Part shown: positions 1 through 64,000 of the stretch, in pieces | How positions within the stretch are numbered: the stretch's first letter is position 1 | Layout of the letters: every line of letters starts with the position of its first letter | DNA from: Hyphomonadaceae bacterium | GTDB taxonomy: Bacteria; Pseudomonadota; Alphaproteobacteria; Caulobacterales; Hyphomonadaceae | Assembly: GCA_947474455.1 (NCBI GenBank) | Contig: CANJIL010000001.1 | Coordinates: forward strand, 62,001 to 126,000 | Direction: 5' to 3' | Length of the DNA stretch: 64,000 bases | The notes under the pieces: generated by a model | The model's input: the letters and a program-made list of their open reading frames with translations, nothing else | What the model was told of the DNA's origin: nothing | Databases searched by the model: none | Program-made: the position numbers and the translations under genes

Positions 1-1
1 A

Positions 2-843
2 GGAGGGATTGCCGACCACGCTCGCTCGCGGCCGCAATCGGTCGTCGAGTATCGCAATGCCTTGCTGGCGGCGCTTGCGCCTCCGAAGCCAGCTCCGCAG
101 GCGCAAACACCTGTGCTGGCGCAGTAAAAGCCGGCTTCGATGAAGCCTGCGCCCCAGGCTGCTGCTTCAAAGCCTGTCGCATCCACGCCGCCGTCTCCGT
201 CTCCGACGCCGGCCGTGAGCATACCCGACATGCTGAAACAGGCGCAGGCCTAGGCAGACACGGCCAGCGATATGGTGCATGCGAGACAAGCAGGCTGGAA
301 CATTCCCTGGGACAATGCGCACGACGTGCTCAAGCGCGCTGCGAAGACCGGCGATATCGAAGCGAAGGTCGCCTATGACTATTTTCTTCGGAAGGGTCTA
401 GGCGGCTCCTGGCCGGCGCAGCCGGACCCGGCGCGCGCCTGGCACCAAATCGCGGCGGCGCATGGGTCAGGCGAAGCGATGTGCGCTCTTGGGCAAATGG
501 ATCGCTTCGGTCACGGTGGACCAAAAAATGCCGCGTCATCGATCGCCTGGTTCATCAAGGCAGGCGAAGCTGGCTATCCCCCAGGCGACTATATGGCGGG
601 CTTTGCCTACAGCGCCAAGCTTGGCGACTGGGGCGGCGTCACCGATCTTCCCCGCGCGCGTTATCATTACGAGCGCTGCGAAGGCAGGCGAAACTTCCGC
701 GATGATCCACCTCGGTGAGATGCTGGCCGAAGGCCGCGTCGGCCCCAAAGACCGTGCAGCCGCCAAGAACATGGTTTGAAAAAGCGGAAAAGGAACGCCA
801 CCCATCGGCGGTCGACAAACTGAAAGAATACAAGCTCCGCTGA
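2..843 (+). pseudogene. Decayed Sel1/TPR-like repeat protein gene (5' end outside window)
   Basis: One reading frame runs from base 2 but is broken by a TAA at 125-127 and a TAG at 251-253. It then reads through Sel1-type helical repeats (A-x-G-x-x-x-A-M-x-x-L-G pattern, about residues 85-200). Near 680 the frame shifts: the expected ERAAKAGE continues one frame over, consistent with a 2-base loss. Near 771 an extra A shifts it again, restoring WFEKAEKE and ending at TGA 841-843. Sel1 proteins are usually exported adaptor or scaffold proteins, in alphaproteobacteria often linked to signalling or exopolysaccharide. With two nonsense codons and two frameshifts, this copy is almost certainly not functional. 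The upstream Pro/Ala-rich part looks like a linker. Confidence 0.75.
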
Positions 844-863
844 GACTCGCCCAACCGCAGCGA

Positions 864-3773
864 CTAGTGCGCCTCCGCCCATGTTTTCCCTGCGTGCGCC
901 TCCACTACCAGTGGCACATTCAGCTCCAGAACAGGCATCGTCGCCCGCGCCATCGTGTTGGCGGCGACTTCCATCAGCTTCTTCGCTTCGCTCGCAGGCG
1001 CCTCGAACACGAGTTCGTCATGAACCTGCAACAGCATCTTCGACTTGAGCCCCGCCGCCTTCAGCGCCACCGGCATGCGGATCATCGCCCGCTTGATGAT
1101 GTCGGCGGCCGAGCCCTGCAGCGGCGCGTTGATCGCCTGGCGTTCACCAAACGAGCGCTCGGCTGAGTTGGGCGATTTGATCTGAGGCAGCCAGACCTTG
1201 CGACCGAAGATCGTCTCGACATAGCCATGCTCACGACCGAACGCGCGATGCTGTTCCATATAGTCTTGGATGCCCGGGAATTTCTGGAAGTACTTCTTGA
1301 TGTAGGCGGCTGCTTCCTCGCGCGGGATCGACAGCTGCCGCGCAAGGCCAAATCCCGAAATGCCGTAGATGATTCCGAAATTGATCGCCTTGGCGCGGCG
1401 GCGGATCATCGGATCCATGCCTTTGACCGGCACGTTGAACATCTCGCTCGCTGTCATGGCGTGGATGTCGACGCCTTCCTGGAAAGCCGTTCGCAGGCTC
1501 GGTATGTCGGCGACATGGGCGAGCAGCCGCAGCTCGATCTGCGAATAGTCAGCCGACACCAGAACATGCCCCGGCGCCGCGATGAACGCTTCCCGGATCT
1601 TGCGACCTTCTTCCGTCCGGACCGGAATGTTCTGAAGGTTGGGATCGGTTGACGCCAGACGCCCCGTCTGCGCGCCCGCCAGCGAATAGGACGTGTGAAC
1701 GCGCCCCGTATTCGCATCGATCGCATCGCGCAGCGTCTCCGTGTAGGTTGACCGCAGCTTAGACAGCATGCGCCAGTCGAGCAGGACTTTCGGCAACGCA
1801 TGGCCATAGGCCGCTAGGTCTTCCAGCGTATCCGCGCCAGTCGCCCACGCCCCTGTTTTCGTCTTCTTGGCGCCGGCGACATCCGCAAGACCCATCTTGT
1901 CGAACAGGATTTCCCCGATCTGCTTCGGCGAGCCAAGATTGAAGGGCTGGCCCGCCAGCTCCTGCGCCTCGGCCTCCAGCGCGCCCATGCGCTGCGCAAA
2001 CTCACCCGACAGCTTCGACAGCTTGTCGCGATCCACCAGCACGCCGACGCGCTCCATCTCGGCGACGACGCGTATCAGCGGCCGGTCCTGCGTCTCATAG
2101 ATCGTGGCGACCTGCTCGCGCGATAGACGCGGTTTCAACCGCTCCCATAGCCGCAGAGTGACATCAGCGTCCTCTGCGGCATAGCGGGTCGCCTTGTCCA
2201 GCGGGGCCTGGTCGAACGTGATCTGCGTCTTGCCCGTGCCGATCAGGTCCTTGATTGGAATCGGCTTGTGCCCGAGGTGCAGTTCGGAAAGTTCGTCCAT
2301 TCCATGATTGTGCTGGCCGGCTTCCAGCACGAAGGACAGCAGCATCGTGTCGTCGATCGGCGCAACGCGGATTTCGTGCGCACAGAAGATCGAGATGTCG
2401 TACTTGATGTTCTGCCCGATCTTGAGGACGGAGGGGTCTTCCAGCAGCGGCTTCAGCATTTGCATCGCCATCGCCGTCTCGATCTGCTTCGGCTTCTCGC
2501 CGGAAAGCAGGTCGGTCTTGCCCGCGCCGTGGCCGAGCGGAATGTAGCAGGCCTTGCCCGGCGCCAACGCCATCGACACGCCGACCAGTTTTGCGCTTAC
2601 CGGATTGAGCCCGTCGGTCTCACTGTCGATGGCGACATAGCCCTGCGCCTTCGCCTCCTCGATCCACACTGCGAGGCGATAAGGTTCAACAACGGTTTCA
2701 TAGGCGTCGAGATCGAAGGGCGCGGCCCGCGGCGCGACCGATTCGAAGCTCTCGCCCGGCACATTGTTGGCCGCAGCGATCGCCGTAGCCTTGGCGGCGC
2801 CAGCCCTTTCCCCGGAAAGCGCATTGGCCAGAGCCGGCCCCCCGGCGGATGAGGAAGGCGGCGCTGCCGCTTCCGAGCCGAGCGTCTGCACCACGCGATT
2901 TGTCAGCGTCCTGAACTCCATCTCGTTCAGGAAAGCGAGCAGGGGCGCCGGATCAGGATCGGCCACGCCGAGCTCCTCCAGCGGCACCACAACGGGCACG
3001 TCGTCCTTCAGCGTCACCAGCACTTTAGATATGCGCGCCTTATCCGCATGCTCGATCAGCGACTCCCGCCGCTTCGGCTGCTTGATTTCTCCCGCCCTCG
3101 CCAGCAACGCTTCAAGGTCGCCATATTCCTGGATCAGCAGGGCGGCCGTCTTGATGCCGATCCCGGGCACCCCGGGCACGTTGTCGACGCTGTCGCCGCA
3201 CAGCGCCTGCACGTCGATCACCTTGTCAGGCGTCACGCCGAATTTCTCGAACACTTCCGGCGCGCAGATCTTCCTGTCCTTAACCGTGTCCAGCATGCAG
3301 ATACGGTCGTCGACCAGCTGCATCAGGTCCTTGTCCGCCGACACGATGGAAACACGCGCGCCCTTCGCCGCTGCCTGCCGTGAGTAGGTGGCGATCAGGT
3401 CGTCCGCTTCGAAGCCCTTCATCTCCAGCGCGGGCTGGCCAAAGGCGATCGCGGCGCGCCGCACCAGCGGAAACTGCGGGATCAGGTCTTCCGGCGGATC
3501 GGGCCGATGCGCCTTGTACGCGTCGTAGAGATCGTTCCGGAACGTGTGCTGGCCGGCGTCAAATATGCAGGCGAAATGGGTCGGCTGCTCGCCCGCCTTC
3601 AGGTCCTCAAGCACCTTCCAAAGCATGTTGCAGAAGCCTGACACCGCTCCCACAGGCAGTCCGTCCGATTTGCGCGTCAGCTGAGGCAGGGCGTGATAGG
3701 CTCGAAAGATGAAGCCCGACGCGTCGATCAGATAGAGGTGGCTGGACGCATCAATTGGGCGGTGAACGGGCAT
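864..3773 (-). CDS. polA: DNA polymerase I
   Basis: Repair and Okazaki-fragment polymerase, 969 aa. The order is the family standard: N-terminal 5'-3' flap exonuclease (LIDASGFIFRAYHAL, then GFEADDLIATY), a 3'-5' proofreading domain with an intact D-x-E motif (AIDSETDGLNP), and a family A polymerase domain with TGRLASTDPNLQNIP, ADYSQIELR, the O-helix RRRAKAINFGIIYG and the catalytic QVHDELVFE. The proofreading residue being present suggests an active exonuclease. A TTG further upstream (3791) is in frame, but the ATG at 3773 has an AGGAG seven bases before it and is preferred. The gene converges on the decayed Sel1 gene with only about 20 bases between them. Confidence 0.97.
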   Translation of the reverse strand: MPVHRPIDASSHLYLIDASGFIFRAYHALPQLTRKSDGLPVGAVSGFCNMLWKVLEDLKAGEQPTHFACIFDAGQHTFRNDLYDAYKAHRPDPPEDLIPQFPLVRRAAIAFGQPALEMKGFEADDLIATYSRQAAAKGARVSIVSADKDLMQLVDDRICMLDTVKDRKICAPEVFEKFGVTPDKVIDVQALCGDSVDNVPGVPGIGIKTAALLIQEYGDLEALLARAGEIKQPKRRESLIEHADKARISKVLVTLKDDVPVVVPLEELGVADPDPAPLLAFLNEMEFRTLTNRVVQTLGSEAAAPPSSSAGGPALANALSGERAGAAKATAIAAANNVPGESFESVAPRAAPFDLDAYETVVEPYRLAVWIEEAKAQGYVAIDSETDGLNPVSAKLVGVSMALAPGKACYIPLGHGAGKTDLLSGEKPKQIETAMAMQMLKPLLEDPSVLKIGQNIKYDISIFCAHEIRVAPIDDTMLLSFVLEAGQHNHGMDELSELHLGHKPIPIKDLIGTGKTQITFDQAPLDKATRYAAEDADVTLRLWERLKPRLSREQVATIYETQDRPLIRVVAEMERVGVLVDRDKLSKLSGEFAQRMGALEAEAQELAGQPFNLGSPKQIGEILFDKMGLADVAGAKKTKTGAWATGADTLEDLAAYGHALPKVLLDWRMLSKLRSTYTETLRDAIDANTGRVHTSYSLAGAQTGRLASTDPNLQNIPVRTEEGRKIREAFIAAPGHVLVSADYSQIELRLLAHVADIPSLRTAFQEGVDIHAMTASEMFNVPVKGMDPMIRRRAKAINFGIIYGISGFGLARQLSIPREEAAAYIKKYFQKFPGIQDYMEQHRAFGREHGYVETIFGRKVWLPQIKSPNSAERSFGERQAINAPLQGSAADIIKRAMIRMPVALKAAGLKSKMLLQVHDELVFEAPASEAKKLMEVAANTMARATMPVLELNVPLVVEAHAGKTWAEAH

Positions 3774-3952
3774 GCATGATCTCCTGTTCAATCCCTAACA
3801 GCCCTCGTCGCCCGCTGCCAGATTTCGCGCTGGGATTTGGTTGAGAGTGGTTAACCGTGTGCGCGCATCTTCGTGCGTCAGGTGCGGATGCTCCACGGGA
3901 ATTTAATCAATCCCTGCGAGGTTTCCCCAGACCTATGTTCTCCGGGGACAAT

Positions 3953-6109
3953 ATGGCTGAGGCCAGGATCACACCCGCGCCAGTCCAGAGGCCGCTGTTA
4001 TTCAGCCGCGCCCTGTATCTCAACGCCTCGACCATCTTCGGTTCGACGATCGCGGCCGTGCAGGGCATCGTCATCGCCCATTTCTTCGGCGTCGCATGGG
4101 GGCTCGCCTGGGCTGCGGTCTCGATCGGCATGATGGTGTGGGTCGTCGCCGCCGCCATGAAAGCGAATATGGGCGACCGGGACGCCGCCACGCGATTCAA
4201 TCTCGTCCACTTCGTCATGGTCGCGTTGTGGATGGTCAGCGCCATCGCTGTGTGGATGACCGGCACAAAGGGCGCCTGGGTCATCGCGATGACCATTCCA
4301 GCTAATTGGGCCATCCACATTATCTTCTCAGGCAAGGGAAACTTGAAGGTCGTCCTGCGCGTGCTCGCGGTCTGCACCGTGCCGATGATGGCATTCCTGA
4401 TGTATTCGGCGTGGACCGAGTTCCCGATGTGGGTCGCCATCCCGTGCTCGATCTCCGCCGTCACGATGGTTCTGAGCATCACGGAGTCGGCATATACCTT
4501 CAACAAGACCTTCCTCGACCTGCAGAAGGCGCTCGCCGAGTCATCGGCCACCAAGGAACGTCTCGAATTCGCGATCCGGAGCGCGGGCGATGGCTATTTC
4601 GAGATCGACCTCCGCTCGATGATCTGCACCCTCAATCAGGGCCTCGCCACGAAGCTGGATCTCGGCGCCGAGCCGAAACACATCTCCGTCGCCTATGACA
4701 TCGTCCACCCGGAAGACGCCCCTCTGCTGTTCGAGCAGCTGCTTGCTGTGCAGGACGGCGTCAGTGACGGCTGGAAGCAGGAAATGCGCGTCAAGCTGCC
4801 GACAGGCGGCTGGTGCTGGATGCAGCTGCGCGCCCAGGTGCTCGCCGCCAACGCCGCGCACGGCAAGAAGCTGATCGGCACGGTCGTCGATCTCACCGCC
4901 TGGAAGAAGATCGAGGACGAACTGCGCGCCGCAAAGGAGCTGGCCGAGGCGTCCTCCAACGCCAAGTCGCAATTCCTTGCCAACATGAGCCACGAGATCC
5001 GCACGCCCCTCAACGGCGTGCTCGGCATGGCCCAGTCGCTCGAGGATGACCAGCTCACCGCGGCGCAGAAAGACAAGGTTGCTGTCATTCTCGATAGCGG
5101 CAAGTCGCTGATGGCCCTGCTCAACGACGTGCTCGACCTGACGAAGATCGAGGCCGGCAAACTCGAGATCTCCGCCATTCCGGGCGATTTCCTGCACACC
5201 ATGAAGCGCACCCGACAGCTGTTCCAGTCCAGCGCCGAAGACAAGGGCCTCGATCTGTTCGTGCGCTACGACGCCCATTTCCCGCAACGCCTCAACTACG
5301 ATCCAACTCGCGTGCGCCAGTGCGTGTCGAACCTCTTGTCGAACGCCATCAAGTTCACCGCCCAGGGCAGCATCGAAGTCATCGTCTCGGCGAAGCGGCT
5401 GGACGACGGCCAGTACATAGTCGCGGTCGATGTCTGCGATACCGGCATCGGCATGAGCCCGGAAACGTGCGTCAAGCTGTTCACCGTCTTCACCCAGGCC
5501 GACGGCGCCACGACGCGCAAATTCGGCGGGTCGGGCCTCGGTCTTGCGATCTCGCGCCAGCTCGCCCGCATGATGGGCGGCGACCTCACAGTGAAGTCGG
5601 AACAGGGCAAGGGCTCCACCTTCCGTCTCACCTTCAAGGCGCAGGAAGTTGCGCCGGCCGCCGCCTCGGCCCCCGTCGTGAAAACCGTCGACCTCAACAA
5701 GCGCACGCTGCGCGGCCAGCGCATCCTGCTGACCGACGACAACGCCATCAACCGTCAGGTCATCAAGCTCTTCCTCGCCCCGCAGGGCTGCGACATCGTC
5801 GAGGCGACCAACGGCAAGGAAGCGCTCGACCGAATCGCCCAGAACGAGTTCGACCTCGTCCTGCTCGACGTCCATATGCCGGTCATGGACGGCAAGGAAA
5901 CCATCCAGCGCATCCGCGCTTCTGATAAGTGGGCGACGCTCCCTGTGATCGCGCTGACGGCGGACGCCATGAGCGGGGACCGTGAAAAATATCTGGCCCT
6001 CGGCATGACCGACTACTTGTCCAAGCCTGTCGATCAGCGGGAGCTGATCATCAAGATGCACCAACTCCTTGGCCTAGAAGCTCCTCCGGCGCAGGCGAAA
6101 TCGGCCTGA
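3953..6109 (+). CDS. Membrane-anchored hybrid sensor histidine kinase with receiver domain
   Basis: Inner-membrane signalling protein of about 718 aa. The N-terminus has five to six hydrophobic helices (residues about 20-170), followed by a PAS-like segment. Next comes a HisKA domain with the phospho-acceptor His near residue 347 (NMSHEIRTPLNG) and an ATPase domain (N box NLLSNAIKF, DTGIGM, GGSGLGLAI). It ends in a C-terminal receiver with acidic DD, phospho-Asp near residue 639 (LLDVHMPVMDG) and the conserved Lys (YLSKPVD). No output domain is present, so phosphate probably moves on to an HPt protein; a free HPt gene lies at 46698. The start was set at the ATG preceded by CGGGGAC; GTG 3857 and ATG 3935 are in-frame alternatives. 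The stimulus cannot be told from sequence. Confidence 0.9.
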   Translation: MAEARITPAPVQRPLLFSRALYLNASTIFGSTIAAVQGIVIAHFFGVAWGLAWAAVSIGMMVWVVAAAMKANMGDRDAATRFNLVHFVMVALWMVSAIAVWMTGTKGAWVIAMTIPANWAIHIIFSGKGNLKVVLRVLAVCTVPMMAFLMYSAWTEFPMWVAIPCSISAVTMVLSITESAYTFNKTFLDLQKALAESSATKERLEFAIRSAGDGYFEIDLRSMICTLNQGLATKLDLGAEPKHISVAYDIVHPEDAPLLFEQLLAVQDGVSDGWKQEMRVKLPTGGWCWMQLRAQVLAANAAHGKKLIGTVVDLTAWKKIEDELRAAKELAEASSNAKSQFLANMSHEIRTPLNGVLGMAQSLEDDQLTAAQKDKVAVILDSGKSLMALLNDVLDLTKIEAGKLEISAIPGDFLHTMKRTRQLFQSSAEDKGLDLFVRYDAHFPQRLNYDPTRVRQCVSNLLSNAIKFTAQGSIEVIVSAKRLDDGQYIVAVDVCDTGIGMSPETCVKLFTVFTQADGATTRKFGGSGLGLAISRQLARMMGGDLTVKSEQGKGSTFRLTFKAQEVAPAAASAPVVKTVDLNKRTLRGQRILLTDDNAINRQVIKLFLAPQGCDIVEATNGKEALDRIAQNEFDLVLLDVHMPVMDGKETIQRIRASDKWATLPVIALTADAMSGDREKYLALGMTDYLSKPVDQRELIIKMHQLLGLEAPPAQAKSA

Positions 6110-6323
6110 GGCCGGGGGTTCCACCTCGCCATCCAGTTGAACTGGCTGCGTCACACAGGGTCGTGATCACCCCGGCGTCATGATTGCTCCGCAATACCGG
6201 CCTAATTTGCTGCACTGGCGCTCCCGCCCTATGGCCGGTCGCCTTGCGGACGCGGCGCTTTGAGGCCAGTGTTCGGGGCGGAAATTGCCCCGGACGCGGG
6301 CGCGACACTGGAGTTCTACGCTT

Positions 6324-7838
6324 ATGCCGGCCCAGCCCACTGAGCCCAAAGTCTCGAAGCGTTCCCTTCTAGCGCGCGTGTTCGTGCCGCTGATTGGGGT
6401 TGCTGCGATCTCCGGGGCGTTCTTCGTCGCCCCGCTTCTGAACATCGAATCCCCGCCCCCGGCCGTGGCTCAGCCGGCTACGCAGCAGCAGGCGATCAAC
6501 CGCCCCGGTTTTGCGGGCGAGGATTTTGCCGCCCTGTCCAAACGCCTCATGCCGGCCGTGGTGAACATCTCTACGCGCCAGACCGTGGCGCGCGGCGATG
6601 GCCTGCCGTCCTTCGGCCCGAACTCCCCCCTCAACGAGTTTAACGACCTGCTCGGGCGCGGGCAGGGCGGTCTGCGCCGGCAGTCCTCGCTCGGATCGGG
6701 CTTCATCATCGATGCGGCGGGCTATGTCGTCACCAACAACCACGTCATCGAAGGCGCCGACGAGATCGACGTCAACCTGTCCGACGGCACCGTCCTTCCC
6801 GCCAAGTTAGTCGGGCGCGACGAGGATGTCGACCTTGCCTTGCTGAAAGTCGAATCCCGCACGCCGCTGACGCCGGTTCCTTGGGCCAACTCGGATACGG
6901 CCGAAGTCGGCCAGTGGGTCGTGGCCATCGGCAACCCGTTCGGCCTCGGCGGCACGGTCACCGCCGGCATCATCTCCGCCCGCAACCGCGACATCAGTGC
7001 GGGCTCCTATGACGACTTCATCCAGACGGACGCCGCCATCAACAAGGGAAACTCGGGCGGTCCGCTGTTCAACCTGCGCGGCGAGGTAGTGGGCATCAAC
7101 ACCGCCATCATCTCGCCCGGTGAAGCCGGCGGATCGGTCGGGGTCGGCTTCTCGGTTCCCGCCAACTTCGCAAAGGTCGTGATCGGCCAGCTGCGCGCAT
7201 CGGGCCAGACCAATCGTGGCACGATGGGCATCACGGCTCGTTCTGTCGATCAGCCGCTCGCTGAAGCCTACGGCCTCAGCAGTCCCACTGGCGCCATCGT
7301 GACGTCCGTCGCCAAAGGCGGCGCTGCGGAAGCCGCCGGCATCAAGGTCGGCGACCTCATCACTACGCTCAACAACCAGACCATCAAGGAAAGCCGCGAC
7401 CTCTTCCGCATCATGGGCGTGACGCAAGTCGGCGCGCAGGTCTCGGTCCGCTATCTCCGCAATGGCAAGCAAGGCTCAGCCACCGTGAAGCTCACGGGCG
7501 CAACCGCTGCTGCCGCGAAGCCGGTCGAGCGTGATGTCGCCAAGGAACTCACCAATATCCTCGGCATCAAGTTCAAGGCGATCGAGGACACCGACCGCCG
7601 CCGCCGCGGCATTCCCGCGTCCGTTCGCGGCGTCATAGTGCAGTCGATCGAGACTGGTTCCGACGCGCTCGGCAAGCTCCCGCTAGGCTCTGTGGTGACC
7701 GAAGTCCACTTCCAGCCGGTCTCGTCTCCCGAGCAAGCCATCGCCGCCGCCGAAGCCGCCAAACGCGCCAACAAGCCCGTCCTTCTCCAGGTCTGGGGCG
7801 ATGGCGAGGTAACCTACGTGGCAGTGCGGGCAAGGTAG
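6324..7838 (+). CDS. DegP/HtrA-family periplasmic serine protease (Do)
   Basis: Envelope quality-control protease/chaperone of 504 aa. It has an N-terminal membrane/signal segment (about residues 15-35), then a trypsin-like domain with the catalytic triad visible: His140 (NNHVIEGA), Asp170 (DVDLALLKV) and Ser244 (NKGNSGGPLFN). Two PDZ domains follow (about 270-370 and 400-500). The second is preceded by an Arg-rich RRRRGIP turn typical of alphaproteobacterial Do proteases. The in-frame TTG at 6285 is unlikely; ATG 6324 follows a GGAG and gives a normal signal anchor. It stands alone between the histidine kinase and serB. Confidence 0.93.
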   Translation: MPAQPTEPKVSKRSLLARVFVPLIGVAAISGAFFVAPLLNIESPPPAVAQPATQQQAINRPGFAGEDFAALSKRLMPAVVNISTRQTVARGDGLPSFGPNSPLNEFNDLLGRGQGGLRRQSSLGSGFIIDAAGYVVTNNHVIEGADEIDVNLSDGTVLPAKLVGRDEDVDLALLKVESRTPLTPVPWANSDTAEVGQWVVAIGNPFGLGGTVTAGIISARNRDISAGSYDDFIQTDAAINKGNSGGPLFNLRGEVVGINTAIISPGEAGGSVGVGFSVPANFAKVVIGQLRASGQTNRGTMGITARSVDQPLAEAYGLSSPTGAIVTSVAKGGAAEAAGIKVGDLITTLNNQTIKESRDLFRIMGVTQVGAQVSVRYLRNGKQGSATVKLTGATAAAAKPVERDVAKELTNILGIKFKAIEDTDRRRRGIPASVRGVIVQSIETGSDALGKLPLGSVVTEVHFQPVSSPEQAIAAAEAAKRANKPVLLQVWGDGEVTYVAVRAR

Positions 7839-7848
7839 CGCGTACGTC

Positions 7849-7966
7849 CTCGTTGTTCGACGGACCACCCTTCGGGCCTGCTCACCATGAGGGCCGATCG
7901 GCTCACGGCAGAGCTGCCCTCATGGTTAGCAGCACGCGAAGCATGCTGCCCGTCTAACCACGAGGG
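7849..7966 (+). repeat. Intergenic palindromic repeat element
   Basis: The 146-base gap between the protease and serB is filled by inverted repeats. GCTCACCATGAGGGC (7880-7894) pairs with GCCCTCATGGTTAGC (7916-7930) with one mismatch. Outer CCTCGT (7849) and ACGAGG (7961) copies extend the structure. Similar CATGGTTCGA/CTCACC fragments occur at 57758-57840, so this is probably a dispersed alphaproteobacterial palindromic repeat. It may also act as a bidirectional transcription end for the two converging genes. Confidence 0.6.
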
Positions 7967-7984
7967 AGCGCTAACCGAAGTTGG

Positions 7985-8857
7985 CTACCCGCCAACAATC
8001 TCGCCGACCCCGTATCCCTGAAAGAACAGCGCCGCCCGCAGATCCGTATGCTGTATCCGCGCTCGCGTCTCCGCCGCCACTATGGGTTTAGCGTGATAAG
8101 CAACACCCAACCCAGCCGTCCGGATCATGTCGAGATCGTTCGCGCCATCGCCCAGCGCCACCGCATCATCCGCCGTCAGTCCAAGCGCCGCCGTCTCTTC
8201 CAGCAACGCCGTCAACTTTGCCTCGCGCCCGAGGATCGGCATCCCAACCGCGCCGGTCAGCGTCGCGCCGTCATCGATCAGCGTGTTGGCGCGGTCCGCA
8301 TCGAACCCCGCCATCTTGGCGACACGCGAGGTAAAATACCGGAAGCCGCCCGACACCAGCACCGACCGCGCGCCATGCGCCTTCATAGTCGCCACCAGCG
8401 CGCGCGCGCCCGGATTCAGCCGCACGCGCTCGGTATGGCAGGCCTCCAGCGCGCCGAGCGCCAGCCCCTTCAGCATCGCCACCCGCTGCGTCAGCGCTCC
8501 CTCGAAATCCAGCTCGCCCCGCATCGCCCGCTCGGTAATGGCGGATACTTCCGCTTTCAGTCCGGCAAAGTCCGCCAGCTCGTCTAGGCATTCCTGACCG
8601 ATGATCGTGGAATCCATGTCCGAGATCAGCAGCCGTTTCCTGCGGTTGGTCTTGGGCGTAATCGCCCAGTCCGCCGCTGCCTCTGGTGTTTTGGCCTCCA
8701 GCCAGTTCACAAGTTCCGCGCCGCCGGCCACATCCCGCTCCGCGATCCGCAAACCGCTGCCCGAACGGTCGACCAAGTCGCCCAGGCCGCCGGGCGCCGC
8801 CTTTGCCAGCTGCGCAACATCGCTGCGATGGGAGACAAGGGTCAGAACAAGAGTCAT
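7985..8857 (-). CDS. serB: Phosphoserine phosphatase
   Basis: Last step of serine synthesis, hydrolysing O-phosphoserine. The 290-aa protein has an N-terminal regulatory region (about 1-80) and a HAD domain with the nucleophile motif DMDSTIIGQE near residue 80. The cap follows, then SGGFRYF (motif II), and GDGANDLDMI (motif IV). Length and motif order match the long two-domain SerB form. It is divergent from miaA with about 100 bases between the starts. Confidence 0.95.
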   Translation of the reverse strand: MTLVLTLVSHRSDVAQLAKAAPGGLGDLVDRSGSGLRIAERDVAGGAELVNWLEAKTPEAAADWAITPKTNRRKRLLISDMDSTIIGQECLDELADFAGLKAEVSAITERAMRGELDFEGALTQRVAMLKGLALGALEACHTERVRLNPGARALVATMKAHGARSVLVSGGFRYFTSRVAKMAGFDADRANTLIDDGATLTGAVGMPILGREAKLTALLEETAALGLTADDAVALGDGANDLDMIRTAGLGVAYHAKPIVAAETRARIQHTDLRAALFFQGYGVGEIVGG

Positions 8858-8960
8858 GGACGTTGCCGCCGTGTCGCGTTAGGCCGAGCGATGCGCTCTA
8901 TCAGGCGCTGCGGTCACGCGTAAACAGTGAACCGCCAGAGCTGGGGAATTGGCGTAAGGA

Positions 8961-9893
8961 ATGCGACCGACTATCTTGATTCATGGCCCGACAGCCAGCG
9001 GCAAGACCAAGCTGGCAATCGCCCTCGCAAACCGGCTCGATGGCGAAATCATCAACGCCGACGCCATGCAGTGCTATGCCGATCTCCATATTCTTACCGC
9101 CCGCCCCGACGCCGAAGAAGAAGCGGCGGCTCCGCACCACATGTTCGGCCATGTCGACGCCGCCACGAGATATTCGGCAGGCTCCTGGTCGAAGGAAGCA
9201 GCCTCAAAAATCGCGGAGCTGCGTGAACGCGGCAAACTCCCCATCGTTGTGGGCGGCACAGGCCTTTACCTCATGGCCCTAACCGAGGGCCTCTCCGAAA
9301 TACCGCCCATCCCCGACACAGCCCGCCGCGAAGCCCGCGCCCGCGTCGCGCAGGATCAGTCAGCTGCCTTCGCCGACCTGCTCGCGAAAGATCATGCCGC
9401 AAGAGACCGCATCGAGCCCCAGGACAGGCAGCGCACCGCCCGCGCGCTCGAAGTCCTGATTGCCACCGGTCGCCCCATCTCGTCCTTCCATGGCGAGCAG
9501 GCGCCGGTGCTCGAAGCCGGCTCATGGATCGGCGTCGCTCTTACACCGCCGCGCGAACACACCTACGCGCGCATCGACATCCGCGTGGACAAGATGATGA
9601 AGCTCGGCGCGCGCGATGAAGCCCGCCGCCTCTGGGAGCGGAAACTCGATTCCGAACTTCCCGCCATGCGCGCCCACGGCATGCCCGGTTTTGCCGATCA
9701 CTTCGCCGGCCACGCCGCGCTCGCCGACGCGGTCGATCGCTGCAAGCGCGACACCCGCCGTTACGCCAAGCGCCAGATGACCTGGATCGCTCACCAGTTC
9801 ACCCGCTGGCCCCGCGTGCCATCCCAAGACGTCTATGTCCGAACCCGCGTAATCGTGGATATGCACGCAGAAGTGCAGAACAGGGGCCATTAA
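8961..9893 (+). CDS. miaA: tRNA dimethylallyltransferase
   Basis: Transfers a dimethylallyl group to A37 of tRNAs reading UNN codons. The 310-aa protein starts with a P-loop (GPTASGKTKLA), followed by NADAMQCY, the family's substrate motif, and by GGTGLYLMAL and the tRNA-binding segment ending in RYAKRQMTW. Length is normal. It lies directly before the ilv locus; the ilvB promoter and leader begin about 50 bases after its stop. Confidence 0.96.
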   Translation: MRPTILIHGPTASGKTKLAIALANRLDGEIINADAMQCYADLHILTARPDAEEEAAAPHHMFGHVDAATRYSAGSWSKEAASKIAELRERGKLPIVVGGTGLYLMALTEGLSEIPPIPDTARREARARVAQDQSAAFADLLAKDHAARDRIEPQDRQRTARALEVLIATGRPISSFHGEQAPVLEAGSWIGVALTPPREHTYARIDIRVDKMMKLGARDEARRLWERKLDSELPAMRAHGMPGFADHFAGHAALADAVDRCKRDTRRYAKRQMTWIAHQFTRWPRVPSQDVYVRTRVIVDMHAEVQNRGH

Positions 9894-9939
9894 ACTCCGA
9901 GATCGACGACCAAGGTCATTTCTACCCCGCCAGACTGCA

Positions 9940-9968
9940 TTGACGCTGCGCCCGTGAAACGGTATTGG
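9940..9968 (+). promoter_or_regulatory. Likely sigma70-type promoter of the ilvB leader
   Basis: TTGACG at 9940-9945 and TATTGG at 9963-9968 are separated by 17 bases, giving a predicted start near 9975. That lies 26 bases before the leader peptide ATG, whose GGGAGA ribosome site is at about 9988-9993. Assigned by eye, so the -10 is weak. Confidence 0.45.
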
Positions 9969-10000
9969 CCTTTTCCATAGTGTTTTTGGGAGAAAAACCC

Positions 10001-10057
10001 ATGTCCGGGAGCCAGCAGGCGCTCGTACTCGTGTTCGGCTCGCCGCCGGCCCGGTAG
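10001..10057 (+). CDS. ilvB operon leader peptide
   Basis: An 18-codon ORF, MSGSQQALVLVFGSPPAR, with a GGGAGA ribosome site. The Leu-Val-Leu-Val run sits just upstream of the first hairpin, which is the layout expected for ribosome-mediated attenuation by branched-chain aminoacyl-tRNA supply. Leader peptides of this kind before ilvB are known in alphaproteobacteria from comparative genomics. The peptide itself probably has no function beyond sensing. Confidence 0.8.
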   Translation: MSGSQQALVLVFGSPPAR

Positions 10058-10079
10058 TCCTACCGGACCGAACGGCGAG
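10039..10079 (+). promoter_or_regulatory. ilvB attenuator: leader hairpin and competing antiterminator segment
   Basis: CTCGCCG (10039-10045) pairs with CGGCGAG (10073-10079), enclosing a second stem CCGGTA/TACCGG (10051-10056 with 10061-10066). The GGCCC at 10048-10052 can instead pair with the GGGCC (10093-10097) of the downstream terminator. A ribosome stalled on the Leu/Val codons would therefore free this region to block the terminator. Pairing was read by eye. Confidence 0.65.
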
Positions 10080-10090
10080 ACGCGAAATCG

Positions 10091-10117
10091 AAGGGCCCGA
10101 GTGGCCCTTTTTCTTTT
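10091..10117 (+). terminator. ilvB attenuator terminator
   Basis: AAGGGCC, a five-base loop CGAGT, and GGCCCTT are followed by TTTTTCTTTT: a textbook intrinsic terminator 34 bases before the ilvB start. Its position between a branched-chain leader peptide and ilvB identifies it as the attenuator stem. Confidence 0.88.
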
Positions 10118-10150
10118 CCCAGAACCTGCAAGACACTGTGAAAGCCCGAG

Positions 10151-11941
10151 ATGGACGGAAATTCGAAAATGGACACGCAGACGCCGAAACAGGTTGCGGC
10201 CGAACAGCTGACCGGCGCGGAGATCGTTATGCGCGCGCTCGCCGATCAGGGCGTCGACACGATCTTCGGCTATCCCGGCGGCGCTGTCCTTCCGATCTAT
10301 GACGCGATCTACGCCCAGCAGGAGGTTCGCCACATCCTCGTCCGGCACGAGCAGGGGGCCGGTCACATGGCGGAAGGTTACGCCCGCTCCACCGGCAAGT
10401 GCGGCGTCGCGCTCGCAACCTCCGGCCCCGGCGCCACCAACATGGTGACCCCGCTCGCCGACGCCCTGATGGATTCCATCCCCATGGTCGTCTTCACCGG
10501 CCAGGTTCCCACCCACCTGATCGGCTCCGACGGTTTCCAGGAAGCCGATACGGTTGGCATCACGCGCTCCTGCACCAAGCACAACTATCTCGTCCGCGAC
10601 GTGAACGATCTCGCGCGCACGATCCACGAGGCCTTCTACGTCGCCACTCACGGCCGACCCGGCCCCGTGCTGGTCGACATTCCGAAGAACGTCCAGTTCG
10701 CCAAGGGTCGCTATGTCGGCCCCGAAGCGATCGAGCATCGCACTTATCATCCGCGCACCGAACCTCAGGACAAGCGCATCGAGGAAGCGCTCGCCCTGAT
10801 GGCCAGCGCTCAGCGCCCGATCATCTACAGCGGCGGCGGCGTCATCAATTCCGGCCCCGCGGCTTCCGAAGCCCTGCGCGCGTTGGCGAAAGCCACAGGC
10901 TGGCCTGTCACCTCCACGCTGATGGGCCTCGGCGCCTTCCCGGCGTCGGATAAGCAATGGCTCGGCATGCTCGGAATGCACGGCTCGTTCGAATCTAACA
11001 ACGCCATGCACGATTGCGACGTCATGCTCTGCGTCGGCGCCCGTTTCGATGACCGCGTCACCGGCCGTCTCGACGCCTTCTCGCCCCGCTCGAAGAAGAT
11101 CCACATCGACATCGACCCATCCTCGATCAACAAGAACGTCCGCGTGGACATTCCGGTTGTCGCTGACTGCGGCAAGGCGCTGAAGGCGCTGGTTAAGGGA
11201 TGGGTCAAGGTCGCGGGCAAGCCGTCCGACATCAAGCCATGGTGGAAGCAGATCGACGAATGGCGCGCCCGCAAGGGCTTCGCCTATCCGAACTCGAAAA
11301 AGCTCATCAAGCCGCAATACGCCATCGAGCGTCTCTACGAGCTGACGAAGGACCGTGACGTCTACGTCACCACCGAAGTTGGCCAGCACCAGATGTGGGC
11401 CGCGCAGTTCTTCCATTTCGATCAACCCAACCGCTGGATGACCTCCGGCGGCCTCGGCACGATGGGCTATGGTCTGCCCGCCGCCATCGGAGTGCAGGCC
11501 GCGCACCCGAAAGCGCTCGTCATCGACATCGCGGGCGACGCGTCCGTGCAGATGACCATGCAGGAAATGTCGTGCGCCGTTCAGCACGAACTGCCGGTCA
11601 AGATTTTCATTCTCAACAACGAATGGATGGGCATGGTCCGCCAATGGCAGCAGCTGCTGCATGGCGAGCGCTATTCGCATTCTTATTCCGACGCTCTGCC
11701 GGATTTCGTGAAGCTCGCCGAAGCCTATGGCTGCCACGGCATCCGCTGTGACGATCCCGCCAATCTCGACGACGCCATCCTCGAAATGATCAACACGCCG
11801 AAACCAGTGCTGTTTGATTGCCGTGTCGAAAAGGCCGAGAACTGCTTCCCGATGATCCCCTCGGGCGCCGCCCACAACGAGATGATCCTCGGCAAGATAT
11901 CCGGCGACGAGATAGGTGAAGCCGGGAAGATGCTGGTCTAG
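10151..11941 (+). CDS. ilvB: Acetolactate synthase large subunit
   Basis: First common enzyme of Ile/Val/Leu synthesis; a ThDP- and FAD-dependent enzyme condensing pyruvate with pyruvate or 2-ketobutyrate. The 596-aa protein has GYPGGAVLPIYDAIY and the RHEQGAGHMAEGYAR loop (catalytic Glu), a central FAD domain, and the ThDP motif GDASVQMTMQE ending in NNEWMGMVRQW. It is controlled by the upstream attenuator. ATG 10169 is a possible alternative start. The regulatory subunit ilvH follows, but separated by one extra gene. Confidence 0.97.
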   Translation: MDGNSKMDTQTPKQVAAEQLTGAEIVMRALADQGVDTIFGYPGGAVLPIYDAIYAQQEVRHILVRHEQGAGHMAEGYARSTGKCGVALATSGPGATNMVTPLADALMDSIPMVVFTGQVPTHLIGSDGFQEADTVGITRSCTKHNYLVRDVNDLARTIHEAFYVATHGRPGPVLVDIPKNVQFAKGRYVGPEAIEHRTYHPRTEPQDKRIEEALALMASAQRPIIYSGGGVINSGPAASEALRALAKATGWPVTSTLMGLGAFPASDKQWLGMLGMHGSFESNNAMHDCDVMLCVGARFDDRVTGRLDAFSPRSKKIHIDIDPSSINKNVRVDIPVVADCGKALKALVKGWVKVAGKPSDIKPWWKQIDEWRARKGFAYPNSKKLIKPQYAIERLYELTKDRDVYVTTEVGQHQMWAAQFFHFDQPNRWMTSGGLGTMGYGLPAAIGVQAAHPKALVIDIAGDASVQMTMQEMSCAVQHELPVKIFILNNEWMGMVRQWQQLLHGERYSHSYSDALPDFVKLAEAYGCHGIRCDDPANLDDAILEMINTPKPVLFDCRVEKAENCFPMIPSGAAHNEMILGKISGDEIGEAGKMLV

Positions 11942-11977
11942 AAAAGCGAGGTCAGCGGGGCGGCACGGGAGAGGAAG

Positions 11978-12532
11978 ATGGCGGATTTCTTCGCAAGGTT
12001 AGGGGTGGAGCAATGGCTTGCGCTGCTGTCGGCCTTGCTCGCCCTCTCGTCCTTCTTCCTCAACCTGCGTCTTGTGGCCCGTCAGGAAAAACGCAACGCC
12101 GCTAATCTCAAGCTCGCGCACGACAGCGACATCATCAACTGGTCCGACGAAGTGATCGAAACCCTTGCTACCGCGCAGGAAATTCTGGCCGAGAAGGGCG
12201 TCTCTTTTGGCGACGCCGAATTCCCGTCCCGCCGCTCCAACGCCCGCGCGCAGATCTCTGCGCTGATCGACCGTGGCCGCCTCTTCTTTCCCAACCGCGC
12301 CGATGGCGATCATGGTGTCGAGAAGGAGGCCGGCTACCAGGGCCGCCGCCAGCCGGTGCTCGACGTGCTGGTACAGGCCTACGCGACCATCGACAAGTCC
12401 GGCGGATCGCCCGGCCCGGATCGCGCCGCCGGCGAAGCCCTGCTCAAGCAGCGCCGCCTGTTCGTCGCCGAAGTGTTCAAGACCGTCGACCCGATCCGTC
12501 GCGGCGAGACAATCAAGGAGCTTGCGGCATGA
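11978..12532 (+). CDS. Unknown membrane-anchored protein inserted between ilvB and ilvH
   Basis: A 184-aa protein with a good ribosome site (GAGAGGAAG). One N-terminal membrane helix (residues about 12-34, WLALLSALLALSSFFLNLRL) is followed by a soluble, probably helical, charged domain containing RGRLFFPN and an RRQPVLDVLVQAY segment. Its stop overlaps the ilvH start by four bases (ATGA), so it is translationally coupled to acetolactate synthase. I do not recognise a named family. Codon usage looks like the neighbours, so there is no sign of recent transfer. Confidence 0.85.
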   Translation: MADFFARLGVEQWLALLSALLALSSFFLNLRLVARQEKRNAANLKLAHDSDIINWSDEVIETLATAQEILAEKGVSFGDAEFPSRRSNARAQISALIDRGRLFFPNRADGDHGVEKEAGYQGRRQPVLDVLVQAYATIDKSGGSPGPDRAAGEALLKQRRLFVAEVFKTVDPIRRGETIKELAA

Positions 12533-13115
12533 CCCGCGCCACCCGCACCCGCGCCCCCGCCAAGACCGGCGTCCGCGAAGATCCCGCCTCCGCCTATGAC
12601 ATGACCGCGTCCGACGAGGGCATCGAGCAGCGAACGCTCGCCTGCATCGTCGACAACGAGCCGGGCGTGCTCGCCCGCGTCGTCGGCCTGTTCTCCGCCC
12701 GTGGCTACAACATCGAGTCGCTGACGGTCGCCGAGATCGACCGCAACGCGCACCAGTCGCGCATCACTATCGTCACCTCCGGCACCAATCACGTGCTCGA
12801 GCAGATCGAGCAGCAGCTGCTCCGCCTCGTCCCCGTCGCAAAGGTAATCGATGTCAGCAATTCCAGCGGCGGCATCGAGCGCGAACTCGCGTTGGTGAAA
12901 GTTGCAGGCAAGGGCGACGCGCGCGTTGAGTCGCTGCGCATTTCCGAAATCTTCCGTGCGCACGTCATCGACACGACAAATGAGAGCTTCATTTTCGAAG
13001 TCACCGGCGCCAGCCAGAAGATCGACCAGTTCGTGGAACTCATGCGCCCCCTCGGTCTTGTCGAGGTTTCGCGCACGGGTGTTCTCAGCATCCAACGCGG
13101 TAAGGAAAAGGCAGG

Positions 13116-13119
<4 letters not shown>
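12529..13119 (+). CDS. ilvH: Acetolactate synthase small (regulatory) subunit
   Basis: Valine-sensing subunit of IlvB. The 196-aa protein has an N-terminal extension of about 28 residues, an ACT domain (ACIVDNEPGVLARVVGLFSARGYNIESLTV), and the C-terminal regulatory domain (ERELALVKV, GLVEVSRTGVLSI). It overlaps both neighbours by four bases, so the block 11978-13661 is one transcript. Confidence 0.96.
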
Positions 13120-14748
<1,629 letters not shown>

Positions 14749-14788
14749 CTCGGATTGATCCTCCTTCGCGAAGCGCGGGGGCAATCCC

Positions 14789-15433
14789 TCACTCTGTCGC
14801 CTTGATCGTCTCAGGATCGAAGATCGCGAGGTCCGAGGGCATGAACGCCACGGCGGCCTTCGTGGCCGATCCCGGCAGGCGGAAGAAATAGCGCGCGCCC
14901 CGTTCGGAAGGGCCGAGCTGGCCGCGTGGCGGGCTGGGTTCGTCGACCTTCTGGTCCAGGAACAGCTGATATTTCGCCGTCAGCGCGCCGGTCGGCCGTA
15001 ACTCCAGCTTGCCAGACGCCAATCCAGCCGGCGCGAACAAACATTCCTCATTGCCTGGCGCGGGCGAGGCCGCACGCACAGCGGGCAGGATCGACGCCAT
15101 GTCCGCGCCCTCGGCAATGTCGAACAACTGCACCACATGAAAACCCTGCACGCCGTTGCTCTCGGGGTCGGTGAATTCCTCGACAATCCCCGGCAGCGCA
15201 GCATCAGCCCCGTAGGGCGCGCTATCCCCCGGGCATTTGAGACTCCACATCGAAACGCCTGCGCCGCGCACCTCGCCCCACGTGCATCCAGTCATCGCCT
15301 CGGCGAGACTCGGCGGCGGGACGGGCGCGGCGTCAGGCGTCTCGGGCGCTTATTCTTGCGCGGATGCAACCGGCGCATCAGGCGTACAGCTCGCAAGCAA
15401 AACAAGCGCTGCCCCCAGAACCGATTTCCGCAT
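14789..15433 (-). pseudogene. Lipoprotein gene interrupted by a premature stop
   Basis: Starting from ATG 15433, which has a GGGGCGAGAG ribosome site, the frame encodes a clean lipoprotein signal (MRKSVLGAALVLLASC). After 27 codons it meets TAA at 15350-15352, then continues open in the same frame to 14789, with Pro-rich linker, TWGEVRGAGVSMWSLKCPG and a beta-rich domain. The part after the stop has an in-frame ATG (15295) but would lack any export signal. A single G-to-T change (GAA to TAA) explains it. Function unknown. It could be a fresh nonsense mutation or a base-call error. Confidence 0.7.
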
Positions 15434-15559
15434 GTCTCTCGCCCCAGGCTAGGCTCGCAGCCGCCAACTGGCTAGCATCTGGGCAGGCGCGGTAACATCG
15501 CGATTTCATGTCACCCGCGGTGTGTCCACTGTGGCAGCCTGCCATGCTAGGGATCGTCG

Positions 15560-16090
15560 ATGTTCACCCACCGACTTGCGACCGAAGCTGATCTCCCCGC
15601 CATCACGGCCCTGATGGAGATCGCCATCGCCGAGCATCTCAAGGCCTTCCTCGATTCCGCCCAGGTCGAACTCTCGAAGTCCATCATGGGCCTGGACACC
15701 CAGCTGATTGCTGACCGCACCTATGTCGTCGTGGAAGAGGAGGGGCGTCTCGCCGGTTGCGGCGGTTGGTCCCGCCGCGCCACGCTCTATGGCGGCGATC
15801 ATTCCACCAGCCAGCGCAACGCAGCCCTGCTGGACATGTCGAAGGACGCCGCCCGCATCCGCGCCATGTACACCCACCCGGATTTCAAGCGGCGAGGCGT
15901 CGGCCGCCTCATCCTCGACATCTGCGAAGGCGCTGCGCGCGAGGCCGGGTTCAAGTCGGTCGAGCTCATGGCCACGATGTCGGGCGAGCCGCTCTACCGG
16001 GCCTGCGGCTATAACGATATCCAGCGCATCATCGCCGCCTCGAAGGATGGCGTTGATGTTCCCGGCGTCCGGATGGGCAAGACGCTCTGA
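15560..16090 (+). CDS. GNAT-family N-acetyltransferase
   Basis: A 176-aa acetyl-CoA-dependent acetyltransferase. The acetyl-CoA pyrophosphate loop RRGVGRLILDI follows the strand RIRAMYTHPDF. The N-terminal half (RLATEADLPAITALMEIAI) and the final EPLYRACGY are typical of the family. The substrate cannot be inferred. It lies 40 bases upstream of the rhomboid gene on the same strand and may share its transcript. Confidence 0.9.
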   Translation: MFTHRLATEADLPAITALMEIAIAEHLKAFLDSAQVELSKSIMGLDTQLIADRTYVVVEEEGRLAGCGGWSRRATLYGGDHSTSQRNAALLDMSKDAARIRAMYTHPDFKRRGVGRLILDICEGAAREAGFKSVELMATMSGEPLYRACGYNDIQRIIAASKDGVDVPGVRMGKTL

Positions 16091-16131
16091 TCAAGGTTGC
16101 CGAAGCCCCCCGCAACCGCCATCTTGCCTTC

Positions 16132-16833
16132 ATGCCCCATGACGCCTCCGAAGCTCCCACCCAATCCCGCCGGCAGCCGATCTTCAACGCGCCGCTGATT
16201 GCCGTTATCATGTCGATCCTGTTGGTCGCGCTCTATGCCGCCTACGCCTTCGCGCCGTATGCGGAGCAGCAGGCCACGCTCTACGATTTCGCCCTCGCGC
16301 CGGAGCGCTTCTGGGCGCCCGCCGGATCGCCGGATGTCTATCCCGATACGCTGTCCGGCCTGCTGACGCTTGGGTCCACCGCGCTGCTGCATGGCGACTG
16401 GATGCACGTCATCGTCAACGCGCTCATGCTGCTGGCGTTCGGCTCGCCGGTTGCGCGCACGCTGGGTTCGGGTCCGACAGGCTGGGGCCTCTGGATGATC
16501 ATTTTTCTGGGTTCGGTCATTGCCGGATCCGCCCTCTATCTTGCCTTTGCAACGGCCGAGAGTCCGTTCGCGGTCGGCGCCTCGGGCGGCACGTCAGGCC
16601 TCGTAGCTGCCGCCTTCTTGCTCGATCCCTATGGCTTGAAACGCAAGTTGTGGTCTCGCGAGTTCCTCGGCCTGACCATCGCTTTTGGCGTCGCCAATGC
16701 GGTGCTCACATTTGTGGCCCCTCAACTCCTCGGCATGGGGCTGGCTTGGGAAGCGCATGCCGGGGGCTATCTAGCAGGGGCAATTCTGATGGCTGTGCTG
16801 CCGGTTAAGGGTTACCGGCCAGAGGAATCATGA
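16132..16833 (+). CDS. Rhomboid-family intramembrane serine protease
   Basis: A 233-aa membrane protein with about six helices. The signature elements are in order: HGDWMHVIVNALMLLAFG after the first helix pair, the catalytic Ser in VGASGGTSGL (near residue 145), and the catalytic His in WEAHAGGYLAG. This is the short bacterial core form without extra domains. Substrate unknown; it presumably cleaves membrane-anchored proteins within the inner membrane. Confidence 0.92.
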   Translation: MPHDASEAPTQSRRQPIFNAPLIAVIMSILLVALYAAYAFAPYAEQQATLYDFALAPERFWAPAGSPDVYPDTLSGLLTLGSTALLHGDWMHVIVNALMLLAFGSPVARTLGSGPTGWGLWMIIFLGSVIAGSALYLAFATAESPFAVGASGGTSGLVAAAFLLDPYGLKRKLWSREFLGLTIAFGVANAVLTFVAPQLLGMGLAWEAHAGGYLAGAILMAVLPVKGYRPEES

Positions 16834-16939
16834 CGATTTGGCGCCCGCCTCATTCGGGCCGCGTTCATGTTGGAGGGGCGTATATCGCCACCTTGAACAG
16901 CCCGTCGTGTTTCGCGGCCCGTCCCTGAAGGAGACTAAG

Positions 16940-17428
16940 ATGAGGCTTCTGGCTATTGCTGCAACGGCCCTGCTGGGTGTGTGCGCTGCGACTGCAGACA
17001 CAGCCAAGGACGGCGCCATTCAGGTAAAGCCGGGCAAGTGGAAGTGGAAGCAGGAAACCAGCATCATGGCGATCCCGCTAAACGAGGAAAACCTCGAATG
17101 CCTGATCCCGCAGAAGGCGCGCATCACGCTGTCGAAACTGGCGCGCGATCTTGAGGAAGGCTGCACGGTCGACGAAGTCGTTCCGATTGCGGCCGGCTAC
17201 TCGTTCAAGCTCATCTGCAAGGGCAAGACGACCGGCAATGCCGAAGCCACGCTGACGCACACGCAGACCACGATGACGATCCGCGCCAGGGGCACGGCCA
17301 ATCTCGGCCCCATCCCGGCCGGCTTCTCGATGAATGCCGACGCCACCTACCAGGGCGACTGCAGCCCCGCTGAAGTCGCGACGGAAACGGAACGCTGGAA
17401 CAAGGAGAACTCCGGCGTGAAGCCGTAG
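16940..17428 (+). CDS. DUF3617-type exported protein
   Basis: A 162-aa protein with a signal peptide (MRLLAIAATALLGVCAATA) and the DUF3617 pattern: an early PGKWKWKQET strand, then conserved cysteines (LECLIP, EGCTVDE, LICKG, QGDCSP) spaced across a beta-rich domain. The start is set by GAAGGAGA eight bases before ATG 16940. DUF3617 proteins are periplasmic and of unknown role, common in alpha- and gammaproteobacteria. A strong terminator follows. Confidence 0.8.
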   Translation: MRLLAIAATALLGVCAATADTAKDGAIQVKPGKWKWKQETSIMAIPLNEENLECLIPQKARITLSKLARDLEEGCTVDEVVPIAAGYSFKLICKGKTTGNAEATLTHTQTTMTIRARGTANLGPIPAGFSMNADATYQGDCSPAEVATETERWNKENSGVKP

Positions 17429-17449
17429 GGATCGCGCCCGAAAACACTA

Positions 17450-17484
17450 ACGCCCCGCGGGATCAGTGCGGGGCGTTTTGTTTT
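17450..17484 (+). terminator. Intrinsic terminator between converging genes
   Basis: ACGCCCCGC (17450-17458) pairs with GCGGGGCGT (17468-17476), followed by TTTTGTTTT. It ends the DUF3617 transcript and may also serve the facing beta-barrel gene. Confidence 0.9.
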
Positions 17485-17497
17485 CAGCCGCCGGTTT

Positions 17498-18163
17498 CTA
17501 GAAGCCGAAGGTCAGGCCCGCCTGCACGACAGGATAGACTTTGTAATCTTCGATATCGTCCTGCAGGTTCTGCTCTTCGATCGCCAGCTGTTGCTGGAAG
17601 TTTGGGTCGTTTGACAGCGTGCCGCCGCTCGCCGTCATATTCACCTCGGGCGATCCCGTGAACATCGCGCCGACAATGAACTTGAAGCCCATCCCCGGGC
17701 CCGAACCCTGGAATGTCGAATCCCAGCCGAGGCCAACGAACGGCGCCGTATCCTCAAGAGCGGCCGTCATGTCCAGATTACCGACCTGTGCGGGCGTAAA
17801 CGTTTGGTTGCCGATTTCCACGTTTTGGGTCGGCGCCGCGTTGAGCTTGAGGGTCTTCTCACCAAAATACGCGCCCGCAGTCAGGATGAAGCTGTTGGAG
17901 AACGGCCTGAAGTCCACGAACGCCCCTAGCGTCGTCAGGTCGAGATCGCCGTCGTAGGCAATGTCGTCGAACGTGTCGTCGACGCCGTACTGGAAATAGT
18001 TGTAGCCGCCGCGCAGCTGGAACATCGGCGAGATCTGCGTCTGCACTTCAACCGAGCCGCCCATCGTGCCGATGCTTCCGCCAACCGCGAGCTGCGCGTG
18101 CGCGGCCTGCGCGCCCATACCGCCGCTGATGGCCATGGCGGCCAGCGCCAACGTTCGTTTCAT
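17498..18163 (-). CDS. Outer-membrane beta-barrel protein
   Basis: A 221-aa protein with a cleavable signal (MKRTLALAAMAISGGMGAQAAHAQ) and alternating short strands with aromatic ends (QLRGGYNYFQYG, GAFVDFRPFSNSFILTAG). It ends in a phenylalanine (LTFGF), the usual BAM recognition end. An Asp/Glu/Gln-rich helical stretch lies just before the last strand. It resembles the small barrels of the OmpW/Opa-like class in size, but I do not assign a named family. Confidence 0.82.
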   Translation of the reverse strand: MKRTLALAAMAISGGMGAQAAHAQLAVGGSIGTMGGSVEVQTQISPMFQLRGGYNYFQYGVDDTFDDIAYDGDLDLTTLGAFVDFRPFSNSFILTAGAYFGEKTLKLNAAPTQNVEIGNQTFTPAQVGNLDMTAALEDTAPFVGLGWDSTFQGSGPGMGFKFIVGAMFTGSPEVNMTASGGTLSNDPNFQQQLAIEEQNLQDDIEDYKVYPVVQAGLTFGF

Positions 18164-18418
18164 GAGGGGTTCCCCAAGTCAGACGTGAGGCCTGGCAAGC
18201 TTGTCGCATTCGCTACGCTGGGCAAGCACGCGCGCTGTGTGCGCTCACAGCGGCAAAAGCCTTAAATGACGTTAGGGAAAGGTGCGGCCTAATCACAGAC
18301 TTGCCTGAACGCCCCAATTTATGCATGTTCCCGCCCATCTTGCCGGGCGGGCCAAGCGCAATTCCAAGGGGGTTTTGCGGGGAAGTCGTCCAAATTCAAC
18401 CCGTTAAGAGGACGACAC

Positions 18419-20608
18419 ATGAGCGACTTGTCGCTGTGGCTGCCCATCGTGGCAGGCTTTATCGCGGTAGCGTTTGGGGTCTTCGCGACCCAGCGTATTA
18501 TGGCCATGTCGACGGGCAATGCCCGCATGCAGGAAATTGCAAAGGCCATTCAGGAAGGCGCGAACGCCTATCTGAACCGTCAGTATCGCACGATCGGAAT
18601 AATCGGCGTGGTTGTGGCCATTCTGGTAGCGATCGCGTTCCGCAACTGGCAGGCGCCTGTCGGCTTCGTGCTCGGCGCGGTTCTTTCCGGCGCTGCCGGC
18701 TATATCGGCATGAAGATTTCGGTGCAGGCCAACGTCCGCACCACAGAAGCCTCGTCCAAGGGCTTGGCCCAGGGCCTCCACGTCGCCTTCCAGTCCGGCG
18801 CCGTAACCGGCATGCTGGTGGTCGGTCTCGCCATCATCGGTCTCGGCGGCTACTACGCGCTGCTTACCACCGGCCTTGGCCTCGAGCCGGGCGACCGCAC
18901 AGTTGTCGACGCAATGGTCGCCCTCGGCCTCGGCGCTTCGCTGATCTCCATTTTCGCCCGTCTCGGCGGCGGTATCTTCACCAAGGGAGCCGACGTGGGC
19001 GGCGACATGGTGGGCAAGGTTGAGGCGGGCATCCCGGAAGATGATCCGCGCAACCCCGCCACAATCGCCGACAACGTGGGCGACAACGTCGGCGACTGCG
19101 CCGGCATGGCGGCCGACCTGTTCGAAACCTACGCGGTGACCATCGTCGCCACGATGGTTCTCGCCTCGATCTCCTTCTCCGGCGCGAATGAGGCCGGCAT
19201 GATGGTTCTGCCGCTGGTGATCGCCGGCGTCTGCATCGTCACGTCGATTATCGGCACCTTCTTCGTCCGTCTGTCCCCGGGCTCGCGCAACGTGATGGGC
19301 GCCCTCTACAAGGGCTTCATCGCCTCGGCCGTGCTTTCGGTTCCGGCGCTCTATGGCGCGATCTACATCGCGCTCGGCGATCCGATGACCACGTCAGTCA
19401 CGATGTCCAACGATGTCGGCACGACGATCTCCGCCATGAACCTGTTCTGGTGCGGCGTCGCCGGCCTCGTTGTTACTGGCCTCATCGTCTGGATCACGGA
19501 ATACTACACCGGCGTCGGCTATCGCCCGGTGAAGTCCATCGCCCAGGCGTCGGTGTCCGGCCACGGCACGAACGTGATCCAGGGTCTCGCCGTCTCGCTC
19601 GAAGCGTGCGCGGTTCCGGCCCTGATCATCATCGCCGGCATCATCTTCACCAACACGATGGGCGGCCTGATCGGCATCGGTGTCGCCGTCACCACGATGC
19701 TGGCGCTGGCCGGCATGGTTGTGGCGCTCGACGCCTTCGGACCGGTCACCGACAACGCCGGCGGCATCGCCGAAATGTCGGGCCTTGATGACTCGGTTCG
19801 TGAAACTACCGACACGCTCGATGCCGTCGGCAACACCACGAAAGCGGTCACCAAGGGCTACGCGATCGGCTCAGCCGGTCTCGGCGCACTGGTCCTGTTC
19901 GCCGCCTTCACCGCTGACCTGGACTTCTTCTCCGCTAACGCCGCCGAAGGCTCTCTGCTGTATGGCGTCGTGGCCGACTTCTCGCTGTCCAACCCGTATG
20001 TGGTGGTTGGTCTGCTGTTCGGCGGCCTGCTGCCCTTCCTTTTTGGCGGCATGTCGATGATGGCGGTGGGTCGCGCCGCGCAAGCGGTGGTCGAGGAAGT
20101 CCGCCGCCAGTTCCGAGAGATCCCGGGCATCATGGACTACTCGGGCAAGCCTGATTACGGTCGCGCAGTCGACATGCTCACCAAGGCCGCGATCAAGGAA
20201 ATGATCGTCCCGTCGCTGCTGCCGGTGCTGTCGCCCGTCGTCCTGTTCCTAGTCATCTGGGGCATCGGCGCAGGCCAGGGCCTCGACCAGGCTGCTTCGA
20301 TCAGTCAGGCTCTCTCGGCTGTCGGCGCCATGCTGATGGGCGTTATCGTCACCGGCCTCTTCGTCGCGATCTCGATGACCTCGGGCGGCGGCGCGTGGGA
20401 CAACGCCAAAAAGTCGTTCGAAGACGGCTTCCGCGACAAGGACGGCGTCGTTCACAAGAAGGGCTCCGACGCGCACAAGGCGTCGGTGACCGGCGACACA
20501 GTCGGCGATCCCTACAAGGACACGGCGGGCCCCGCTGTGAACCCGATGATCAAGATCACCAACATCGTCGCGCTGCTGATGCTTGCGGCCCTGGCGGGCG
20601 GACACTGA
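18419..20608 (+). CDS. hppA: Membrane-bound proton-pumping pyrophosphatase (K+-independent type)
   Basis: Couples pyrophosphate hydrolysis to H+ export across the inner membrane. 729 aa, about 16 helices. The PPi/Mg-binding segments are intact: [40 protein letters not shown], and a C-terminal [16 protein letters not shown] with [15 protein letters not shown]. The residue in [12 protein letters not shown] is Lys rather than Ala, which in this family marks K+-independent enzymes. A GAGG site precedes the ATG. It is monocistronic, with its own terminator. Confidence 0.97.
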
Positions 20609-20637
20609 CCGCACTGGATCTGATCTAACCAAATGCA

Positions 20638-20673
20638 ACGGGCCGCGGATCGCTCCGCGGCCCGTTTGTTTTT
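20638..20673 (+). terminator. hppA terminator
   Basis: ACGGGCCGCGG (20638-20648), a six-base loop, and CCGCGGCCCGT (20655-20665), followed by TTGTTTTT. An eleven-base perfect stem. Confidence 0.93.
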
Positions 20674-21295
20674 GACGTCTGTGAGCCCACCAGCCCAACT
20701 CGCGCGCCGCCTTCAGTGTTTTGCCCCACCACGCCAGATTGTCGAACATCGCCGTCCGCGCGTTCACGAGGTACGTATAGTCGCCCAGCGTCTAGCCCTG
20801 CTGGATGACACCCGAATACGGCTCCATCACGATGTTCACCTCGTGCCTGATCGGCGCCGTCTGCAGCTCGATTGCGATCCCCCTCGGCTGTTCGATCGCC
20901 CCCGCTGCGGTAACGCCGCCATGGCCCACGAAAGCGATCGGACTGCGGTTCCATTCATAGAAGGCGTTGTCAAAAGCGTTCTTCAGACCTGCTGTCGGCC
21001 CGTGGCTGTACTCCGACACGGTCGCCAGATCGCCGTCATACGTTTTGAGCTTCTGCCGCCACGCCTCGCTCGCCGGCCCTGACCAGACATTCGTGATGTA
21101 GGGCGGCGGGCTCGACTCGTTGAAAAAGGGCAGCGGATTGCCGCCCAGGTCCAGTGTGAAGTCGTCGCGTTTGGCCGTCGCCTCCACGATCCGTTTCTCC
21201 TGAATGTCCGCTTGCACAATCGCGATGGGTTTCATCGGCCCCTGGGCAAATACGCTGACCGCAACGGTAACGAGGATGCTGATGATGTTCAGCAT
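20674..21295 (-). pseudogene. Degraded NAD(P)H-dependent FMN reductase gene
   Basis: The frame starting MLNIISIL carries the family landmarks NPLPFFNES, TAGLKNAFDNAFYEWNR, AFVGHGGVTAAGAIEQ and a C-terminal AMFDNLAWWGKTLKAAREL. It is damaged: the N-terminal flavin-phosphate loop (normally G-S-x-R) is replaced by unrelated residues, the S-P-E-Y-N motif is eroded to SEYSHGP, and a TAG at 20789-20791 interrupts the frame before the last helix. The 3' end runs into the hppA terminator with no proper stop. Several independent lesions make a true pseudogene more likely than a sequencing error. Confidence 0.72.
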
Positions 21296-21422
21296 CGTCT
21301 GTGGATGGCTCAGATCCCATTTCCTGTCGGAAGACCCCATCTGTCCCGGATCGCTCATGGCCCACTCCTGATCCCGGAATCATTCTGCTCCAGAGCCAGC
21401 CGCGCAGGCAAGCAAGGCGAGA

Positions 21423-22457
21423 TTATTCCGCGCCGTGCACCACGTCACCGCGCACCTTGTAGCCGGTGATCGGGAAGTCGGTGAAAAACCCATCGACCCC
21501 AAGCGCCAGGATTTCCCGGATCGATGTCTCGATCGGTTTTCCGCCGATCGGCTGGTCGTCCCGGAACGTCCACGGATGAACCTCAATCCCCTTCGCGTGC
21601 TCCGCTTCGATCACGCCCGCCGACTTCCCACTTTCATCCCGCAGCATGGCGATGGATGGGCCAAGTCCCTGCCAGAATGGCGCTCCGGGTATCGCCATGG
21701 CGGCGTCCAGCTCTGCCTTGTCGCTTACCAGCATGACGACAGGCAGCTCCGTCATCGCATCGATCTTCTTCACGAAGTCCGGCTCGAACGATTGGATGAA
21801 TACCGGCGATCCCTTCGCCGCCAGCCCGTGCTTCTCCAGCGTCGCCAGGATTTTCTCCGCCATGTCGGTGTGGCCGATCAGCGCGTGATACGCGGGCGAC
21901 TTGGCTTCGGGATAGACGCACACCGGTTTGCTCGCCACCGTCACGCGCGACTTCGCCAGCTCAAGCGCCTCGTCGAATGTCGGGATCTGATAGAGCCCGT
22001 CGAACTGCAGCGAGCGGTTCTTGAACGGTTGCACCGCGCGCAGCGTCTTCAGCTCCGCCAACGTGAAGTCCGCTACCCACCAGTCCTCGCGATCCCTGAA
22101 CTCCGGATCGGGCGACGTCCGCTTGCGGCTTGCAAACTCCGGCTTCGACGCGATGTTGGTGGTGGTCGAAAGATAAGTGTCGTGCCGCACCATCAGCACG
22201 CCGTCTTTGCTGAACACCAGATCCGGCTCGATGCAGTCCGCGCCATCGTTCAGCGCCCGTTGATACGCCGGCAGCGTATGTTCCGGCAGCGCGCCCGACG
22301 CCCCGCGATGGCCGATCAGCAGAGGCGTCTTGTGGCCCAGCGAAGGATAGGGCCAGTGACCGGCTCCACCCGCCGCGCCTGAAAGCGTGTCACATCCGAG
22401 AAGGGCGAGGGGCAGAGCGAGAGGGACGAGAATCCTTGTGCGCATGCGCCGGAACAT
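21423..22457 (-). CDS. Glycerophosphodiester phosphodiesterase, lipoprotein form
   Basis: Hydrolyses glycerophosphodiesters to glycerol-3-phosphate and an alcohol, outside the cytoplasm. About 344 aa, with a lipobox (LALLGC, near residue 21), then the GDPD TIM-barrel motifs: LIGHRGASGALPEHT (catalytic His/Arg and Glu), GADCIEPDLVFSKDG (metal ligands) and MVRHD (catalytic His). This is the periplasmic GlpQ-like type. Start uncertain: GTG 22463, ATG 22457 and ATG 22445 are all in frame and all give a lipoprotein signal. Confidence 0.92.
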   Translation of the reverse strand: MFRRMRTRILVPLALPLALLGCDTLSGAAGGAGHWPYPSLGHKTPLLIGHRGASGALPEHTLPAYQRALNDGADCIEPDLVFSKDGVLMVRHDTYLSTTTNIASKPEFASRKRTSPDPEFRDREDWWVADFTLAELKTLRAVQPFKNRSLQFDGLYQIPTFDEALELAKSRVTVASKPVCVYPEAKSPAYHALIGHTDMAEKILATLEKHGLAAKGSPVFIQSFEPDFVKKIDAMTELPVVMLVSDKAELDAAMAIPGAPFWQGLGPSIAMLRDESGKSAGVIEAEHAKGIEVHPWTFRDDQPIGGKPIETSIREILALGVDGFFTDFPITGYKVRGDVVHGAE

Positions 22458-22545
22458 GCTCACCCGACGCGTCGCTGTCGAGGCGCCGTTTCATGACAAT
22501 ACTAACGCTCGGTTTTGATCAGCCTGATGCGTTCTAATTCGACTT

Positions 22546-22790
22546 GTCATCCCGGCCGAGGCGAAGCGGAGAGCCGAGATCCACTCATCATCCTGTCCGC
22601 ACGCTGGACAGCGGGTCCGGGATAGGCGCTGCATGGCGCAGCGACATTCAGGACGGGATTGCTTTTGGATGTCAGCTTTTCAACTTGCTCCATTCACCGG
22701 GACGAAAGTCGCTATCGGAGTCGCACATCGTTCGCGATTTCCGTCCGCGCTTGATGGTGTGGAGGCGTTCGAGCCCTGCGTCAGGATGAC
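22546..22790. repeat. Intergenic repeat element bounded by GTCATCC / GGATGAC
   Basis: The 466-base gap before the VTT gene contains no convincing ORF. It begins GTCATCCCGGCCGAGGCGAA (22546) and ends CAGGATGAC (22790), a seven-base inverted end, with internal GGGTCCGGGAT and CGGGACGAAAGTCG pieces. This matches the look of the dispersed TCATCCCGG-type repeats common in alphaproteobacterial intergenic DNA. It contains no coding capacity for a transposase. Confidence 0.6.
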
Positions 22791-22929
22791 GCTCAATGCA
22801 GCCCACCGAGCTGTTGAAAGCGGTCAACAAGGCGCTGAACATTCATTACCGCTGTAGACAGCGCGGGCGGCCTGCCGATAGCCGCGGGATTCTTGACGGG
22901 GCTAACTCAAGGGCGCATCTGGGCCCCCG

Positions 22930-23673
22930 ATGAATAAAATCGCCGCCTTCCTCAACAACATGGACGCTCGGGCGTGGCGCACCGTCTGTGTGTCACTCGC
23001 CCTGCTGGTCGGCGTGGGCGTGTTGATGGTCCTGGGCAAGTCCGGCGCATTTGGCTTCGCCGACCACATCGACGAACAGCTCTCCGGATTCCGCAACAGC
23101 CCGTGGGGACTGCCCGCGACGATCCTCGTCTTCATCCTAACGGCCTTCATCGCGGCGCCACAATTCGTCCTGATGGCGGCCTGCATCGTCGCCTTCGGCC
23201 CTTGGCTGGGAAGCGTCTATGCCATGGCCGGCCAGATGGCTGCGGCCTGGCTGCATTTCTACATGGGCCGCTGGGGCGGGCGTGAGCTGGTGGAGCGTTA
23301 CGGCGGCAACACCGTCAACCGCCTCTCCACCTTCATCGGCCGCAACGATTTTCTCGCCAGCATGATCGTCCGTAGCGTGCCCACCGCGCCGGCCATCGTG
23401 GTCAACATGGCCTTCGGCGCCTCCAAGTCGTCGTTCTGGCGCTTCATGGCCGGTTGCTTCATCGGTTCTCTGCCCAAGACGCTGATCGTCGCCCTGCTGG
23501 GCCAGTCGGTGATGTCTGCGATGGGCGGCGGCCTGGTTCTCGCCTTAGGCGGCGTCGTCGCAGTTGCCTCGATCTGGATCTTAGTCGCGCTCGCGGCCCG
23601 CAAGGCCGTGCGCGGCGAGCCGGACCTGCAGGCCGAAGACGCCGCGGCCAGGCCAAACGAAACCGACGTTTGA
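22930..23673 (+). CDS. VTT (TVP38/TMEM64, SNARE-associated) family membrane protein
   Basis: A 247-aa inner-membrane protein with about five hydrophobic segments. The family core is clear: a re-entrant VLMAACIVAFGPWLGSVYAM loop, GRWGGRELVERYGG, and RSVPTAPAIVVNMAFGASK followed by FMAGCFIGSLPKTLI. Related DedA/VTT proteins are thought to move lipids between leaflets; the specific role here is unknown. C-terminal tail is short and charged. Confidence 0.9.
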   Translation: MNKIAAFLNNMDARAWRTVCVSLALLVGVGVLMVLGKSGAFGFADHIDEQLSGFRNSPWGLPATILVFILTAFIAAPQFVLMAACIVAFGPWLGSVYAMAGQMAAAWLHFYMGRWGGRELVERYGGNTVNRLSTFIGRNDFLASMIVRSVPTAPAIVVNMAFGASKSSFWRFMAGCFIGSLPKTLIVALLGQSVMSAMGGGLVLALGGVVAVASIWILVALAARKAVRGEPDLQAEDAAARPNETDV

Positions 23674-23786
23674 GCGCGGCTCGCCCCTAAGCGCTAAACG
23701 CGCGCGGATAGATTTTCCGCCGCAGGCCTACAAAAGAGCTGATCTCACCTCTCGCGCAGCGGTGAGGGGGCGAGATTTACTGTCGC

Positions 23787-23815
23787 TTGACGCCATCGCT
23801 AACCCCAACCATAGA
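23787..23815 (+). promoter_or_regulatory. Probable leuA promoter
   Basis: TTGACG (23787-23792), a 17-base spacer, and CATAGA (23810-23815). The predicted start falls at about 23822, the A of the leader peptide ATG, implying a leaderless leader ORF. The -10 is weak and the call is by eye. Confidence 0.45.
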
Positions 23816-23821
23816 ACGTTC

Positions 23822-23896
23822 ATGCGCAAACAGGGGTTTTCCTTCATTCTTCTTTCCCTGCAGGGGCTGCTTAGCAGCCCCTGGGCGCGTTCGTGA
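23822..23896 (+). CDS. leuA leader peptide (Leu-rich)
   Basis: A 24-codon ORF that begins MRKQGFSFILLSLQGLLSS and ends in ARS-stop. Five leucines occur within ten codons, placed on and just before the first leader hairpin. That position before leuA fits ribosome-mediated control by leucyl-tRNA, as known for leuA in rhizobia and relatives. There is no ribosome site in front of it; with the promoter proposed at 23787 it would be translated from a leaderless mRNA end, as documented for trpL in Sinorhizobium. Confidence 0.72.
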   Translation: MRKQGFSFILLSLQGLLSSPWARS

Positions 23897-23944
23897 TCCC
23901 GGCTTGAATTGCGGGTCACGCGTCCAGGGGATTTGAAACCCTCC
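23861..23944 (+). promoter_or_regulatory. leuA attenuator with mutually exclusive hairpins
   Basis: CAGGGGCTGC (23860-23869) and GCAGCCCCTG (23873-23882) form a perfect ten-base stem with a three-base loop inside the leader ORF. The second arm's CCCCTGG can instead pair with CCAGGGG at about 23924-23930. A further hairpin GTGATCCCG/CGGGTCAC (near 23893-23920, one bulge) and a weaker AGGG/CCCT stem lie before leuA. No U-run follows, so the final output may be translational or Rho-dependent rather than intrinsic termination. Confidence 0.6.
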
Positions 23945-23976
23945 GATACAAAGCCCTGACAGGACGCGAAACCCAG

Positions 23977-25533
23977 ATGACCGCCACGAACACCACCACC
24001 GGCAAAGACCGAGTATTCATCTTCGACACCACGATGCGGGATGGCGAACAATCGCCCGGCGCCTCGATGACTATCCGCGAAAAGCTCGAACTCGCCGAAC
24101 TCCTTCAGGAGATGAAGGTCGACGTCTGCGAAGCCGGCTTCGCCGCTTCCTCCGAAGGCGACTTCCAGTGCGTCTCGCAAATCGCTGAGCTGGCGAAGGA
24201 CATGTCGATCTGCACGCTGGCCCGCTCCACGCTCACCGACATCGACAAGGCAGGGGAGGCTCTTCGTAAAGCGAAGAACCCCCGCATCCACACCTTCATC
24301 TCCACCAGCCCCGTGCACATGAAGCACAAGCTACGCATGGGCCCGAACGCCGTCCTGGAAGCCATCGGCGCCTCCGTCACGCATTCCCGCAAATTCGTCG
24401 GCGACGTCGAATGGTCGGCTGAAGACGCAACCCGCACCGAGTTTGATTTCCTGTGCAAGGCGATCGAGGTCGCCATCCATTCCGGCGCCACCGTCATCAA
24501 TGTGCCCGACACGGTCGGCTATTCGCACCCCGCCGAATACGGCTCGCTGATCCGCCGCCTGATCGAGAACATCCCTGACTCGGATACAGTCATCTGGTCC
24601 ACCCATTGCCACAACGATCTGGGCCTCGCCGTGGCCAACTCGCTGGCTGGCGTCATCAACGGCGCGCGCCAGATCGAATGCGCCGTCAACGGCATGGGCG
24701 AACGCGCGGGCAACGCCGCGCTGGAAGAAGTCGTCATGGCGCTGAAAGTGCGCGGCGACTCGATGCCGTTCTACACCGAGGTCGTGACGCAGAAGCTGTC
24801 GCGCGCCTCCAAGATGGTCTCCTCCATCACCGGGTTCCCGGTGCAGTACAACAAGGCCATCGTCGGCAAGAACGCCTTCGCGCACGAGAGCGGCATCCAC
24901 CAGGACGGCATGCTCAAGAACCGCGAGACCTACGAGATCATGCAACCAGAGGATGTGGGCGTTCCTTCCACTTCGCTGATCATGGGCAAGCTATCCGGCC
25001 GCAACGCCTTCCGAGACAAGCTGGAATCCCTCGGCTACGTCCTCGAGCCGGCCGCCCTGAATGACGCCTTCAAGCGCTTCAAGGATCTCGCCGACAAGAA
25101 GAAGCACGTCTTCGACGAAGACATCATCGCACTCGTCGACGACCAGCTGGCTGGCGCACAGGAAAAGGTCGCCATCCGCCGCCTCAAAGTCGTCGCCGGT
25201 ACGGACGGCCCGCAATCTGCCGAACTGGAAATCGTGGTCGAAGGCGAAAGCCGCTCAACGCACGCCACCGGCAACGGGCCCGTCGACGCCGTATTCAACG
25301 CGATCCGCCAACTGGTGCCTCACACGGCCGTCCTCGAACTCTACCAGGTCAACGCCGTCACCGAAGGCACGGACGCGCAAGCCACCGTCTCCGTCCGCCT
25401 GGCGGAGCAGGGCCTCGTCGCCACAGGCAAGGCCAGTGACCCCGACACCCTCGTAGCCTCCGCCCGTGCCTACGTCCACGCGCTCAACAAGCTCGAGGTA
25501 CGCAGGGCCAAAGCCACCGGCGCCGCGGCCTGA
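23977..25533 (+). CDS. leuA: 2-isopropylmalate synthase
   Basis: First committed step of leucine synthesis, condensing acetyl-CoA with 2-ketoisovalerate. 518 aa. The catalytic TIM barrel starts [15 protein letters not shown] and contains the metal-binding [15 protein letters not shown] followed by [10 protein letters not shown]. The linker has [11 protein letters not shown], and a C-terminal LeuA regulatory domain (about 390-515) provides leucine feedback. Length and layout are normal. It is preceded by its own leader peptide. Confidence 0.97.
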
Positions 25534-25560
25534 TCAGCAAACCCGAGCCAACACGGCCTT

Positions 25561-25680
25561 CCTCCTCCCGCGAGCGCGGGACGGGCTGAGCGCCAACACG
25601 AACAGCGGGTGAGATCTGGCGGGGCCGCACTCGCAGTCAGCCGCAAAACCGTCCCCCACCCAAGCCGGGCCGGGAGGAGG
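25561..25680. repeat. Inverted repeat between leuA and the PepSY gene
   Basis: CCTCCTCCCG (25561-25570) and CGGGAGGAGG (25671-25680) are perfect ten-base inverted copies about 100 bases apart, each next to GC-rich CGCGGGACGGG or AAGCCGGGCC sequence. No ORF of note lies between them. Likely another dispersed intergenic repeat. Confidence 0.5.
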
Positions 25681-25777
25681 GCCCCAGCGCGCGTGGCCAT
25701 GAGGGTGCACCGACATGACTTGCGCCAACCCACCTGAAAGCGAATGCTAGACTAGCCACAACCAAGGGGGTGGAAGA

Positions 25778-26758
25778 ATGCACAAACTGCTGTTTGACGT
25801 CCACCGATGGCTGGGCGTGATCCTGATCGGCTATGTCATGGTCATCTGCGTGACAGGCAGCGTGCTCGTCTACCGCAACGAGCTCTACCGGACATTCACA
25901 CCCCAACCGGTCTACGTCCGCGTCGGAGAGACCGTCCTGTCAAACGACCAGATCGGCCAACTCGCACAACGCGCCTTCCCGAACCATTCCGTCACGGTGC
26001 TTGAGCGCACTGACCTCAAACCCAACCGCGCCGTCGAGGTGGAACTCGCAAGCGACGACAACACCCTGACGCACCTGTTCGATCCCTACACAGGGCGCGA
26101 TCTTGGAGACGAGCTGCCATTCGGCTACCACGCCACTACTTTCATTCTCAACCTGCACACCGTACTGCTCCACCCTGGCGAGGGGCGTGTGGTCAACGGC
26201 ATTTTCGCTGGTTTTCTCCTGATCTCCGGCGTAACGGGCTTGCTTGTCTGGCTGCGGCGAAAGCGGATCCGAAACCGCAAGGCGTCCAAGCCGGATGCGC
26301 CGTCGGATGCACTCGACCAGCGCCTCCACAACATCCTCGGCATCTGGTTCCTCGTCTTCGTGCTGGTGTGGGCGATCACGGGCGTGAACCTGGCCTTCCC
26401 TGAGGTCGGCCCGAGCGTCGTGGATTATTTCGACCCGCTGGACGAGGAGAACCCCGTCGAGCGGATCGGCGACCAGATCAACTTCTGGCTGTCCTACGCG
26501 CACTTCGGACGCTTCGGCGGCCGAATTCCCGGCTGCAACCGCGAGATCTGCGGCGAGAGCTTGAAGGCCATCTGGGCTCTAGCTGGCCTCGTGCCGGTCA
26601 TCCTTGCAATCACCGGCGCCACGATGTGGATCAGGCGCGTGCGACGTTCGCGGCCACCGAAACGCGATCGGACGTCAATGACACAGCAGGCCGGCGCGAC
26701 CCCAACGGCCACTATCTCGAAATCATCACGCGGCCCTACGGCTCAGGCGCCTGATTGA
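25778..26758 (+). CDS. PepSY-associated membrane protein (iron-regulated type)
   Basis: A 326-aa inner-membrane protein. The first helix has the family signature FDVHRWLGVILIGYVMVICVTG, a periplasmic PepSY-like region follows (residues about 50-130), then three more helices, including NLHTVLLHPGEGRVVNGIFA, LHNILGIWFLVFVLVWAITG and a last one ending in GATMWIRR. Such proteins often accompany TonB-dependent siderophore receptors or act as ferric reductases; no receptor gene lies nearby. A GGGGGTGGAAG site precedes the start. Confidence 0.88.
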   Translation: MHKLLFDVHRWLGVILIGYVMVICVTGSVLVYRNELYRTFTPQPVYVRVGETVLSNDQIGQLAQRAFPNHSVTVLERTDLKPNRAVEVELASDDNTLTHLFDPYTGRDLGDELPFGYHATTFILNLHTVLLHPGEGRVVNGIFAGFLLISGVTGLLVWLRRKRIRNRKASKPDAPSDALDQRLHNILGIWFLVFVLVWAITGVNLAFPEVGPSVVDYFDPLDEENPVERIGDQINFWLSYAHFGRFGGRIPGCNREICGESLKAIWALAGLVPVILAITGATMWIRRVRRSRPPKRDRTSMTQQAGATPTATISKSSRGPTAQAPD

Positions 26759-26871
26759 CTTTTTGGGGTCTCCGCCTCACATACCGCGCATCCCAAGGAG
26801 ACCACGGTCAAAAAGCTCTAGGAACCCTCGCACTCACCGCGTCGTTCCCACACCCGCTTCAGCGTGTCTCT

Positions 26872-28449
26872 ATGTTAGCCTTCGTCACACTCGACCAGGT
26901 CGGCGCCTCAACGCCCGAAGGCCGCATCCTGTTCGACAACCTCACCCTCGCCATCGGCCGTGAACGCATCGGCCTCGTCGGCCGCAACGGCTCGGGCAAG
27001 TCGACCCTCCTGCGCCTGGTCGCAGGCCAGGGCGAACCGACCTCCGGCGCGATCAGAATCGCCGGCCGTGTCGGCGAACTCGCCCAGCGCTGGCCCGATG
27101 ATACTATCACGCTCGCCGAAGCCCTCGGCGTCTCGGACGGCCTTGCCCGCATCGAACGCCTCGCGCGCGGGGAAGGTGAAGCCGACGACATGGCCGAGGC
27201 GGACTGGACGCTCGAACACCGCGTCACTGAAACGCTCGCGAAGGCGGACCTGCCCGAACGCGACCTCACCCGTACTATCAGAGGCTTCAGCGGCGGCGAA
27301 CGCACGCGCATCGCCGTCGCTCGCCTCTGGCTGGAAGCGCCCGACATCCTCCTGCTTGACGAGCCGACCAACAATCTCGATGCGCCGGGCCGGGCTGCGA
27401 TCCTCGCCCTAATCGACGAATGGCGCGGCGCCGCCCTCGTAGCGAGCCACGATCGCGACCTGCTCGAGCACGTCGATCGCATCGTCGAGCTGACGCCAGT
27501 GGGCGTCACCATCTTTACCGGCGGCTGGTCCCAATTCGTTGCCGCCCGCGAGGCCCGCCGCCTCGCTGCGACCGGTGCACTCGACAAGGCGGAAAGCGAC
27601 CTGCGCCGCGTGAAGGATCAGGTGCAGCTCCAGCGCGAGATGAAGCAGCGCAAGGACGCCGCCGGAAAAGCCGGCCGCTTCGCCGCCGGGCAGAGCAAGC
27701 TGCTGCTCGACTTCAAGCAGGATCGCGCCGAATCCTCCCAAGGCGCCGCCAACCGTCTCGCCGACCGCCAGCTCGCCGATGCGAACGAAGCGCTGGACAA
27801 GGCCAAGGCGAGGTTTGAAGTCCTTGTGCCGCTCAACGTTGTGACGCCCAGCGTGAACCTGCCATCGCAGAAACTTGTGCTCGCCTTCGACGACGTGACG
27901 GCTGAAGCCGGGGGCCGCGTTCACTTCGGCCCGCTCTCCTTCAAGGTCACCGGCCCCGAACGCATTCACGTCGCCGGCTCAAACGGCGCGGGCAAGTCCA
28001 CATTGCTTCATCTGATCAGCGGCGAACGAACGCCCGCCTCAGGATCAATCCGCCGCCTCGAAGGTCGCATCGCCATGCTCGACCAGCACGCCGACGCGCT
28101 CGATCCTTCGCGCACGCTGCTCGAGAACATGCGGGCCACAAACCCGGAGCTGGATGACAACGCCGCCTACGCCGGGCTTGCCCGCTTCGCCTTCCGCAAC
28201 AAGAGGGCGCACCAAGCCGTCTCGACCCTCTCCGGCGGCGAACGCCTTCGTGCCGCGCTGTCCGTCCTGCTCGCCGCGAGCGAACCGCCCCAGCTCCTCC
28301 TGCTCGATGAACCGACCAACCACCTCGATATCGACTCGATCGAAGTCATAGAGCGTGCGTTGGCCAGCTATGACGGAGCCCTGATCGTGGTCAGCCACGA
28401 TCCGGCCTTCGTGCAGGCGATCGGATGCAGCCGCGAGATCAGCCTTTGA
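26872..28449 (+). CDS. ABC-F family ATPase (ribosome-associated type)
   Basis: A 525-aa protein with two ABC domains and no membrane segment. Domain 1 has GRNGSGKSTLL, SGGERTRIAVA and LLLDEPTNNLD; domain 2 has GSNGAGKSTLL, LSGGERLRAAL and LLLDEPTNHLDIDS. The inter-domain linker is Lys/Arg-rich and helical, as in ribosome-binding ABC-F proteins. It resembles the short-linker Uup/YheS-like group, but I do not assign a subgroup. ATG 26872 gives the normal N-terminus. Confidence 0.92.
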   Translation: MLAFVTLDQVGASTPEGRILFDNLTLAIGRERIGLVGRNGSGKSTLLRLVAGQGEPTSGAIRIAGRVGELAQRWPDDTITLAEALGVSDGLARIERLARGEGEADDMAEADWTLEHRVTETLAKADLPERDLTRTIRGFSGGERTRIAVARLWLEAPDILLLDEPTNNLDAPGRAAILALIDEWRGAALVASHDRDLLEHVDRIVELTPVGVTIFTGGWSQFVAAREARRLAATGALDKAESDLRRVKDQVQLQREMKQRKDAAGKAGRFAAGQSKLLLDFKQDRAESSQGAANRLADRQLADANEALDKAKARFEVLVPLNVVTPSVNLPSQKLVLAFDDVTAEAGGRVHFGPLSFKVTGPERIHVAGSNGAGKSTLLHLISGERTPASGSIRRLEGRIAMLDQHADALDPSRTLLENMRATNPELDDNAAYAGLARFAFRNKRAHQAVSTLSGGERLRAALSVLLAASEPPQLLLLDEPTNHLDIDSIEVIERALASYDGALIVVSHDPAFVQAIGCSREISL

Positions 28450-28861
28450 CGCCGCCCAGCTTGCAGATGTGTTTCCACTCCGCATCCGTCACAGGCTGCA
28501 CAGAGAGGCGGCCGAGCTTCACCAGCGCCATCTCCTTCAGCTTCGGATCTTCCTTGACCTGCTTCAGCGTCAACGGCGTCTTCAAGGGTTCAGCCGCAAC
28601 CGTATCGACGACCACCCAGGGCGAATCCTTTTCTGCCGTTGGATCGGGATAGGCCGTCTTCGCGATCTCGACGATGCCGACGATCTGCTTCTCGTCGCCC
28701 GTGTGATAGAAGAACGCCTTGTCGCCCTTGGCCATCTTGGAAAGGTTCAGCTTCGCCGGATGCGCCCGCACGCCCGTCCACGACGCGCCCTTCTTTCCGG
28801 CCTTCACCTGCTGATCCCAGGAAAATTCCTCAGGCTCCGACTTCATCAGCCAATAGGCCAT
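28439..28861 (-). CDS. EVE-domain protein
   Basis: A 140-aa single EVE domain (PUA-like fold): YWLMKSEPEEFSWD at the start, WTGVRAHPAKLNL, MAKGDKAFFYHTGD, and a final VKLGRLSVQPVTDAEW. EVE domains bind modified bases in nucleic acids; the stand-alone bacterial form has no proven role. It converges with the ABC-F gene with an 11-base overlap of the 3' ends. Confidence 0.93.
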   Translation of the reverse strand: MAYWLMKSEPEEFSWDQQVKAGKKGASWTGVRAHPAKLNLSKMAKGDKAFFYHTGDEKQIVGIVEIAKTAYPDPTAEKDSPWVVVDTVAAEPLKTPLTLKQVKEDPKLKEMALVKLGRLSVQPVTDAEWKHICKLGGVKG

Positions 28862-28904
28862 GGCGCTTCTCCCCAGCTCTTACCGGAGAGCTTCTAACGG
28901 CGCC

Positions 28905-30260
28905 TCAGGGCGTCGTCACGTCCTTGCCGTCGAGCCGCCGCGCATTGCGTAGAGTGGGGAACATCCACGCCCATGCGCCCGCCACCACAACGGCCCCAAC
29001 GCCGCCGATCACCACGGCGGGCACAGCTCCGATCGCCGCGGGCCCGATCGCATGCGCCATCGTCCCCGCGCGGAATTCCCCCAGCTCGTTCGATGCCGAG
29101 ACAAACACCGAATTCACCGCATTGACCCGACCGCGCACTTCATCTGGCGTCCACAGCTGCAGCAGCGTCTCGCGGATCACTACGCTCACCATGTCCACTG
29201 CGCCAAGCAGGATCAGCGCCGTGATCGACAGCCACGCAACAGTCGAAACCCCGAACACAACGGTGAATATTCCGAACAGGGCCACGCAGATGAACATGAT
29301 CCGCCCCGCATGATCCCTAATCGGAAAAGCTGCGATCAGGCCCGCCATGACAATCGCGCCAATCGCGGGCGAGGCGCGCAGCCAGCCAAGTCCCTCCGGC
29401 CCCAGCTTGAGAATTTCCTCCGCATAGATCGGCAGCAGTGCGACCACGCCGCCCATCAGCACGGCGAACAGGTCGAGCGAGATCGCGCCCAGAATGATCT
29501 TCTGCTTCCAGATGAAGCGGAACCCTTCCAGCATGTTCGATAGGGTGGGGCGCTCTTTCGGCGGCGCCTTGGGCGGCCTCGGTATCGAGAACACCAGCAG
29601 CGCGCCGAGCGTCATGAACACGAAGCCTGTCGTGTAGGCGATCTCGGGTCCATGTCCGTCGAGGAAGCCGGAGATCTGCGGCTGCCCGCGTTCGGTCAGC
29701 CAGTTCGTGAATGGCCGCTCGCCCAGTCCCAGCAGCAATCCGCCCGCAGCCGGCCCCACAATCGTCGCAGCCTGCCAGGCGGAAGAGTTCCAGGTCACCG
29801 CATTCGCAAAGTCGCTGTTGGGAACCAGCGATACGACAAGCGAAGACGAAGCCGGCCCAAGAAAAGCTCGCGCCACGCCGAACACCACAAGGATGGTCAG
29901 CATCAGCCAGGCGGAGATCATTCCGAGCCCGGTAAAGATCGCCATCGCGGCGGCGCACGATGCTGCCAGCAGGATCGACAATCCCATGATCATCCTGCGA
30001 CCGAACTGATCCGCAGCCGTTCCGGTCACCAGCACGAGCAACGCCAGCGGCGCGAACTGCACCAGGCCCACGAGCCCGGTGTATAGCGCCGATTTCGTAA
30101 TCGCGTAGATATGCCAGATCACCGCTACCGATAGGACCTGCGCCCCGAAAGTGGTGAACACCCGCGCCAGGAAAAAGCGCACGAACGAGCCATGCCTAAA
30201 GGCTGCGAACCTTCCGGTTTCGGGCCCGTCGGGGGCGCCTTCCGCGGCTGTGTCGGTCAT
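28905..30260 (-). CDS. MFS transporter (EntS/DHA3-like)
   Basis: A 451-aa inner-membrane protein with about 12 helices. It opens FRHGSFVRFFLARVFTTFGAQ and has a DQFGRRMIMGLS loop after helix 2 (MFS motif A), plus FLGPASSSLVVSLVPNSDFANA, typical of the DHA3/enterobactin exporter branch. Substrate unknown. The chosen ATG follows only a weak ribosome site; the frame is open upstream to 30308. Confidence 0.88.
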   Translation of the reverse strand: MTDTAAEGAPDGPETGRFAAFRHGSFVRFFLARVFTTFGAQVLSVAVIWHIYAITKSALYTGLVGLVQFAPLALLVLVTGTAADQFGRRMIMGLSILLAASCAAAMAIFTGLGMISAWLMLTILVVFGVARAFLGPASSSLVVSLVPNSDFANAVTWNSSAWQAATIVGPAAGGLLLGLGERPFTNWLTERGQPQISGFLDGHGPEIAYTTGFVFMTLGALLVFSIPRPPKAPPKERPTLSNMLEGFRFIWKQKIILGAISLDLFAVLMGGVVALLPIYAEEILKLGPEGLGWLRASPAIGAIVMAGLIAAFPIRDHAGRIMFICVALFGIFTVVFGVSTVAWLSITALILLGAVDMVSVVIRETLLQLWTPDEVRGRVNAVNSVFVSASNELGEFRAGTMAHAIGPAAIGAVPAVVIGGVGAVVVAGAWAWMFPTLRNARRLDGKDVTTP

Positions 30261-30310
30261 AGTGTCGTGAGGAGGGAAGAGGGCGCAATCATGGTTCTTC
30301 CAACCCATAG

Positions 30311-31648
<1,338 letters not shown>

Positions 31649-31694
31649 CTTCCGCGCCTGAGGCGCCCGGCGGAACAACCCGCAAGGAGCCACA

Positions 31695-32741
31695 ATGGCC
31701 TGGTATGGTCGCAGACGATCAGGGGAGCCGCGCGTAGGCGCGCGCGCTGTCGTCGTCGGCCTGGGCATCTCCATGGTCGGCGTACTCGCGATCCAGACCT
31801 CGACCGCTGTGCGGAACGGCATCGTCCCGTCGCGCCAGTCCATGGACGGCGTCGCCGCCAACCTCGCCAGCTTCTCCTCGGGCATTTCAGGCTGGTCGTT
31901 CGGCTTCGGCCGCAACGCCGAGGACGAAGCCAAGATCGCCGAACTCGAAGCGCGGGTCCGCGACCTGCAGCGCTGGAAGGATCTGGCCGAGACCATGGCG
32001 CTCCGCATGGAGCGCTACGAAAAACTGCTCGACCTCGTTGGCGAAACCCAGGGCCAGTCCGTCACCGCCCGCGTGGTTGCCGAGGAAAACGGCCCATTCG
32101 CCTCCACCCGCATCGCCAACGCCGGCGCCGCCAGTGGCGTGCGCGAGGGCTTTGCGGTGGTGAATGAAAACGGCCTTGTCGGCCGCGTGATCCGTGTTGG
32201 CGAGTATACATCACGCATCCTGCTGCTGACCGACTTCTCCAGCCGCATTCCGGTCATGGGAACTCAGTCGGGCGATCGCGCACTGCTGGTGGGCGACAGC
32301 GGCGCCGGTGCGCAGCTTCTCGAACCCGAAACGCCGGACAAGATCATCGCGGGAGAAATATGGGTCACCTCGGGCGACGACGGCAAGCTGCCGCTTGGCG
32401 TTCGCGTTGGCACGGCGCGCAAGGATGGGCAGAGCTGGCGCATCGATCTCGCGATGGAAAGTGCGCCGGTCGATTTCGTTCGCCTCGTTCCTCCGCCAGA
32501 CTTTGCCGCGCCTGAAACCGCCCCCCAACTCGGTGGCGTCGAGCGCAATACGGACGACTCGCTGAAGACCGTGTCGGAGCCGCTTGCGGCCCTGCCGCCG
32601 GCCGCAGCAGCAGGCGCGCAGCCGCCAACGGCGGCGTCTGTTGTCCCGCGTCCGCAACCCGCTGCGCCACGTCCCAATGCCGCGACGCAATCGCCAGCGC
32701 ACCAGCCCGCCCGCCCAGCGGGGCAGGGAGGCGGAGAGTGA
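31695..32741 (+). CDS. mreC: Rod-shape determining protein MreC
   Basis: Periplasmic partner of the elongasome. 348 aa: one N-terminal membrane helix (residues about 18-36), a coiled coil (about 70-115, EDEAKIAELEARVRDLQRW), and the MreC beta domain (VVNENGLVGRVIRVGEYTSRILLLTD). A Pro/Ala-rich tail of about 70 residues is disordered. A clear AAGGAG site precedes the start. Its stop overlaps mreD (GTGA). Confidence 0.95.
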   Translation: MAWYGRRRSGEPRVGARAVVVGLGISMVGVLAIQTSTAVRNGIVPSRQSMDGVAANLASFSSGISGWSFGFGRNAEDEAKIAELEARVRDLQRWKDLAETMALRMERYEKLLDLVGETQGQSVTARVVAEENGPFASTRIANAGAASGVREGFAVVNENGLVGRVIRVGEYTSRILLLTDFSSRIPVMGTQSGDRALLVGDSGAGAQLLEPETPDKIIAGEIWVTSGDDGKLPLGVRVGTARKDGQSWRIDLAMESAPVDFVRLVPPPDFAAPETAPQLGGVERNTDDSLKTVSEPLAALPPAAAAGAQPPTAASVVPRPQPAAPRPNAATQSPAHQPARPAGQGGGE

Positions 32742-33226
32742 CGCTGCCCTGGCGCATATGGGTGCTTCTGCTCACCGTGATTGCGGCGCTGACGTCGGCT
32801 TTCGGCATGCAGGTCGGGATGGAGGGCGCGTGGTGGCCGATCGCGGGTCTCTGGCTCGCGGCCGGCCTTGCTTCGTTCGGCCTTTCAGTGTGGGTCGCCG
32901 CGTGCCTGATGCTGCTCGGGATCGCGATGGACTTCATGGGTGAAGCTCCGATCGGCGCATGGCCGCTCGCGCTGCTCTGCTCTTACGGCGTGGCCCTCGT
33001 GGCATGGGATCGCCAGCCGCCCATCCCGGTCGTCGGCGCCGAAATCATTGCGCTCATCGGCGGCTTCATCGCAGCCAGCGTGGCGCTCGGCGTTGCAGCC
33101 AGCATTGCGGGCCACAGCGGCTTTGCACGCGGACCTTTGATGGCGGATTTCCTGATGACGGCCTTGCTCTATCCGCTTGTCCGCTTTGTTATCGTGCCCG
33201 CCAGCATCAGGGTGGCCAGACGATGA
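32738..33226 (+). CDS. mreD: Rod-shape determining protein MreD
   Basis: A 162-aa protein with five to six membrane helices, the right size and place for MreD. It starts with GTG overlapping the mreC stop and ends in an ATGA overlap with mrdA, so all three are translationally coupled. MreD links MreC, PBP2 and RodA in the inner membrane. Confidence 0.92.
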   Translation: MTLPWRIWVLLLTVIAALTSAFGMQVGMEGAWWPIAGLWLAAGLASFGLSVWVAACLMLLGIAMDFMGEAPIGAWPLALLCSYGVALVAWDRQPPIPVVGAEIIALIGGFIAASVALGVAASIAGHSGFARGPLMADFLMTALLYPLVRFVIVPASIRVARR

Positions 33227-35214
33227 GTCGGGATTGGCGAAATCAGTTTCCATCGCGCCGGAACATGTTTCTGGTCGGCGGAGGCGTTGTTTTCTTGGGT
33301 CTCACGGCCCGCCTCGCGGAGCTGCAGCTGTTCCGTCAGGCGGAGTTCGAGACCAAGGCGCGCGAAATCCGCATCCGCCTCGAGCCGGCGCCGCCTCATC
33401 GCGGCACGATCTATGACCGGACCGGCCGCGTCCTTGCGGGCTCGAAACGGAATTTCTACGTCACGATCCGCCCGGAGCTTGCCGGCGACCGCACCCAGAT
33501 CATCGACGTGATCGACCGCCTCTCGCGCCTTATCCCGCTTGCCGAAAGCAAGAAACGCTCTGTCATCCAGGAAGCCACGACCGGCCCGCGCTTCCGCGAC
33601 ATCCTTGTCGCCGACGACCTCACCTGGGAAGAGTTCGCCCAGGTCAACGTGATGTCGCCCGAACTCAGCGGTGTCAGCGCTGAGGTGGGCGAACTGCGCT
33701 CCTATCCGTTGCAGGCCGCTTTCTATCACACCATCGGCTACGTCCAGAAAGCCAACGAAGCCGACATCGCCCGCATGTCGGAGATCGAACTGAAAGCAGC
33801 CAACGAAAGCCTCGAATCTCCGGCCGGCAAGGCGCGCGCGGCCGCTCTGCGGCGCCTCTATCGTCACCCGGCGATGCGCGTCGGCAAGTCCGGCATCGAA
33901 GCCTTTGGCGAGGTCGAGCTGAAGGGTGAGCCTGGCAAGATCCGCATGCTGCAAAACGCCGGCGGCCGCGTCATCGACCGCCTGCCCAGCGACGACCTCG
34001 CGGGCGATCCGGGCGCGGACGTTGTGCTGAGCATCGACGCCGAATTGCAGAACTACGCTATCTCGCGCTTTGGTGCGGAGGCGGGCAGCGCCGTGGTGAT
34101 AGACGTTGCGACAGGCGAAGTCGTCTGTATGATGTCGACGCCCGCGCCTGATCCCAACGCCTTCGTCAGCGGCATAGGCTCATCGCTGTTCAAGTCGCTG
34201 CAGACTGACGAGCGCAACCCGCTCTACCATAAGGCCTATGACGGCGTTTATCCGCCGGGTTCGACCTTCAAGATCGTGGTCGCCGCCGCCGCGCTCGAAT
34301 CCGGCGCGATGAAACCGGAAGACACTGTCCCGTGCCCGGGCAAGGCTTGGTACTACAACCGTTTCTACAACTGCTGGCGTCCTGAAGGGCACGGCACGGT
34401 CAACCTTCACACCGGCATCCAGAAGTCGTGCGATTGCTACTTTTATCGAGCGGCTGAACGCACCGGCATCGAGGCGATCGCGGATGTCGCCAAGCGCTTC
34501 GGCCTTGGCCATCGCTACGAACTCGGACTCACCGGCGGCAAGTCAGGCTCGGTCCCGAACGACGCATGGAAGCGCAAGGTCATTGGCGAGCAATGGTATG
34601 CTGGCGATACGATCAGCGCTGGCATCGGGCAGGGCTATGTCACGGCGACGCCATTCCAGCTCGCCGTCATGTGCGCGCGTATCGCTGGCGGCGACAAGAC
34701 GCCGGACCCGCATGTCATCGTCAGCGGCATGAAAGTGCCAGACAACTCCATCACGCCGATGGGCCAGTTCAAGCCGGGCGTGCTCGAAGCCGTCCGGGCG
34801 GGCATGTTCGGCGTGACGTCGGAACCCGGCGGCACAGCGCTCCGCTTTGGCGCGCTCGACGAGAAGAACGAACTTCCAGCGCCTTACACCGGCGCGCGCA
34901 TGGCCGGTAAGTCCGGCTCGGCGCAGGTGCGGGTCATCAGCGCCGCAGAGCGCGACTCGCGTGGCCGCGCCATCGCCAACGACAAGCTGCCCTGGAAACT
35001 GCGCGACCACGCGCTCTTCGTCGCCTTCGCGCCGACCGACAAGCCGCGCTACGCCGTGGCGGTGGTTGTCGAGCACGGCGGCTCAGGCTCCAGCGTCGCC
35101 GCGCCGTTCGCGCGCGATATCCTCGCCCACGCCCTCAAATACGACACCGGCGCCCGCAAGCCGTTCGCGCCGCAGCAGCGCGAAGTCGCCGGCAGCGAGG
35201 TCAAGCCCACATGA
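33223..35214 (+). CDS. mrdA: Penicillin-binding protein 2 (elongation transpeptidase)
   Basis: A 663-aa monofunctional class B PBP. One N-terminal helix (about residues 14-32) is followed by the pedestal domain (PHRGTIYDRTGRVLA). The transpeptidase domain has the active-site Ser near residue 347 (PPGSTFK), the S-x-D motif SCDCYFYR, and KSGSAQV near residue 563. All catalytic motifs are intact. It works with RodA, the next gene, which overlaps its stop by four bases. Confidence 0.96.
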   Translation: MSRDWRNQFPSRRNMFLVGGGVVFLGLTARLAELQLFRQAEFETKAREIRIRLEPAPPHRGTIYDRTGRVLAGSKRNFYVTIRPELAGDRTQIIDVIDRLSRLIPLAESKKRSVIQEATTGPRFRDILVADDLTWEEFAQVNVMSPELSGVSAEVGELRSYPLQAAFYHTIGYVQKANEADIARMSEIELKAANESLESPAGKARAAALRRLYRHPAMRVGKSGIEAFGEVELKGEPGKIRMLQNAGGRVIDRLPSDDLAGDPGADVVLSIDAELQNYAISRFGAEAGSAVVIDVATGEVVCMMSTPAPDPNAFVSGIGSSLFKSLQTDERNPLYHKAYDGVYPPGSTFKIVVAAAALESGAMKPEDTVPCPGKAWYYNRFYNCWRPEGHGTVNLHTGIQKSCDCYFYRAAERTGIEAIADVAKRFGLGHRYELGLTGGKSGSVPNDAWKRKVIGEQWYAGDTISAGIGQGYVTATPFQLAVMCARIAGGDKTPDPHVIVSGMKVPDNSITPMGQFKPGVLEAVRAGMFGVTSEPGGTALRFGALDEKNELPAPYTGARMAGKSGSAQVRVISAAERDSRGRAIANDKLPWKLRDHALFVAFAPTDKPRYAVAVVVEHGGSGSSVAAPFARDILAHALKYDTGARKPFAPQQREVAGSEVKPT

Positions 35215-36368
35215 TCCGCAAGGACTCGCTGCTCTACAAGCTGACGCAGTTGCACTGGTTTCTGCTGCTGACGATCATCGCGCTCGCAATGTTCGGCACG
35301 CTGGTACTGTTCTCGGCGGGCTCAAGCGCGCACGACCTTGCCACGGGCCTGCTCCATATCGACGCCAGTTACGCCATCGCTCACGCCACGCGTTTCCTCC
35401 TGATGCTGGGCGTCGCAATCGTGGTGGCGCTTTTGCCGCTGCGGCTCTGGGCGGCGGTCGCGTATCCAGCCTATATCGCCGGCGTCGCCATGCTGGTCAT
35501 GGTCGATTTCGGCGGCGTCGTCGTCAACGGCGCCGAGCGCTGGCTCCAGGTCCTGCCGGGCTTCCGTCTCCAGCCGTCGGAATTCATGAAGCTCGCCGTG
35601 CCGCTCGCTCTGGCGCGCTATTATCACCAGTCCTTCTCGGCCGGCCGCAACAGCCTGTGGATCCACATGGTGGCCTTCCTGATGGTCGCAGTTCCCGTTG
35701 CGCTCGTGCTGCGCCAGCCTGACCTCGGCACCGCGCTGATGATCCTGGGCACGGGCTGCGCCGTCATCTTCTTCGCCGGCATCAGCCTCCGCGTTGTCGG
35801 CGGCATCCTCCTGCTGATCGCGCTGATGGTTCCCGTCGTCTACTTCTTCGCGCTGCACGACTACCAGCGCCAGCGCATCGAAACGATGTTCGACCCTGAA
35901 GCCGATCCGCTCGGCGCCGGCTACCAGCTGCAGCAGGGCCTGATCGCTGTTGGCTCTGGCGGCGTCGCTGGCAAAGGCTTCATGGAAGGCGCCCAGAAAC
36001 AGCTCGACTACATTCCCGAACAGCACACCGATTTCATCTTCACTATCGTTGCCGAGGAGTTTGGATTTGTCGGCGCTGGTGTGATGCTGGTCGCCTGGGG
36101 GGTAGCGCTCATCCAGGGCATGCAGATCGCCGGAAACTCGCGAAGTACGTTCGGGGGTCTCGCCGCGGCAGGCTTCGTTTCCACACTGCTGCTCTACGTG
36201 GTGATCAACATCGGTATGGTGATCGGTCTGCTTCCCGTCGTGGGCATACCTTTGCCGCTTATTTCCTATGGCGGCACAGTTATCGTCACGGTTATGATCG
36301 GTTTCGGGTTGTTGATGGCTGTACACCTCAACCGCGCGAACGATATGACCCTCCGCGGCCTGTTCTGA
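35211..36368 (+). CDS. rodA: SEDS peptidoglycan glycosyltransferase RodA
   Basis: A 385-aa polytopic protein that polymerises lipid II during cell elongation. Family markers are visible: LFSAGSS in the first helix pair, RLQPSEFMKLAVPLALARY, QPDLGTALMILGTG, EQHTDFIFTIVAEEFGFVG and the C-terminal GIPLPLISYGGT. End of the rod-shape operon; the next gene starts 58 bases later with its own ribosome site. Confidence 0.96.
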   Translation: MIRKDSLLYKLTQLHWFLLLTIIALAMFGTLVLFSAGSSAHDLATGLLHIDASYAIAHATRFLLMLGVAIVVALLPLRLWAAVAYPAYIAGVAMLVMVDFGGVVVNGAERWLQVLPGFRLQPSEFMKLAVPLALARYYHQSFSAGRNSLWIHMVAFLMVAVPVALVLRQPDLGTALMILGTGCAVIFFAGISLRVVGGILLLIALMVPVVYFFALHDYQRQRIETMFDPEADPLGAGYQLQQGLIAVGSGGVAGKGFMEGAQKQLDYIPEQHTDFIFTIVAEEFGFVGAGVMLVAWGVALIQGMQIAGNSRSTFGGLAAAGFVSTLLLYVVINIGMVIGLLPVVGIPLPLISYGGTVIVTVMIGFGLLMAVHLNRANDMTLRGLF

Positions 36369-36426
36369 TTCCGGCGTCCTGGCCGGATGGCCGGGATGTG
36401 CGGGACGAATCCAGGCAGGGGGCTTC

Positions 36427-37818
36427 ATGACCATCGCGGGGCGCGTCGACCGCAAGAGCGAAACCTGGTCCTCCCGTTTCGGCTTCATCATGGCCGCCGT
36501 CGGCTCATCCGTCGGTCTCGGCAATATCTGGCGCTTCACCTACACCACGGGCGAAAACGGCGGCGGCGCATTCGTCATCGCCTATCTGCTCTGTCTGGCG
36601 TTCGTCGCTTTTCCCTTGCTCGCGGCAGAATACGCCATCGGCCGGCGCTCCGGCCACTCGGCCGTCGAAAGCGTGCAGGCGCTGGCGCGCGTCTCGGGCA
36701 AGAGCGAACTATGGGGCGGCGTCGCTTGGCTCGGTATGCTCGCATCATTCTTCATCCTGACCTTCTATTGCGTCGTCTCGGCCTGGTTCATGGCCTACAT
36801 CCCCATCGCCATATCGGGCGCGTTCGCCAACGATGTCGGCCTCATCGAGCAATCTCTCAAGCGCTTCGACGATGTGACGTCGAAGCAGAATCTGCCGATG
36901 CTTCTGGCCTATCTCGCCATCTTCATCGGCCTCGCCGTTGCTGTGGTCGGGCAGGGCGTCAAGCGCGGCATTGAGCGCGCGTCCACGCTGCTGATGCCCG
37001 TGTTCATTCTTGTGCTGCTGATCCTGCTCGGCTTTGGCATGGCCAACGGCGCGTTCGGAGAGGCGCTGTCCTTCCTCACACGGGTGAGCGCGGAGGATTT
37101 CTCCTTCTCCATGCTGCTGGATGCGCTGGCCCAGTCCTTCTTCGCCACGGGAGTCGGCGCCGCGGTGATGATCACCTACGGCGCCTATCTCAAGGGCGAC
37201 GCCGATGTGCCGCGTTCATCGGCAATCGTCGCTCTTGCCGATACCGTCGTGGCGCTGGTCGCCGCGCTCGTGGTGTTCTCGTTGGTCTTCGCAGTCGGCA
37301 GTGAGCCCAATGCCGGCGTCAGCCTGCTGTTCGTGAACCTGCCGATCGGCCTTGCCCAGATGCCGTTTGGCGGCGTGATCGGCGGAACCTTCTTCCTGCT
37401 GGCCCTGTTCGCGGCGCTCGCCTCATCAATTTCGCTGATGGAAGTAGCAGTCTCCTGGCTCGACGAGCGCACTGGCGTCACGCGCTGGGGCGCCGCGCTG
37501 GGCGTGGGGTTTGCGGCCTTCGTGATCGGCGCCGGCTATGTCTACAGCCGCGAATACATCGGTTTCGTCGACTTTGTGGCGTCGTCGCTACTGATGCCAA
37601 TCGGCGGCTTCCTGATGGCGATCTTTGCCGGCTGGGTGATCGAAAAGAAGATGATGCAGGCTGAATTCGGCATGCCGTTCTTCCGCGTCTGGCAGCCGCT
37701 GGTGCGCTGGGTGATCCCTATCGCGATCGGCGCGATCCTCATTCTTGGTGTTCGTGAACGGCTATTCGCGGCGGGTGTCCCCGCCATGGCCGACGGCGCT
37801 CTAACGACGACGCACTAA
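36427..37818 (+). CDS. Sodium-dependent transporter, NSS/SNF family
   Basis: A 463-aa inner-membrane symporter with about 11-12 helices. The Na+/substrate site in helix 1 is clear: FIMAAVGSSVGLGNIWRF. GENGGGAFVIAYLL and the AAEYAIGRRSGH loop follow. Bacterial members of the LeuT fold import amino acids or related compounds; the substrate here is unknown. A CAGGGGG site precedes the start. Its last 18 bases overlap a small minus-strand ORF. Confidence 0.93.
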   Translation: MTIAGRVDRKSETWSSRFGFIMAAVGSSVGLGNIWRFTYTTGENGGGAFVIAYLLCLAFVAFPLLAAEYAIGRRSGHSAVESVQALARVSGKSELWGGVAWLGMLASFFILTFYCVVSAWFMAYIPIAISGAFANDVGLIEQSLKRFDDVTSKQNLPMLLAYLAIFIGLAVAVVGQGVKRGIERASTLLMPVFILVLLILLGFGMANGAFGEALSFLTRVSAEDFSFSMLLDALAQSFFATGVGAAVMITYGAYLKGDADVPRSSAIVALADTVVALVAALVVFSLVFAVGSEPNAGVSLLFVNLPIGLAQMPFGGVIGGTFFLLALFAALASSISLMEVAVSWLDERTGVTRWGAALGVGFAAFVIGAGYVYSREYIGFVDFVASSLLMPIGGFLMAIFAGWVIEKKMMQAEFGMPFFRVWQPLVRWVIPIAIGAILILGVRERLFAAGVPAMADGALTTTH

Positions 37819-38133
37819 TGAGTGGCTGGGCCGGTCGTCTAGATCAGGCGCGTGCATCCACCCGTGAAAACGTCTGTTGTTCGCTGCCGCGATCTCGCGT
37901 GCGCCGTCCATTGAACGAACAACGGCTGCACCGGTGAGCGGCTGCCGCCGCCGGGGGCATACCGTCTCCCAGTCAAGATCGAGGCTCGCCAGATGCCAGC
38001 CCGGCCGCGTGTCAAAAGATGCGACACTCGTGGTCTCGAAGTTGATCCCGATCTCGACTTCATACTGCCGTCTGGGATTCAGTCCATTTGCATCTCGAAA
38101 TAGCCTGTAGCTTGTTTGCTGGGCCGGCGGCAT
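37801..38133 (-). CDS. Small unknown protein coupled to the aminopeptidase gene
   Basis: A 110-aa ORF whose ATG shares a base with the pip stop (TGATG), suggesting coupled translation. The sequence, beginning MPPAQQTSYRLFRDANGLN, has a beta-rich middle (YEVEIGINFETTSVASF) and a basic C-terminus, with no signal peptide or membrane helix. I recognise no family. Its end overlaps the symporter gene on the other strand by 18 bases. It may be real, but coding evidence is limited to the overlap and its open length. Confidence 0.45.
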   Translation of the reverse strand: MPPAQQTSYRLFRDANGLNPRRQYEVEIGINFETTSVASFDTRPGWHLASLDLDWETVCPRRRQPLTGAAVVRSMDGAREIAAANNRRFHGWMHAPDLDDRPSHSLVRRR

Positions 38134-39104
38134 CAGCCCAGCTTCTCCGCCAGCATGTCGGAAGCTTTCACCAGCTCGCTGACAATGCCCGGCTCCAGCG
38201 AGGAGTGCCCTGCGTCCGGCACGATCTTCAGTTGCGATTTCGGCCACGCCTTGTGCAGCGCCCACGCAGACGATAGCGGCGTCACCACGTCATAGCGGCC
38301 ATGCACGATCACGCCGGGCAGGTCGCCGAACTTCTCGGCCTGGTCCAGCAGCCAGCCGTCGGAATCAAAGAAGCCCTTGTTGTGGAAGTAGTGGCATTCG
38401 ATGCGTGCAAACGCGTCGAGGAAATCCGCTTCGTCAAAGCGCGGCGGGCGTTGCTTCGGGCCGAGGATCGACAGCGTTTCGCCCTCCCAGCGCGCCCACG
38501 CGGCGGCGGCTTCTGCGCGCGCCGATGCATTCTTGCCGGTGAGGCGCTTGTAGAAAGCCTTCAGCAGATCGTCGCGCTCGTTTGCCGGGATCGGTGCGAC
38601 ATAGCGGTCGAACGCATCCGGGAAGATGTTGCTGGCGCCGTCCTGATAGAACCAGCGAATCTCGCTCTCCTTGAGCAGGAATACGCCGCGCAGCAAAAGC
38701 GCCATCACATGCTTGCGGTGCATCGCCGTATAAGCGAGTGCGAGCGTTGATCCCCACGATCCGCCGAACACGATCCACTTCTTGACCCCCAGGTGCGACC
38801 GTAGCGTCTCAATGTCGCGGACCAGATCCCAAGTCGTGTTCTCGCGCAGTTCGGAGTGGGGCGTGGAGCGTCCGCAGCCCCTCTGATCGAACAGGATGAT
38901 CCGGTAACGGCGCGGGTCAAAGAACCGTCGCATCTCAGGACTGGATCCGCCGCCGGGTCCACCGTGCAGTGCAACAACCGGTAAACCGTCAGGATGGCCG
39001 CTTTCCTCCCAGTAAAGCTCGTGCAGTGAACTGACCGCGAGGCGGCCGGTCCTCCTGGGCTCGAGCGAGGGGTACAGCGTGCGGCGAGGACGGTCTTCGT
39101 TCAT
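38133..39104 (-). CDS. pip: Prolyl aminopeptidase (peptidase S33)
   Basis: Removes N-terminal proline from peptides. A 323-aa alpha/beta hydrolase: oxyanion HGGPGGGSSPE, FDQRGCGRSTPH (family signature), nucleophile elbow FGGSWGSTLALAY (Ser near residue 115), catalytic Asp in GRYDVVTP and His in DAGHSSLEPG. Length is normal for the monomeric type. Cytoplasmic. Confidence 0.95.
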   Translation of the reverse strand: MNEDRPRRTLYPSLEPRRTGRLAVSSLHELYWEESGHPDGLPVVALHGGPGGGSSPEMRRFFDPRRYRIILFDQRGCGRSTPHSELRENTTWDLVRDIETLRSHLGVKKWIVFGGSWGSTLALAYTAMHRKHVMALLLRGVFLLKESEIRWFYQDGASNIFPDAFDRYVAPIPANERDDLLKAFYKRLTGKNASARAEAAAAWARWEGETLSILGPKQRPPRFDEADFLDAFARIECHYFHNKGFFDSDGWLLDQAEKFGDLPGVIVHGRYDVVTPLSSAWALHKAWPKSQLKIVPDAGHSSLEPGIVSELVKASDMLAEKLG

Positions 39105-39181
39105 TGTTGCTTCATCTACCGGCCGTCACTCTGGCGTCAAACCAATTCAGCCGGACGCTCGCTTTTTGCATGCGGCGCATC

Positions 39182-39187
39182 TATAAT
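39182..39187 (+). promoter_or_regulatory. Consensus -10 box before the lipoprotein gene
   Basis: A perfect TATAAT at 39182-39187, with only a weak -35 (TCGCTT region) 17 bases upstream. Predicted start near 39194, which lies downstream of the ATG at 39170 and so favours the GTG at 39224 as the true start. Confidence 0.5.
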
Positions 39188-39223
39188 AGCCTGATACGCC
39201 ACGAACTTTCGGGATTGGGTTCG

Positions 39224-39829
39224 GTGCCTCGACAGTTGATTTTTCTTGCGCTCGTTGCTCTGGCCCCCTTGGTCGGATGCGCAACCGTTTCGGTTTACGA
39301 GCCGGCCGAGACCGAAATTTCCCTTTCCGAGGATCAGTCCGCCCTGCGCAAGGCCGCCGAAGACTACTGCAAGGACGCGCGCGCCAAAGGGCTGGCCACG
39401 GGCGAGGCGAGCCTCGCCGCCCTGGCCGACATGCTCACCGGCAAGGACTTGAGCGAGGGCGCCTACTGGAAACGGATTGCTGCGGATCAATCCGCGCCCG
39501 CGTCGGTGGTGAGCCGCGTCCGGGCCGACATGGGCGTTTCCACCAAGGGCCTCTCTGATCTCACCACCATGGCGCGTACGCTGCTCGGCTCTACCAAGCC
39601 GACGCGGTCGGATGTGTCCGAGTTCGAGCGCGCCCTGATCCATGCCCGTCAGGCGCGTGATTCATTCTCGGATGCGCTGGCGCAGGTCAACAAGCGCTCG
39701 GATCGCGAATACCAGATCACGCTTGAGCTTACACCGCTCGACGACGTGCTGAGCAAGGCGCGCAAGACTGCCGATGAACTCGCATCCGTGCGGGCGGAAG
39801 ACCTGTCGGCTGGCGTCCCGATCAACTAG
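39224..39829 (+). CDS. Unknown lipoprotein
   Basis: A 201-aa protein with a lipoprotein signal ending LAPLVGC (Cys near residue 19), then an all-helical body with EDQSALRKAAEDYCKDARAKG and KTADELASV segments. No family recognised. The GTG start is preceded by GGGATTGGG and lies about 30 bases after a predicted transcription start; earlier in-frame ATGs would put a non-signal extension in front. Converges with the DUF423 gene (four-base overlap of stops). Confidence 0.75.
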   Translation: MPRQLIFLALVALAPLVGCATVSVYEPAETEISLSEDQSALRKAAEDYCKDARAKGLATGEASLAALADMLTGKDLSEGAYWKRIAADQSAPASVVSRVRADMGVSTKGLSDLTTMARTLLGSTKPTRSDVSEFERALIHARQARDSFSDALAQVNKRSDREYQITLELTPLDDVLSKARKTADELASVRAEDLSAGVPIN

Positions 39830-40260
39830 TCGCCCCCAACCTGCTCCTCTTCCACCGGCTGGCCCTCGGCGACCTGACCCTGCGAACCCGGCGACATCGC
39901 CGCCGACAGACCCAGCAGCAGCCATCCCACGATGAAGGCGACCCCTCCAATCGGCACCAGGAAGGTCAGGTTGTCCAGCGGCGTTGGAACCATTGGAATG
40001 CCCGCCAGCATGATCTTCCCGATCTGCATGCCGGAGAACAGCACGACGCTCAGCACGAACGCCCACCCGCTCGCGAACTGCAGCAGGTTGCGGAAGGGCA
40101 GGATGGCCGCAGCTATCGCCGCCAGCGTGTGCACAAAGCCATAGAGCAGCGCGCTCTGCCATTGCCGGTTGGCCTCGATCGGCACGGCATGCGCGCCGGC
40201 CGCGCCCGCTGCGACAAGCAGAAGACCGAGCAGCGCAGAAGCAACAACGAGCGCGCGCAT
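39826..40260 (-). CDS. DUF423 membrane protein
   Basis: A 144-aa protein with four hydrophobic helices and the DUF423 (YgdD-like) pattern: an early GAAGAHAVPIEANRQWQSALLYGFVH, then LFSGMQIGKIMLAG and a final IGGVAFIVGWLLLG. A 20-residue acidic tail follows. Role unknown across the family. Confidence 0.9.
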   Translation of the reverse strand: MRALVVASALLGLLLVAAGAAGAHAVPIEANRQWQSALLYGFVHTLAAIAAAILPFRNLLQFASGWAFVLSVVLFSGMQIGKIMLAGIPMVPTPLDNLTFLVPIGGVAFIVGWLLLGLSAAMSPGSQGQVAEGQPVEEEQVGGD

Positions 40261-40422
40261 TAACTCTCCAGGGGAACCCGGGCCTTTCTAGCAGGTAAAC
40301 ACAGCAGCTAACGAGGCACACGCGCTGTTTTTCAGCAATTCGGGCTGCAACCGGCGAGGGAACTTTATCGCCGCATAGTCTTGTTTGGTGTTTGCTACAT
40401 GTTTCTACTGTAAAACTTGACG

Positions 40423-41553
40423 ATGACTTCCAATTCGACACGATTTCAGGTGGATACGGCCGAGGGCGGAAAGCAGGTTCTTTCCGTCGCAGGCGACTGG
40501 ACCGTGTGGACTGTCGCCCAAATCGAGGAAAAGCTCCGCAAAACCAAGGTCGCCTACGATGCGATCCTCGATGTCAGCCAGCTCGAGAAGGTCGACACGT
40601 CCGGCGCCTATCTAATCGATCGCGCGCTGGGCGCCCTCGAGGGCATTGACGACAAGATCGAGATACGTGGCACGCATCCCACCATCGAGCGTCTGCTCGG
40701 CAAAGTCCGCAAGGCCAGCCCGGCTGCGCCGCCCGACCCGATCCCCCCGCCAGGCTTCATCGCGCTGCTCGACCGCGCCGGCCGCGGCGCTGTAAACGCG
40801 TGGCAGGAATTGCTCGGCCTTCTTTCTTTCATCGGCGAAACCATGGCGACGCTCGGCCGGCTTGCGGCGAATCCGCACCGCATTCGCTGGAAGTCGGTCG
40901 TCGCGATCATGGAGGAGGCAGGGCTCGACGCTCTCCCGATCGTCTGCTTCCTGTCTTTCTTCATCGGCCTCGTGATTGCGTTCATTGGCGCGAATCTGCT
41001 GGCGATGTTCAACGCTTCGGTCTTCACGGTCGAGCTCGTCGGCATCGGCATGTTGCGTGAGTTTGGCGCCGTGCTGACCGCCATCCTGCTCGCCGGCCGC
41101 ACCGACAGCGCCTTCACCGCTCAGATCGGCGCTATGAAGATGCGGCAGGAGATCGACGCCATGCGCACCATCGGGCTCGATCCGATGGAGGCGCTCGTCG
41201 CCCCGCGCCTGATCGCGCTGGTCCTGATGACGCCGCTGCTGACCTTTGCGGCGACCATTTCCGGCATTGGCGGCGGCCTCATCGCCGCCTGGACCGCGAT
41301 GAATATCTCGCCGCAGATGTTCATCTCGCGCTTCCAGGAAGTTGTGCCGCCTCAGCACTTCTGGGTCGGCATCGCCAAGGCGCCGGTGTTCGCGCTTGTC
41401 GTCGCAATGATTGGGTGCCGTCAGGGCATGCTTGTCGAAGGCGATGTCGTTTCGCTTGGTCGCCGCACGACCTCGGCAGTGGTGCAGGCCATCTTCATGG
41501 TGATCGCGCTCGATGCGATGTTCGCCGTTCTCTACTATATTCTGAAAATATGA
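40423..41553 (+). CDS. MlaE-type ABC permease with N-terminal STAS domain
   Basis: A 376-aa protein. An N-terminal STAS domain (residues about 1-95, LDVSQLEKVDTSGAYLIDRALG) is fused to an MlaE permease with about five helices (EFGAVLTAILLAGRTDSAFTAQIGAMK). Part of a phospholipid-moving ABC system between inner and outer membrane. The STAS fusion takes the place of separate MlaB. ATG 40423 is preferred over TTG 40417. The stop overlaps the ATPase start. Confidence 0.94.
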   Translation: MTSNSTRFQVDTAEGGKQVLSVAGDWTVWTVAQIEEKLRKTKVAYDAILDVSQLEKVDTSGAYLIDRALGALEGIDDKIEIRGTHPTIERLLGKVRKASPAAPPDPIPPPGFIALLDRAGRGAVNAWQELLGLLSFIGETMATLGRLAANPHRIRWKSVVAIMEEAGLDALPIVCFLSFFIGLVIAFIGANLLAMFNASVFTVELVGIGMLREFGAVLTAILLAGRTDSAFTAQIGAMKMRQEIDAMRTIGLDPMEALVAPRLIALVLMTPLLTFAATISGIGGGLIAAWTAMNISPQMFISRFQEVVPPQHFWVGIAKAPVFALVVAMIGCRQGMLVEGDVVSLGRRTTSAVVQAIFMVIALDAMFAVLYYILKI

Positions 41554-42356
41554 GTTTCGACACCGCCACCGCCAACGATAAGCGTGCGCCTGCGGACGAT
41601 GGCGAGGTCGTGATCCGCGTCCGGGGCCTCACCAATCGCTTCGGCTCGAAGACCGTTCACCAAGACCTCGAGCTCGACGTGCTCAAGGGCGAGGTGCTTG
41701 GCGTGATCGGTGGGTCGGGCACGGGCAAGTCCGTCCTGATGCGCTCAATCGTTGGCCTGCATACGCCGAATGCGGGCGAGATCGACGTTTTCGGTCAGCA
41801 AGTGAGCAAGCTTTCGCGTGAGGAGCGAGTGAAGGTAGAGCGCCGCTGGGGCGTCATGTTCCAGGACGGAGCGCTTTTCTCGACCATGACAGTTCGCGAG
41901 AACGTCATGGCGCCCATGGTGGAACACACGAAGATCCCGCGGGCGCTGATGAGCGAGCTGGCCGATCTCAAGCTTCGCCTCGCGGGTCTCGAACTCGAAG
42001 CGGCCCCTAAGCGCCCGGCTGACCTTTCCGGGGGCATGCGCAAACGGGCGGCCCTGGCTCGCGCGATTTCACTTGATCCGGAGCTGCTGTTCCTCGACGA
42101 ACCGACTGCCGGTCTCGACCCGATCAGCGCCGCAAAATTCGACGAATTGGTACGTTCACTGAGCAATGCCATGGGGTTAACCGTATTCCTTGTAACCCAT
42201 GATCTCGACACGCTTGCTGCAACCTGCGACCGAATTGCGGTGTTGAGTGACGGCAAGGTGCTTGCAATTGGTCCACTTGATGAGGTTCGCAAGAACCCAC
42301 ACCCGTGGATCCAAGAATACTTCTCTGGGCCACGTGGCCGTGCGGCGGTGAGATAG
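41550..42356 (+). CDS. MlaF-type ABC transporter ATPase
   Basis: A 268-aa ATPase of the Mla system: Walker A GGSGTGKSVLM, the Q-loop MFQDGALFSTMTVREN (typical of MlaF), signature LSGGMRKRAALARAI, and Walker B LLFLDEPTAGLDP. Start taken at the ATGA overlap with the permease. It powers lipid transport through the MlaE permease. Confidence 0.95.
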   Translation: MSFDTATANDKRAPADDGEVVIRVRGLTNRFGSKTVHQDLELDVLKGEVLGVIGGSGTGKSVLMRSIVGLHTPNAGEIDVFGQQVSKLSREERVKVERRWGVMFQDGALFSTMTVRENVMAPMVEHTKIPRALMSELADLKLRLAGLELEAAPKRPADLSGGMRKRAALARAISLDPELLFLDEPTAGLDPISAAKFDELVRSLSNAMGLTVFLVTHDLDTLAATCDRIAVLSDGKVLAIGPLDEVRKNPHPWIQEYFSGPRGRAAVR

Positions 42357-42359
42357 GCC

Positions 42360-43313
42360 ATGGAAACCAAGGCCAACTACGTTCTGATCGGCGCCTTCGT
42401 GCTGCTTGCCGCGGGGGCTCTCGCCCTGTTCACACTCTGGATTGCGGGCAATCCGCTGAACCGGAGTTTCGCGGATTACGACGTCATTTTCGAGGGCCCC
42501 GTTAACGGTCTCAGCGAGGGCGGCGAGGTGCGTTTCAACGGCATCAAGGTCGGCGAAGTGCAGACCCTGCGGCTGGATCGGGAAGACCCAAACACAGTCG
42601 TCGCGCATATCCGCATCGACGCCCAGACGCCTTTACGCACCGATAGCGTCGCCCAGCTCAACTTCATGGGCATCACCGGCGTTACTTTCATCCAGATTCT
42701 TGCAGGCGACCCCAAGAAGCCGCTGCTGACGCCAGTCAACGGCGTGACGCCGCGCATCTTCACTAGCCGCACGCTGGTCGATGAACTCTTCCAGGGCGGA
42801 CAGGACCTGCTCGGCGTGTCGGGCGACACGATCAAAAAGATCAACGAGATGCTCTCGGAAGAAAATCTTGCGCACCTGACGGCGACGCTGGCGAGCATTG
42901 ATCGTGTAGCCGCCAAGCTTGCTGAAGATGACGGGCTCGTGGATTCGGCGACCCACGCGCTAAAGTCGATCAACACGGCTGCGGTCGCGCTCGAAGGGGC
43001 CGCGAAGGCGGTCGACACGGCCGCCTCCACGATCGGCGGCGAAGTCACGAGTCTGTCGAAAGGCTTCAATTCCACCCTGGCGGACCTCGACCCGGTTCTC
43101 AAGGACGCCCTCGTCACGATGAAAAATGTCAACAGTGCTGTCGAGCAGATCAACACCGGCATCGCCCCGGCCGCCACGACGGCGCTGCAGAAGTTCGGTC
43201 ATACGGCGTCGGACATCCAGTCGATGATGATCCGCCTGCAGGGTCTGCTCGCGCAGATCGAGCAGGATCCGAGCCGGTTCGTCTATCAGCAGCCACAGCC
43301 GGTCGAACGATGA
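42360..43313 (+). CDS. MlaD-type MCE-domain protein
   Basis: A 317-aa protein with one N-terminal helix (residues about 8-28) and an MCE domain (about 38-120; YDVIFEGPVNGLSEGGEVRFNGIKVGEV). The long C-terminal part is helical/coiled coil (residues 150-310) and could form the periplasmic tube seen in MCE assemblies. Substrate-binding partner of the ABC system. Confidence 0.94.
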   Translation: METKANYVLIGAFVLLAAGALALFTLWIAGNPLNRSFADYDVIFEGPVNGLSEGGEVRFNGIKVGEVQTLRLDREDPNTVVAHIRIDAQTPLRTDSVAQLNFMGITGVTFIQILAGDPKKPLLTPVNGVTPRIFTSRTLVDELFQGGQDLLGVSGDTIKKINEMLSEENLAHLTATLASIDRVAAKLAEDDGLVDSATHALKSINTAAVALEGAAKAVDTAASTIGGEVTSLSKGFNSTLADLDPVLKDALVTMKNVNSAVEQINTGIAPAATTALQKFGHTASDIQSMMIRLQGLLAQIEQDPSRFVYQQPQPVER

Positions 43314-43948
43314 GAGCCCCCATGAAAAAGCCGATGCGCGCGCTCGTCCTTGCTTCCATGCTTACCCTCGCGAGCTGCGTCTCCGTCCTGCCCGAGCCGA
43401 TCATTCCGTCCGCGTTGATTGCGCCGCCAGCCGAGCGCGCCGTTGCGCCCACGGATCCGCTGCAAGCTGACGTCGCGGTGTTCATGCCCGAATCCTCGCG
43501 CGCCTTCGCGGGCGCCGATATCGCCGTGCGCGACGGACAGGAGCTTATCTACCTGTCCGACGTGCGCTGGGCCGACTCCGCGCCAGCGCTGTTGCAGGGC
43601 GCCGTCGTGAACTCTCTGTCCAAGGCCAACGGTCCGGGCAGGGCCGCGCCCGGCCAGCTTGGCGCGCAGACGGATTATGACCTGCGCTGGCGCATCGTCG
43701 ATCTCTCGACGGGCCGCGAAACGTCGCCTGTCCGCGTCGAAGTCCAGGTCAGCCTGATGGATTCCGGCACGCGCCGCATGATCGCGCAACAGAGCTTCAC
43801 CGCCGGCGCCGATCCTTCAGAGCGCTCCCCGCGCGCCCGCGCCGCCGCACTGGCGCTCGCGGTTCAGAAAATGGCGGACGATGTCGCAGCGTTTGTTGCG
43901 AAAACCGTCGTCCCGAAACCCGCGCTGACGCCGGTCAGGCCGAACTAA
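43310..43948 (+). CDS. ABC-type transport auxiliary lipoprotein (PqiC-like)
   Basis: A 212-aa lipoprotein (lipobox LTLASC, near residue 22) with the auxiliary-component pattern: FAGADIAVRDGQELIYLSDVRWADSAPALLQ, then a second half ending in RARAAALALAVQKMADDV. It overlaps mlaD by four bases. It probably bridges the MCE protein to the outer membrane. Confidence 0.86.
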   Translation: MRAPMKKPMRALVLASMLTLASCVSVLPEPIIPSALIAPPAERAVAPTDPLQADVAVFMPESSRAFAGADIAVRDGQELIYLSDVRWADSAPALLQGAVVNSLSKANGPGRAAPGQLGAQTDYDLRWRIVDLSTGRETSPVRVEVQVSLMDSGTRRMIAQQSFTAGADPSERSPRARAAALALAVQKMADDVAAFVAKTVVPKPALTPVRPN

Positions 43949-44006
43949 GGTCTGGAGTGGGGATCGCCTTAGAGGGAAACGTTTCACCTTGTCCTGCCCA
44001 CCGCGA

Positions 44007-44102
44007 CGAAAGTTGGGGTCCAGGAACGGTCGGGCAGCATGAACAAGTTTGAAGCTGCACACCGGAACAAGCCTTGAAGCCAGCCCTGGCTCCCGACTTT
44101 CG
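44007..44102. repeat. Imperfect inverted repeat, intergenic
   Basis: CGAAAGTTGGGGTCCAGG (44007-44024) is inverted as CCTGGCTCCCGACTTTCG (44085-44102), 14 of 18 matching. Flanks resemble the CGACGAAAGTCGGGA-type dispersed repeats seen at 22700. No ORF. It lies between two converging genes. Confidence 0.55.
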
Positions 44103-44151
44103 TTGGGATGAGCGCTGATATAGCTGCGCTGCCGCTCAAAGCGATCCCGCC

Positions 44152-46032
44152 CTAGATCGACGCCCCCAGCGCAGCGTCCAGCAACAGGAACGCCGAAAGC
44201 CGCGGCGCTGCGTCCTCGCGGGCTCGTTCCGCCATCGAGAGCACGCGCAACGCATCAGGCTCCTCGGAGGTGAGGAAGCTGCGCGCGGCCTGCTGAAGAT
44301 CGTGATCGCCCTCAAGCATGCGCGATACGCGCTGAAGCTCACTGGGGACGACGTCGCGGATCGCGCGGCGGCGGTGGCGTTCGCCGTGGTGGGCGGCTGT
44401 CGCGATGCGGCGAAGATCTGACGCCTTGACCACATGATTGAGACTAACGCCGCCGCGGTCGAGCCGGTCGATGATCTGCCCGGCGGACTGTTCGCGGACC
44501 TGTAGCGGAACTTCCTCGATGCCGGACAGGAGGCCGCGCCAGGAATGGCCGTTGCGCGTCGGCTCAGGCCCGAACAGGGGATCGGGCGAGGGAACGGCGC
44601 GCGGGCCGGCAATCGTACTGAGGACCAGCTCGTCGTCGTGCACGCCATCGCCACGCATCGGATCCCACATCGGATCGTCCATCGCGCTTGAAGCGGTAGG
44701 CTTGGCGGCGGCGAACAACGGGGTCACCGGTTCGGGCTTTGGCTTTTTGAGCACGAGGTCGTCGAGCGGCCGGGACTTCTCGGGTTCGAGGATGAGATCG
44801 TCGACCGAGGACTGCTCGGCATGATCATCCTTCATCCTGTGGATCAGGAGTGAGGCTTTCTCGATGCGTACGCGAGCGCGCTCTAGCCCCTCCTCGGCGG
44901 CGCTGGTCGCACGCGAGGCGGTGCGGAAAAGGGTTTCCGAAAGTTGGTTGACGCGCTTTTCGGTTTCGTCGGCCTGCTGGCGGGCAGCCATGGTGGCCGA
45001 TCGGGTCGTGGCTTCGGCCTGCTGGGCGACATCTTTCAGCGCGGTCATGGCCGTGCGGGCCTCTTCAGTCGCCTGGGCCGACCGGGCGTTGATCGTCTCG
45101 GTCGCCTTCATGGCGGAGCCGAGCGCATCTGAAACCGTGTCGCGCAGGCTCTCTGCGGTCGACTTGGCGGCTGCCTGGGCCAGTTCCCCGGCCTTGGTGG
45201 CGGCTTCGACCATGCGGGTCGACTGCACAAGTTGCTCGTCGAGGCGCATCAGGGCCCCGCCGAGGTTCTGAGCGCGCTTCCGGCTTTCCGCGCCCATCGT
45301 GTCGAGTTGGTTGATGCGCGAAGCGAGGTGGCCTGCGGTATCCTGCAGGTCGCGCAGGCGCTGGTCGAGCGTCACGTCTGACTGGCGGACCTGATCCTGC
45401 GCGGCGCGGGCGGCCTCCGAGATCATCTGCGCATGGCGCGGGATCGACTTGGCGAGCGTCTCGGACTGATTGCGCAGGCTTTCGGCCAACTGCGTCAGGC
45501 TCTGCCGTTCCGAGCCCATCTTGTGGACGAGCACCTCTGAATCAGCGCGGACGATCTCGGCAGCCTTAAGGGCGGCGGTAACGCTGCTCTCGATGTCGTG
45601 CTTGAGCGTATCCAGCCGCGTGCGCGTGTCAGACAGCGCGTTGTTCAGCATCTGGGTCTCGCGGGCGACCGCTTCGGCAAGGCTGGTGACCTCGCCCCGG
45701 GATTGTTCGGCAGGGGCCAGGAGCAGCTTCGCGGACGTCAGCACCACCTGGTTGGCTTCTGAGGAGCGTGCGCCTTCGCGCGCCATGACGCCTGCGCAGA
45801 CCAGCGTCAGGCCGGTGGCGAACAGCACGGCGAACCCGCCAGCGAGCACCAGAGGCGGCTGGGCGAGAATGTTGTCAAAGCCGACTGTGGCAATCAGCCA
45901 GGCTGCGATGCCGCCCCAGAGTATGAGCGCTAGGGCTGCGCCGGCCCAGGGCATCCATGCCCCAGCGGTGCGCGCCGCTTCAAGCTGAGCGTTGACCCGG
46001 TTGGGCGTCCTACGATCCAGGTATTTTGTCAT
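44152..46032 (-). CDS. Two-TM coiled-coil protein resembling polar scaffold proteins
   Basis: A 626-aa protein with two N-terminal membrane helices (residues about 32-53 and 60-85), a long Ala-rich coiled coil (about 110-440, many heptad-like A/L positions), a Pro/Asp-rich linker, and a folded helical domain at the end (about 530-626, QIIDRLDRGGVSLNHVV, RRIATAAHHGERHRRR). The two-TM plus coiled-coil plan is that of TipN-like polarity factors of Caulobacterales, but I see no decisive sequence match. Earlier in-frame ATG (46185) gives a Pro/Arg-rich extension and is rejected. Confidence 0.82.
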   Translation of the reverse strand: MTKYLDRRTPNRVNAQLEAARTAGAWMPWAGAALALILWGGIAAWLIATVGFDNILAQPPLVLAGGFAVLFATGLTLVCAGVMAREGARSSEANQVVLTSAKLLLAPAEQSRGEVTSLAEAVARETQMLNNALSDTRTRLDTLKHDIESSVTAALKAAEIVRADSEVLVHKMGSERQSLTQLAESLRNQSETLAKSIPRHAQMISEAARAAQDQVRQSDVTLDQRLRDLQDTAGHLASRINQLDTMGAESRKRAQNLGGALMRLDEQLVQSTRMVEAATKAGELAQAAAKSTAESLRDTVSDALGSAMKATETINARSAQATEEARTAMTALKDVAQQAEATTRSATMAARQQADETEKRVNQLSETLFRTASRATSAAEEGLERARVRIEKASLLIHRMKDDHAEQSSVDDLILEPEKSRPLDDLVLKKPKPEPVTPLFAAAKPTASSAMDDPMWDPMRGDGVHDDELVLSTIAGPRAVPSPDPLFGPEPTRNGHSWRGLLSGIEEVPLQVREQSAGQIIDRLDRGGVSLNHVVKASDLRRIATAAHHGERHRRRAIRDVVPSELQRVSRMLEGDHDLQQAARSFLTSEEPDALRVLSMAERAREDAAPRLSAFLLLDAALGASI

Positions 46033-46305
46033 GTGTTCAGGTTGACCAGTCCAGAGTGGCGTAAACGCGCCAGCAAGCGGGCGTGGACGGGCGCCCAACG
46101 GAATTCTTCCGGGGCTCGCGGCTCTACCCGCCCACTCAGCCTCGACAGTGTGCAGATATGGCGCCGTGTTGAAAAGGGGCTGCAAACAGCGCGGCGCCCG
46201 GATTCTGCAGGAATTTTGTAAACGCTAGCAGGCGAAAGACGTCAGCTGTCGTGAAATGCGCCGCAGATTCTCAGTAAACGGGACGAGTCAGCACCGTAGC
46301 GCCGC

Positions 46306-46475
46306 CTACCAGACCTTTGGCGTCTCTTCCTTGACCGGCTTTTCGATCGAGGCCGGTTTGCCGCGCTTCATGTCTTGATCTTTTACAGGTTGGGCAGGCC
46401 CAGAATCGCCAACGCCTGTCCACGCGACCAGCGCCGCGACACCGCATCCCTGACGTTCACAATCACTTCGATCAT
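46306..46475 (-). other. Possible small membrane-protein gene with a frameshift
   Basis: ATG 46475 follows a strong GGAAGG site and begins MIEVIVNV, but that frame stops at about 46383. The next frame over reads GVAALVAWTGVG and continues to KRGKPASIEKPVKEETPKVW at 46306. Joining the two frames would give a short one-helix protein with a charged tail. Could equally be chance; weakly supported. Confidence 0.25.
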
Positions 46476-46640
46476 CGGGCGCCCCCTTCCCCCGAGTTTG
46501 TGAGGCCAAGCTCCGAGACTTCAAGGCGGAAATTCGGCCCGCATTACAAAATGGAGGAAAATCACGCGTCGAAGCTACGCTTTTCTGTGGCCCCGCCCCA
46601 GGTGGTGGTGCGACGCGTCTCGATTGTATGGCGGGTGGAC

Positions 46641-46655
46641 TTAACCAGCGATTAT
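46641..46655 (+). promoter_or_regulatory. Candidate CtrA box upstream of the HPt gene
   Basis: TTAACCAGCGATTAT fits the CtrA consensus TTAA-N7-TTAA with one mismatch. It lies 42 bases before the HPt start, a common place for CtrA sites. If the organism has CtrA, this would place the gene under cell-cycle control. Confidence 0.4.
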
Positions 46656-46697
46656 CCCGGGTCTTCGACCCTGCATTGGACCCAGGGGAGGGCCGCC

Positions 46698-47075
46698 ATG
46701 TCCGCAGTCATTGATCTCGACCAGCTTGAAACAATGACGGGGGGCGATGCGGAGCTCGCGGTCGAGGCGCTGGGGATTTTCCGCCAGTCGGCCGACCTCT
46801 GGGGGCGCATGCTGGATCCGCATGCCGAAGCGGTGCAGTGGGCCGATGCCGCGCACGGCATCAAGGGCGCCGCGCGCTCGGTCGGGCTGATGGCGCTTGG
46901 TGATGTGTGCGAGGAAGCCGAACGACTGGGCCGTTCCAGAGCGCCAACGGCGGCGCAGGCCGGCGTTGCGATCTCCGCGGTGAAAGACAGGCTCGGCGAA
47001 GCGATCGAGGCAATCGCCCAAATCGAACACCAGCTTATGATGAAGCGAACGTTCGCAGGCGTGCGGCTGGGGTAG
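46698..47075 (+). CDS. Stand-alone HPt phosphotransfer protein
   Basis: A 125-aa four-helix-bundle phosphotransfer protein. The acceptor His sits in ADAAHGIKGAARSVGLMAL (near residue 56), the classic HPt helix. It relays phosphate between hybrid kinases, such as the one at 3953, and response regulators. A GGGGAGGG ribosome site decides the start; upstream in-frame sequence is not protein-like. Possible CtrA control, see the box upstream. Confidence 0.88.
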   Translation: MSAVIDLDQLETMTGGDAELAVEALGIFRQSADLWGRMLDPHAEAVQWADAAHGIKGAARSVGLMALGDVCEEAERLGRSRAPTAAQAGVAISAVKDRLGEAIEAIAQIEHQLMMKRTFAGVRLG

Positions 47076-47178
47076 ACAGGCGCTCAGGCCGCGACGGCGT
47101 CAGCGAGAAAATCGTCGAGCGCAACCCAGTTTTCTTCCGGCTGGCGCGTGGACAGCTAACACGCTGCGCTTTTCGTGA

Positions 47179-47412
47179 CTATCCCCGACCACGGCGGAAG
47201 CGGCGCCAGCGGATGGCGACTTTCGTGAAGAAGTCTTGCTGGTTCTCGATGTTGTCGAAAACTTCTTGGTCCGATTTTCCAATGGCGACCAGAGTTGCGA
47301 TTTCGTCGGGAGCGGCGCGATAGCGGAGCTTGCGGAAGCCGGCGGCCAGGACAGCTGCGCGCGTCCGGGCGATGGAGTCATCTAGATCTCGCGGGTCCAG
47401 CATCTCACTCAT
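47179..47412 (-). CDS. Small soluble protein, last gene of the motor-like operon
   Basis: A 77-aa protein, MSEMLDPRDLDDSIARTRAA at the start, with a basic C-terminus (KVAIRWRRFRRGRG). No signal or helix. Its ATG overlaps the stop of the MotB-like gene (ATGA), so it is coupled to the operon. No family recognised. The last residues could bind membrane or nucleic acid; that is a guess. Confidence 0.75.
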   Translation of the reverse strand: MSEMLDPRDLDDSIARTRAAVLAAGFRKLRYRAAPDEIATLVAIGKSDQEVFDNIENQQDFFTKVAIRWRRFRRGRG

Positions 47413-48323
47413 GGCGTGGCCGTGGGAGAAGCGCCCGAGACCAGCGGGTAAAAGCGATCCTCCACCGCGCGGCGGGCCTGGATATAGCCGGACTTGTTGC
47501 CGTCCGACGTGCCATCGATGATTCGCGCGTAAAAGCGGCAGCCCTGCGCCACGCTCCAGGCATGCAGGCCCATTGTCTGCGTAAGGAAAGTCTGGCGCGA
47601 GATCGTCTGGCCAAGCGGCGGCTCCGCGCCATTGGCGCGCAGGCCGGCCATGTCCAGTCCCGTGCGGTCGTCCGTGATGCTGAGGCTCAGTCCGTCATCC
47701 AGCAGCACCGCATCGTATGCGTAGACGATCTTTCCGTCGCGTTGCCAGCATGGCGGATAGGAGAGGCCATTGCCAGCGGTCGCCAGTTTCCGTTCGTAAT
47801 AGTCGAGCTGACCGGCCATGCGATCGAACGCCGCCAAAGCCTCCGCAAGCGTCTTCGGTTTGTCCGCGCCGTCCGCAGGCGGAGCTGTCGTCTTGCGTGA
47901 AAGATGCCAGTCGAGAACCTGCAACGGCGTCTCGTTGCTCCTCTGGACATCGAAAGCATCGGCGATCTGCTTGGCTTCCCCCGCCGTGGGCACGAGACGT
48001 GCGTAAGTGGCGAGGTCTTTCTGCAGCGCGGCGTTGCGCGCCATCTCGTCTGTCAGGCGGTTGAGCTTGCGTGAGAGTTCATCGGGGCTGGTCGCGATGC
48101 CGGACAGGGTGAGCTGCCGCGCCAACCGGTCCACGCCTGAATCAATGCGCAGGGTCAGGCCGGCGATCTGATCCTCTTGTTCCTTCATCTTCTTGTCGCG
48201 CGCCTGTCCAAGGGCCGCGTAGACCAGCAGCAACAGGAAAAGGACGAGCAGGAGCGTTTCGGCCAGCGTGAGACCGAGAACAAGACCGCGCCGATAGCCA
48301 ACCGGATCGTTCGACCCGCGCAT
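47409..48323 (-). CDS. MotB/ZorB-like single-TM protein of an unassigned motor module
   Basis: A 304-aa protein. One N-terminal helix (residues 13-37) contains an acidic residue, Glu22, in GLTLAETLLLVLF, at the place where MotB, ExbD and ZorB carry the ion-binding Asp. A coiled coil follows (about 45-130). The C-terminal domain has PPCWQRDGKIVYAYDAVL (190-207), QGCRFYARIID (260-270) and AVEDRFY (286-292): two conserved-looking cysteines, not an OmpA-type peptidoglycan binder. Start is the ATG sharing a base with the MotA-like stop (TGATG). I have seen this C-terminal pattern only in unnamed proteins; function is inferred. Confidence 0.75.
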   Translation of the reverse strand: MRGSNDPVGYRRGLVLGLTLAETLLLVLFLLLLVYAALGQARDKKMKEQEDQIAGLTLRIDSGVDRLARQLTLSGIATSPDELSRKLNRLTDEMARNAALQKDLATYARLVPTAGEAKQIADAFDVQRSNETPLQVLDWHLSRKTTAPPADGADKPKTLAEALAAFDRMAGQLDYYERKLATAGNGLSYPPCWQRDGKIVYAYDAVLLDDGLSLSITDDRTGLDMAGLRANGAEPPLGQTISRQTFLTQTMGLHAWSVAQGCRFYARIIDGTSDGNKSGYIQARRAVEDRFYPLVSGASPTATP

Positions 48324-49393
48324 CAATTGACCCGCCGGACGATGGTGTTCGCGAGGTCGCCGAGCGCAGTGTACACTTTCTGCACGGCTTCACGCGCGCG
48401 CTCCGCATCCGCCTCCATTGCCGCGCGGTGTTGCGCGAGAAAGAGCTTCTGCCCATCAAGCGCGGCTACAATGCTCTCCGTCGCCGCGCGCTGTTTCTCC
48501 AGCGTGCGGGCAAGGTCGTTGAGCACCTGATCGATCTTGCGAAGGCCCACTTCTGAACGTTCGGTGGCGGAAACTGTGGAGCTGACGGCGCTGGCCTGAT
48601 CACGGATTTCGCGCCCCGCTTCGGAAAGCCGCAAGCCTGCCGCTTCGAGCTGCGCCACGGTCGCCTTGAGCACGGTGTTGAGCGTCTCGGGCGAGACCTC
48701 GAGGCTCTTCATCCGTTCGGTGATTTCTCGCGCATCCTCGACATTGGCGCGCGTGTGCTCGATCGAGATGCGGAAGGTTTCCTGCGCGCCTACCAGCAAC
48801 GTGCGAAACGCCTCTGCGGCGGAGAGCAGGGATGAACGCATGTCCTGTGCGGCCTGCGCCAGGTCATTGCGGGCGCGACCCTCGACATCGTCGTTCTCCG
48901 AGCGGAACTGGATCAGGATCAGCCGCGCAATGATGCCGGTGCATGTGGAAACCAGCGCCACGCCGAAATTTCCCAGCAGCCCCGTAATCTCCGCTCCGCC
49001 TTCGATCTGGATAAGCGTCGCGATCAGGGATGCGAGCGTGTAGACAAGCCCAAGATAATAGCAGTTGTCGCCCAGCCGGTCGGCCCGCATCACACGCTGG
49101 CGGATCGACAGCCACGACACCGCGAAATAACCGACGATGAAGGCGAAGGCCGCGACGGCGCCTGCGGTGGGCGAAAGCCAGCCGCCGGTCTTGCCCAGCA
49201 GGATGAAGGCGCTGCCCGCCAGCAGGGCGATGAAATAGGTTATCTTCTCTGCCGTTTCGGAGACGCGCCGCTTGGCGACATCGGGCTGGCGGCCGGGCGC
49301 CGCCGGAATGCGGCTCGAGACCGGCTCGTCATTCGTGATCAGCGTCGCCGTCAGCGGCTCGGGGATAATGGAGGGGCGGATATCGTCAGCCAT
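48323..49393 (-). CDS. MotA/ExbB/ZorA-like membrane protein with coiled-coil tail
   Basis: A 356-aa protein. Four helices (residues about 50-67, 74-96, 110-130, 136-163). The last two resemble the MotA/TolQ/ExbB core: NCYYLGLVYTLASLIATL and GLLGNFGVALVSTCTGIIARL, the second matching the polar A-L-x-T-T-x-x-G-L-x-x-A helix that lines the ion path. A cytoplasmic coiled coil of nearly 190 residues follows, as in ZorA tails. Start is the ATG overlapping the VWA gene stop (TGATG). No flagellar, Tol or TonB genes are near. Confidence 0.78.
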   Translation of the reverse strand: MADDIRPSIIPEPLTATLITNDEPVSSRIPAAPGRQPDVAKRRVSETAEKITYFIALLAGSAFILLGKTGGWLSPTAGAVAAFAFIVGYFAVSWLSIRQRVMRADRLGDNCYYLGLVYTLASLIATLIQIEGGAEITGLLGNFGVALVSTCTGIIARLILIQFRSENDDVEGRARNDLAQAAQDMRSSLLSAAEAFRTLLVGAQETFRISIEHTRANVEDAREITERMKSLEVSPETLNTVLKATVAQLEAAGLRLSEAGREIRDQASAVSSTVSATERSEVGLRKIDQVLNDLARTLEKQRAATESIVAALDGQKLFLAQHRAAMEADAERAREAVQKVYTALGDLANTIVRRVN

Positions 49394-50223
49394 CAGATCG
49401 CTTCCGACTCCATGAGCGTGCCATTCATCTCGTCGAAGTATTGCGACCACCAGTTGATGTGAGCATTGCTCTGCACATCGCGATAGTTCGCGCGCGTCAC
49501 ATAAACGACGTCGATGCGCGCGTGATGCAGATCCACCAGCGACGATGACCAGCCCGCCGATTTCTTGAAGTCCGCGAAGTCACCCGTTCCTTTGCTTTGC
49601 CTCAGCATCGGCGAGTTCTGCACCATGTCGGAGACCAGCGTTATCCGCACAGGAACGTCGCTGCCAAGCCGGGAGAAGGATTTCGTCGCCGCCGAGCGCA
49701 GCGATTCAATGATGGGCGAAGTCTTTGCCGGCTCCACCTGTAGAACCCTCGCCATCGTCTCCTCGACTGCCGCAAGATAGCCCTGCTCATAATCGCGCTG
49801 CTTCCTCTCGACGTCGGAAATCGCCGCGTCCATCGCCGTGGGGGCGCCGGGATTGCACTTGCTGAAGATCGGCTCGCCCAGGCTGCCATTGCCGCGGTCA
49901 GCCAGATAGATGTCGACGCGCGCATTCTCCGGCGCCGCGCGAATCGCGCTGATCACCTTCGCTCGCGCCGTTTCCGCCTGCACGCCATCGAGCGGATCGG
50001 ATGCATCGAGCAGGATCAGGTGAACTTCCGCCGGCCCCGCGCGGTTGCACCAGGACACAGGATCCGTCGCCTCGGCTTTCTGGTTCACCAGAAAGAACGT
50101 AACGCCCAGCCCGGCCAGCAAAGCGCCGCCGCCCGCGACCTTGCCGATCGCGCCCCAGGGCGCTTCGCCGCCCGCGCGCCTGCGCGAACCTCTGGAGGAA
50201 GGCCGGCGGTTACGGCGCGACAT
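49393..50223 (-). CDS. Membrane-anchored VWA-like protein
   Basis: A 276-aa protein. A basic start (MSRRNRRPSSRGSRRR) and one helix (residues 23-46) orient the rest to the periplasm. The domain resembles a von Willebrand A fold: VHLILLDASDPLDG (a degenerate MIDAS-like D-x-S-D), a central KCNPGAPTAMDAAI turn, and LVSDMVQNSPML near residues 196-207. A complete MIDAS Thr is not seen, so metal binding is uncertain. It overlaps both neighbours. Similar proteins occur in many proteobacteria without known role. Confidence 0.72.
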   Translation of the reverse strand: MSRRNRRPSSRGSRRRAGGEAPWGAIGKVAGGGALLAGLGVTFFLVNQKAEATDPVSWCNRAGPAEVHLILLDASDPLDGVQAETARAKVISAIRAAPENARVDIYLADRGNGSLGEPIFSKCNPGAPTAMDAAISDVERKQRDYEQGYLAAVEETMARVLQVEPAKTSPIIESLRSAATKSFSRLGSDVPVRITLVSDMVQNSPMLRQSKGTGDFADFKKSAGWSSSLVDLHHARIDVVYVTRANYRDVQSNAHINWWSQYFDEMNGTLMESEAI

Positions 50224-51658
50224 CACGCACCTGTTCGGCCTTGGCGAGCTGCGCCCGTGTGGCGGCTATGGCCGCCTCGATCTTGTCCTTCTGCTCCTTC
50301 GCGACTGTCTGCGCGCGTTCGGCGGCCGCACGCGCCTCCTTGATGTCTACCGACGTCGCAAACAGGCTCGCCAGCGCCGGATCAAGAATAATCGCGTTGG
50401 CAAAGCCCGGGTTGGCCAGTTTCACCGGGTTGGCAAAGTGCGCTGGCGGCGGCGCAGAGCGCGCCCGCGTATTGGCGCCGCGATAGATCGACAGCATCGT
50501 GTTCGCCGCGCTCTCCAGCTCCGCCTCATAGTTGCGGGCCGCCGCCTCAAGCTGTTTTTTCGCATCCGTGTGGTTGTCGATCGCCTGCAGCGACGGTCCG
50601 ATATCGTAGAGAAACGCCCCGACCGCCTGAGAAGCCGCCTCCTGCTCCTCCAGCATCTCGCCGGTCACATCGTCGAGCAGGTCGAGATAGTCATCACGCT
50701 GGTCTTCGGATTCATTGTAGCGCTTGGTGTAATCTGGATAGCGATCGCCGAACTCATATCCCTTCCGCGCCGCATAGATGCCCGCGATCACGCCCACCGC
50801 GATCATGATGAGCGATAGCTCGTCCAGATGACTGAAGCCCCAGGCCGCAGGCGATGGGGCAGGCGACGTGCGCCAGGCCTCATAAAACCAGCCAACGGCA
50901 GCCCACAGCGGCGAGACGCCTTCGGCAACCGAATTGCGCGCGACGCGATAGAACGCGACGACCATATGCACCACCGGCAATCCGACCAGCAGCACAAGCA
51001 CGGCGGCAAAGCCCAGCAGCTTGTTGGCGATGAACGCGCTGTTGACTCGCTTCACCAGCGCAAAGCCGATCACCGTGCACACCACGATATTTGCCGCCGC
51101 GATCAGGAGCGCCTGGAAGAACGCGCCCAGCATGCCCAGCTGATTGCCTTCGGTGAAGAAGAACAGGTTGAGCGCACCCTCGACGATTGCAATCAGGAAC
51201 AGGTCGGCAAAGAACACGAAGGCCGAACGCGGCGCTTTGGCCGGCCGCTTCAGCTTCCGCTCGTCCCGCCAGCCCTGAAAGTCCGCCTGGCCTTCCCTCA
51301 GCCTCTGGAATTTCTGTTCGAGGTCGCGCAGGTCGACCACCGCCCGTTGCTCGATAGCCGAAATCTTCGGCGCGACTCGATTCTCGATCTCGGTCGTCGC
51401 CAGCCGCGAGCGAGCCCGCGCCAGCAATTCGTTGAGCCCGCGCAGCCGGTCGATGATGTCGTTGCGCAGCTGCGTGCGCTCGGCAACAATGCCGCTGACG
51501 ATCTCGGATTCGATGTCGTCCAGCGAAGCCGCATTGGCTGGCGGATGATTGGCGCCTCCTCGCTCGGCGCCCCGCGTCTCCAGCGACAGACGTTTTGCAT
51601 GCCGCTCGATATCGAGCGGCCTGAACACAGTCAGATCGGGAAGGCTGTTGCCGTCCAC
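50210..51658 (-). CDS. Four-TM coiled-coil protein, first gene of the motor-like operon
   Basis: About 482 aa, unknown family. Soluble, highly charged coiled coil (about 50-135), four helices (about 145-168, 175-202, 213-238, 279-298), then a cytoplasmic helical part with FGDRYPDYTKRYNESEDQRDDYLD and a long terminal coiled coil (about 355-480). Start uncertain: GTG 51658 follows GGGGTTAC; TTG 51670 is also in frame. Overlaps the VWA gene by 14 bases. Likely the base or stator platform of the module; this is inference from gene order. Confidence 0.72.
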   Translation of the reverse strand: MDGNSLPDLTVFRPLDIERHAKRLSLETRGAERGGANHPPANAASLDDIESEIVSGIVAERTQLRNDIIDRLRGLNELLARARSRLATTEIENRVAPKISAIEQRAVVDLRDLEQKFQRLREGQADFQGWRDERKLKRPAKAPRSAFVFFADLFLIAIVEGALNLFFFTEGNQLGMLGAFFQALLIAAANIVVCTVIGFALVKRVNSAFIANKLLGFAAVLVLLVGLPVVHMVVAFYRVARNSVAEGVSPLWAAVGWFYEAWRTSPAPSPAAWGFSHLDELSLIMIAVGVIAGIYAARKGYEFGDRYPDYTKRYNESEDQRDDYLDLLDDVTGEMLEEQEAASQAVGAFLYDIGPSLQAIDNHTDAKKQLEAAARNYEAELESAANTMLSIYRGANTRARSAPPPAHFANPVKLANPGFANAIILDPALASLFATSVDIKEARAAAERAQTVAKEQKDKIEAAIAATRAQLAKAEQVRDVAP

Positions 51659-51805
51659 CCGTAACCCCAATGCGCCAGCGCGGGAACCGAGCGCATTTTA
51701 CAGCGCCGACAAGCGTTTCGCGCGCAGATTAAGCAGTAGCGAAGGGCAAGATTACGGGGGCCGCGCGGAACCTTCGCCACATACCGGACACAATCCGTGT
51801 CGGGT

Positions 51806-53200
51806 TCAGAATGTCCAGGTAATCTCGGTAAAGCCGAACAGCGTGTCGCCTTCGCCCGTAGCGTTGGGCGCCGATTTGAGAAAGTCGCCGCGAATGATCG
51901 CCGCCCCGCCGACCCCGAGGCGGAGCGAATCGGGGATCAGCCAGCGGCGGTAACGCACTTCGACCTGAGTTCCCACATTGTCGCCGGATGCGCCGGTGGC
52001 GTCGCGCACCCCAGAATTGGCGAAGCTGTTGGTCGCTGATTCCAGCTGGAGGCGTCGCACGGAGACGTTGGCGTCAGAAGCCCTGTCGGGTTTCACTTCA
52101 AGGCGAATGCCCGGTCCGATCAAGTTTGTGCGCGCAATAGCGCCGTAGATGCTGGTCGGGCCAAACTCAAAAGCGCGGTCGCCAAACAGCGAGTCGAAGC
52201 GTTCGCTGGACAGATCGGAGGGCGAACGGTCGCCTGACGCCCGATCGTATTGCAGGGCGAGGCGCGGCGACCATGGCCCATCGAATGTGTAGCCGACTTG
52301 GACGTGCATTGTTTCGGCGTCATGGTTGAGGTCGGTTACATCGGCGCCGCCTGTCGTCGCGCGGATCGAGCCTGTCTGGCCGGCGTATTCGAGGTCGAAG
52401 TCGAAGTCTGCCTTCGCGGGCGCGCGGCGCAGGCGGACGCCAACCGTGGACAGGTCACGATTGCGCGTGGGATTGTTGGAGGCGTCGCCCTCATCAAGAT
52501 CGAACAGGTAGATTTGGCCCGCCAGCGAGAAGGGCAGCGGCGCCTCGATAGTCAGGCCGCCGAAACGCGTATTTTCCAGCGTCCTGTTCAGCGCGACCTC
52601 ATTGTCGAGCGCTGAGGGAGCGTCCGAGGGGAGGCGGCTTACGATCGCTGTATAGAATGCCGTGACTTTTACGTCGGCGTCGTTCCTCCAGACAGCGTGG
52701 ACGCCGTCGAACGCCTGCAGCAGGCTGCGATAGTTGGAGCGTGCAACCAGTCGGCGCGAGCCAACATCCATCGTGAACCGCCCAAGTGTCAGATCGAGGC
52801 TGGCCCCCTTGATCAGGAAGTTCTTCGGGCGCCAGGCGAGATAGAGCTGGGCAGGCTCAAGCACATCAATTTCGCCGGGCGCTCCACCGCCGGCATTGCC
52901 AGACAGAAGACGCGAATCCAGCAACTCCCCACCAATCACGATCGCACCGGTGTTGATCTCCACCTTCAGTAGCGACTGGACGCCTAAGAGTTCGTCCCCG
53001 CCGCTTCGTCCCGCTGCGAACGTGTTCGACAGGGTCTCATAGCGCGGGCGCACTGATCCCAAAATTTCAAGCCAGTCGGGCGCGCCGACGGCCTTGCTCA
53101 ACCGCCACGGCTCCTTCGGGGCCTCCTGCGCAGAGCCCGGCGGGACGGTCGCCAGGGCGGCCAGCGCAAAACAGGCAACAAGGAAGGGTTGTCGGGACAT
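51806..53200 (-). CDS. Outer-membrane porin, Alginate_exp family
   Basis: A 464-aa beta-barrel protein with a signal peptide (cleavage after PPGSAQ, about residue 25). It has an N-terminal SVRPRYETLSN strand, LYLAWRPKNFLIKGASLDLTLGR, and a C-terminal FGFTEITWTF ending in Phe. It matches the alginate-export/AlgE-like pattern used by many alphaproteobacterial porins that do not export alginate. No alginate genes are here. It is divergent from the Rrf2 regulator and the sulfate importer, so it may serve sulfur uptake. Confidence 0.87.
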   Translation of the reverse strand: MSRQPFLVACFALAALATVPPGSAQEAPKEPWRLSKAVGAPDWLEILGSVRPRYETLSNTFAAGRSGGDELLGVQSLLKVEINTGAIVIGGELLDSRLLSGNAGGGAPGEIDVLEPAQLYLAWRPKNFLIKGASLDLTLGRFTMDVGSRRLVARSNYRSLLQAFDGVHAVWRNDADVKVTAFYTAIVSRLPSDAPSALDNEVALNRTLENTRFGGLTIEAPLPFSLAGQIYLFDLDEGDASNNPTRNRDLSTVGVRLRRAPAKADFDFDLEYAGQTGSIRATTGGADVTDLNHDAETMHVQVGYTFDGPWSPRLALQYDRASGDRSPSDLSSERFDSLFGDRAFEFGPTSIYGAIARTNLIGPGIRLEVKPDRASDANVSVRRLQLESATNSFANSGVRDATGASGDNVGTQVEVRYRRWLIPDSLRLGVGGAAIIRGDFLKSAPNATGEGDTLFGFTEITWTF

Positions 53201-53358
53201 CGGAAGGCTATATCTGTGGGAAATGAATGGAACCCGCCGCCTCTCCCATACGGGGAAAGTCGACTATCTCCGTTTACTTACTCTACAGGGACAATATAGT
53301 TTCAAGAGAGCCGCAGGCAGGTTGATCTGCGTGGTCTTCCCTTGTCCCGGTTGAGTCG

Positions 53359-53805
53359 ATGATTTCACAGAAGGCCAAATACGCTCTGCGGGCGTTGGTC
53401 GCGCTCGCCAGGCGGCCGGCCGGCAAGCCGACCTTCATTTCCGAGATCGCCGAGACTCAGAACATCCCGAAGAAATTTCTCGAGCAGATCCTGCTCGATC
53501 TGAAGCATCACGGCCTGGTGGCTTCGCGTCGCGGAAAGGCCGGTGGTTATGGGCTTTTGCGCCCCGCAGACACCATCTCGTTCGGCGAGGTCCTCCGCAT
53601 TGTCGACGGTCCGATTGCCCCCCTGCCATGCCTGTCTAAGATTGCCTACCGGCGTTGCGAGGACTGCAAGGACGAGGCAAGCTGCGAGGTGCGGCGCGTG
53701 TTCGCACAGGTGGCTGACGCGACCCGCGGCGTGCTCGATCGCACCACCATTGCCGACGCCCTGGAGGCTCGCCTGCCCGCCCGCCTGAGGGACGCCGTCG
53801 CCTGA
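53359..53805 (+). CDS. Rrf2-family transcriptional regulator (cysteine/sulfur type, predicted)
   Basis: A 148-aa winged-helix regulator. The DNA-binding part is MISQKAKYALRALVALA with NIPKKFLEQILLDLK and RGKAGGYGLLRPA. The sensor part has four cysteines (91, 100, 103, 109) in PCLSKIAYRRCEDC and ASCEV, spacing unlike the three of IscR, so it could bind an Fe-S cluster or another metal. Position between the porin and sbp suggests control of sulfate uptake. Confidence 0.88.
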   Translation: MISQKAKYALRALVALARRPAGKPTFISEIAETQNIPKKFLEQILLDLKHHGLVASRRGKAGGYGLLRPADTISFGEVLRIVDGPIAPLPCLSKIAYRRCEDCKDEASCEVRRVFAQVADATRGVLDRTTIADALEARLPARLRDAVA

Positions 53806-53812
53806 TCTAGGT

Positions 53813-53840
53813 TTGACAAACCCTACCGGACGACTAGCGT
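53813..53840 (+). promoter_or_regulatory. sbp promoter
   Basis: A perfect TTGACA at 53813-53818 and TAGCGT at 53835-53840, 16 bases apart. The spacer holds AACCCTACCGGACGAC, a place where the Rrf2 protein could bind and block transcription; that is inference. Predicted start lies about 15 bases before the sbp ATG. Confidence 0.5.
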
Positions 53841-53861
53841 AACAGGCTCGGAGGACTTCCA

Positions 53862-54887
53862 ATGCGCCTGACGATTTTCGCCCTGGCCGCATCCGTGGCG
53901 CTTGCCGCATGCGGCGGCCAGAGCAGCACGGGGGGTAACGAAATCTCGCTTCTCAACGTGTCGTATGATCCGACGCGCGAGCTCTATGAAGAGTTCAACG
54001 CGGATTTCTCGGCGACCTATAAGACGCCGTCGGGCAAGACCGTGATGGTCAACATGTCCCACGGCGGCTCGGGCAAGCAGTCGCGTTCGGTGATCGATGG
54101 CCTTCCCGCCGACGTCGTCACGCTGGCGCTGCAGAACGACCTCGACGTGATCGCGAAAGAAACCGGCAAGATCCCCACCGACTGGCGCACCAAGCTCCCG
54201 GCCAATTCATCGCCCTACACCTCGACGATCGTGTTCCTGGTGCGTGCGGGCAATCCAAAGAACATCAGGGACTGGAACGATCTGACGCTTCCGGGTGTCG
54301 GCGTGATCACACCTAATCCGAAGACCTCCGGCGGCGCGCGCTGGAACTATCTAGCAGCATGGGCCTACGCCTCGAAACAGTTCCCGGGCGACGAGGCGAA
54401 GGTGAAAGAGTTTGTCGGAAAGCTTTACAAAAACGTTCTGAAACTTGATTCCGGCGCGCGCGGCAGCACGGTGACGTTCACCCAGCAAGGCACCGGCGAC
54501 GTGCTGATCACGTGGGAGAACGAAGGCTTCCTCACACTGCAGGAAGAGGACGGCCCCAAATACGAGATGGTTTATCCATCCCTGTCTATCCGCGCAGAAC
54601 CGCCGGTCGCCGTGGTTGTCGGCAACGCCGAGAAGAAAGGTCCCGAACAGCTCCAGGCCGCCGAGGACTATCTCAAGCACCTTTATTCCCCCGCAGGCCA
54701 GCGCATCGTCGCCAAGCACTTCTATCGGCCGAACGATCCTACGGCGGCTGATCCCGCGGACGTGGCGCGCTTCAAGCAGATCGAGATGGTGACCGTCGAC
54801 GATCCCATATTCGGCGGCTGGCCGCAGGCGCAGCCCAAGCATTTCGACGACGGCGGCGTCTACGACCAGATCTTCACGGCGAGATAG
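53862..54887 (+). CDS. sbp: Sulfate-binding protein of the ABC importer
   Basis: A 341-aa substrate-binding protein that carries sulfate (or thiosulfate) to the CysTWA complex. The signal ends in ALAAC, so it is a lipoprotein. Family features: [33 protein letters not shown] (anion-binding Ser/Gly loop), [24 protein letters not shown] site precedes ATG. First gene of a tight operon. Confidence 0.95.
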
Positions 54888-54890
54888 CGC

Positions 54891-55757
54891 ATGACGGCAA
54901 CGGCGCCGGACGGGGCGCGTAGTTTCCGATGGCGGCGGCGCAGTGTCCTGCCAGGCTTCGGCCTGAGCCTGGGATACACGATCGTATACCTGTCTCTGGT
55001 TGTCCTGATCCCGCTGGCCGGACTTGGCATCCGCTCGGCCTCGCTCGGCTGGACTCAGTTCTGGGCGATCGCATTCGACCCGCGCGTTGTGCAGGCTCTG
55101 CAGCTGTCCTTCGGCGCCGCGTTGGCGGCGGCGGTCATAAACACCGTGTTCGGCGTGCTCGTCGCCTGGGTGCTGGTGCGCTACCGCTTCCCCGGCCGCC
55201 GCTGGCTCGACGCCGCCGTCGACCTGCCGTTCGCGCTTCCCACCGCCGTCGCCGGCATCGCGCTCGCCACGCTCTACGCTCCCAACGGCCCCTTTGGCGC
55301 CATCCTCGACCACTGGTTCGGCATCAAGGTCGGCTTCACCCCCCTCGGCGTCGTCATGGCGCTGATCTTCGTCGGCCTGCCTTTTGTTGTCCGCACCGTG
55401 CAACCCGTGCTGGAAGAAATCGATCGCGAGACCGAGGAAGTCGCCGCCACGCTCGGAGCCCGCCGCTGGCGCACCATCACGCGCGTCATATTCCCGGCCC
55501 TGCTCCCCGCCATCCTCACCGGCTTCGCTCTCTCCTTCGCGCGCGGCGTCGGCGAATACGGCTCGGTGATCTTCATCGCCTCGAACCTGCCATTCCAATC
55601 CGAGATCGCCCCGCTGCTGATCGTCATCAAACTGGAAGAGAACAACTACGCCGGCGCCACCGCGATCGCGACCATCATGCTGGTGATCTCGTTCGCCATG
55701 CTGTTCGTGATCAACCTGCTGCAGGCCTGGAGCCGGAAATGGTTCGGCCATGAGTGA
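54891..55757 (+). CDS. cysT: Sulfate ABC transporter permease CysT
   Basis: A 288-aa permease with about six helices. LGYTIVYLSLVVLIPLAGL near the start, PFALPTAVAGIALATLY, and the coupling-loop motif EEVAATLGARRWRTITRVIFPAL. It begins three bases after the sbp stop and overlaps cysW by eight bases. Confidence 0.96.
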   Translation: MTATAPDGARSFRWRRRSVLPGFGLSLGYTIVYLSLVVLIPLAGLGIRSASLGWTQFWAIAFDPRVVQALQLSFGAALAAAVINTVFGVLVAWVLVRYRFPGRRWLDAAVDLPFALPTAVAGIALATLYAPNGPFGAILDHWFGIKVGFTPLGVVMALIFVGLPFVVRTVQPVLEEIDRETEEVAATLGARRWRTITRVIFPALLPAILTGFALSFARGVGEYGSVIFIASNLPFQSEIAPLLIVIKLEENNYAGATAIATIMLVISFAMLFVINLLQAWSRKWFGHE

Positions 55758-56616
55758 GACAGCACAGACACGCAAGGTGCGCCGCGCAATCGGCGAGGGC
55801 CCGGCCACGCGGATCGTTCTGATCATGGTCGCGCTGGTCTTCCTTGGGCTTATGCTGATCGCGCCCCTGCTGGTCGTGTTCGTCGAGGCGTTCGGCCGCG
55901 GCATCGGCGTCTATTTGCAGGCGCTCGCCCTGCCTGACACCATGGCCGCCCTGCAGCTGACGCTTCTCGTCGCTGTGATCGCAGTTCCTGCAAACCTGAT
56001 CTTCGGCGTCGCCGCCGCCTGGCTGATCACCAAGTTCGACTTCAAGGGAAAGTCGTTCTTGCTGACGCTGATCGATCTTCCTTTCGCCGTGTCGCCTGTC
56101 GTCTCGGGGCTGATCTTCGTCCTGCTCTTCGGCGCCAACAGCGCGCTAGGCCCATGGCTGGAAGACAACAACATCCAGATCCTCTATGCCGTTCCCGGCA
56201 TCGTCATCGCGACGATCTTCATCACCTTTCCCTTCATCGCCCGCGAGCTGATCCCGCTGATGGAGCAGCAGGGCTCGTCGGAAGAGGAGGCGGCCGTCTC
56301 CCTCGGCGCCAGCGGCTGGCGCACCTTCTTCCAGGTGACCCTGCCCAACGTGAAGTGGGGCCTGCTCTATGGCGTGCTGCTCTGCAACGCGCGCGCGATG
56401 GGCGAATTCGGCGCGGTGTCAGTCGTGTCTGGCCACATCAGGGGTCTCACCAACACGCTGCCGCTGCACATTGAAATCCTCTACAACGACAACAAGGCCG
56501 CCGCGGCGTTCGCCGTGGCGTCCTTGCTCGCCATGCTTGCTCTCGTCACGCTTGCGGTTAAGACGCTGCTTGAAGCCCGGTTCGCCGGCGAGATCGCAGC
56601 CCAGCGACGCCACTGA
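55750..56616 (+). CDS. cysW: Sulfate ABC transporter permease CysW
   Basis: A 288-aa permease, second membrane subunit. Coupling loop [38 protein letters not shown] and [17 protein letters not shown] are typical of CysW. Partners with CysT and the CysA ATPase. Confidence 0.96.
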
Positions 56617-56635
56617 TCGGAGCACATACGCCTAC

Positions 56636-57757
56636 ATGCAGGTTCGTACGGTAAACATCTCGAAGCGCTATGCCGGCCTCGCCGCGCTGGACGACGTGTC
56701 GCTGACCGTCCAGCCGGGCGAGCTCGTCGCGCTGCTAGGTCCGTCCGGTTCGGGCAAGACCACGCTTTTGCGCACCATCGCCGGCCTCGAGCCGCCTGAC
56801 GCCGGCACTGTCTATTTCAACGACCGCGACCTATCGGACAGCCGCATCCAGGACCGCGGCGTCGGCTTCGTGTTCCAGCACTACGCGCTGTTCAAGCACA
56901 TGCGGGTGATGGACAACATCGCTTTCGGCCTGCGCGCGCGGCGGAAGAACAAGCCGAGGGAAGACGAGATCAAGCGCCGCGTCCTCGAACTGCTAGATCT
57001 TGTGCAGCTCTCCGGGCTCGAGCGCCGCTTCCCGGCCCAGCTCTCCGGCGGCCAGCGCCAGCGTGTCGCGCTCGCTCGCGCGCTCGCCATCGAGCCCTCC
57101 GTCCTGCTGCTCGACGAGCCGTTCGGCGCCCTCGACGCCCGCGTCAGGAAAGACCTGCGCCGCTGGCTGCGCGAGATCCACGACCGCACCGGCCACACCA
57201 CGTTGTTCGTCACGCATGACCAGGAAGAGGCGCTCGAACTCGCCGACCGCGTCGTCGTCATGAACAAGGGCAAGATCGAACAGTCCGCGACGCCTGACGA
57301 AATCTACGACACGCCGGCGACGCCCTTCGTGTTCTCCTTCATCGGGGAATCGAGCGTCATTCCGGTGCAGGTCGGCAATGGCCGCGCCACGCTCGATGAG
57401 CGTCTGCTTGATCTCGAAATCGGCGCGCTGCCTGATGGGCCAGCTCAGCTTTACCTCCGTCCCGAGGACGTCACGATGGTCACCGATGGCGGACCGGGCA
57501 TACCCGGCCTTGTCGTGTCCACCCGCCGCATCGGCGGCATGCGCCGCGTCACCATTGAATGCGGCCTCGCGCGCCACCGCATCGAGTTCGATGCGCTGGC
57601 GGAGGTCCCGATCAACAATTCCCAGCGCCTGACCATTCGCGTTATCGGCGGTCGCGTCTACGGCGCCGGCGCCGAAGGCTACGAAACAGAGCGCCTGGCC
57701 GCGTCTGCCACCTCGGACTTCAAATGGGCAAAGGCCGAAGGTTGGCTGGACCGCTAG
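56636..57757 (+). CDS. cysA: Sulfate ABC transporter ATPase CysA
   Basis: A 373-aa ATPase: Walker [32 protein letters not shown], signature [15 protein letters not shown], Walker [12 protein letters not shown], then a C-terminal TOBE regulatory domain (about 290-370). ATG 56636 is chosen, as the in-frame upstream part lies inside cysW and is not ATPase sequence. Last gene of the operon. Confidence 0.96.
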
Positions 57758-58177
57758 CCCGCCCGCATGGTTCGAAGGCCACGTCGCATCGCTTCGCGAA
57801 GCACCGCTGCTCACCGTGGCTTACACGTAGGCGAGAACAAGGGAAATCATCCTCGGCTTTGTCCCAAGGATAAGACCAAGGGGACTGGCGGCGAATGCCT
57901 CAGAAACAAGCACCCGTCATTCTCGCGACAAGCCCGACAATGGCGGCGCCAGCTAGGTCGACGAACCGCGACCAGCCCGCAAAGCGAACATTCGTGTTAC
58001 AGACCCGCGACTGACCTGTGAAAACAGACCGGAAAGACGGTGCATCCGGCAATTCCAGCGCGGGCAGGACCGTTCAACGTCACGGCCTCGCGAGTTGCTA
58101 CCGAAAGCGGAAACTGTGTAGATTGCGGCCAGCTCGGCGGGGACAACAGCCGGCGAAACACGTGAGGGAGAGACGAA
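57758..58177. repeat. Repeat-bearing gap between cysA and the hydrolase gene
   Basis: No convincing gene in 420 bases. CGCATGGTTCGAAGG (57764) with GCTTCGCGAAGC and CTGCTCACCGTGG resemble the palindromic element at 7849. CACCCGTCATTCTCGCGAC (about 57910) resembles the ends of another dispersed repeat. The last 120 bases presumably hold the promoter of the next gene; GTGAGGGAGAG at 58161 is its ribosome site. Confidence 0.45.
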
Positions 58178-59086
58178 ATGTGTGACGAGCATACCGAACA
58201 CAGTAACGATGAAGCCTTTGACGCAGGCGCCCTTTCACGCCGTGGCTTTGGCGCCATGTCGCTCGCCGCGCTGGCGGCGTGCACCACCAGCCCCGAAAAC
58301 GCCGCTGGCGTTGTCGAGCGCGAAGTTGAAGTGCAAACAGCCGATGGCATGATGGATGCGCACTACGTGGCGCCGTCGTCCGGCAAGCACCCGGCCGTCA
58401 TCGTGTGGCCTGACATCATGGGCCTGCGTCCGGCCTTCCGCCTGATGGGCAAGCGCCTCGCGGAATCGGGCTATGCGGTTCTGACGGTGAACCCGTTCTA
58501 TCGCATGCAGAAGGGTCAAGTGTTCGACGCGACGACGGAGAAGTTCGCCGACCCGCCGGTTCGCACGCGACTCGTTGGCCTGATGGGCCCGACGGTCGGC
58601 AATCCTCAGAACACCAAGAACGATGCTGTCGGCGCGGTCGCTTGGCTCGACAAGCAAAAAGAGGTCGACACCTCCAAAGGCATCGGCACGACCGGCTATT
58701 GCATGGGTGGCCCGCTGGTGATGCGCACGATGGCGTTCGTGCCGAACCGCGTGAAGGCTGGCGGGAGCTTCCATGGCGGCGGCCTCGCCGTTACCGCGGC
58801 TACCGCGACTGAGCAAGCACGCGCCAACAGCCCGCACCTGCTCGTCCCGCAGATGACGTCCAAGGCCGTCCTGATCGCCGTCGCGCAAAACGACGACCAG
58901 CAGGATCCGAGCGTGAAGGGCACGGTGAAAGCCGCGTTCGACGCGAAGGGCATTCCGGTTGAAGTCGAAGTCTATCCGGCCCAGCACGGCTGGTGCCCGC
59001 CCGACAGCGCCGTATTCGATCAGGTGCAAGCCGATCGCGCCTGGGGCCGCCTCTTGGCCACCTTCCAGGCCGGCCTCAAGGCATAA
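58178..59086 (+). CDS. Exported dienelactone hydrolase family protein
   Basis: A 302-aa alpha/beta hydrolase. A twin-arginine-like signal (LSRRGFGAMSLAALAAC) ending in a lipobox predicts folded export and lipid anchoring. The DLH triad is visible: nucleophile Cys in GTTGYCMGGPL, Asp in AQNDDQQDPSV, His in YPAQHGWCPPDS. Natural substrate unknown. GAGGGAGAG precedes ATG. Confidence 0.92.
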   Translation: MCDEHTEHSNDEAFDAGALSRRGFGAMSLAALAACTTSPENAAGVVEREVEVQTADGMMDAHYVAPSSGKHPAVIVWPDIMGLRPAFRLMGKRLAESGYAVLTVNPFYRMQKGQVFDATTEKFADPPVRTRLVGLMGPTVGNPQNTKNDAVGAVAWLDKQKEVDTSKGIGTTGYCMGGPLVMRTMAFVPNRVKAGGSFHGGGLAVTAATATEQARANSPHLLVPQMTSKAVLIAVAQNDDQQDPSVKGTVKAAFDAKGIPVEVEVYPAQHGWCPPDSAVFDQVQADRAWGRLLATFQAGLKA

Positions 59087-59111
59087 GCCTCGGCCGATTG
59101 ATGCAATGAAG

Positions 59112-59142
59112 AACGCGGCTCGCTCAGCGGGCCGCGTTTTTT
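59112..59142 (+). terminator. Terminator after the dienelactone hydrolase gene
   Basis: AACGCGGC (59112-59119) pairs with GCCGCGTT (59131-59138), followed by a TTTTTT run. It sits between converging genes. Confidence 0.88.
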
Positions 59143-59150
59143 ACGAAGTC

Positions 59151-59984
59151 TTAGAGATAATCGTCCTCGACGGCATCGGGCTTGCCGGAGAACCACGCGC
59201 CGCGGATATGCCGGCGCACGGCATGCGGTTCGGTCGCGATCGCCGCTGAATGCCAAAGATATGCGTCATGCAGCAGCATATCGCCTGCATCGCAATAAAC
59301 GGCGATTTCGCCGTGGACCTTCTCGAATCCCAGCGGCATAGGAAACGGCGGCTCAAGTTGCGTATGCCCGCCGGCGGCCCGCGCCCCTTCCGGCACCGGC
59401 GCATTGTTGGCGTTGCGATAAGGCGCCGGCGTCGCCCATCGATGGCTCCCTGGCGCCACACGCAGGAACCCGTTTTCCGGGCTGGTCCCATCCACATGAA
59501 TCGTGAAAGCCGCGCTCGGCCAGACATCAAGCTGCGGGCCGCTTTGCCAGTCGCTGTGCCAGCCGATGCGCTTGTAACCCGACAAAACCCCTGCGCGGGC
59601 GTCCTGATAGACCACGCCAAACCGCGAATGTTCTCGCAGGTGGCCGCCGGGTATCCAGCGCTGCATCAGCGCGGTGAGCGTCGGATGCAGCACCGCCCCC
59701 CGCGTCGCGGGCGCAATCAGGGTGATGTACTGCACATAGTTTGCAAACCGGCTTCCCGCCGCAGCATCCGTCAGGATCGAGTTGCCGTGTCTCTCCGCCA
59801 GCTCGCCGTTCGCAACGCGGGTCTGGGCGTCGACGCACTCGGCCAGCATCGCTGCAAGATCATCCGGCGAATACAAACCGCGGAGAATTGCAAAGCCGTG
59901 CGTTCGGAAGAAGACGTCAAGGGCATCCAGCGCATCCGCGCGGAAGACGCCAAAATCCGGATCAATGCTGAGTGTGCCTCTCAT
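59151..59984 (-). CDS. PhyH-like Fe(II)/2-oxoglutarate dioxygenase
   Basis: A 277-aa phytanoyl-CoA-dioxygenase-like enzyme. Metal ligands are visible: His and Asp in IGWHSDWQSG and the distal His in HDAYLWHSAAIAT. VDGTSPENGFLRVAPGSHRW is the typical middle motif. The substrate may be a small hydroxylated metabolite; not inferable. ATG 59984 is taken; the upstream in-frame part overlaps the divergent transporter's leader. Confidence 0.88.
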   Translation of the reverse strand: MRGTLSIDPDFGVFRADALDALDVFFRTHGFAILRGLYSPDDLAAMLAECVDAQTRVANGELAERHGNSILTDAAAGSRFANYVQYITLIAPATRGAVLHPTLTALMQRWIPGGHLREHSRFGVVYQDARAGVLSGYKRIGWHSDWQSGPQLDVWPSAAFTIHVDGTSPENGFLRVAPGSHRWATPAPYRNANNAPVPEGARAAGGHTQLEPPFPMPLGFEKVHGEIAVYCDAGDMLLHDAYLWHSAAIATEPHAVRRHIRGAWFSGKPDAVEDDYL

Positions 59985-60175
59985 GCAGACTGGCCAGCAC
60001 GAAAGCCAACGTTTGGCAGCGGCATCCGAGCGTGCTGATGGTTGGAATAGGCCTGCGGCCAACATCCGGGCAGAGGCCGGTCCGGATGCTCCCGAACGCA
60101 GGCGGGCAGGCCTGTTGCTCTACGAGAGAATGCGCAGGTGTTGCGCCGGGCGCCAGCGCGACGGCAAGGGTGGGC

Positions 60176-61456
60176 ATGGGCTTTTCAATCGACAGACTGC
60201 GCAGTCTGGCCGGCGTCGCGTTCGTGCTGGGCGTCGCCTGGGCGATCTCGGAAAACCGGTCGCAATTTCCCTGGCGCATCGTTCTGGTAGCGTTGGGTCT
60301 GGAAATCGTTCTCGCGGTCTCCATGTTGGTCGTGCCGCCGCTGCGTGCAATTCTGGCGTGGGTGTCGGCGGGGATAGACGGGCTGCAGGCCGCCACGCTC
60401 GAAGGCGGCCGCTTCGTGTTCGGCTACCTCGCGGGAGGCGTCACCCCATACGAGGTGAACGCCCCCCAGAACAGCACCGTCCTCGCCTTCGGCGCTCTGC
60501 CGCTGATCGTCGTGGTGTCGGCGCTGTCGGCGTTGTTGTGGCGATGGGGAATACTGGAGCGGGCGTGCAAGGCGCTTGGCTTCGTCCTGCGCAAGACAAT
60601 GGGCATTAGCGGTCCCCTCGGCCTCGCCACCGGCGCCAACATCTTCCTCGGTATGGTCGAGGCGCCGCTCATCGTTCGCCCCTATCTGATCACGATGTCG
60701 CGCGCCGACCTGTTCGTGATCATGACCACAGGCATGGCCACCATCGCCGGAACGGTGATGGCGCTTTACGCATCTTCCCTCAGCGGCACTTCACCCGATG
60801 CCGCCGGACACATACTGGTTGCGTCCTTCATGGCCGCCCCCGGCTCGATCGCCATCGCCCGCATTATGATGCCCGCACGCGTAGAACACGCCGCTACCGC
60901 TGCCGAAAAAGCGCCGCTTCTCTATCGCTCGTCGATGGACGCCTTCTCCCGCGGTGTGCAGGACGGGGTGAACATGCTCATCGCCGTAATCGCGATGCTG
61001 CTCGCTGCCATGGCGTTCGTGGCGCTGGTCAACATGATCCTCGCAGCGGTGCTGCCCGACATCGGCGGTTCGGAGCTGACCATCGGAAGTATCTTCGGAT
61101 GGATGTTCGCACCCTTCATGTGGATGCTGGGCATTCCATGGAATGATGCGCTGCCGGCCGGCGAACTGATGGGCGCGAAGACTGCGCTTAACGAACTGAT
61201 CGCCTATCTCAATCTTTCCCAGCTCGGCGCGGATGCGATCGAGCCGCGCACGCGGCTGATGATGATCTATGCCTTGTGCGGCTTCGCCAATTTTGCATCC
61301 GTCGCGATCATGATCGGCGGGCTGAGTTCGATCTGCCCGGAACGGCGCGATGATTTCGCTGATCTCGGGTTGAAGAGCCTTCTGGCCGGGATGCTCACCA
61401 ACATGCTCAGCGCAGCCCTGGTGGGCATGGCGCCGCTGATGTTGCTGCAGCTCTAA
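60176..61456 (+). CDS. Concentrative nucleoside transporter (CNT/NupC family)
   Basis: A 426-aa Na+- or H+-coupled nucleoside importer. Family motifs: LGLATGANIFLGMVEAPLIV, IMTTGMATIAGTVMALY, GVQDGVNMLIAVIAMLLA, and GAKTALNELIAYLNLS near the end. ATG 60176 with an AAGGG site is preferred to earlier starts, which give a low-quality extension. Confidence 0.93.
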   Translation: MGFSIDRLRSLAGVAFVLGVAWAISENRSQFPWRIVLVALGLEIVLAVSMLVVPPLRAILAWVSAGIDGLQAATLEGGRFVFGYLAGGVTPYEVNAPQNSTVLAFGALPLIVVVSALSALLWRWGILERACKALGFVLRKTMGISGPLGLATGANIFLGMVEAPLIVRPYLITMSRADLFVIMTTGMATIAGTVMALYASSLSGTSPDAAGHILVASFMAAPGSIAIARIMMPARVEHAATAAEKAPLLYRSSMDAFSRGVQDGVNMLIAVIAMLLAAMAFVALVNMILAAVLPDIGGSELTIGSIFGWMFAPFMWMLGIPWNDALPAGELMGAKTALNELIAYLNLSQLGADAIEPRTRLMMIYALCGFANFASVAIMIGGLSSICPERRDDFADLGLKSLLAGMLTNMLSAALVGMAPLMLLQL

Positions 61457-61874
61457 CTATTTTTCGCCTTGGGCTTTGCAGCTGTTTCGGCTTTCTTGTT
61501 GATGGCGCGCTCGATGACCATTTCAACGTTCTCCGCGATCCGCGCCTTGACCAGCTTCTTCCCCAGAGCCGCCGGAACCGGCTTGTCCGGCTGGAATTGC
61601 ATTGTGCCCGAAGACATCGCGAATGCTGCCGCTTCGGGAAACATGCTGATCAGCGTCGAGTTCATCGGGAAGAAACTTAGATGCTTCTTGAAAGCCCCGA
61701 ACGCGACGAGATGGCCATACAGTTTGAACGTCGGCTGGCCATAGCTGATGACTTTCTCAGCGCCTGGCGCAACTGCTATGATCCGCGCCCGCAATTTTCC
61801 AGCGCCGCTCGCTGCTCCGGATCGAGGCGCGACGGCCAGTAGTCGATATCGGTGGCAACAGGCTCGCCGCGCAC
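61453..61874 (-). pseudogene. DUF1801 protein gene with a single frameshift
   Basis: The C-terminal part is a normal DUF1801/YdhG-like domain: PGAEKVISYGQPTFKLYG, FGAFKKHLSFFP, LVKARIAENVEMV. Its expected N-terminal part, DIDYWPSRLDPEQRAALE, is present just upstream in another frame, starting at GTG 61874, two bases after the LysR stop. A one-base loss in GGAAAATTGCGGG (about 61794-61806) joins the two. Either a fresh frameshift or a sequencing error in a short homopolymer stretch. Translation from TTG 61794 would give only 113 aa. Confidence 0.7.
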
Positions 61875-61875
61875 G

Positions 61876-62805
61876 TCAGACCCCGGTGACTTCGCTAGCC
61901 TGCGCTTCCGACTTCAGCCACGCCATGAAGGTGCGCGCCAGTTTCGACGGCGTCCGCCATTTCGGATAGACGATCCAGTAGGCGAAATCGATGTCGCTAG
62001 CCCCGTCGGCAAACGGGGCGATCAGGCGGCCGCGCTCCAGATCGCCCGAGGCAATAGCGAACTTCGCGAGCGCCACGCCACGTCCTGCGGCCGCAGCTTC
62101 GACCACAAGCGACGACTGCGTAAAACGCGGCCCCCGATTGCCATCGACCGTCGTCACACCGCGCGCCTTCAGCCAGGAATTCCAGTCCGGCCGCGAAGGG
62201 TCGTTCTCGGGGCTTTCATCGTGCAGCAACACGTGGTGGCTGAGATCGGCCGGTCCGCGCAAAGGATGCGGTCCGCTCATGAGGTCGGGCGAGCAAACCG
62301 GGAGCACCGATTCCGACATGATCTTGTCGGCCCGCAAGCCCTCATAAAGACCCTTGCCGTGGCGCAGGGCGAGATCGATGTCGGAGGAGTTGAAGTCCGT
62401 CATCGCCATGTCGGCGGAGACCCACACCTCGGCTTCCGGATTCAGCTCCTGGAACTTCTCAAGCCGCGGCGCCAGCCATTTGGCGGCAAACGAGGGCGCC
62501 GACGAGATCATCAGTCTGTCGCGGCGGGCCGGCGCGCGCATGTGGTGGACAGCCTCGGCCATCATCTCGAAGGCCGATGTCAGCAAGGGCAGGGCCGCCC
62601 GGCCAGCATCGGTGAGCAGAACCTGCCGCCCGGTGCGTCGGAACAGGGGGGCGCCTGCGAACTCCTCAAGCTGCCGAATCTGCTGCGAAATGGCGCCCGG
62701 GGTGACGTTCAGCTCCTCCGCCGCCCGGGTGAAAGACAGATGGCGCGCCGCGGCCTCGAAGGCGCGCAGGGCGTTGAGAGCGGGGAGACGGTCTTCCTGG
62801 GCCAT
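61876..62805 (-). CDS. LysR-family regulator, GcvA-like
   Basis: A 309-aa regulator. N-terminal helix-turn-helix LNALRAFEAAARHLSFTRAAEELNVTPGAISQQI, then a periplasmic-binding-like sensor domain (about 95-300). The DRLPALNALRAFE start is that of the GcvA subgroup. Followed immediately by the broken DUF1801 gene. Target unknown. Confidence 0.92.
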   Translation of the reverse strand: MAQEDRLPALNALRAFEAAARHLSFTRAAEELNVTPGAISQQIRQLEEFAGAPLFRRTGRQVLLTDAGRAALPLLTSAFEMMAEAVHHMRAPARRDRLMISSAPSFAAKWLAPRLEKFQELNPEAEVWVSADMAMTDFNSSDIDLALRHGKGLYEGLRADKIMSESVLPVCSPDLMSGPHPLRGPADLSHHVLLHDESPENDPSRPDWNSWLKARGVTTVDGNRGPRFTQSSLVVEAAAAGRGVALAKFAIASGDLERGRLIAPFADGASDIDFAYWIVYPKWRTPSKLARTFMAWLKSEAQASEVTGV

Positions 62806-62890
62806 TTTGCTTCAGGTTTTCTCTAGGCTTGAGGCGGGTAAGGTTGGCTAATCGAGCGGCTTAGGAATGGTTCATTGCTTCTGGCGACCC

Positions 62891-62909
62891 ATCCGGCCAT
62901 CTGCCGGAT
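62891..62909. promoter_or_regulatory. Inverted repeat between LysR and cobA
   Basis: ATCCGGC, five bases, GCCGGAT: a perfect seven-base stem, 90 bases upstream of cobA. No U-run, so an operator or the end of a transcript rather than a clear terminator. Confidence 0.35.
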
Positions 62910-62960
62910 TTAGGACGATCATTGAGTGCGCTTGGCTCGTCGCCTGGCGCGCGTCGTGTT

Positions 62961-62970
62961 ATACGCGTAT
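62961..62970. promoter_or_regulatory. Perfect palindrome ATACGCGTAT upstream of cobA
   Basis: A ten-base perfect palindrome 27 bases before the cobA ATG, in the place where -10 and an operator would overlap. May bind the regulator of siroheme/sulfite reduction. Confidence 0.4.
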
Positions 62971-62997
62971 TCGTAAGAAAAACTAAAGGGCCAAGGC

Positions 62998-63825
62998 ATG
63001 GACGGCGTGTCCGCGGCAATGAAAAAAGCTCCTGTGGGGCATGTCGCCCTCGTGGGCGCAGGACCGGGTGACCCGGACCTGCTGACGATTCGAGCCGGCC
63101 GTTTGCTCGAGCAGGCGGAGGTCGTGTTCGTTGACCGGTTGGTAGGGCAGGGCGTGATGGAGTTGATTCCGGCGTCGACCGAAATGGTCCACGTCGGCAA
63201 GTCCAAGGGCGAGCACTCCGTCCCGCAGGACGAAATCCATCGCCGCATGATCGCGGCGGCGAAAGCAGGCAAACGTGTCGTGAGGCTCAAGGGCGGCGAC
63301 CCCTTCATCTTCGGACGCGGCGGCGAAGAGCTGGAAGCCCTGCGCGCGGCCGGGATAGAAGTCGAGATTGTGCCCGGGATTTCCTCCGCGCTCGGCTGCG
63401 CGGCCGCGGCGCAGATCCCGCTGACCCATCGCGACCTGGCGCAGGCGGTGACCTTCGTCGCTGGTCATGCGGCGCTCGGCAAGGAGCCCGATCTCGACTG
63501 GAACGCACTGGCGCGTCCGAACCAGACCGTTGTTGTATTCATGGGCGTCGGCACGGCGGGCACGATCGCAGCGCGGCTGATCGCAGCCGGCCGCGATCCC
63601 GAAACTCCAGTCGCGGTCATCGAGAACGGTACTCGCAAGAACGAGATCAGCGCCTTCGGCGTGCTCGGCGATGTGGCGGATGTTATCTCCGCCACAGGCA
63701 TCAATGGCCCGGCGCTGCTGATCATCGGCGAGGTCGTGTCGCTGGCGCCGCGCAGTCAAGCCGCTTCCAACTCTGGCAATGTCGCAAAGCCGAACCTCGC
63801 CACACTGTGGGAGATGCTGACGTGA
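62998..63825 (+). CDS. cobA: Uroporphyrinogen-III C-methyltransferase (siroheme branch)
   Basis: A 275-aa SUMT: SAM-binding VGAGPGDPDLLTIRAGRLLE, VFVDRLVG, RLKGGDPFIFGRGGEE, and GISSALGCAAAAQIPLTHR. Makes precorrin-2 for siroheme (and cobalamin). The DUF2849 overlap marks the sulfite-reductase context. Confidence 0.96.
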   Translation: MDGVSAAMKKAPVGHVALVGAGPGDPDLLTIRAGRLLEQAEVVFVDRLVGQGVMELIPASTEMVHVGKSKGEHSVPQDEIHRRMIAAAKAGKRVVRLKGGDPFIFGRGGEELEALRAAGIEVEIVPGISSALGCAAAAQIPLTHRDLAQAVTFVAGHAALGKEPDLDWNALARPNQTVVVFMGVGTAGTIAARLIAAGRDPETPVAVIENGTRKNEISAFGVLGDVADVISATGINGPALLIIGEVVSLAPRSQAASNSGNVAKPNLATLWEMLT

Positions 63826-64000
63826 GCTCCGAACGTCCAAAGCTCGGCCCCGATATTCCGAAAGTCATCACCGCCTGGGTTTCGGCGACCGGACGCGTCG
63901 TCTACCTCACCAAGGATCGCAACTGGTCCGAAGACCTCGCCGACGCCGAAGTGCTCACGGGCGCGGGCGCGACAGATATTCTCGCTTGGGCGTCCAAGGA
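63822..64000 (+). CDS. DUF2849 protein (partial, runs off window)
   Basis: GTG overlaps the cobA stop. Begins VSSERPKLGPDIPKVI, then VSATGRVVYLTKDRNW and ILAWASK at the edge. DUF2849 proteins sit between cobA and cysI in many alphaproteobacteria; cysI and relatives are expected beyond the window. Confidence 0.85.
   Translation, partial: MSSERPKLGPDIPKVITAWVSATGRVVYLTKDRNWSEDLADAEVLTGAGATDILAWASK

Follow-up and report, generated by a model that had tools for sequence, protein, structure and literature searches.

A conserved leucine-rich leader element upstream of leuA in Alphaproteobacteria, with a leader ORF predicted to be leaderless in Caulobacterales

In Proteobacteria, amino-acid leader peptides are usually explained by transcription attenuation. 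In the enterobacterial leu operon, as in the locus analyzed here, leuA is preceded by a leader ORF that contains leucine codons; the present locus differs from that leader in lacking a terminator and in its structure.

The actinobacterial LEU element (Seliverstov et al. 2005, PMC1262725) is described as having a leader ORF in which Leu codons form a run and no obvious terminator; a base stem pairs the Leu run with the leuA Shine-Dalgarno and encloses inner helices. We found the same arrangement: an ORF with Leu codons lies directly 5' of leuA, and, for the locus set, its Leu region pairs with the Shine-Dalgarno; the exact helix varies by lineage and, for the window, is a modelled one. The account in PMC1262725 also describes a pseudoknot, whereas here there is one long covarying hairpin, and nested helices alone were evaluated. 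The likeness is one of architecture. The element described here is hosted by Alphaproteobacteria and, unlike the LEU element as presented in PMC1262725, has a leader that is predicted to be leaderless in Caulobacterales. The trpL leader of Sinorhizobium meliloti is likewise an alphaproteobacterial leader ORF in which transcription is reported to begin at the AUG (PMC7298713, PMC10117765). In contrast to the leuA leader, trpL is described in these sources as a transcription attenuator with a terminator and products that act in trans.

The 64,000-nucleotide stretch of Hyphomonadaceae DNA that we analyzed (the window) contains a further point of comparison. Its ilvB leader ORF, which by eye reads MSGSQQALVLVFGSPPAR, also precedes a gene of branched-chain amino acid synthesis. 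Unlike the leuA leader, it has an intrinsic terminator before ilvB and, judged by eye, its own 5' leader. The ilvB leader is a transcription attenuator of the usual kind and makes a useful contrast to leuA within one genome. Vitreschak et al. 2004 reportedly treated attenuators in Proteobacteria, and that study is cited in PMC1273637 for an ilvB leader.

The leader ORF and its predicted start

The features of the leuA locus and of the ilvB leader are collected in Table 1. The leuA leader ORF translates to MRKQGFSFILLSLQGLLSSPWARS*, and its stop is separated from leuA by 80 nt. The five Leu codons start at positions 23849, 23852, 23858, 23867, and 23870. The closest relatives of the window's leuA were found in loci L001-L003 and L009, which are named Hyphomonadaceae or Alphaproteobacteria.

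Table 1. Features of the leuA leader locus and the ilvB leader in the window.
Feature	Position	Strand	Basis
ilvB leader ORF	10001-10057		
Intrinsic terminator before ilvB	10090-10110 (hairpin with tail, 10090-10118)		hairpin and U-rich tail
Predicted promoter: -35 TTGACG (23787-23792), 17-nt spacer, -10-like CATAGA (23810-23815)	23787-23815	+	sequence and conserved spacing
Leader ORF, 24 codons, predicted leaderless	23822-23896	+	sequence and comparison with relatives
Base stem around helix B: 23857-23865 and 23834-23840 with 23954-23963 and 23968-23974 of the leuA ribosome-site region	23834-23974	+	fold with B forced
Hairpin A: ten pairs between 23861-23870 and 23874-23883 with a UUA loop; incompatible with helix B	23861-23883	+	folding; genus-group conservation
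Helix B: 23878-23889 with 23919-23930, 12 pairs, conserved core	23878-23930	+	covariation; covariance model match 63.8 bits
B2, inner hairpin atop helix B	23893-23919	+	energy prediction only
Helix C: 23919-23925 with 23962-23968, alternative helix hiding the ribosome site, uses the 3' arm of B	23919-23968	+	energy prediction
AGGA, putative Shine-Dalgarno of leuA, 12 nt 5' of the leuA ATG	23961-23964	+	sequence; modelled anti-SD pairing -4.0 kcal/mol
leuA, 2-isopropylmalate synthase	23977-25533	+	NCBIfam TIGR00973, 673.6 bits, above cut-off

In the relatives, Leu makes up 47% of the ten codons 5' of the anchor codon when these are read in frame, versus 6.5% and 1.9% in the other two frames. 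In a search that put no constraint on the third base of the anchor codon, this codon was CTT in 196 of 206 unique loci. The other Leu codons of the leader vary synonymously among relatives; CTT accounts for 40% of the leader Leu codons besides the anchor, versus 8.5% in seven genes of the window. A reading of the locus made from the sequence alone had proposed this leader ORF, and the in-frame Leu enrichment and the conservation in relatives indicate that it is real. By inspection, families share the Leu run and the codons overlapping helix B, and the rest of the peptide differs among them.

The -10-like hexamer of the predicted promoter lies 6 nt from the leader ATG, and the start of the -35 hexamer lies 35 nt from it. 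Because this spacing leaves 6 nt before the ATG, the predicted +1 falls on the ATG itself, and there would therefore be no room for a ribosome site of the leader. A generic sigma-70 scan did not call this promoter in the window. Of 66 Hyphomonadaceae and Caulobacteraceae loci, 63 have TTGAC or TTGC 35-37 nt 5' of an in-frame leader ATG; approximately 1.5 would be expected after shuffling. In the three exceptions (L100, L103, and L067) the helix search had chosen another anchor, and these loci pass with the stricter core. The letters between the -35, the -10, and the ATG vary in the relatives, and the spacing is constant; the conserved state thus appears to be a 5' region that cannot accommodate a ribosome site. 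The spacing strongly supports a transcription start of the leader ORF at its AUG. The sequence-only reading, which had placed the +1 on the ATG of a leader without a ribosome site, agrees with the positions of the two hexamers and with the spacing kept in relatives. By eye, sphingomonad-like loci have the same promoter-to-ATG layout; the conserved spacing was not seen in Rhizobiales-like loci. Leaderless mRNAs are described as common in Alphaproteobacteria, with 375 leaderless messages reported in Caulobacter crescentus (PMC4117421).

Upstream of the leader promoter, an inverted repeat CTCACC ... GGTGAG (23741-23776) follows the gene at 22930-23673 and is possibly its terminator. This gene is presumably DedA/TVP38-like.

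The conserved core, its folds, and the leuA ribosome site

Of 112 leuA loci, four that were too short or had no motif were dropped, and 97 unique loci were retained. The core CTTANNNNCC(C/T)CT follows the Leu run in 92 of these. It is missing in L052, L060, L065, L079, and L106. Three of these leuA loci (L052, L065, and L079) come from two genomes named Rhodobiaceae and one Alphaproteobacteria MAG, and the element therefore seems to have been lost or replaced in places.

The CCCCT arm and the letters that follow it pair with a segment about 50 nt downstream, which mostly ends in AGGGG; we refer to this pairing as helix B. The number of contiguous pairs averaged 10.3, versus 3.7 in shuffled sequences, and 82 of the 92 loci were individually significant at p<0.05. 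RNAalifold recovered helix B unprompted, with double changes in six of 11 pairs. In the count of named pairs, 93.0% of the cells were paired versus 82.8% after shuffling, and 62 cells contained double changes versus 24.7 (0 of 500 shuffles). These pairing counts fall far when the arms are slid. The unpaired loop is variable in the alignment of the B region, and outside B only CUUA and the preceding G are invariant. The joint alignment A6 was kept out of the main evidence because it holds 18 weak antisense rows. The original observation holds in its essentials and extends further than first described: the leader is a conserved alphaproteobacterial leuA leader element.

The first 104 nt fold with -47.5 kcal/mol, compared to a shuffle mean of -34.3 kcal/mol (z -4.13), which is better than all 200 shuffles. 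The ten-base stem that the sequence-only reading had recognized is present as hairpin A; however, the five Leu codons said to lie on it do not all do so: the stem includes the fourth codon and a single base, the first, of the fifth. That reading also missed helix B, the 5' arm of which is the 3' arm of the same stem. Hairpins A and B both use 23878-23883 and are mutually exclusive. Members of the window's genus group retain hairpin A, in which one pair covaries (GC, UA, CG; alignment A1), and covariation backs a shifted equivalent in Hyphomonas-like relatives.

Left unperturbed, the window is predicted to fold into hairpin A and helix C, with much of the leuA AGGA paired. With helix B forced, the best fold contains the base stem, in which leader nucleotides flanking Leu10-Leu11 pair with the leuA ribosome site. 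Similar pairings were found in most of the 15 genus-group loci. The window's leader has an extra UUUU, in place of which relatives have other letters; its pairing partner is an additional GAAA close to the start of leuA. Helix C as the sole cover of the window's ribosome site is energetically possible; it was rejected in this role, as it showed no covariation in the genus group.

The pairing between the leader and the leuA ribosome site was compared to that of mismatched combinations in 125 representative loci. The 51-nt leader segment up to and including the anchor CTT pairs better with the ribosome site of its own leuA (z -7.3), and so do its last 24 nt, the Leu run, when taken alone (z -7.0). 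The controls gave -1.5 for the reversed site, -0.4 for the shifted site, +0.9 for an upstream segment, and +1.5 for the gap between B and the site. The B element itself scored -1.7, without any advantage over the reversed site of the same locus (-2.1). For the Leu region, z was -5.4 with 48 stricter representatives and -5.9 without the Rhizobiales-like group. A plain energy test of complementarity to the ribosome site was weak, with 21 of 90 loci at p<0.05.

The partner of the ribosome site is the Leu run with neighboring codons in the window's genus group and in Rhizobiales-like and sphingomonad-like loci, the 3' arm of B in other Hyphomonadaceae, and the loop of B in Caulobacteraceae. The Rhizobiales-like Leu-region pairing covaries: 89.0% of it is paired versus 87.3%, and none of 500 shuffles reached its covariation score. 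In Caulobacteraceae, a helix that joins UCUUCGCGG to the ribosome site of leuA looked convincing by eye, but was set aside, as its covariation is no greater than in shuffles. In the Rhizobiales-like alignment A3, a short covarying hairpin (columns 175-193) lies directly 5' of the leuA Shine-Dalgarno and competes with the long-range pairing of the leader codons.

We modelled the accessibility of the leuA ribosome site in 127 representatives with a ribosome-sized mask on the leader and helix B held. Placing the mask on the Leu codons raised the modelled accessibility from 0.39 to 0.51, with 64 loci going up and 14 going down by >0.05. With an equal control mask elsewhere it stayed at 0.39, and with the mask at the leader stop region it was 0.41. 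In the window alone, the mask on the Leu codons raised the value from 0.32 to 0.41; the control mask gave 0.46, an unfair comparison because this mask covers part of the base stem there. Equilibrium folding of the window hardly altered ribosome-site accessibility with ribosome position, and an earlier simulation with 66 leaderless loci gave a small rise versus free RNA, with p 0.10 for the Leu versus the stop position. The modelled release of the window's own ribosome site is therefore weak.

A proposed mechanism and its rivals

Sequence comparison supports the ORF with its Leu run and near-invariant CUU, helix B, the association with leuA, the co-variation with the ribosome site, and the absence of a terminator; the transcription start, the stalling, the direction of regulation, and the level of control we infer. 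The element very likely senses leucine through translation of its leader, and it probably acts on leuA translation, as the actinobacterial LEU element would. Our preferred reading, which we hold with somewhat better than even confidence, is a ribosome-sensing leucine switch that controls leuA translation in cis, i.e., translational attenuation with a leader ORF that is leaderless in Caulobacterales.

Transcription would begin at the AUG of the 24-codon ORF, as the promoter spacing suggests, and the ORF would be translated without a ribosome site. With ample leucine, ribosomes would leave the leader and hairpin B would form; the leader around the Leu codons would then pair with the leuA ribosome-binding region, and leuA would be poorly translated. 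In the window, helix C may hide the site in addition to the base stem. When charged leucine tRNA is scarce, a ribosome would stop on the Leu codons, many of which are the otherwise rare CUU. The parked ribosome would cover the strand that hides the site, allowing leuA to be translated, and helix B would tie up segments otherwise free to re-pair with the ribosome site. Mutations in the Streptomyces coelicolor leuA leader are reported to be inconsistent with classical attenuation (PMC1262725), which we counted against this reading.

No U-run terminator was found for the leuA leader on the + strand in a terminator scan of the window, and no conserved intrinsic terminator was found among 206 loci. 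Terminator-like sites of any kind occurred in 25 of the 206 loci, compared to 10.6 expected from base shuffling; 16 of them are inside the leader, where small hairpins precede U-rich Leu codons, six are in helix B, and three are downstream of B. The missing intrinsic terminator had been pointed out from the sequence alone, together with an end mechanism unlike that of ilvB, and the comparison bears out both: the terminator is present at ilvB and not at leuA.

Without a conserved intrinsic terminator, transcription might end in some other way, and the main rival is early Rho-dependent termination before leuA, set by translation of the leader, with helix B masking or exposing a Rho entry site. 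Rho is proposed in PMC1262725 for actinobacterial cys leaders without terminators. However, Rho leaves the co-variation of the Leu run with its own leuA ribosome site unexplained, and the gap between the leader stop and leuA in the window is short for it; we regard this explanation as unlikely, but as the most probable of the alternatives.

Much less probable is the binding of a protein or small molecule by the RNA, with an incidental leader peptide. A regulatory protein was proposed for the actinobacterial LEU element (PMC1262725), but the variable unpaired loop and the few invariant letters outside B speak against a binding site. The leader also appears to be translated, and not incidental, because of the in-frame Leu enrichment, the near-invariant CUU, and the synonymous variation of the Leu codons. 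Slightly less probable still is classical attenuation of transcription by an intrinsic terminator within the leader: the ORF with control codons and the mutually exclusive hairpins A and B are as expected of such an attenuator, but the intrinsic terminator is absent, with only the three sites downstream of B noted above. A leader peptide or leader RNA acting in trans, which the sequence-only reading had thought conceivable by analogy with Sinorhizobium trpL, is the least probable. In its favor, trpL of S. meliloti is also leaderless and acts in trans (PMC7298713, PMC10117765). Against it, the N-terminus of the peptide varies among families, its conserved part overlaps the RNA element, no peTrpL-like conservation of the peptide beyond its regulatory and helix-coding codons was apparent by inspection, and no conserved 3' end able to release a small RNA was seen among the 206 loci; the comparison favors control in cis.

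Distribution of the element

The covariance model R1 found one convincing site in the window's own genome (G000, 3.29 Mb). It matched 79 of 385 genomes sampled from Alphaproteobacteria. In a sample of 398 genomes from the phylum there were 67 with a match, every one of them within Alphaproteobacteria. Among the fetched match loci, which include some genomes counted twice, 129 of 130 are upstream of leuA (117 of the FDTTxRDGEQ type and 12 of another type). The single match before neither leuA type (L114) is from the own genome, with an E of 8.56. No Rfam family scored above threshold in the window or in 12 relatives, and in the literature search we recognized no prior description of an alphaproteobacterial leuA leader.

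We give about even chances to a broader, class-wide form of the preferred reading. In this form, the Leu codons of the uORF would themselves form the leuA anti-Shine-Dalgarno strand, and a ribosome held up for want of leucine would directly uncover the gene; the uORF would be leaderless in Caulobacterales and perhaps in sphingomonad-like relatives; and the element, a counterpart of the poorly understood LEU element by descent or convergence, would have been retained or re-acquired before two non-orthologous types of 2-isopropylmalate synthase. The element suggests that leucine synthesis in many Alphaproteobacteria may be controlled through leuA translation, with codons that also serve as an anti-Shine-Dalgarno strand and that would belong to a leaderless ORF in Caulobacterales. 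A working model could also help explain the actinobacterial LEU element, the mutants of which do not fit classical attenuation. The element is present in Caulobacter vibrioides (L049), and published ribosome-profiling and start-site data could therefore be used to test it.

The 12 loci of the other type (L184, L196, L201, L206, L209, L210, L211, L214, L226, L231, L232, and L235) carry the element before a non-orthologous 2-isopropylmalate synthase with an STDLRDGNQ-like motif, which we take to be the TIGR00970 type. In most of these loci, helix B is rewritten on both strands (CCCUUAGGCG pairing with CGCCUAAGGG).

What the first reader, a model, noticed from the sequence alone, without database searches (positions are those of the whole stretch)
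47179..51658. Five-gene operon encoding a MotA/MotB-like machine with a VWA-like and a coiled-coil membrane protein
Seen: five minus-strand genes, each overlapping the next by 1-14 bases. The order is four-TM coiled-coil protein, TM-anchored VWA-like protein, four-TM MotA/ExbB-like protein with a coiled-coil tail of nearly 190 residues, single-TM protein with Glu in its helix, and a 77-aa protein. Known: MotA/B, TolQ/R, ExbB/D and ZorA/B pair a polytopic ring protein with a single-TM acidic-residue protein. Inference: this is an ion-driven envelope machine. Unlike Zorya it has no nuclease/helicase effectors. Unlike MotB/ZorB its C-terminal domain has two cysteines and no OmpA-type peptidoglycan binding. 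I cannot match it to a described system.
Basis: partly seen in the sequence, partly recalled or inferred. Interest (0 to 1): 0.82.

Follow-up and report, generated by a model that had tools for sequence, protein, structure and literature searches.

The report
Membrane motor operon with envelope nucleases
The window carries one member of an apparently undescribed, horizontally spread bacterial gene cluster that pairs a Zorya/flagellar-type ion-driven membrane motor with a VWA-domain protein and, in most relatives but not in this copy, a DNA-cutting enzyme placed outside the inner membrane, which suggests a machine that destroys foreign DNA as it enters the cell.

Summary
The five minus-strand genes are real, overlapping and under purifying selection. 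They belong to an undescribed conserved system: four genes (g1 4-TM, g2 TM+VWA, g3 MotA/ZorA-like, g4 MotB/ZorB-like) keep the same order in all 27 loci with complete context, all from alphaproteobacteria or IMG/VR contigs. The g2 model is a VWA fold (Z 13). g3 and g4 resemble ZorA and ZorB, with an invariant membrane Glu in all 22 g4 proteins aligned.

In 17 of 27 loci a staphylococcal-nuclease (SNase) gene is fused to g4 (4) or adjacent (13, most within 500 bp); one more has an HNH nuclease fused. Nearly all free nucleases carry an N-terminal export signal, so the nuclease would act on the periplasmic side, the reverse of Zorya. Against the genomes' own SNase counts, 7 of 14 genera with 0.06 expected gives P about 4e-14. 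The window operon fills a site that is empty in six congeners.

Best reading: a ZorAB-like motor of a candidate anti-phage or anti-plasmid system cutting DNA at the envelope. Caveat: the window's own clade has neither OmpA domain nor local nuclease; its g4 ends in an unassigned 'PPCW' domain, so its effector is unknown. No function has been tested.

The parts
50210..51658 (-). g1: 482-aa protein with four TM helices and cytoplasmic N- and C-terminal helical regions; no known family; defining core gene
   Evidence: ORF; TM; no Pfam, NCBIfam, PADLOC or PHROG hit; conserved in 27 loci; dN/dS 0.08
49393..50226 (-). g2: Arg-rich N-terminus, one TM, periplasmic VWA domain (residues about 63-277) with conserved D74-x-S/T76-D77, S170, S199-D200 and two invariant Cys (60, 124)
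   Evidence: AlphaFold2 model; Foldseek and VIA-align, top rows almost all VWA/I-domain/Sec23-type, Z 13.0; residue counts in 21 homologues
48323..49393 (-). g3: MotA/ExbB/ZorA-like polytopic protein with a cytoplasmic coiled-coil tail
   Evidence: Pfam MotA_ExbB sub-threshold E 0.007 over the TM3-4 region; PADLOC ZorA1 6e-7 to 7.5e-7 for homologues; hhalign with ZorA P 0.0016; conserved motifs
47409..48323 (-). g4: MotB/ZorB-like single-TM protein, Glu22 in the TM helix, periplasmic coiled region, C-terminal 'PPCW' domain (about residues 188-295) in place of OmpA
   Evidence: OmpA-type homologues match PADLOC ZorB2 at 4e-27
47179..47412 (-). g5: 77-aa basic protein without TM, overlapping g4 by 4 bp; clade-specific accessory
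   Evidence: 59% identity to L009, dN/dS 0.14; no convincing relative elsewhere
47076..51805 (.). inserted segment: the whole cassette lies between the convergent stop codons of the Hpt gene (46686-47075 +) and the alginate-export gene (51806-53200 -)
   Evidence: the flanking genes are 6-19 bp apart in six congeneric genomes

Best explanation
The operon encodes a ZorAB-like, ion-driven inner-membrane motor (g3 ring, g4 Glu-bearing plug/anchor) with two dedicated partners: a four-TM coiled protein (g1) and a periplasmic VWA protein (g2). In the family it works with a nuclease on the periplasmic side, either fused to the end of g4 behind the OmpA domain or made as a separate exported SNase. Proposed mechanism: g4, tethered to peptidoglycan, senses local disturbance of the envelope when phage or plasmid DNA enters; ion flow through g3-g4 changes the complex; g2 and g1 hold or gate the assembly; and the tethered nuclease cuts the incoming DNA before or while it crosses the inner membrane. 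Shown by sequence: gene set, order, folds or homology, nuclease linkage, mobility. Inferred: assembly as a 5:2 motor, sensing, DNA cutting, defence role. For the window's own copy the motor part applies, but its nuclease, if any, must be encoded elsewhere or be replaced by something unknown.
For: Same four-gene order in 27 loci. Invariant acidic TM residue and g3 TM3/TM4 motifs. ZorA/ZorB profile matches, ZorB2 E 4e-27 on the g4 of L044 and hhalign E 4.5e-7 of the OmpA-type g4 domain with ZorB. VWA fold of g2. SNase fused to g4 in 4 loci and adjacent in 13; GmrSD_C/HNH fused in one. Nuclease linkage far above chance: 7 of 14 genera against 0.06 expected, P about 4e-14. 12 of 13 free SNases start with a hydrophobic segment within the first 60 residues and the thirteenth has one further in. 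Mobile setting: plasmids, recombinase neighbours in L032, L041, L043, L046 and L103, insertion at an otherwise empty chromosomal site. One locus lies beside a DUF4041 gene, the family of the phage-defence nuclease SNIPE (PMC13190303).
Against: No functional data. Nine of 27 loci, the window's among them, have no nuclease within reach, so it is not obligatory or acts in trans. g3-to-ZorA/MotA similarity is weak at sequence level (Pfam below cut-off, hhalign probability 16% with P 0.0016), and part of the ZorA profile scores come from coiled-coil tails. In the window's genome the cassette stands alone between ordinary genes and is old, with GC equal to its surroundings, not in a defence island. 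SNases are common exported enzymes and might serve nucleotide scavenging.
Confidence: 0.5

Rival explanations
1. A housekeeping or stress envelope machine (TolQR/ExbBD-like role: envelope stabilisation, polarity, surface sensing) that happens to travel on plasmids; the nuclease serves DNA scavenging or clearing of extracellular DNA.
For: OmpA-type domain and VWA are common in envelope upkeep; GIT-type MotAB relatives of unknown function are widespread (PMC12505986); the window copy is stable in a three-species clade, dN/dS below 0.1.
Against: Patchy distribution (12 of 385 class genomes, 3 of 15 in the genus), mobile context and direct fusion of nucleases to the motor protein are unusual for housekeeping.
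Confidence: 0.25
2. A system that blocks or controls conjugation or natural DNA uptake (plasmid-borne entry exclusion) rather than phage defence.
For: 24 plasmids carry it, 11 predicted conjugative; a periplasmic nuclease could act on single-stranded or transforming DNA.
Against: Also chromosomal and next to recombinases in IMG/VR contigs; no linkage to transfer genes seen in the fetched neighbourhoods.
Confidence: 0.15
3. The window's PPCW subtype is a divergent branch with a different, non-nuclease task (for example signalling through g5), so the family's nuclease link says little about this copy.
For: No nuclease near the window, L009 or L035 and only a remnant at L032; PPCW replaces OmpA; motor-less PPCW + 4-TM + VWA operons exist.
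Against: L031 has PPCW and an adjacent exported SNase, so PPCW and nuclease are compatible; the core genes are full homologues.
Confidence: 0.3
4. A chance grouping of unrelated genes.
For: Only weak database matches for the single window proteins.
Against: Strict co-occurrence in 27 loci and purifying selection.
Confidence: 0.01

Closest known systems
Zorya (types I-III; ZorAB motor with ZorCD, ZorE or ZorFG)
   Same: MotA-like ring protein with a long cytoplasmic coiled tail plus MotB-like protein with an acidic TM residue and an OmpA/PG-type domain; patchy, mobile distribution; in types I and II a nuclease partner (PMC11890865, PMC8565338)
   Different: No ZorC, D, E, F or G; two extra core genes (4-TM g1, periplasmic VWA g2); the nuclease is SNase or HNH and lies on the periplasmic side, often fused to the ZorB-like protein; Glu instead of Asp; the window subtype lacks OmpA
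MotAB, TolQR, ExbBD and other GIT motors (PMC12505986)
   Same: Polytopic ring subunit with TM3/TM4 motifs plus single-TM acidic subunit, genes adjacent in A-B order
   Different: Long C-terminal tail on g3, little cytoplasmic loop between TM2 and TM3, additional VWA and 4-TM partners, nuclease fusions
SNIPE (DUF4041 membrane nuclease, PMC13190303)
   Same: Idea of a membrane-sited nuclease attacking DNA during entry; one locus of this family sits beside a DUF4041 gene
   Different: SNIPE is a single membrane-bound nuclease that associates with the phage tape measure protein; here a motor operon and a different nuclease family

Membership tests
Zorya | ZorA homologue: MotA-like TM core and long cytoplasmic tail | tested here: inconclusive
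   PADLOC ZorA: window E 0.002, L003 6e-7, L044 7.5e-7, partly tail; hhalign P 0.0016 across TM3-TM4
Zorya | ZorB homologue: acidic TM residue and OmpA/PG domain | tested here: inconclusive
   Family: OmpA-type g4 hits ZorB2 at 4e-27 and aligns with ZorB at 4.5e-7. Window g4: acidic TM residue yes, OmpA domain no; its PPCW domain has no detectable relation to OmpA or ZorB
Zorya | ZorC/ZorD, ZorE or ZorF/ZorG beside ZorAB | tested here: not met
   No PADLOC match for g1, g2 or g5 of the window, nor for g1, g2 or the small gene of relatives
Zorya | Anti-phage activity | not testable with these tools
   needs experiment
MotA/TolQ/ExbB superfamily (g3) | Pfam PF01618 at or above cut-off | tested here: not met
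   16.6 bits against 22.9; 3 of 22 homologues at E below 0.01, best 0.0037; distant similarity only
MotA/TolQ/ExbB superfamily (g3) | Pentameric ring around a dimeric single-TM acidic subunit | not testable with these tools
   no multimer prediction on hand
VWA domain (g2) | VWA (Rossmann-like) fold | tested here: met
   AF2 model pLDDT 71 (core blocks mostly 75-92); Z 13.0, rmsd 2.7, 157 residues to 4fx5, other top rows VWA-type folds
VWA domain (g2) | Intact MIDAS DxSxS...T...D | tested here: inconclusive
   D74, S/T76, S170 and D200 conserved in 21 of 21 (S/T at 76); third position of DxSxS usually Pro

The most novel reading that the evidence does not exclude
A new class of immune machine: an ion-driven, peptidoglycan-tethered ZorAB-like motor with VWA and 4-TM partners that carries its nuclease on the periplasmic side and destroys phage or plasmid DNA during entry, outside the cytoplasm; with a second, motor-less branch (PPCW + 4-TM + VWA) hinting at a wider family of envelope sensors.
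Probability: 0.35. Interest if true: 0.9.

Novelty: new variant of a known kind. Interest (0 to 1): 0.74.

Why it matters
Most known bacterial immune systems that cut DNA do so in the cytoplasm. A motor that carries a nuclease on the outer side of the inner membrane would show that defence can begin in the periplasm, and that the MotAB/ZorAB motor is a reusable chassis with interchangeable effectors on either side of the membrane. How ZorAB couples ion flow to a nuclease is still being worked out; a version in which nuclease and anchor are one polypeptide (g4-OmpA-SNase) makes that coupling directly testable by single-residue mutants.

Tried and rejected
Pfam, NCBIfam, PADLOC and PHROGs on the single window proteins: nothing above cut-off. 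PDB profile search for g1, g2 and g4: nothing meaningful; for g3 only coiled-coil look-alikes such as apolipoproteins, and the ZorA tail. PPCW as a derived OmpA domain: rejected by hhalign (E 0.44 with the OmpA-type g4 domains, 0.068 with ZorB). Fold of the PPCW domain: AF2 with two sequences gave pLDDT 49, so it was not searched further. PPCW as the marker of nuclease-free loci: rejected, L031 has both. g5 as a conserved fifth subunit: rejected, relatives only within the clade. Other SNase frames of about 500 aa or more elsewhere in three genomes as further motor-nuclease fusions: rejected, no g1-g4 matches there. Phage records: no match with g1. VIA-align and Foldseek absences are not read as absence of relatives. 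Horizontal gain was preferred over repeated loss because six congeners have the two flanking genes 6-19 bp apart while the carriers form one group by flank identity; gene loss is not formally excluded.

Full report
Observation. The window (contig C1 of a genome whose near relative is labelled Hyphomonadaceae bacterium) carries five overlapping minus-strand genes as described. Between the window and a same-genus genome (L009/G003) the five genes differ mostly at silent sites: dN/dS 0.08, 0.07, 0.05, 0.10 and 0.14 for g1 to g5. They are real, functional genes. Hydropathy confirms four TM helices in g1, one in g2, four (one weak) in g3, one in g4 and none in g5.

A conserved four-gene system. A protein search with g3 found 24 plasmids out of 72,556; a search with the g1 of a different genome found 24 records with the same genus counts, and all 20 records listed in the first search recur in the second, so the genes travel together. 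Profile searches found g3 in 12 of 385 genomes of the class and in 8 of 398 of the phylum, all of the same class. Two IMG/VR contigs also carry it. Across 27 loci with sufficient context all four genes are present in the order g1-g2-g3-g4. Partial loci L036-L038 are mostly cut by contig ends; L038 holds only a g3 fragment and was not resolved.

What the proteins are. g2: an AlphaFold2 model from four sequences (mean pLDDT 71) matches VWA-type folds, best Z 13.0 over 157 residues, rmsd 2.7; D74, S/T76, D77, S170 and D200 and two cysteines are conserved in 21 of 21 homologues, so a metal site is likely but the third MIDAS Ser is usually Pro. g3: Pfam MotA_ExbB hits the TM3-TM4 region below cut-off, PADLOC ZorA models reach 6e-7 in homologues (partly tail), and hhalign pairs the g3 motif GFLFTLxSL / FGIALxSTIxGIxLR with the corresponding ZorA segment, P 0.0016. 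g4: the TM motif GLTxAExxxL with an invariant Glu is present in all 22 proteins aligned; OmpA-type members match the ZorB2 model at 4e-27 and ZorB by hhalign at 4.5e-7. g1 has no detectable relative.

The nuclease. In L030, L033, L034 and L044 g4 continues behind the OmpA domain into a staphylococcal-nuclease domain, and in L043 into a GmrSD_C/HNH domain. In 13 further loci an SNase gene lies next to the operon, at distances of 1-490 bp in 12 of them and 1.2 kb in one. The loci were found with g3, g1 and g2 independently of SNase. Counting SNases in the carrier genomes (0-5 per genome), 0.06 of 14 genera would have one within 2 kb by chance and 7 do, P about 4e-14. Twelve of the 13 free SNases have a hydrophobic segment in the first 60 residues and that of L039 has one further in; together with the MotB-like topology of g4 this puts the nuclease on the periplasmic side (inference, not measured).

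Mobility. In six congeneric genomes the alginate-export gene and the Hpt gene are convergent neighbours 6-19 bp apart; in the window the operon fills exactly this gap (47076-51805), in G003 it sits there with about 1.3 kb of further sequence, and G012 has its g1 at the same place at a contig end. GC content equals that of the flanks, so the gain is not recent. Elsewhere the operon is on plasmids, near recombinase genes (L032, L041, L043, L046, L103), and in Sinorhizobium fredii beside a DUF4041 gene, the family of the phage-defence nuclease SNIPE (PMC13190303).

The window's subtype. The g4 of the window, L009, L031, L032, L035 and L037 lacks OmpA and ends in a domain with the motifs PPCW, CRF and FYP, not detectably OmpA-like and not modelled with confidence. 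No SNase lies near the window operon; the genome has three elsewhere. L031 combines the PPCW domain with an adjacent exported SNase, so the subtypes share the nuclease theme at least in part. A search for the PPCW domain also found motor-less operons of a PPCW 1-TM protein, a 4-TM protein and an exported protein with a VWA-like GLDxSxSN...VTDG pattern (L120, L123, partly L122), which suggests that these three protein types form a module of their own.

Interpretation. What it works like: a ZorAB-like ion-driven motor coupled to a nuclease, here on the periplasmic side. Whether it is Zorya: not by the present definition, since no ZorC-G is present. In Zorya the peptidoglycan-binding ZorB senses phage entry, ion flow through ZorAB is required, and a cytoplasmic nuclease is recruited (PMC11890865). 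The present family keeps motor and, mostly, anchor, but fuses or places the nuclease outside. I therefore propose, at 0.5, a defence machine against DNA entering through the envelope, with the reservation that the window's own copy has no identified nuclease. Literature searches for such a system found none, within an open-access library only.

Noticed in passing
L120:9128-12545, L123:7332-10843, L122:58-2843: Motor-less three-gene operons: 1-TM protein with the PPCW domain, 4-TM protein, exported VWA-like protein, next to methylmalonyl-CoA-mutase-like genes in two loci (L122 is cut by the contig end); the parts parallel g4, g1 and g2 of the window but lack a MotA-like gene.
   Followed up: partly
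L104:11730-14413: Sinorhizobium fredii plasmid: the operon and its SNase lie beside a DUF4041 (SNIPE family) gene, with a CHAT-domain gene on the other side.
   Followed up: no
L043:6891-8696: g4 fused to a GmrSD_C/HNH nuclease instead of SNase, i.e. effector swapping at the same position.
   Followed up: partly
L032:6684-6920: Remnant of an SNase gene just upstream of a PPCW-type operon; a full SNase lies about 11 kb upstream.
   Followed up: partly
L047:1689-2231 and 4848-5318: Two different exported SNase genes near one operon.
   Followed up: no
L007:10159-10956 (also L029): In Tistrella the gene convergent with g4 looks like a nucleotidyltransferase (AbiEii-like by eye, not tested).
   Followed up: no
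L003:10342-11100 and L039:6452-7651: Extra genes directly after g4: an SH3-domain protein (as annotated) and a DUF4236-like protein (by eye).
   Followed up: no
window 44152-46185 (-): 677-aa protein with TM and long coiled coil, also conserved in L009; weak matches only to SMC and ZorA coiled coils, probably unrelated.
   Followed up: no
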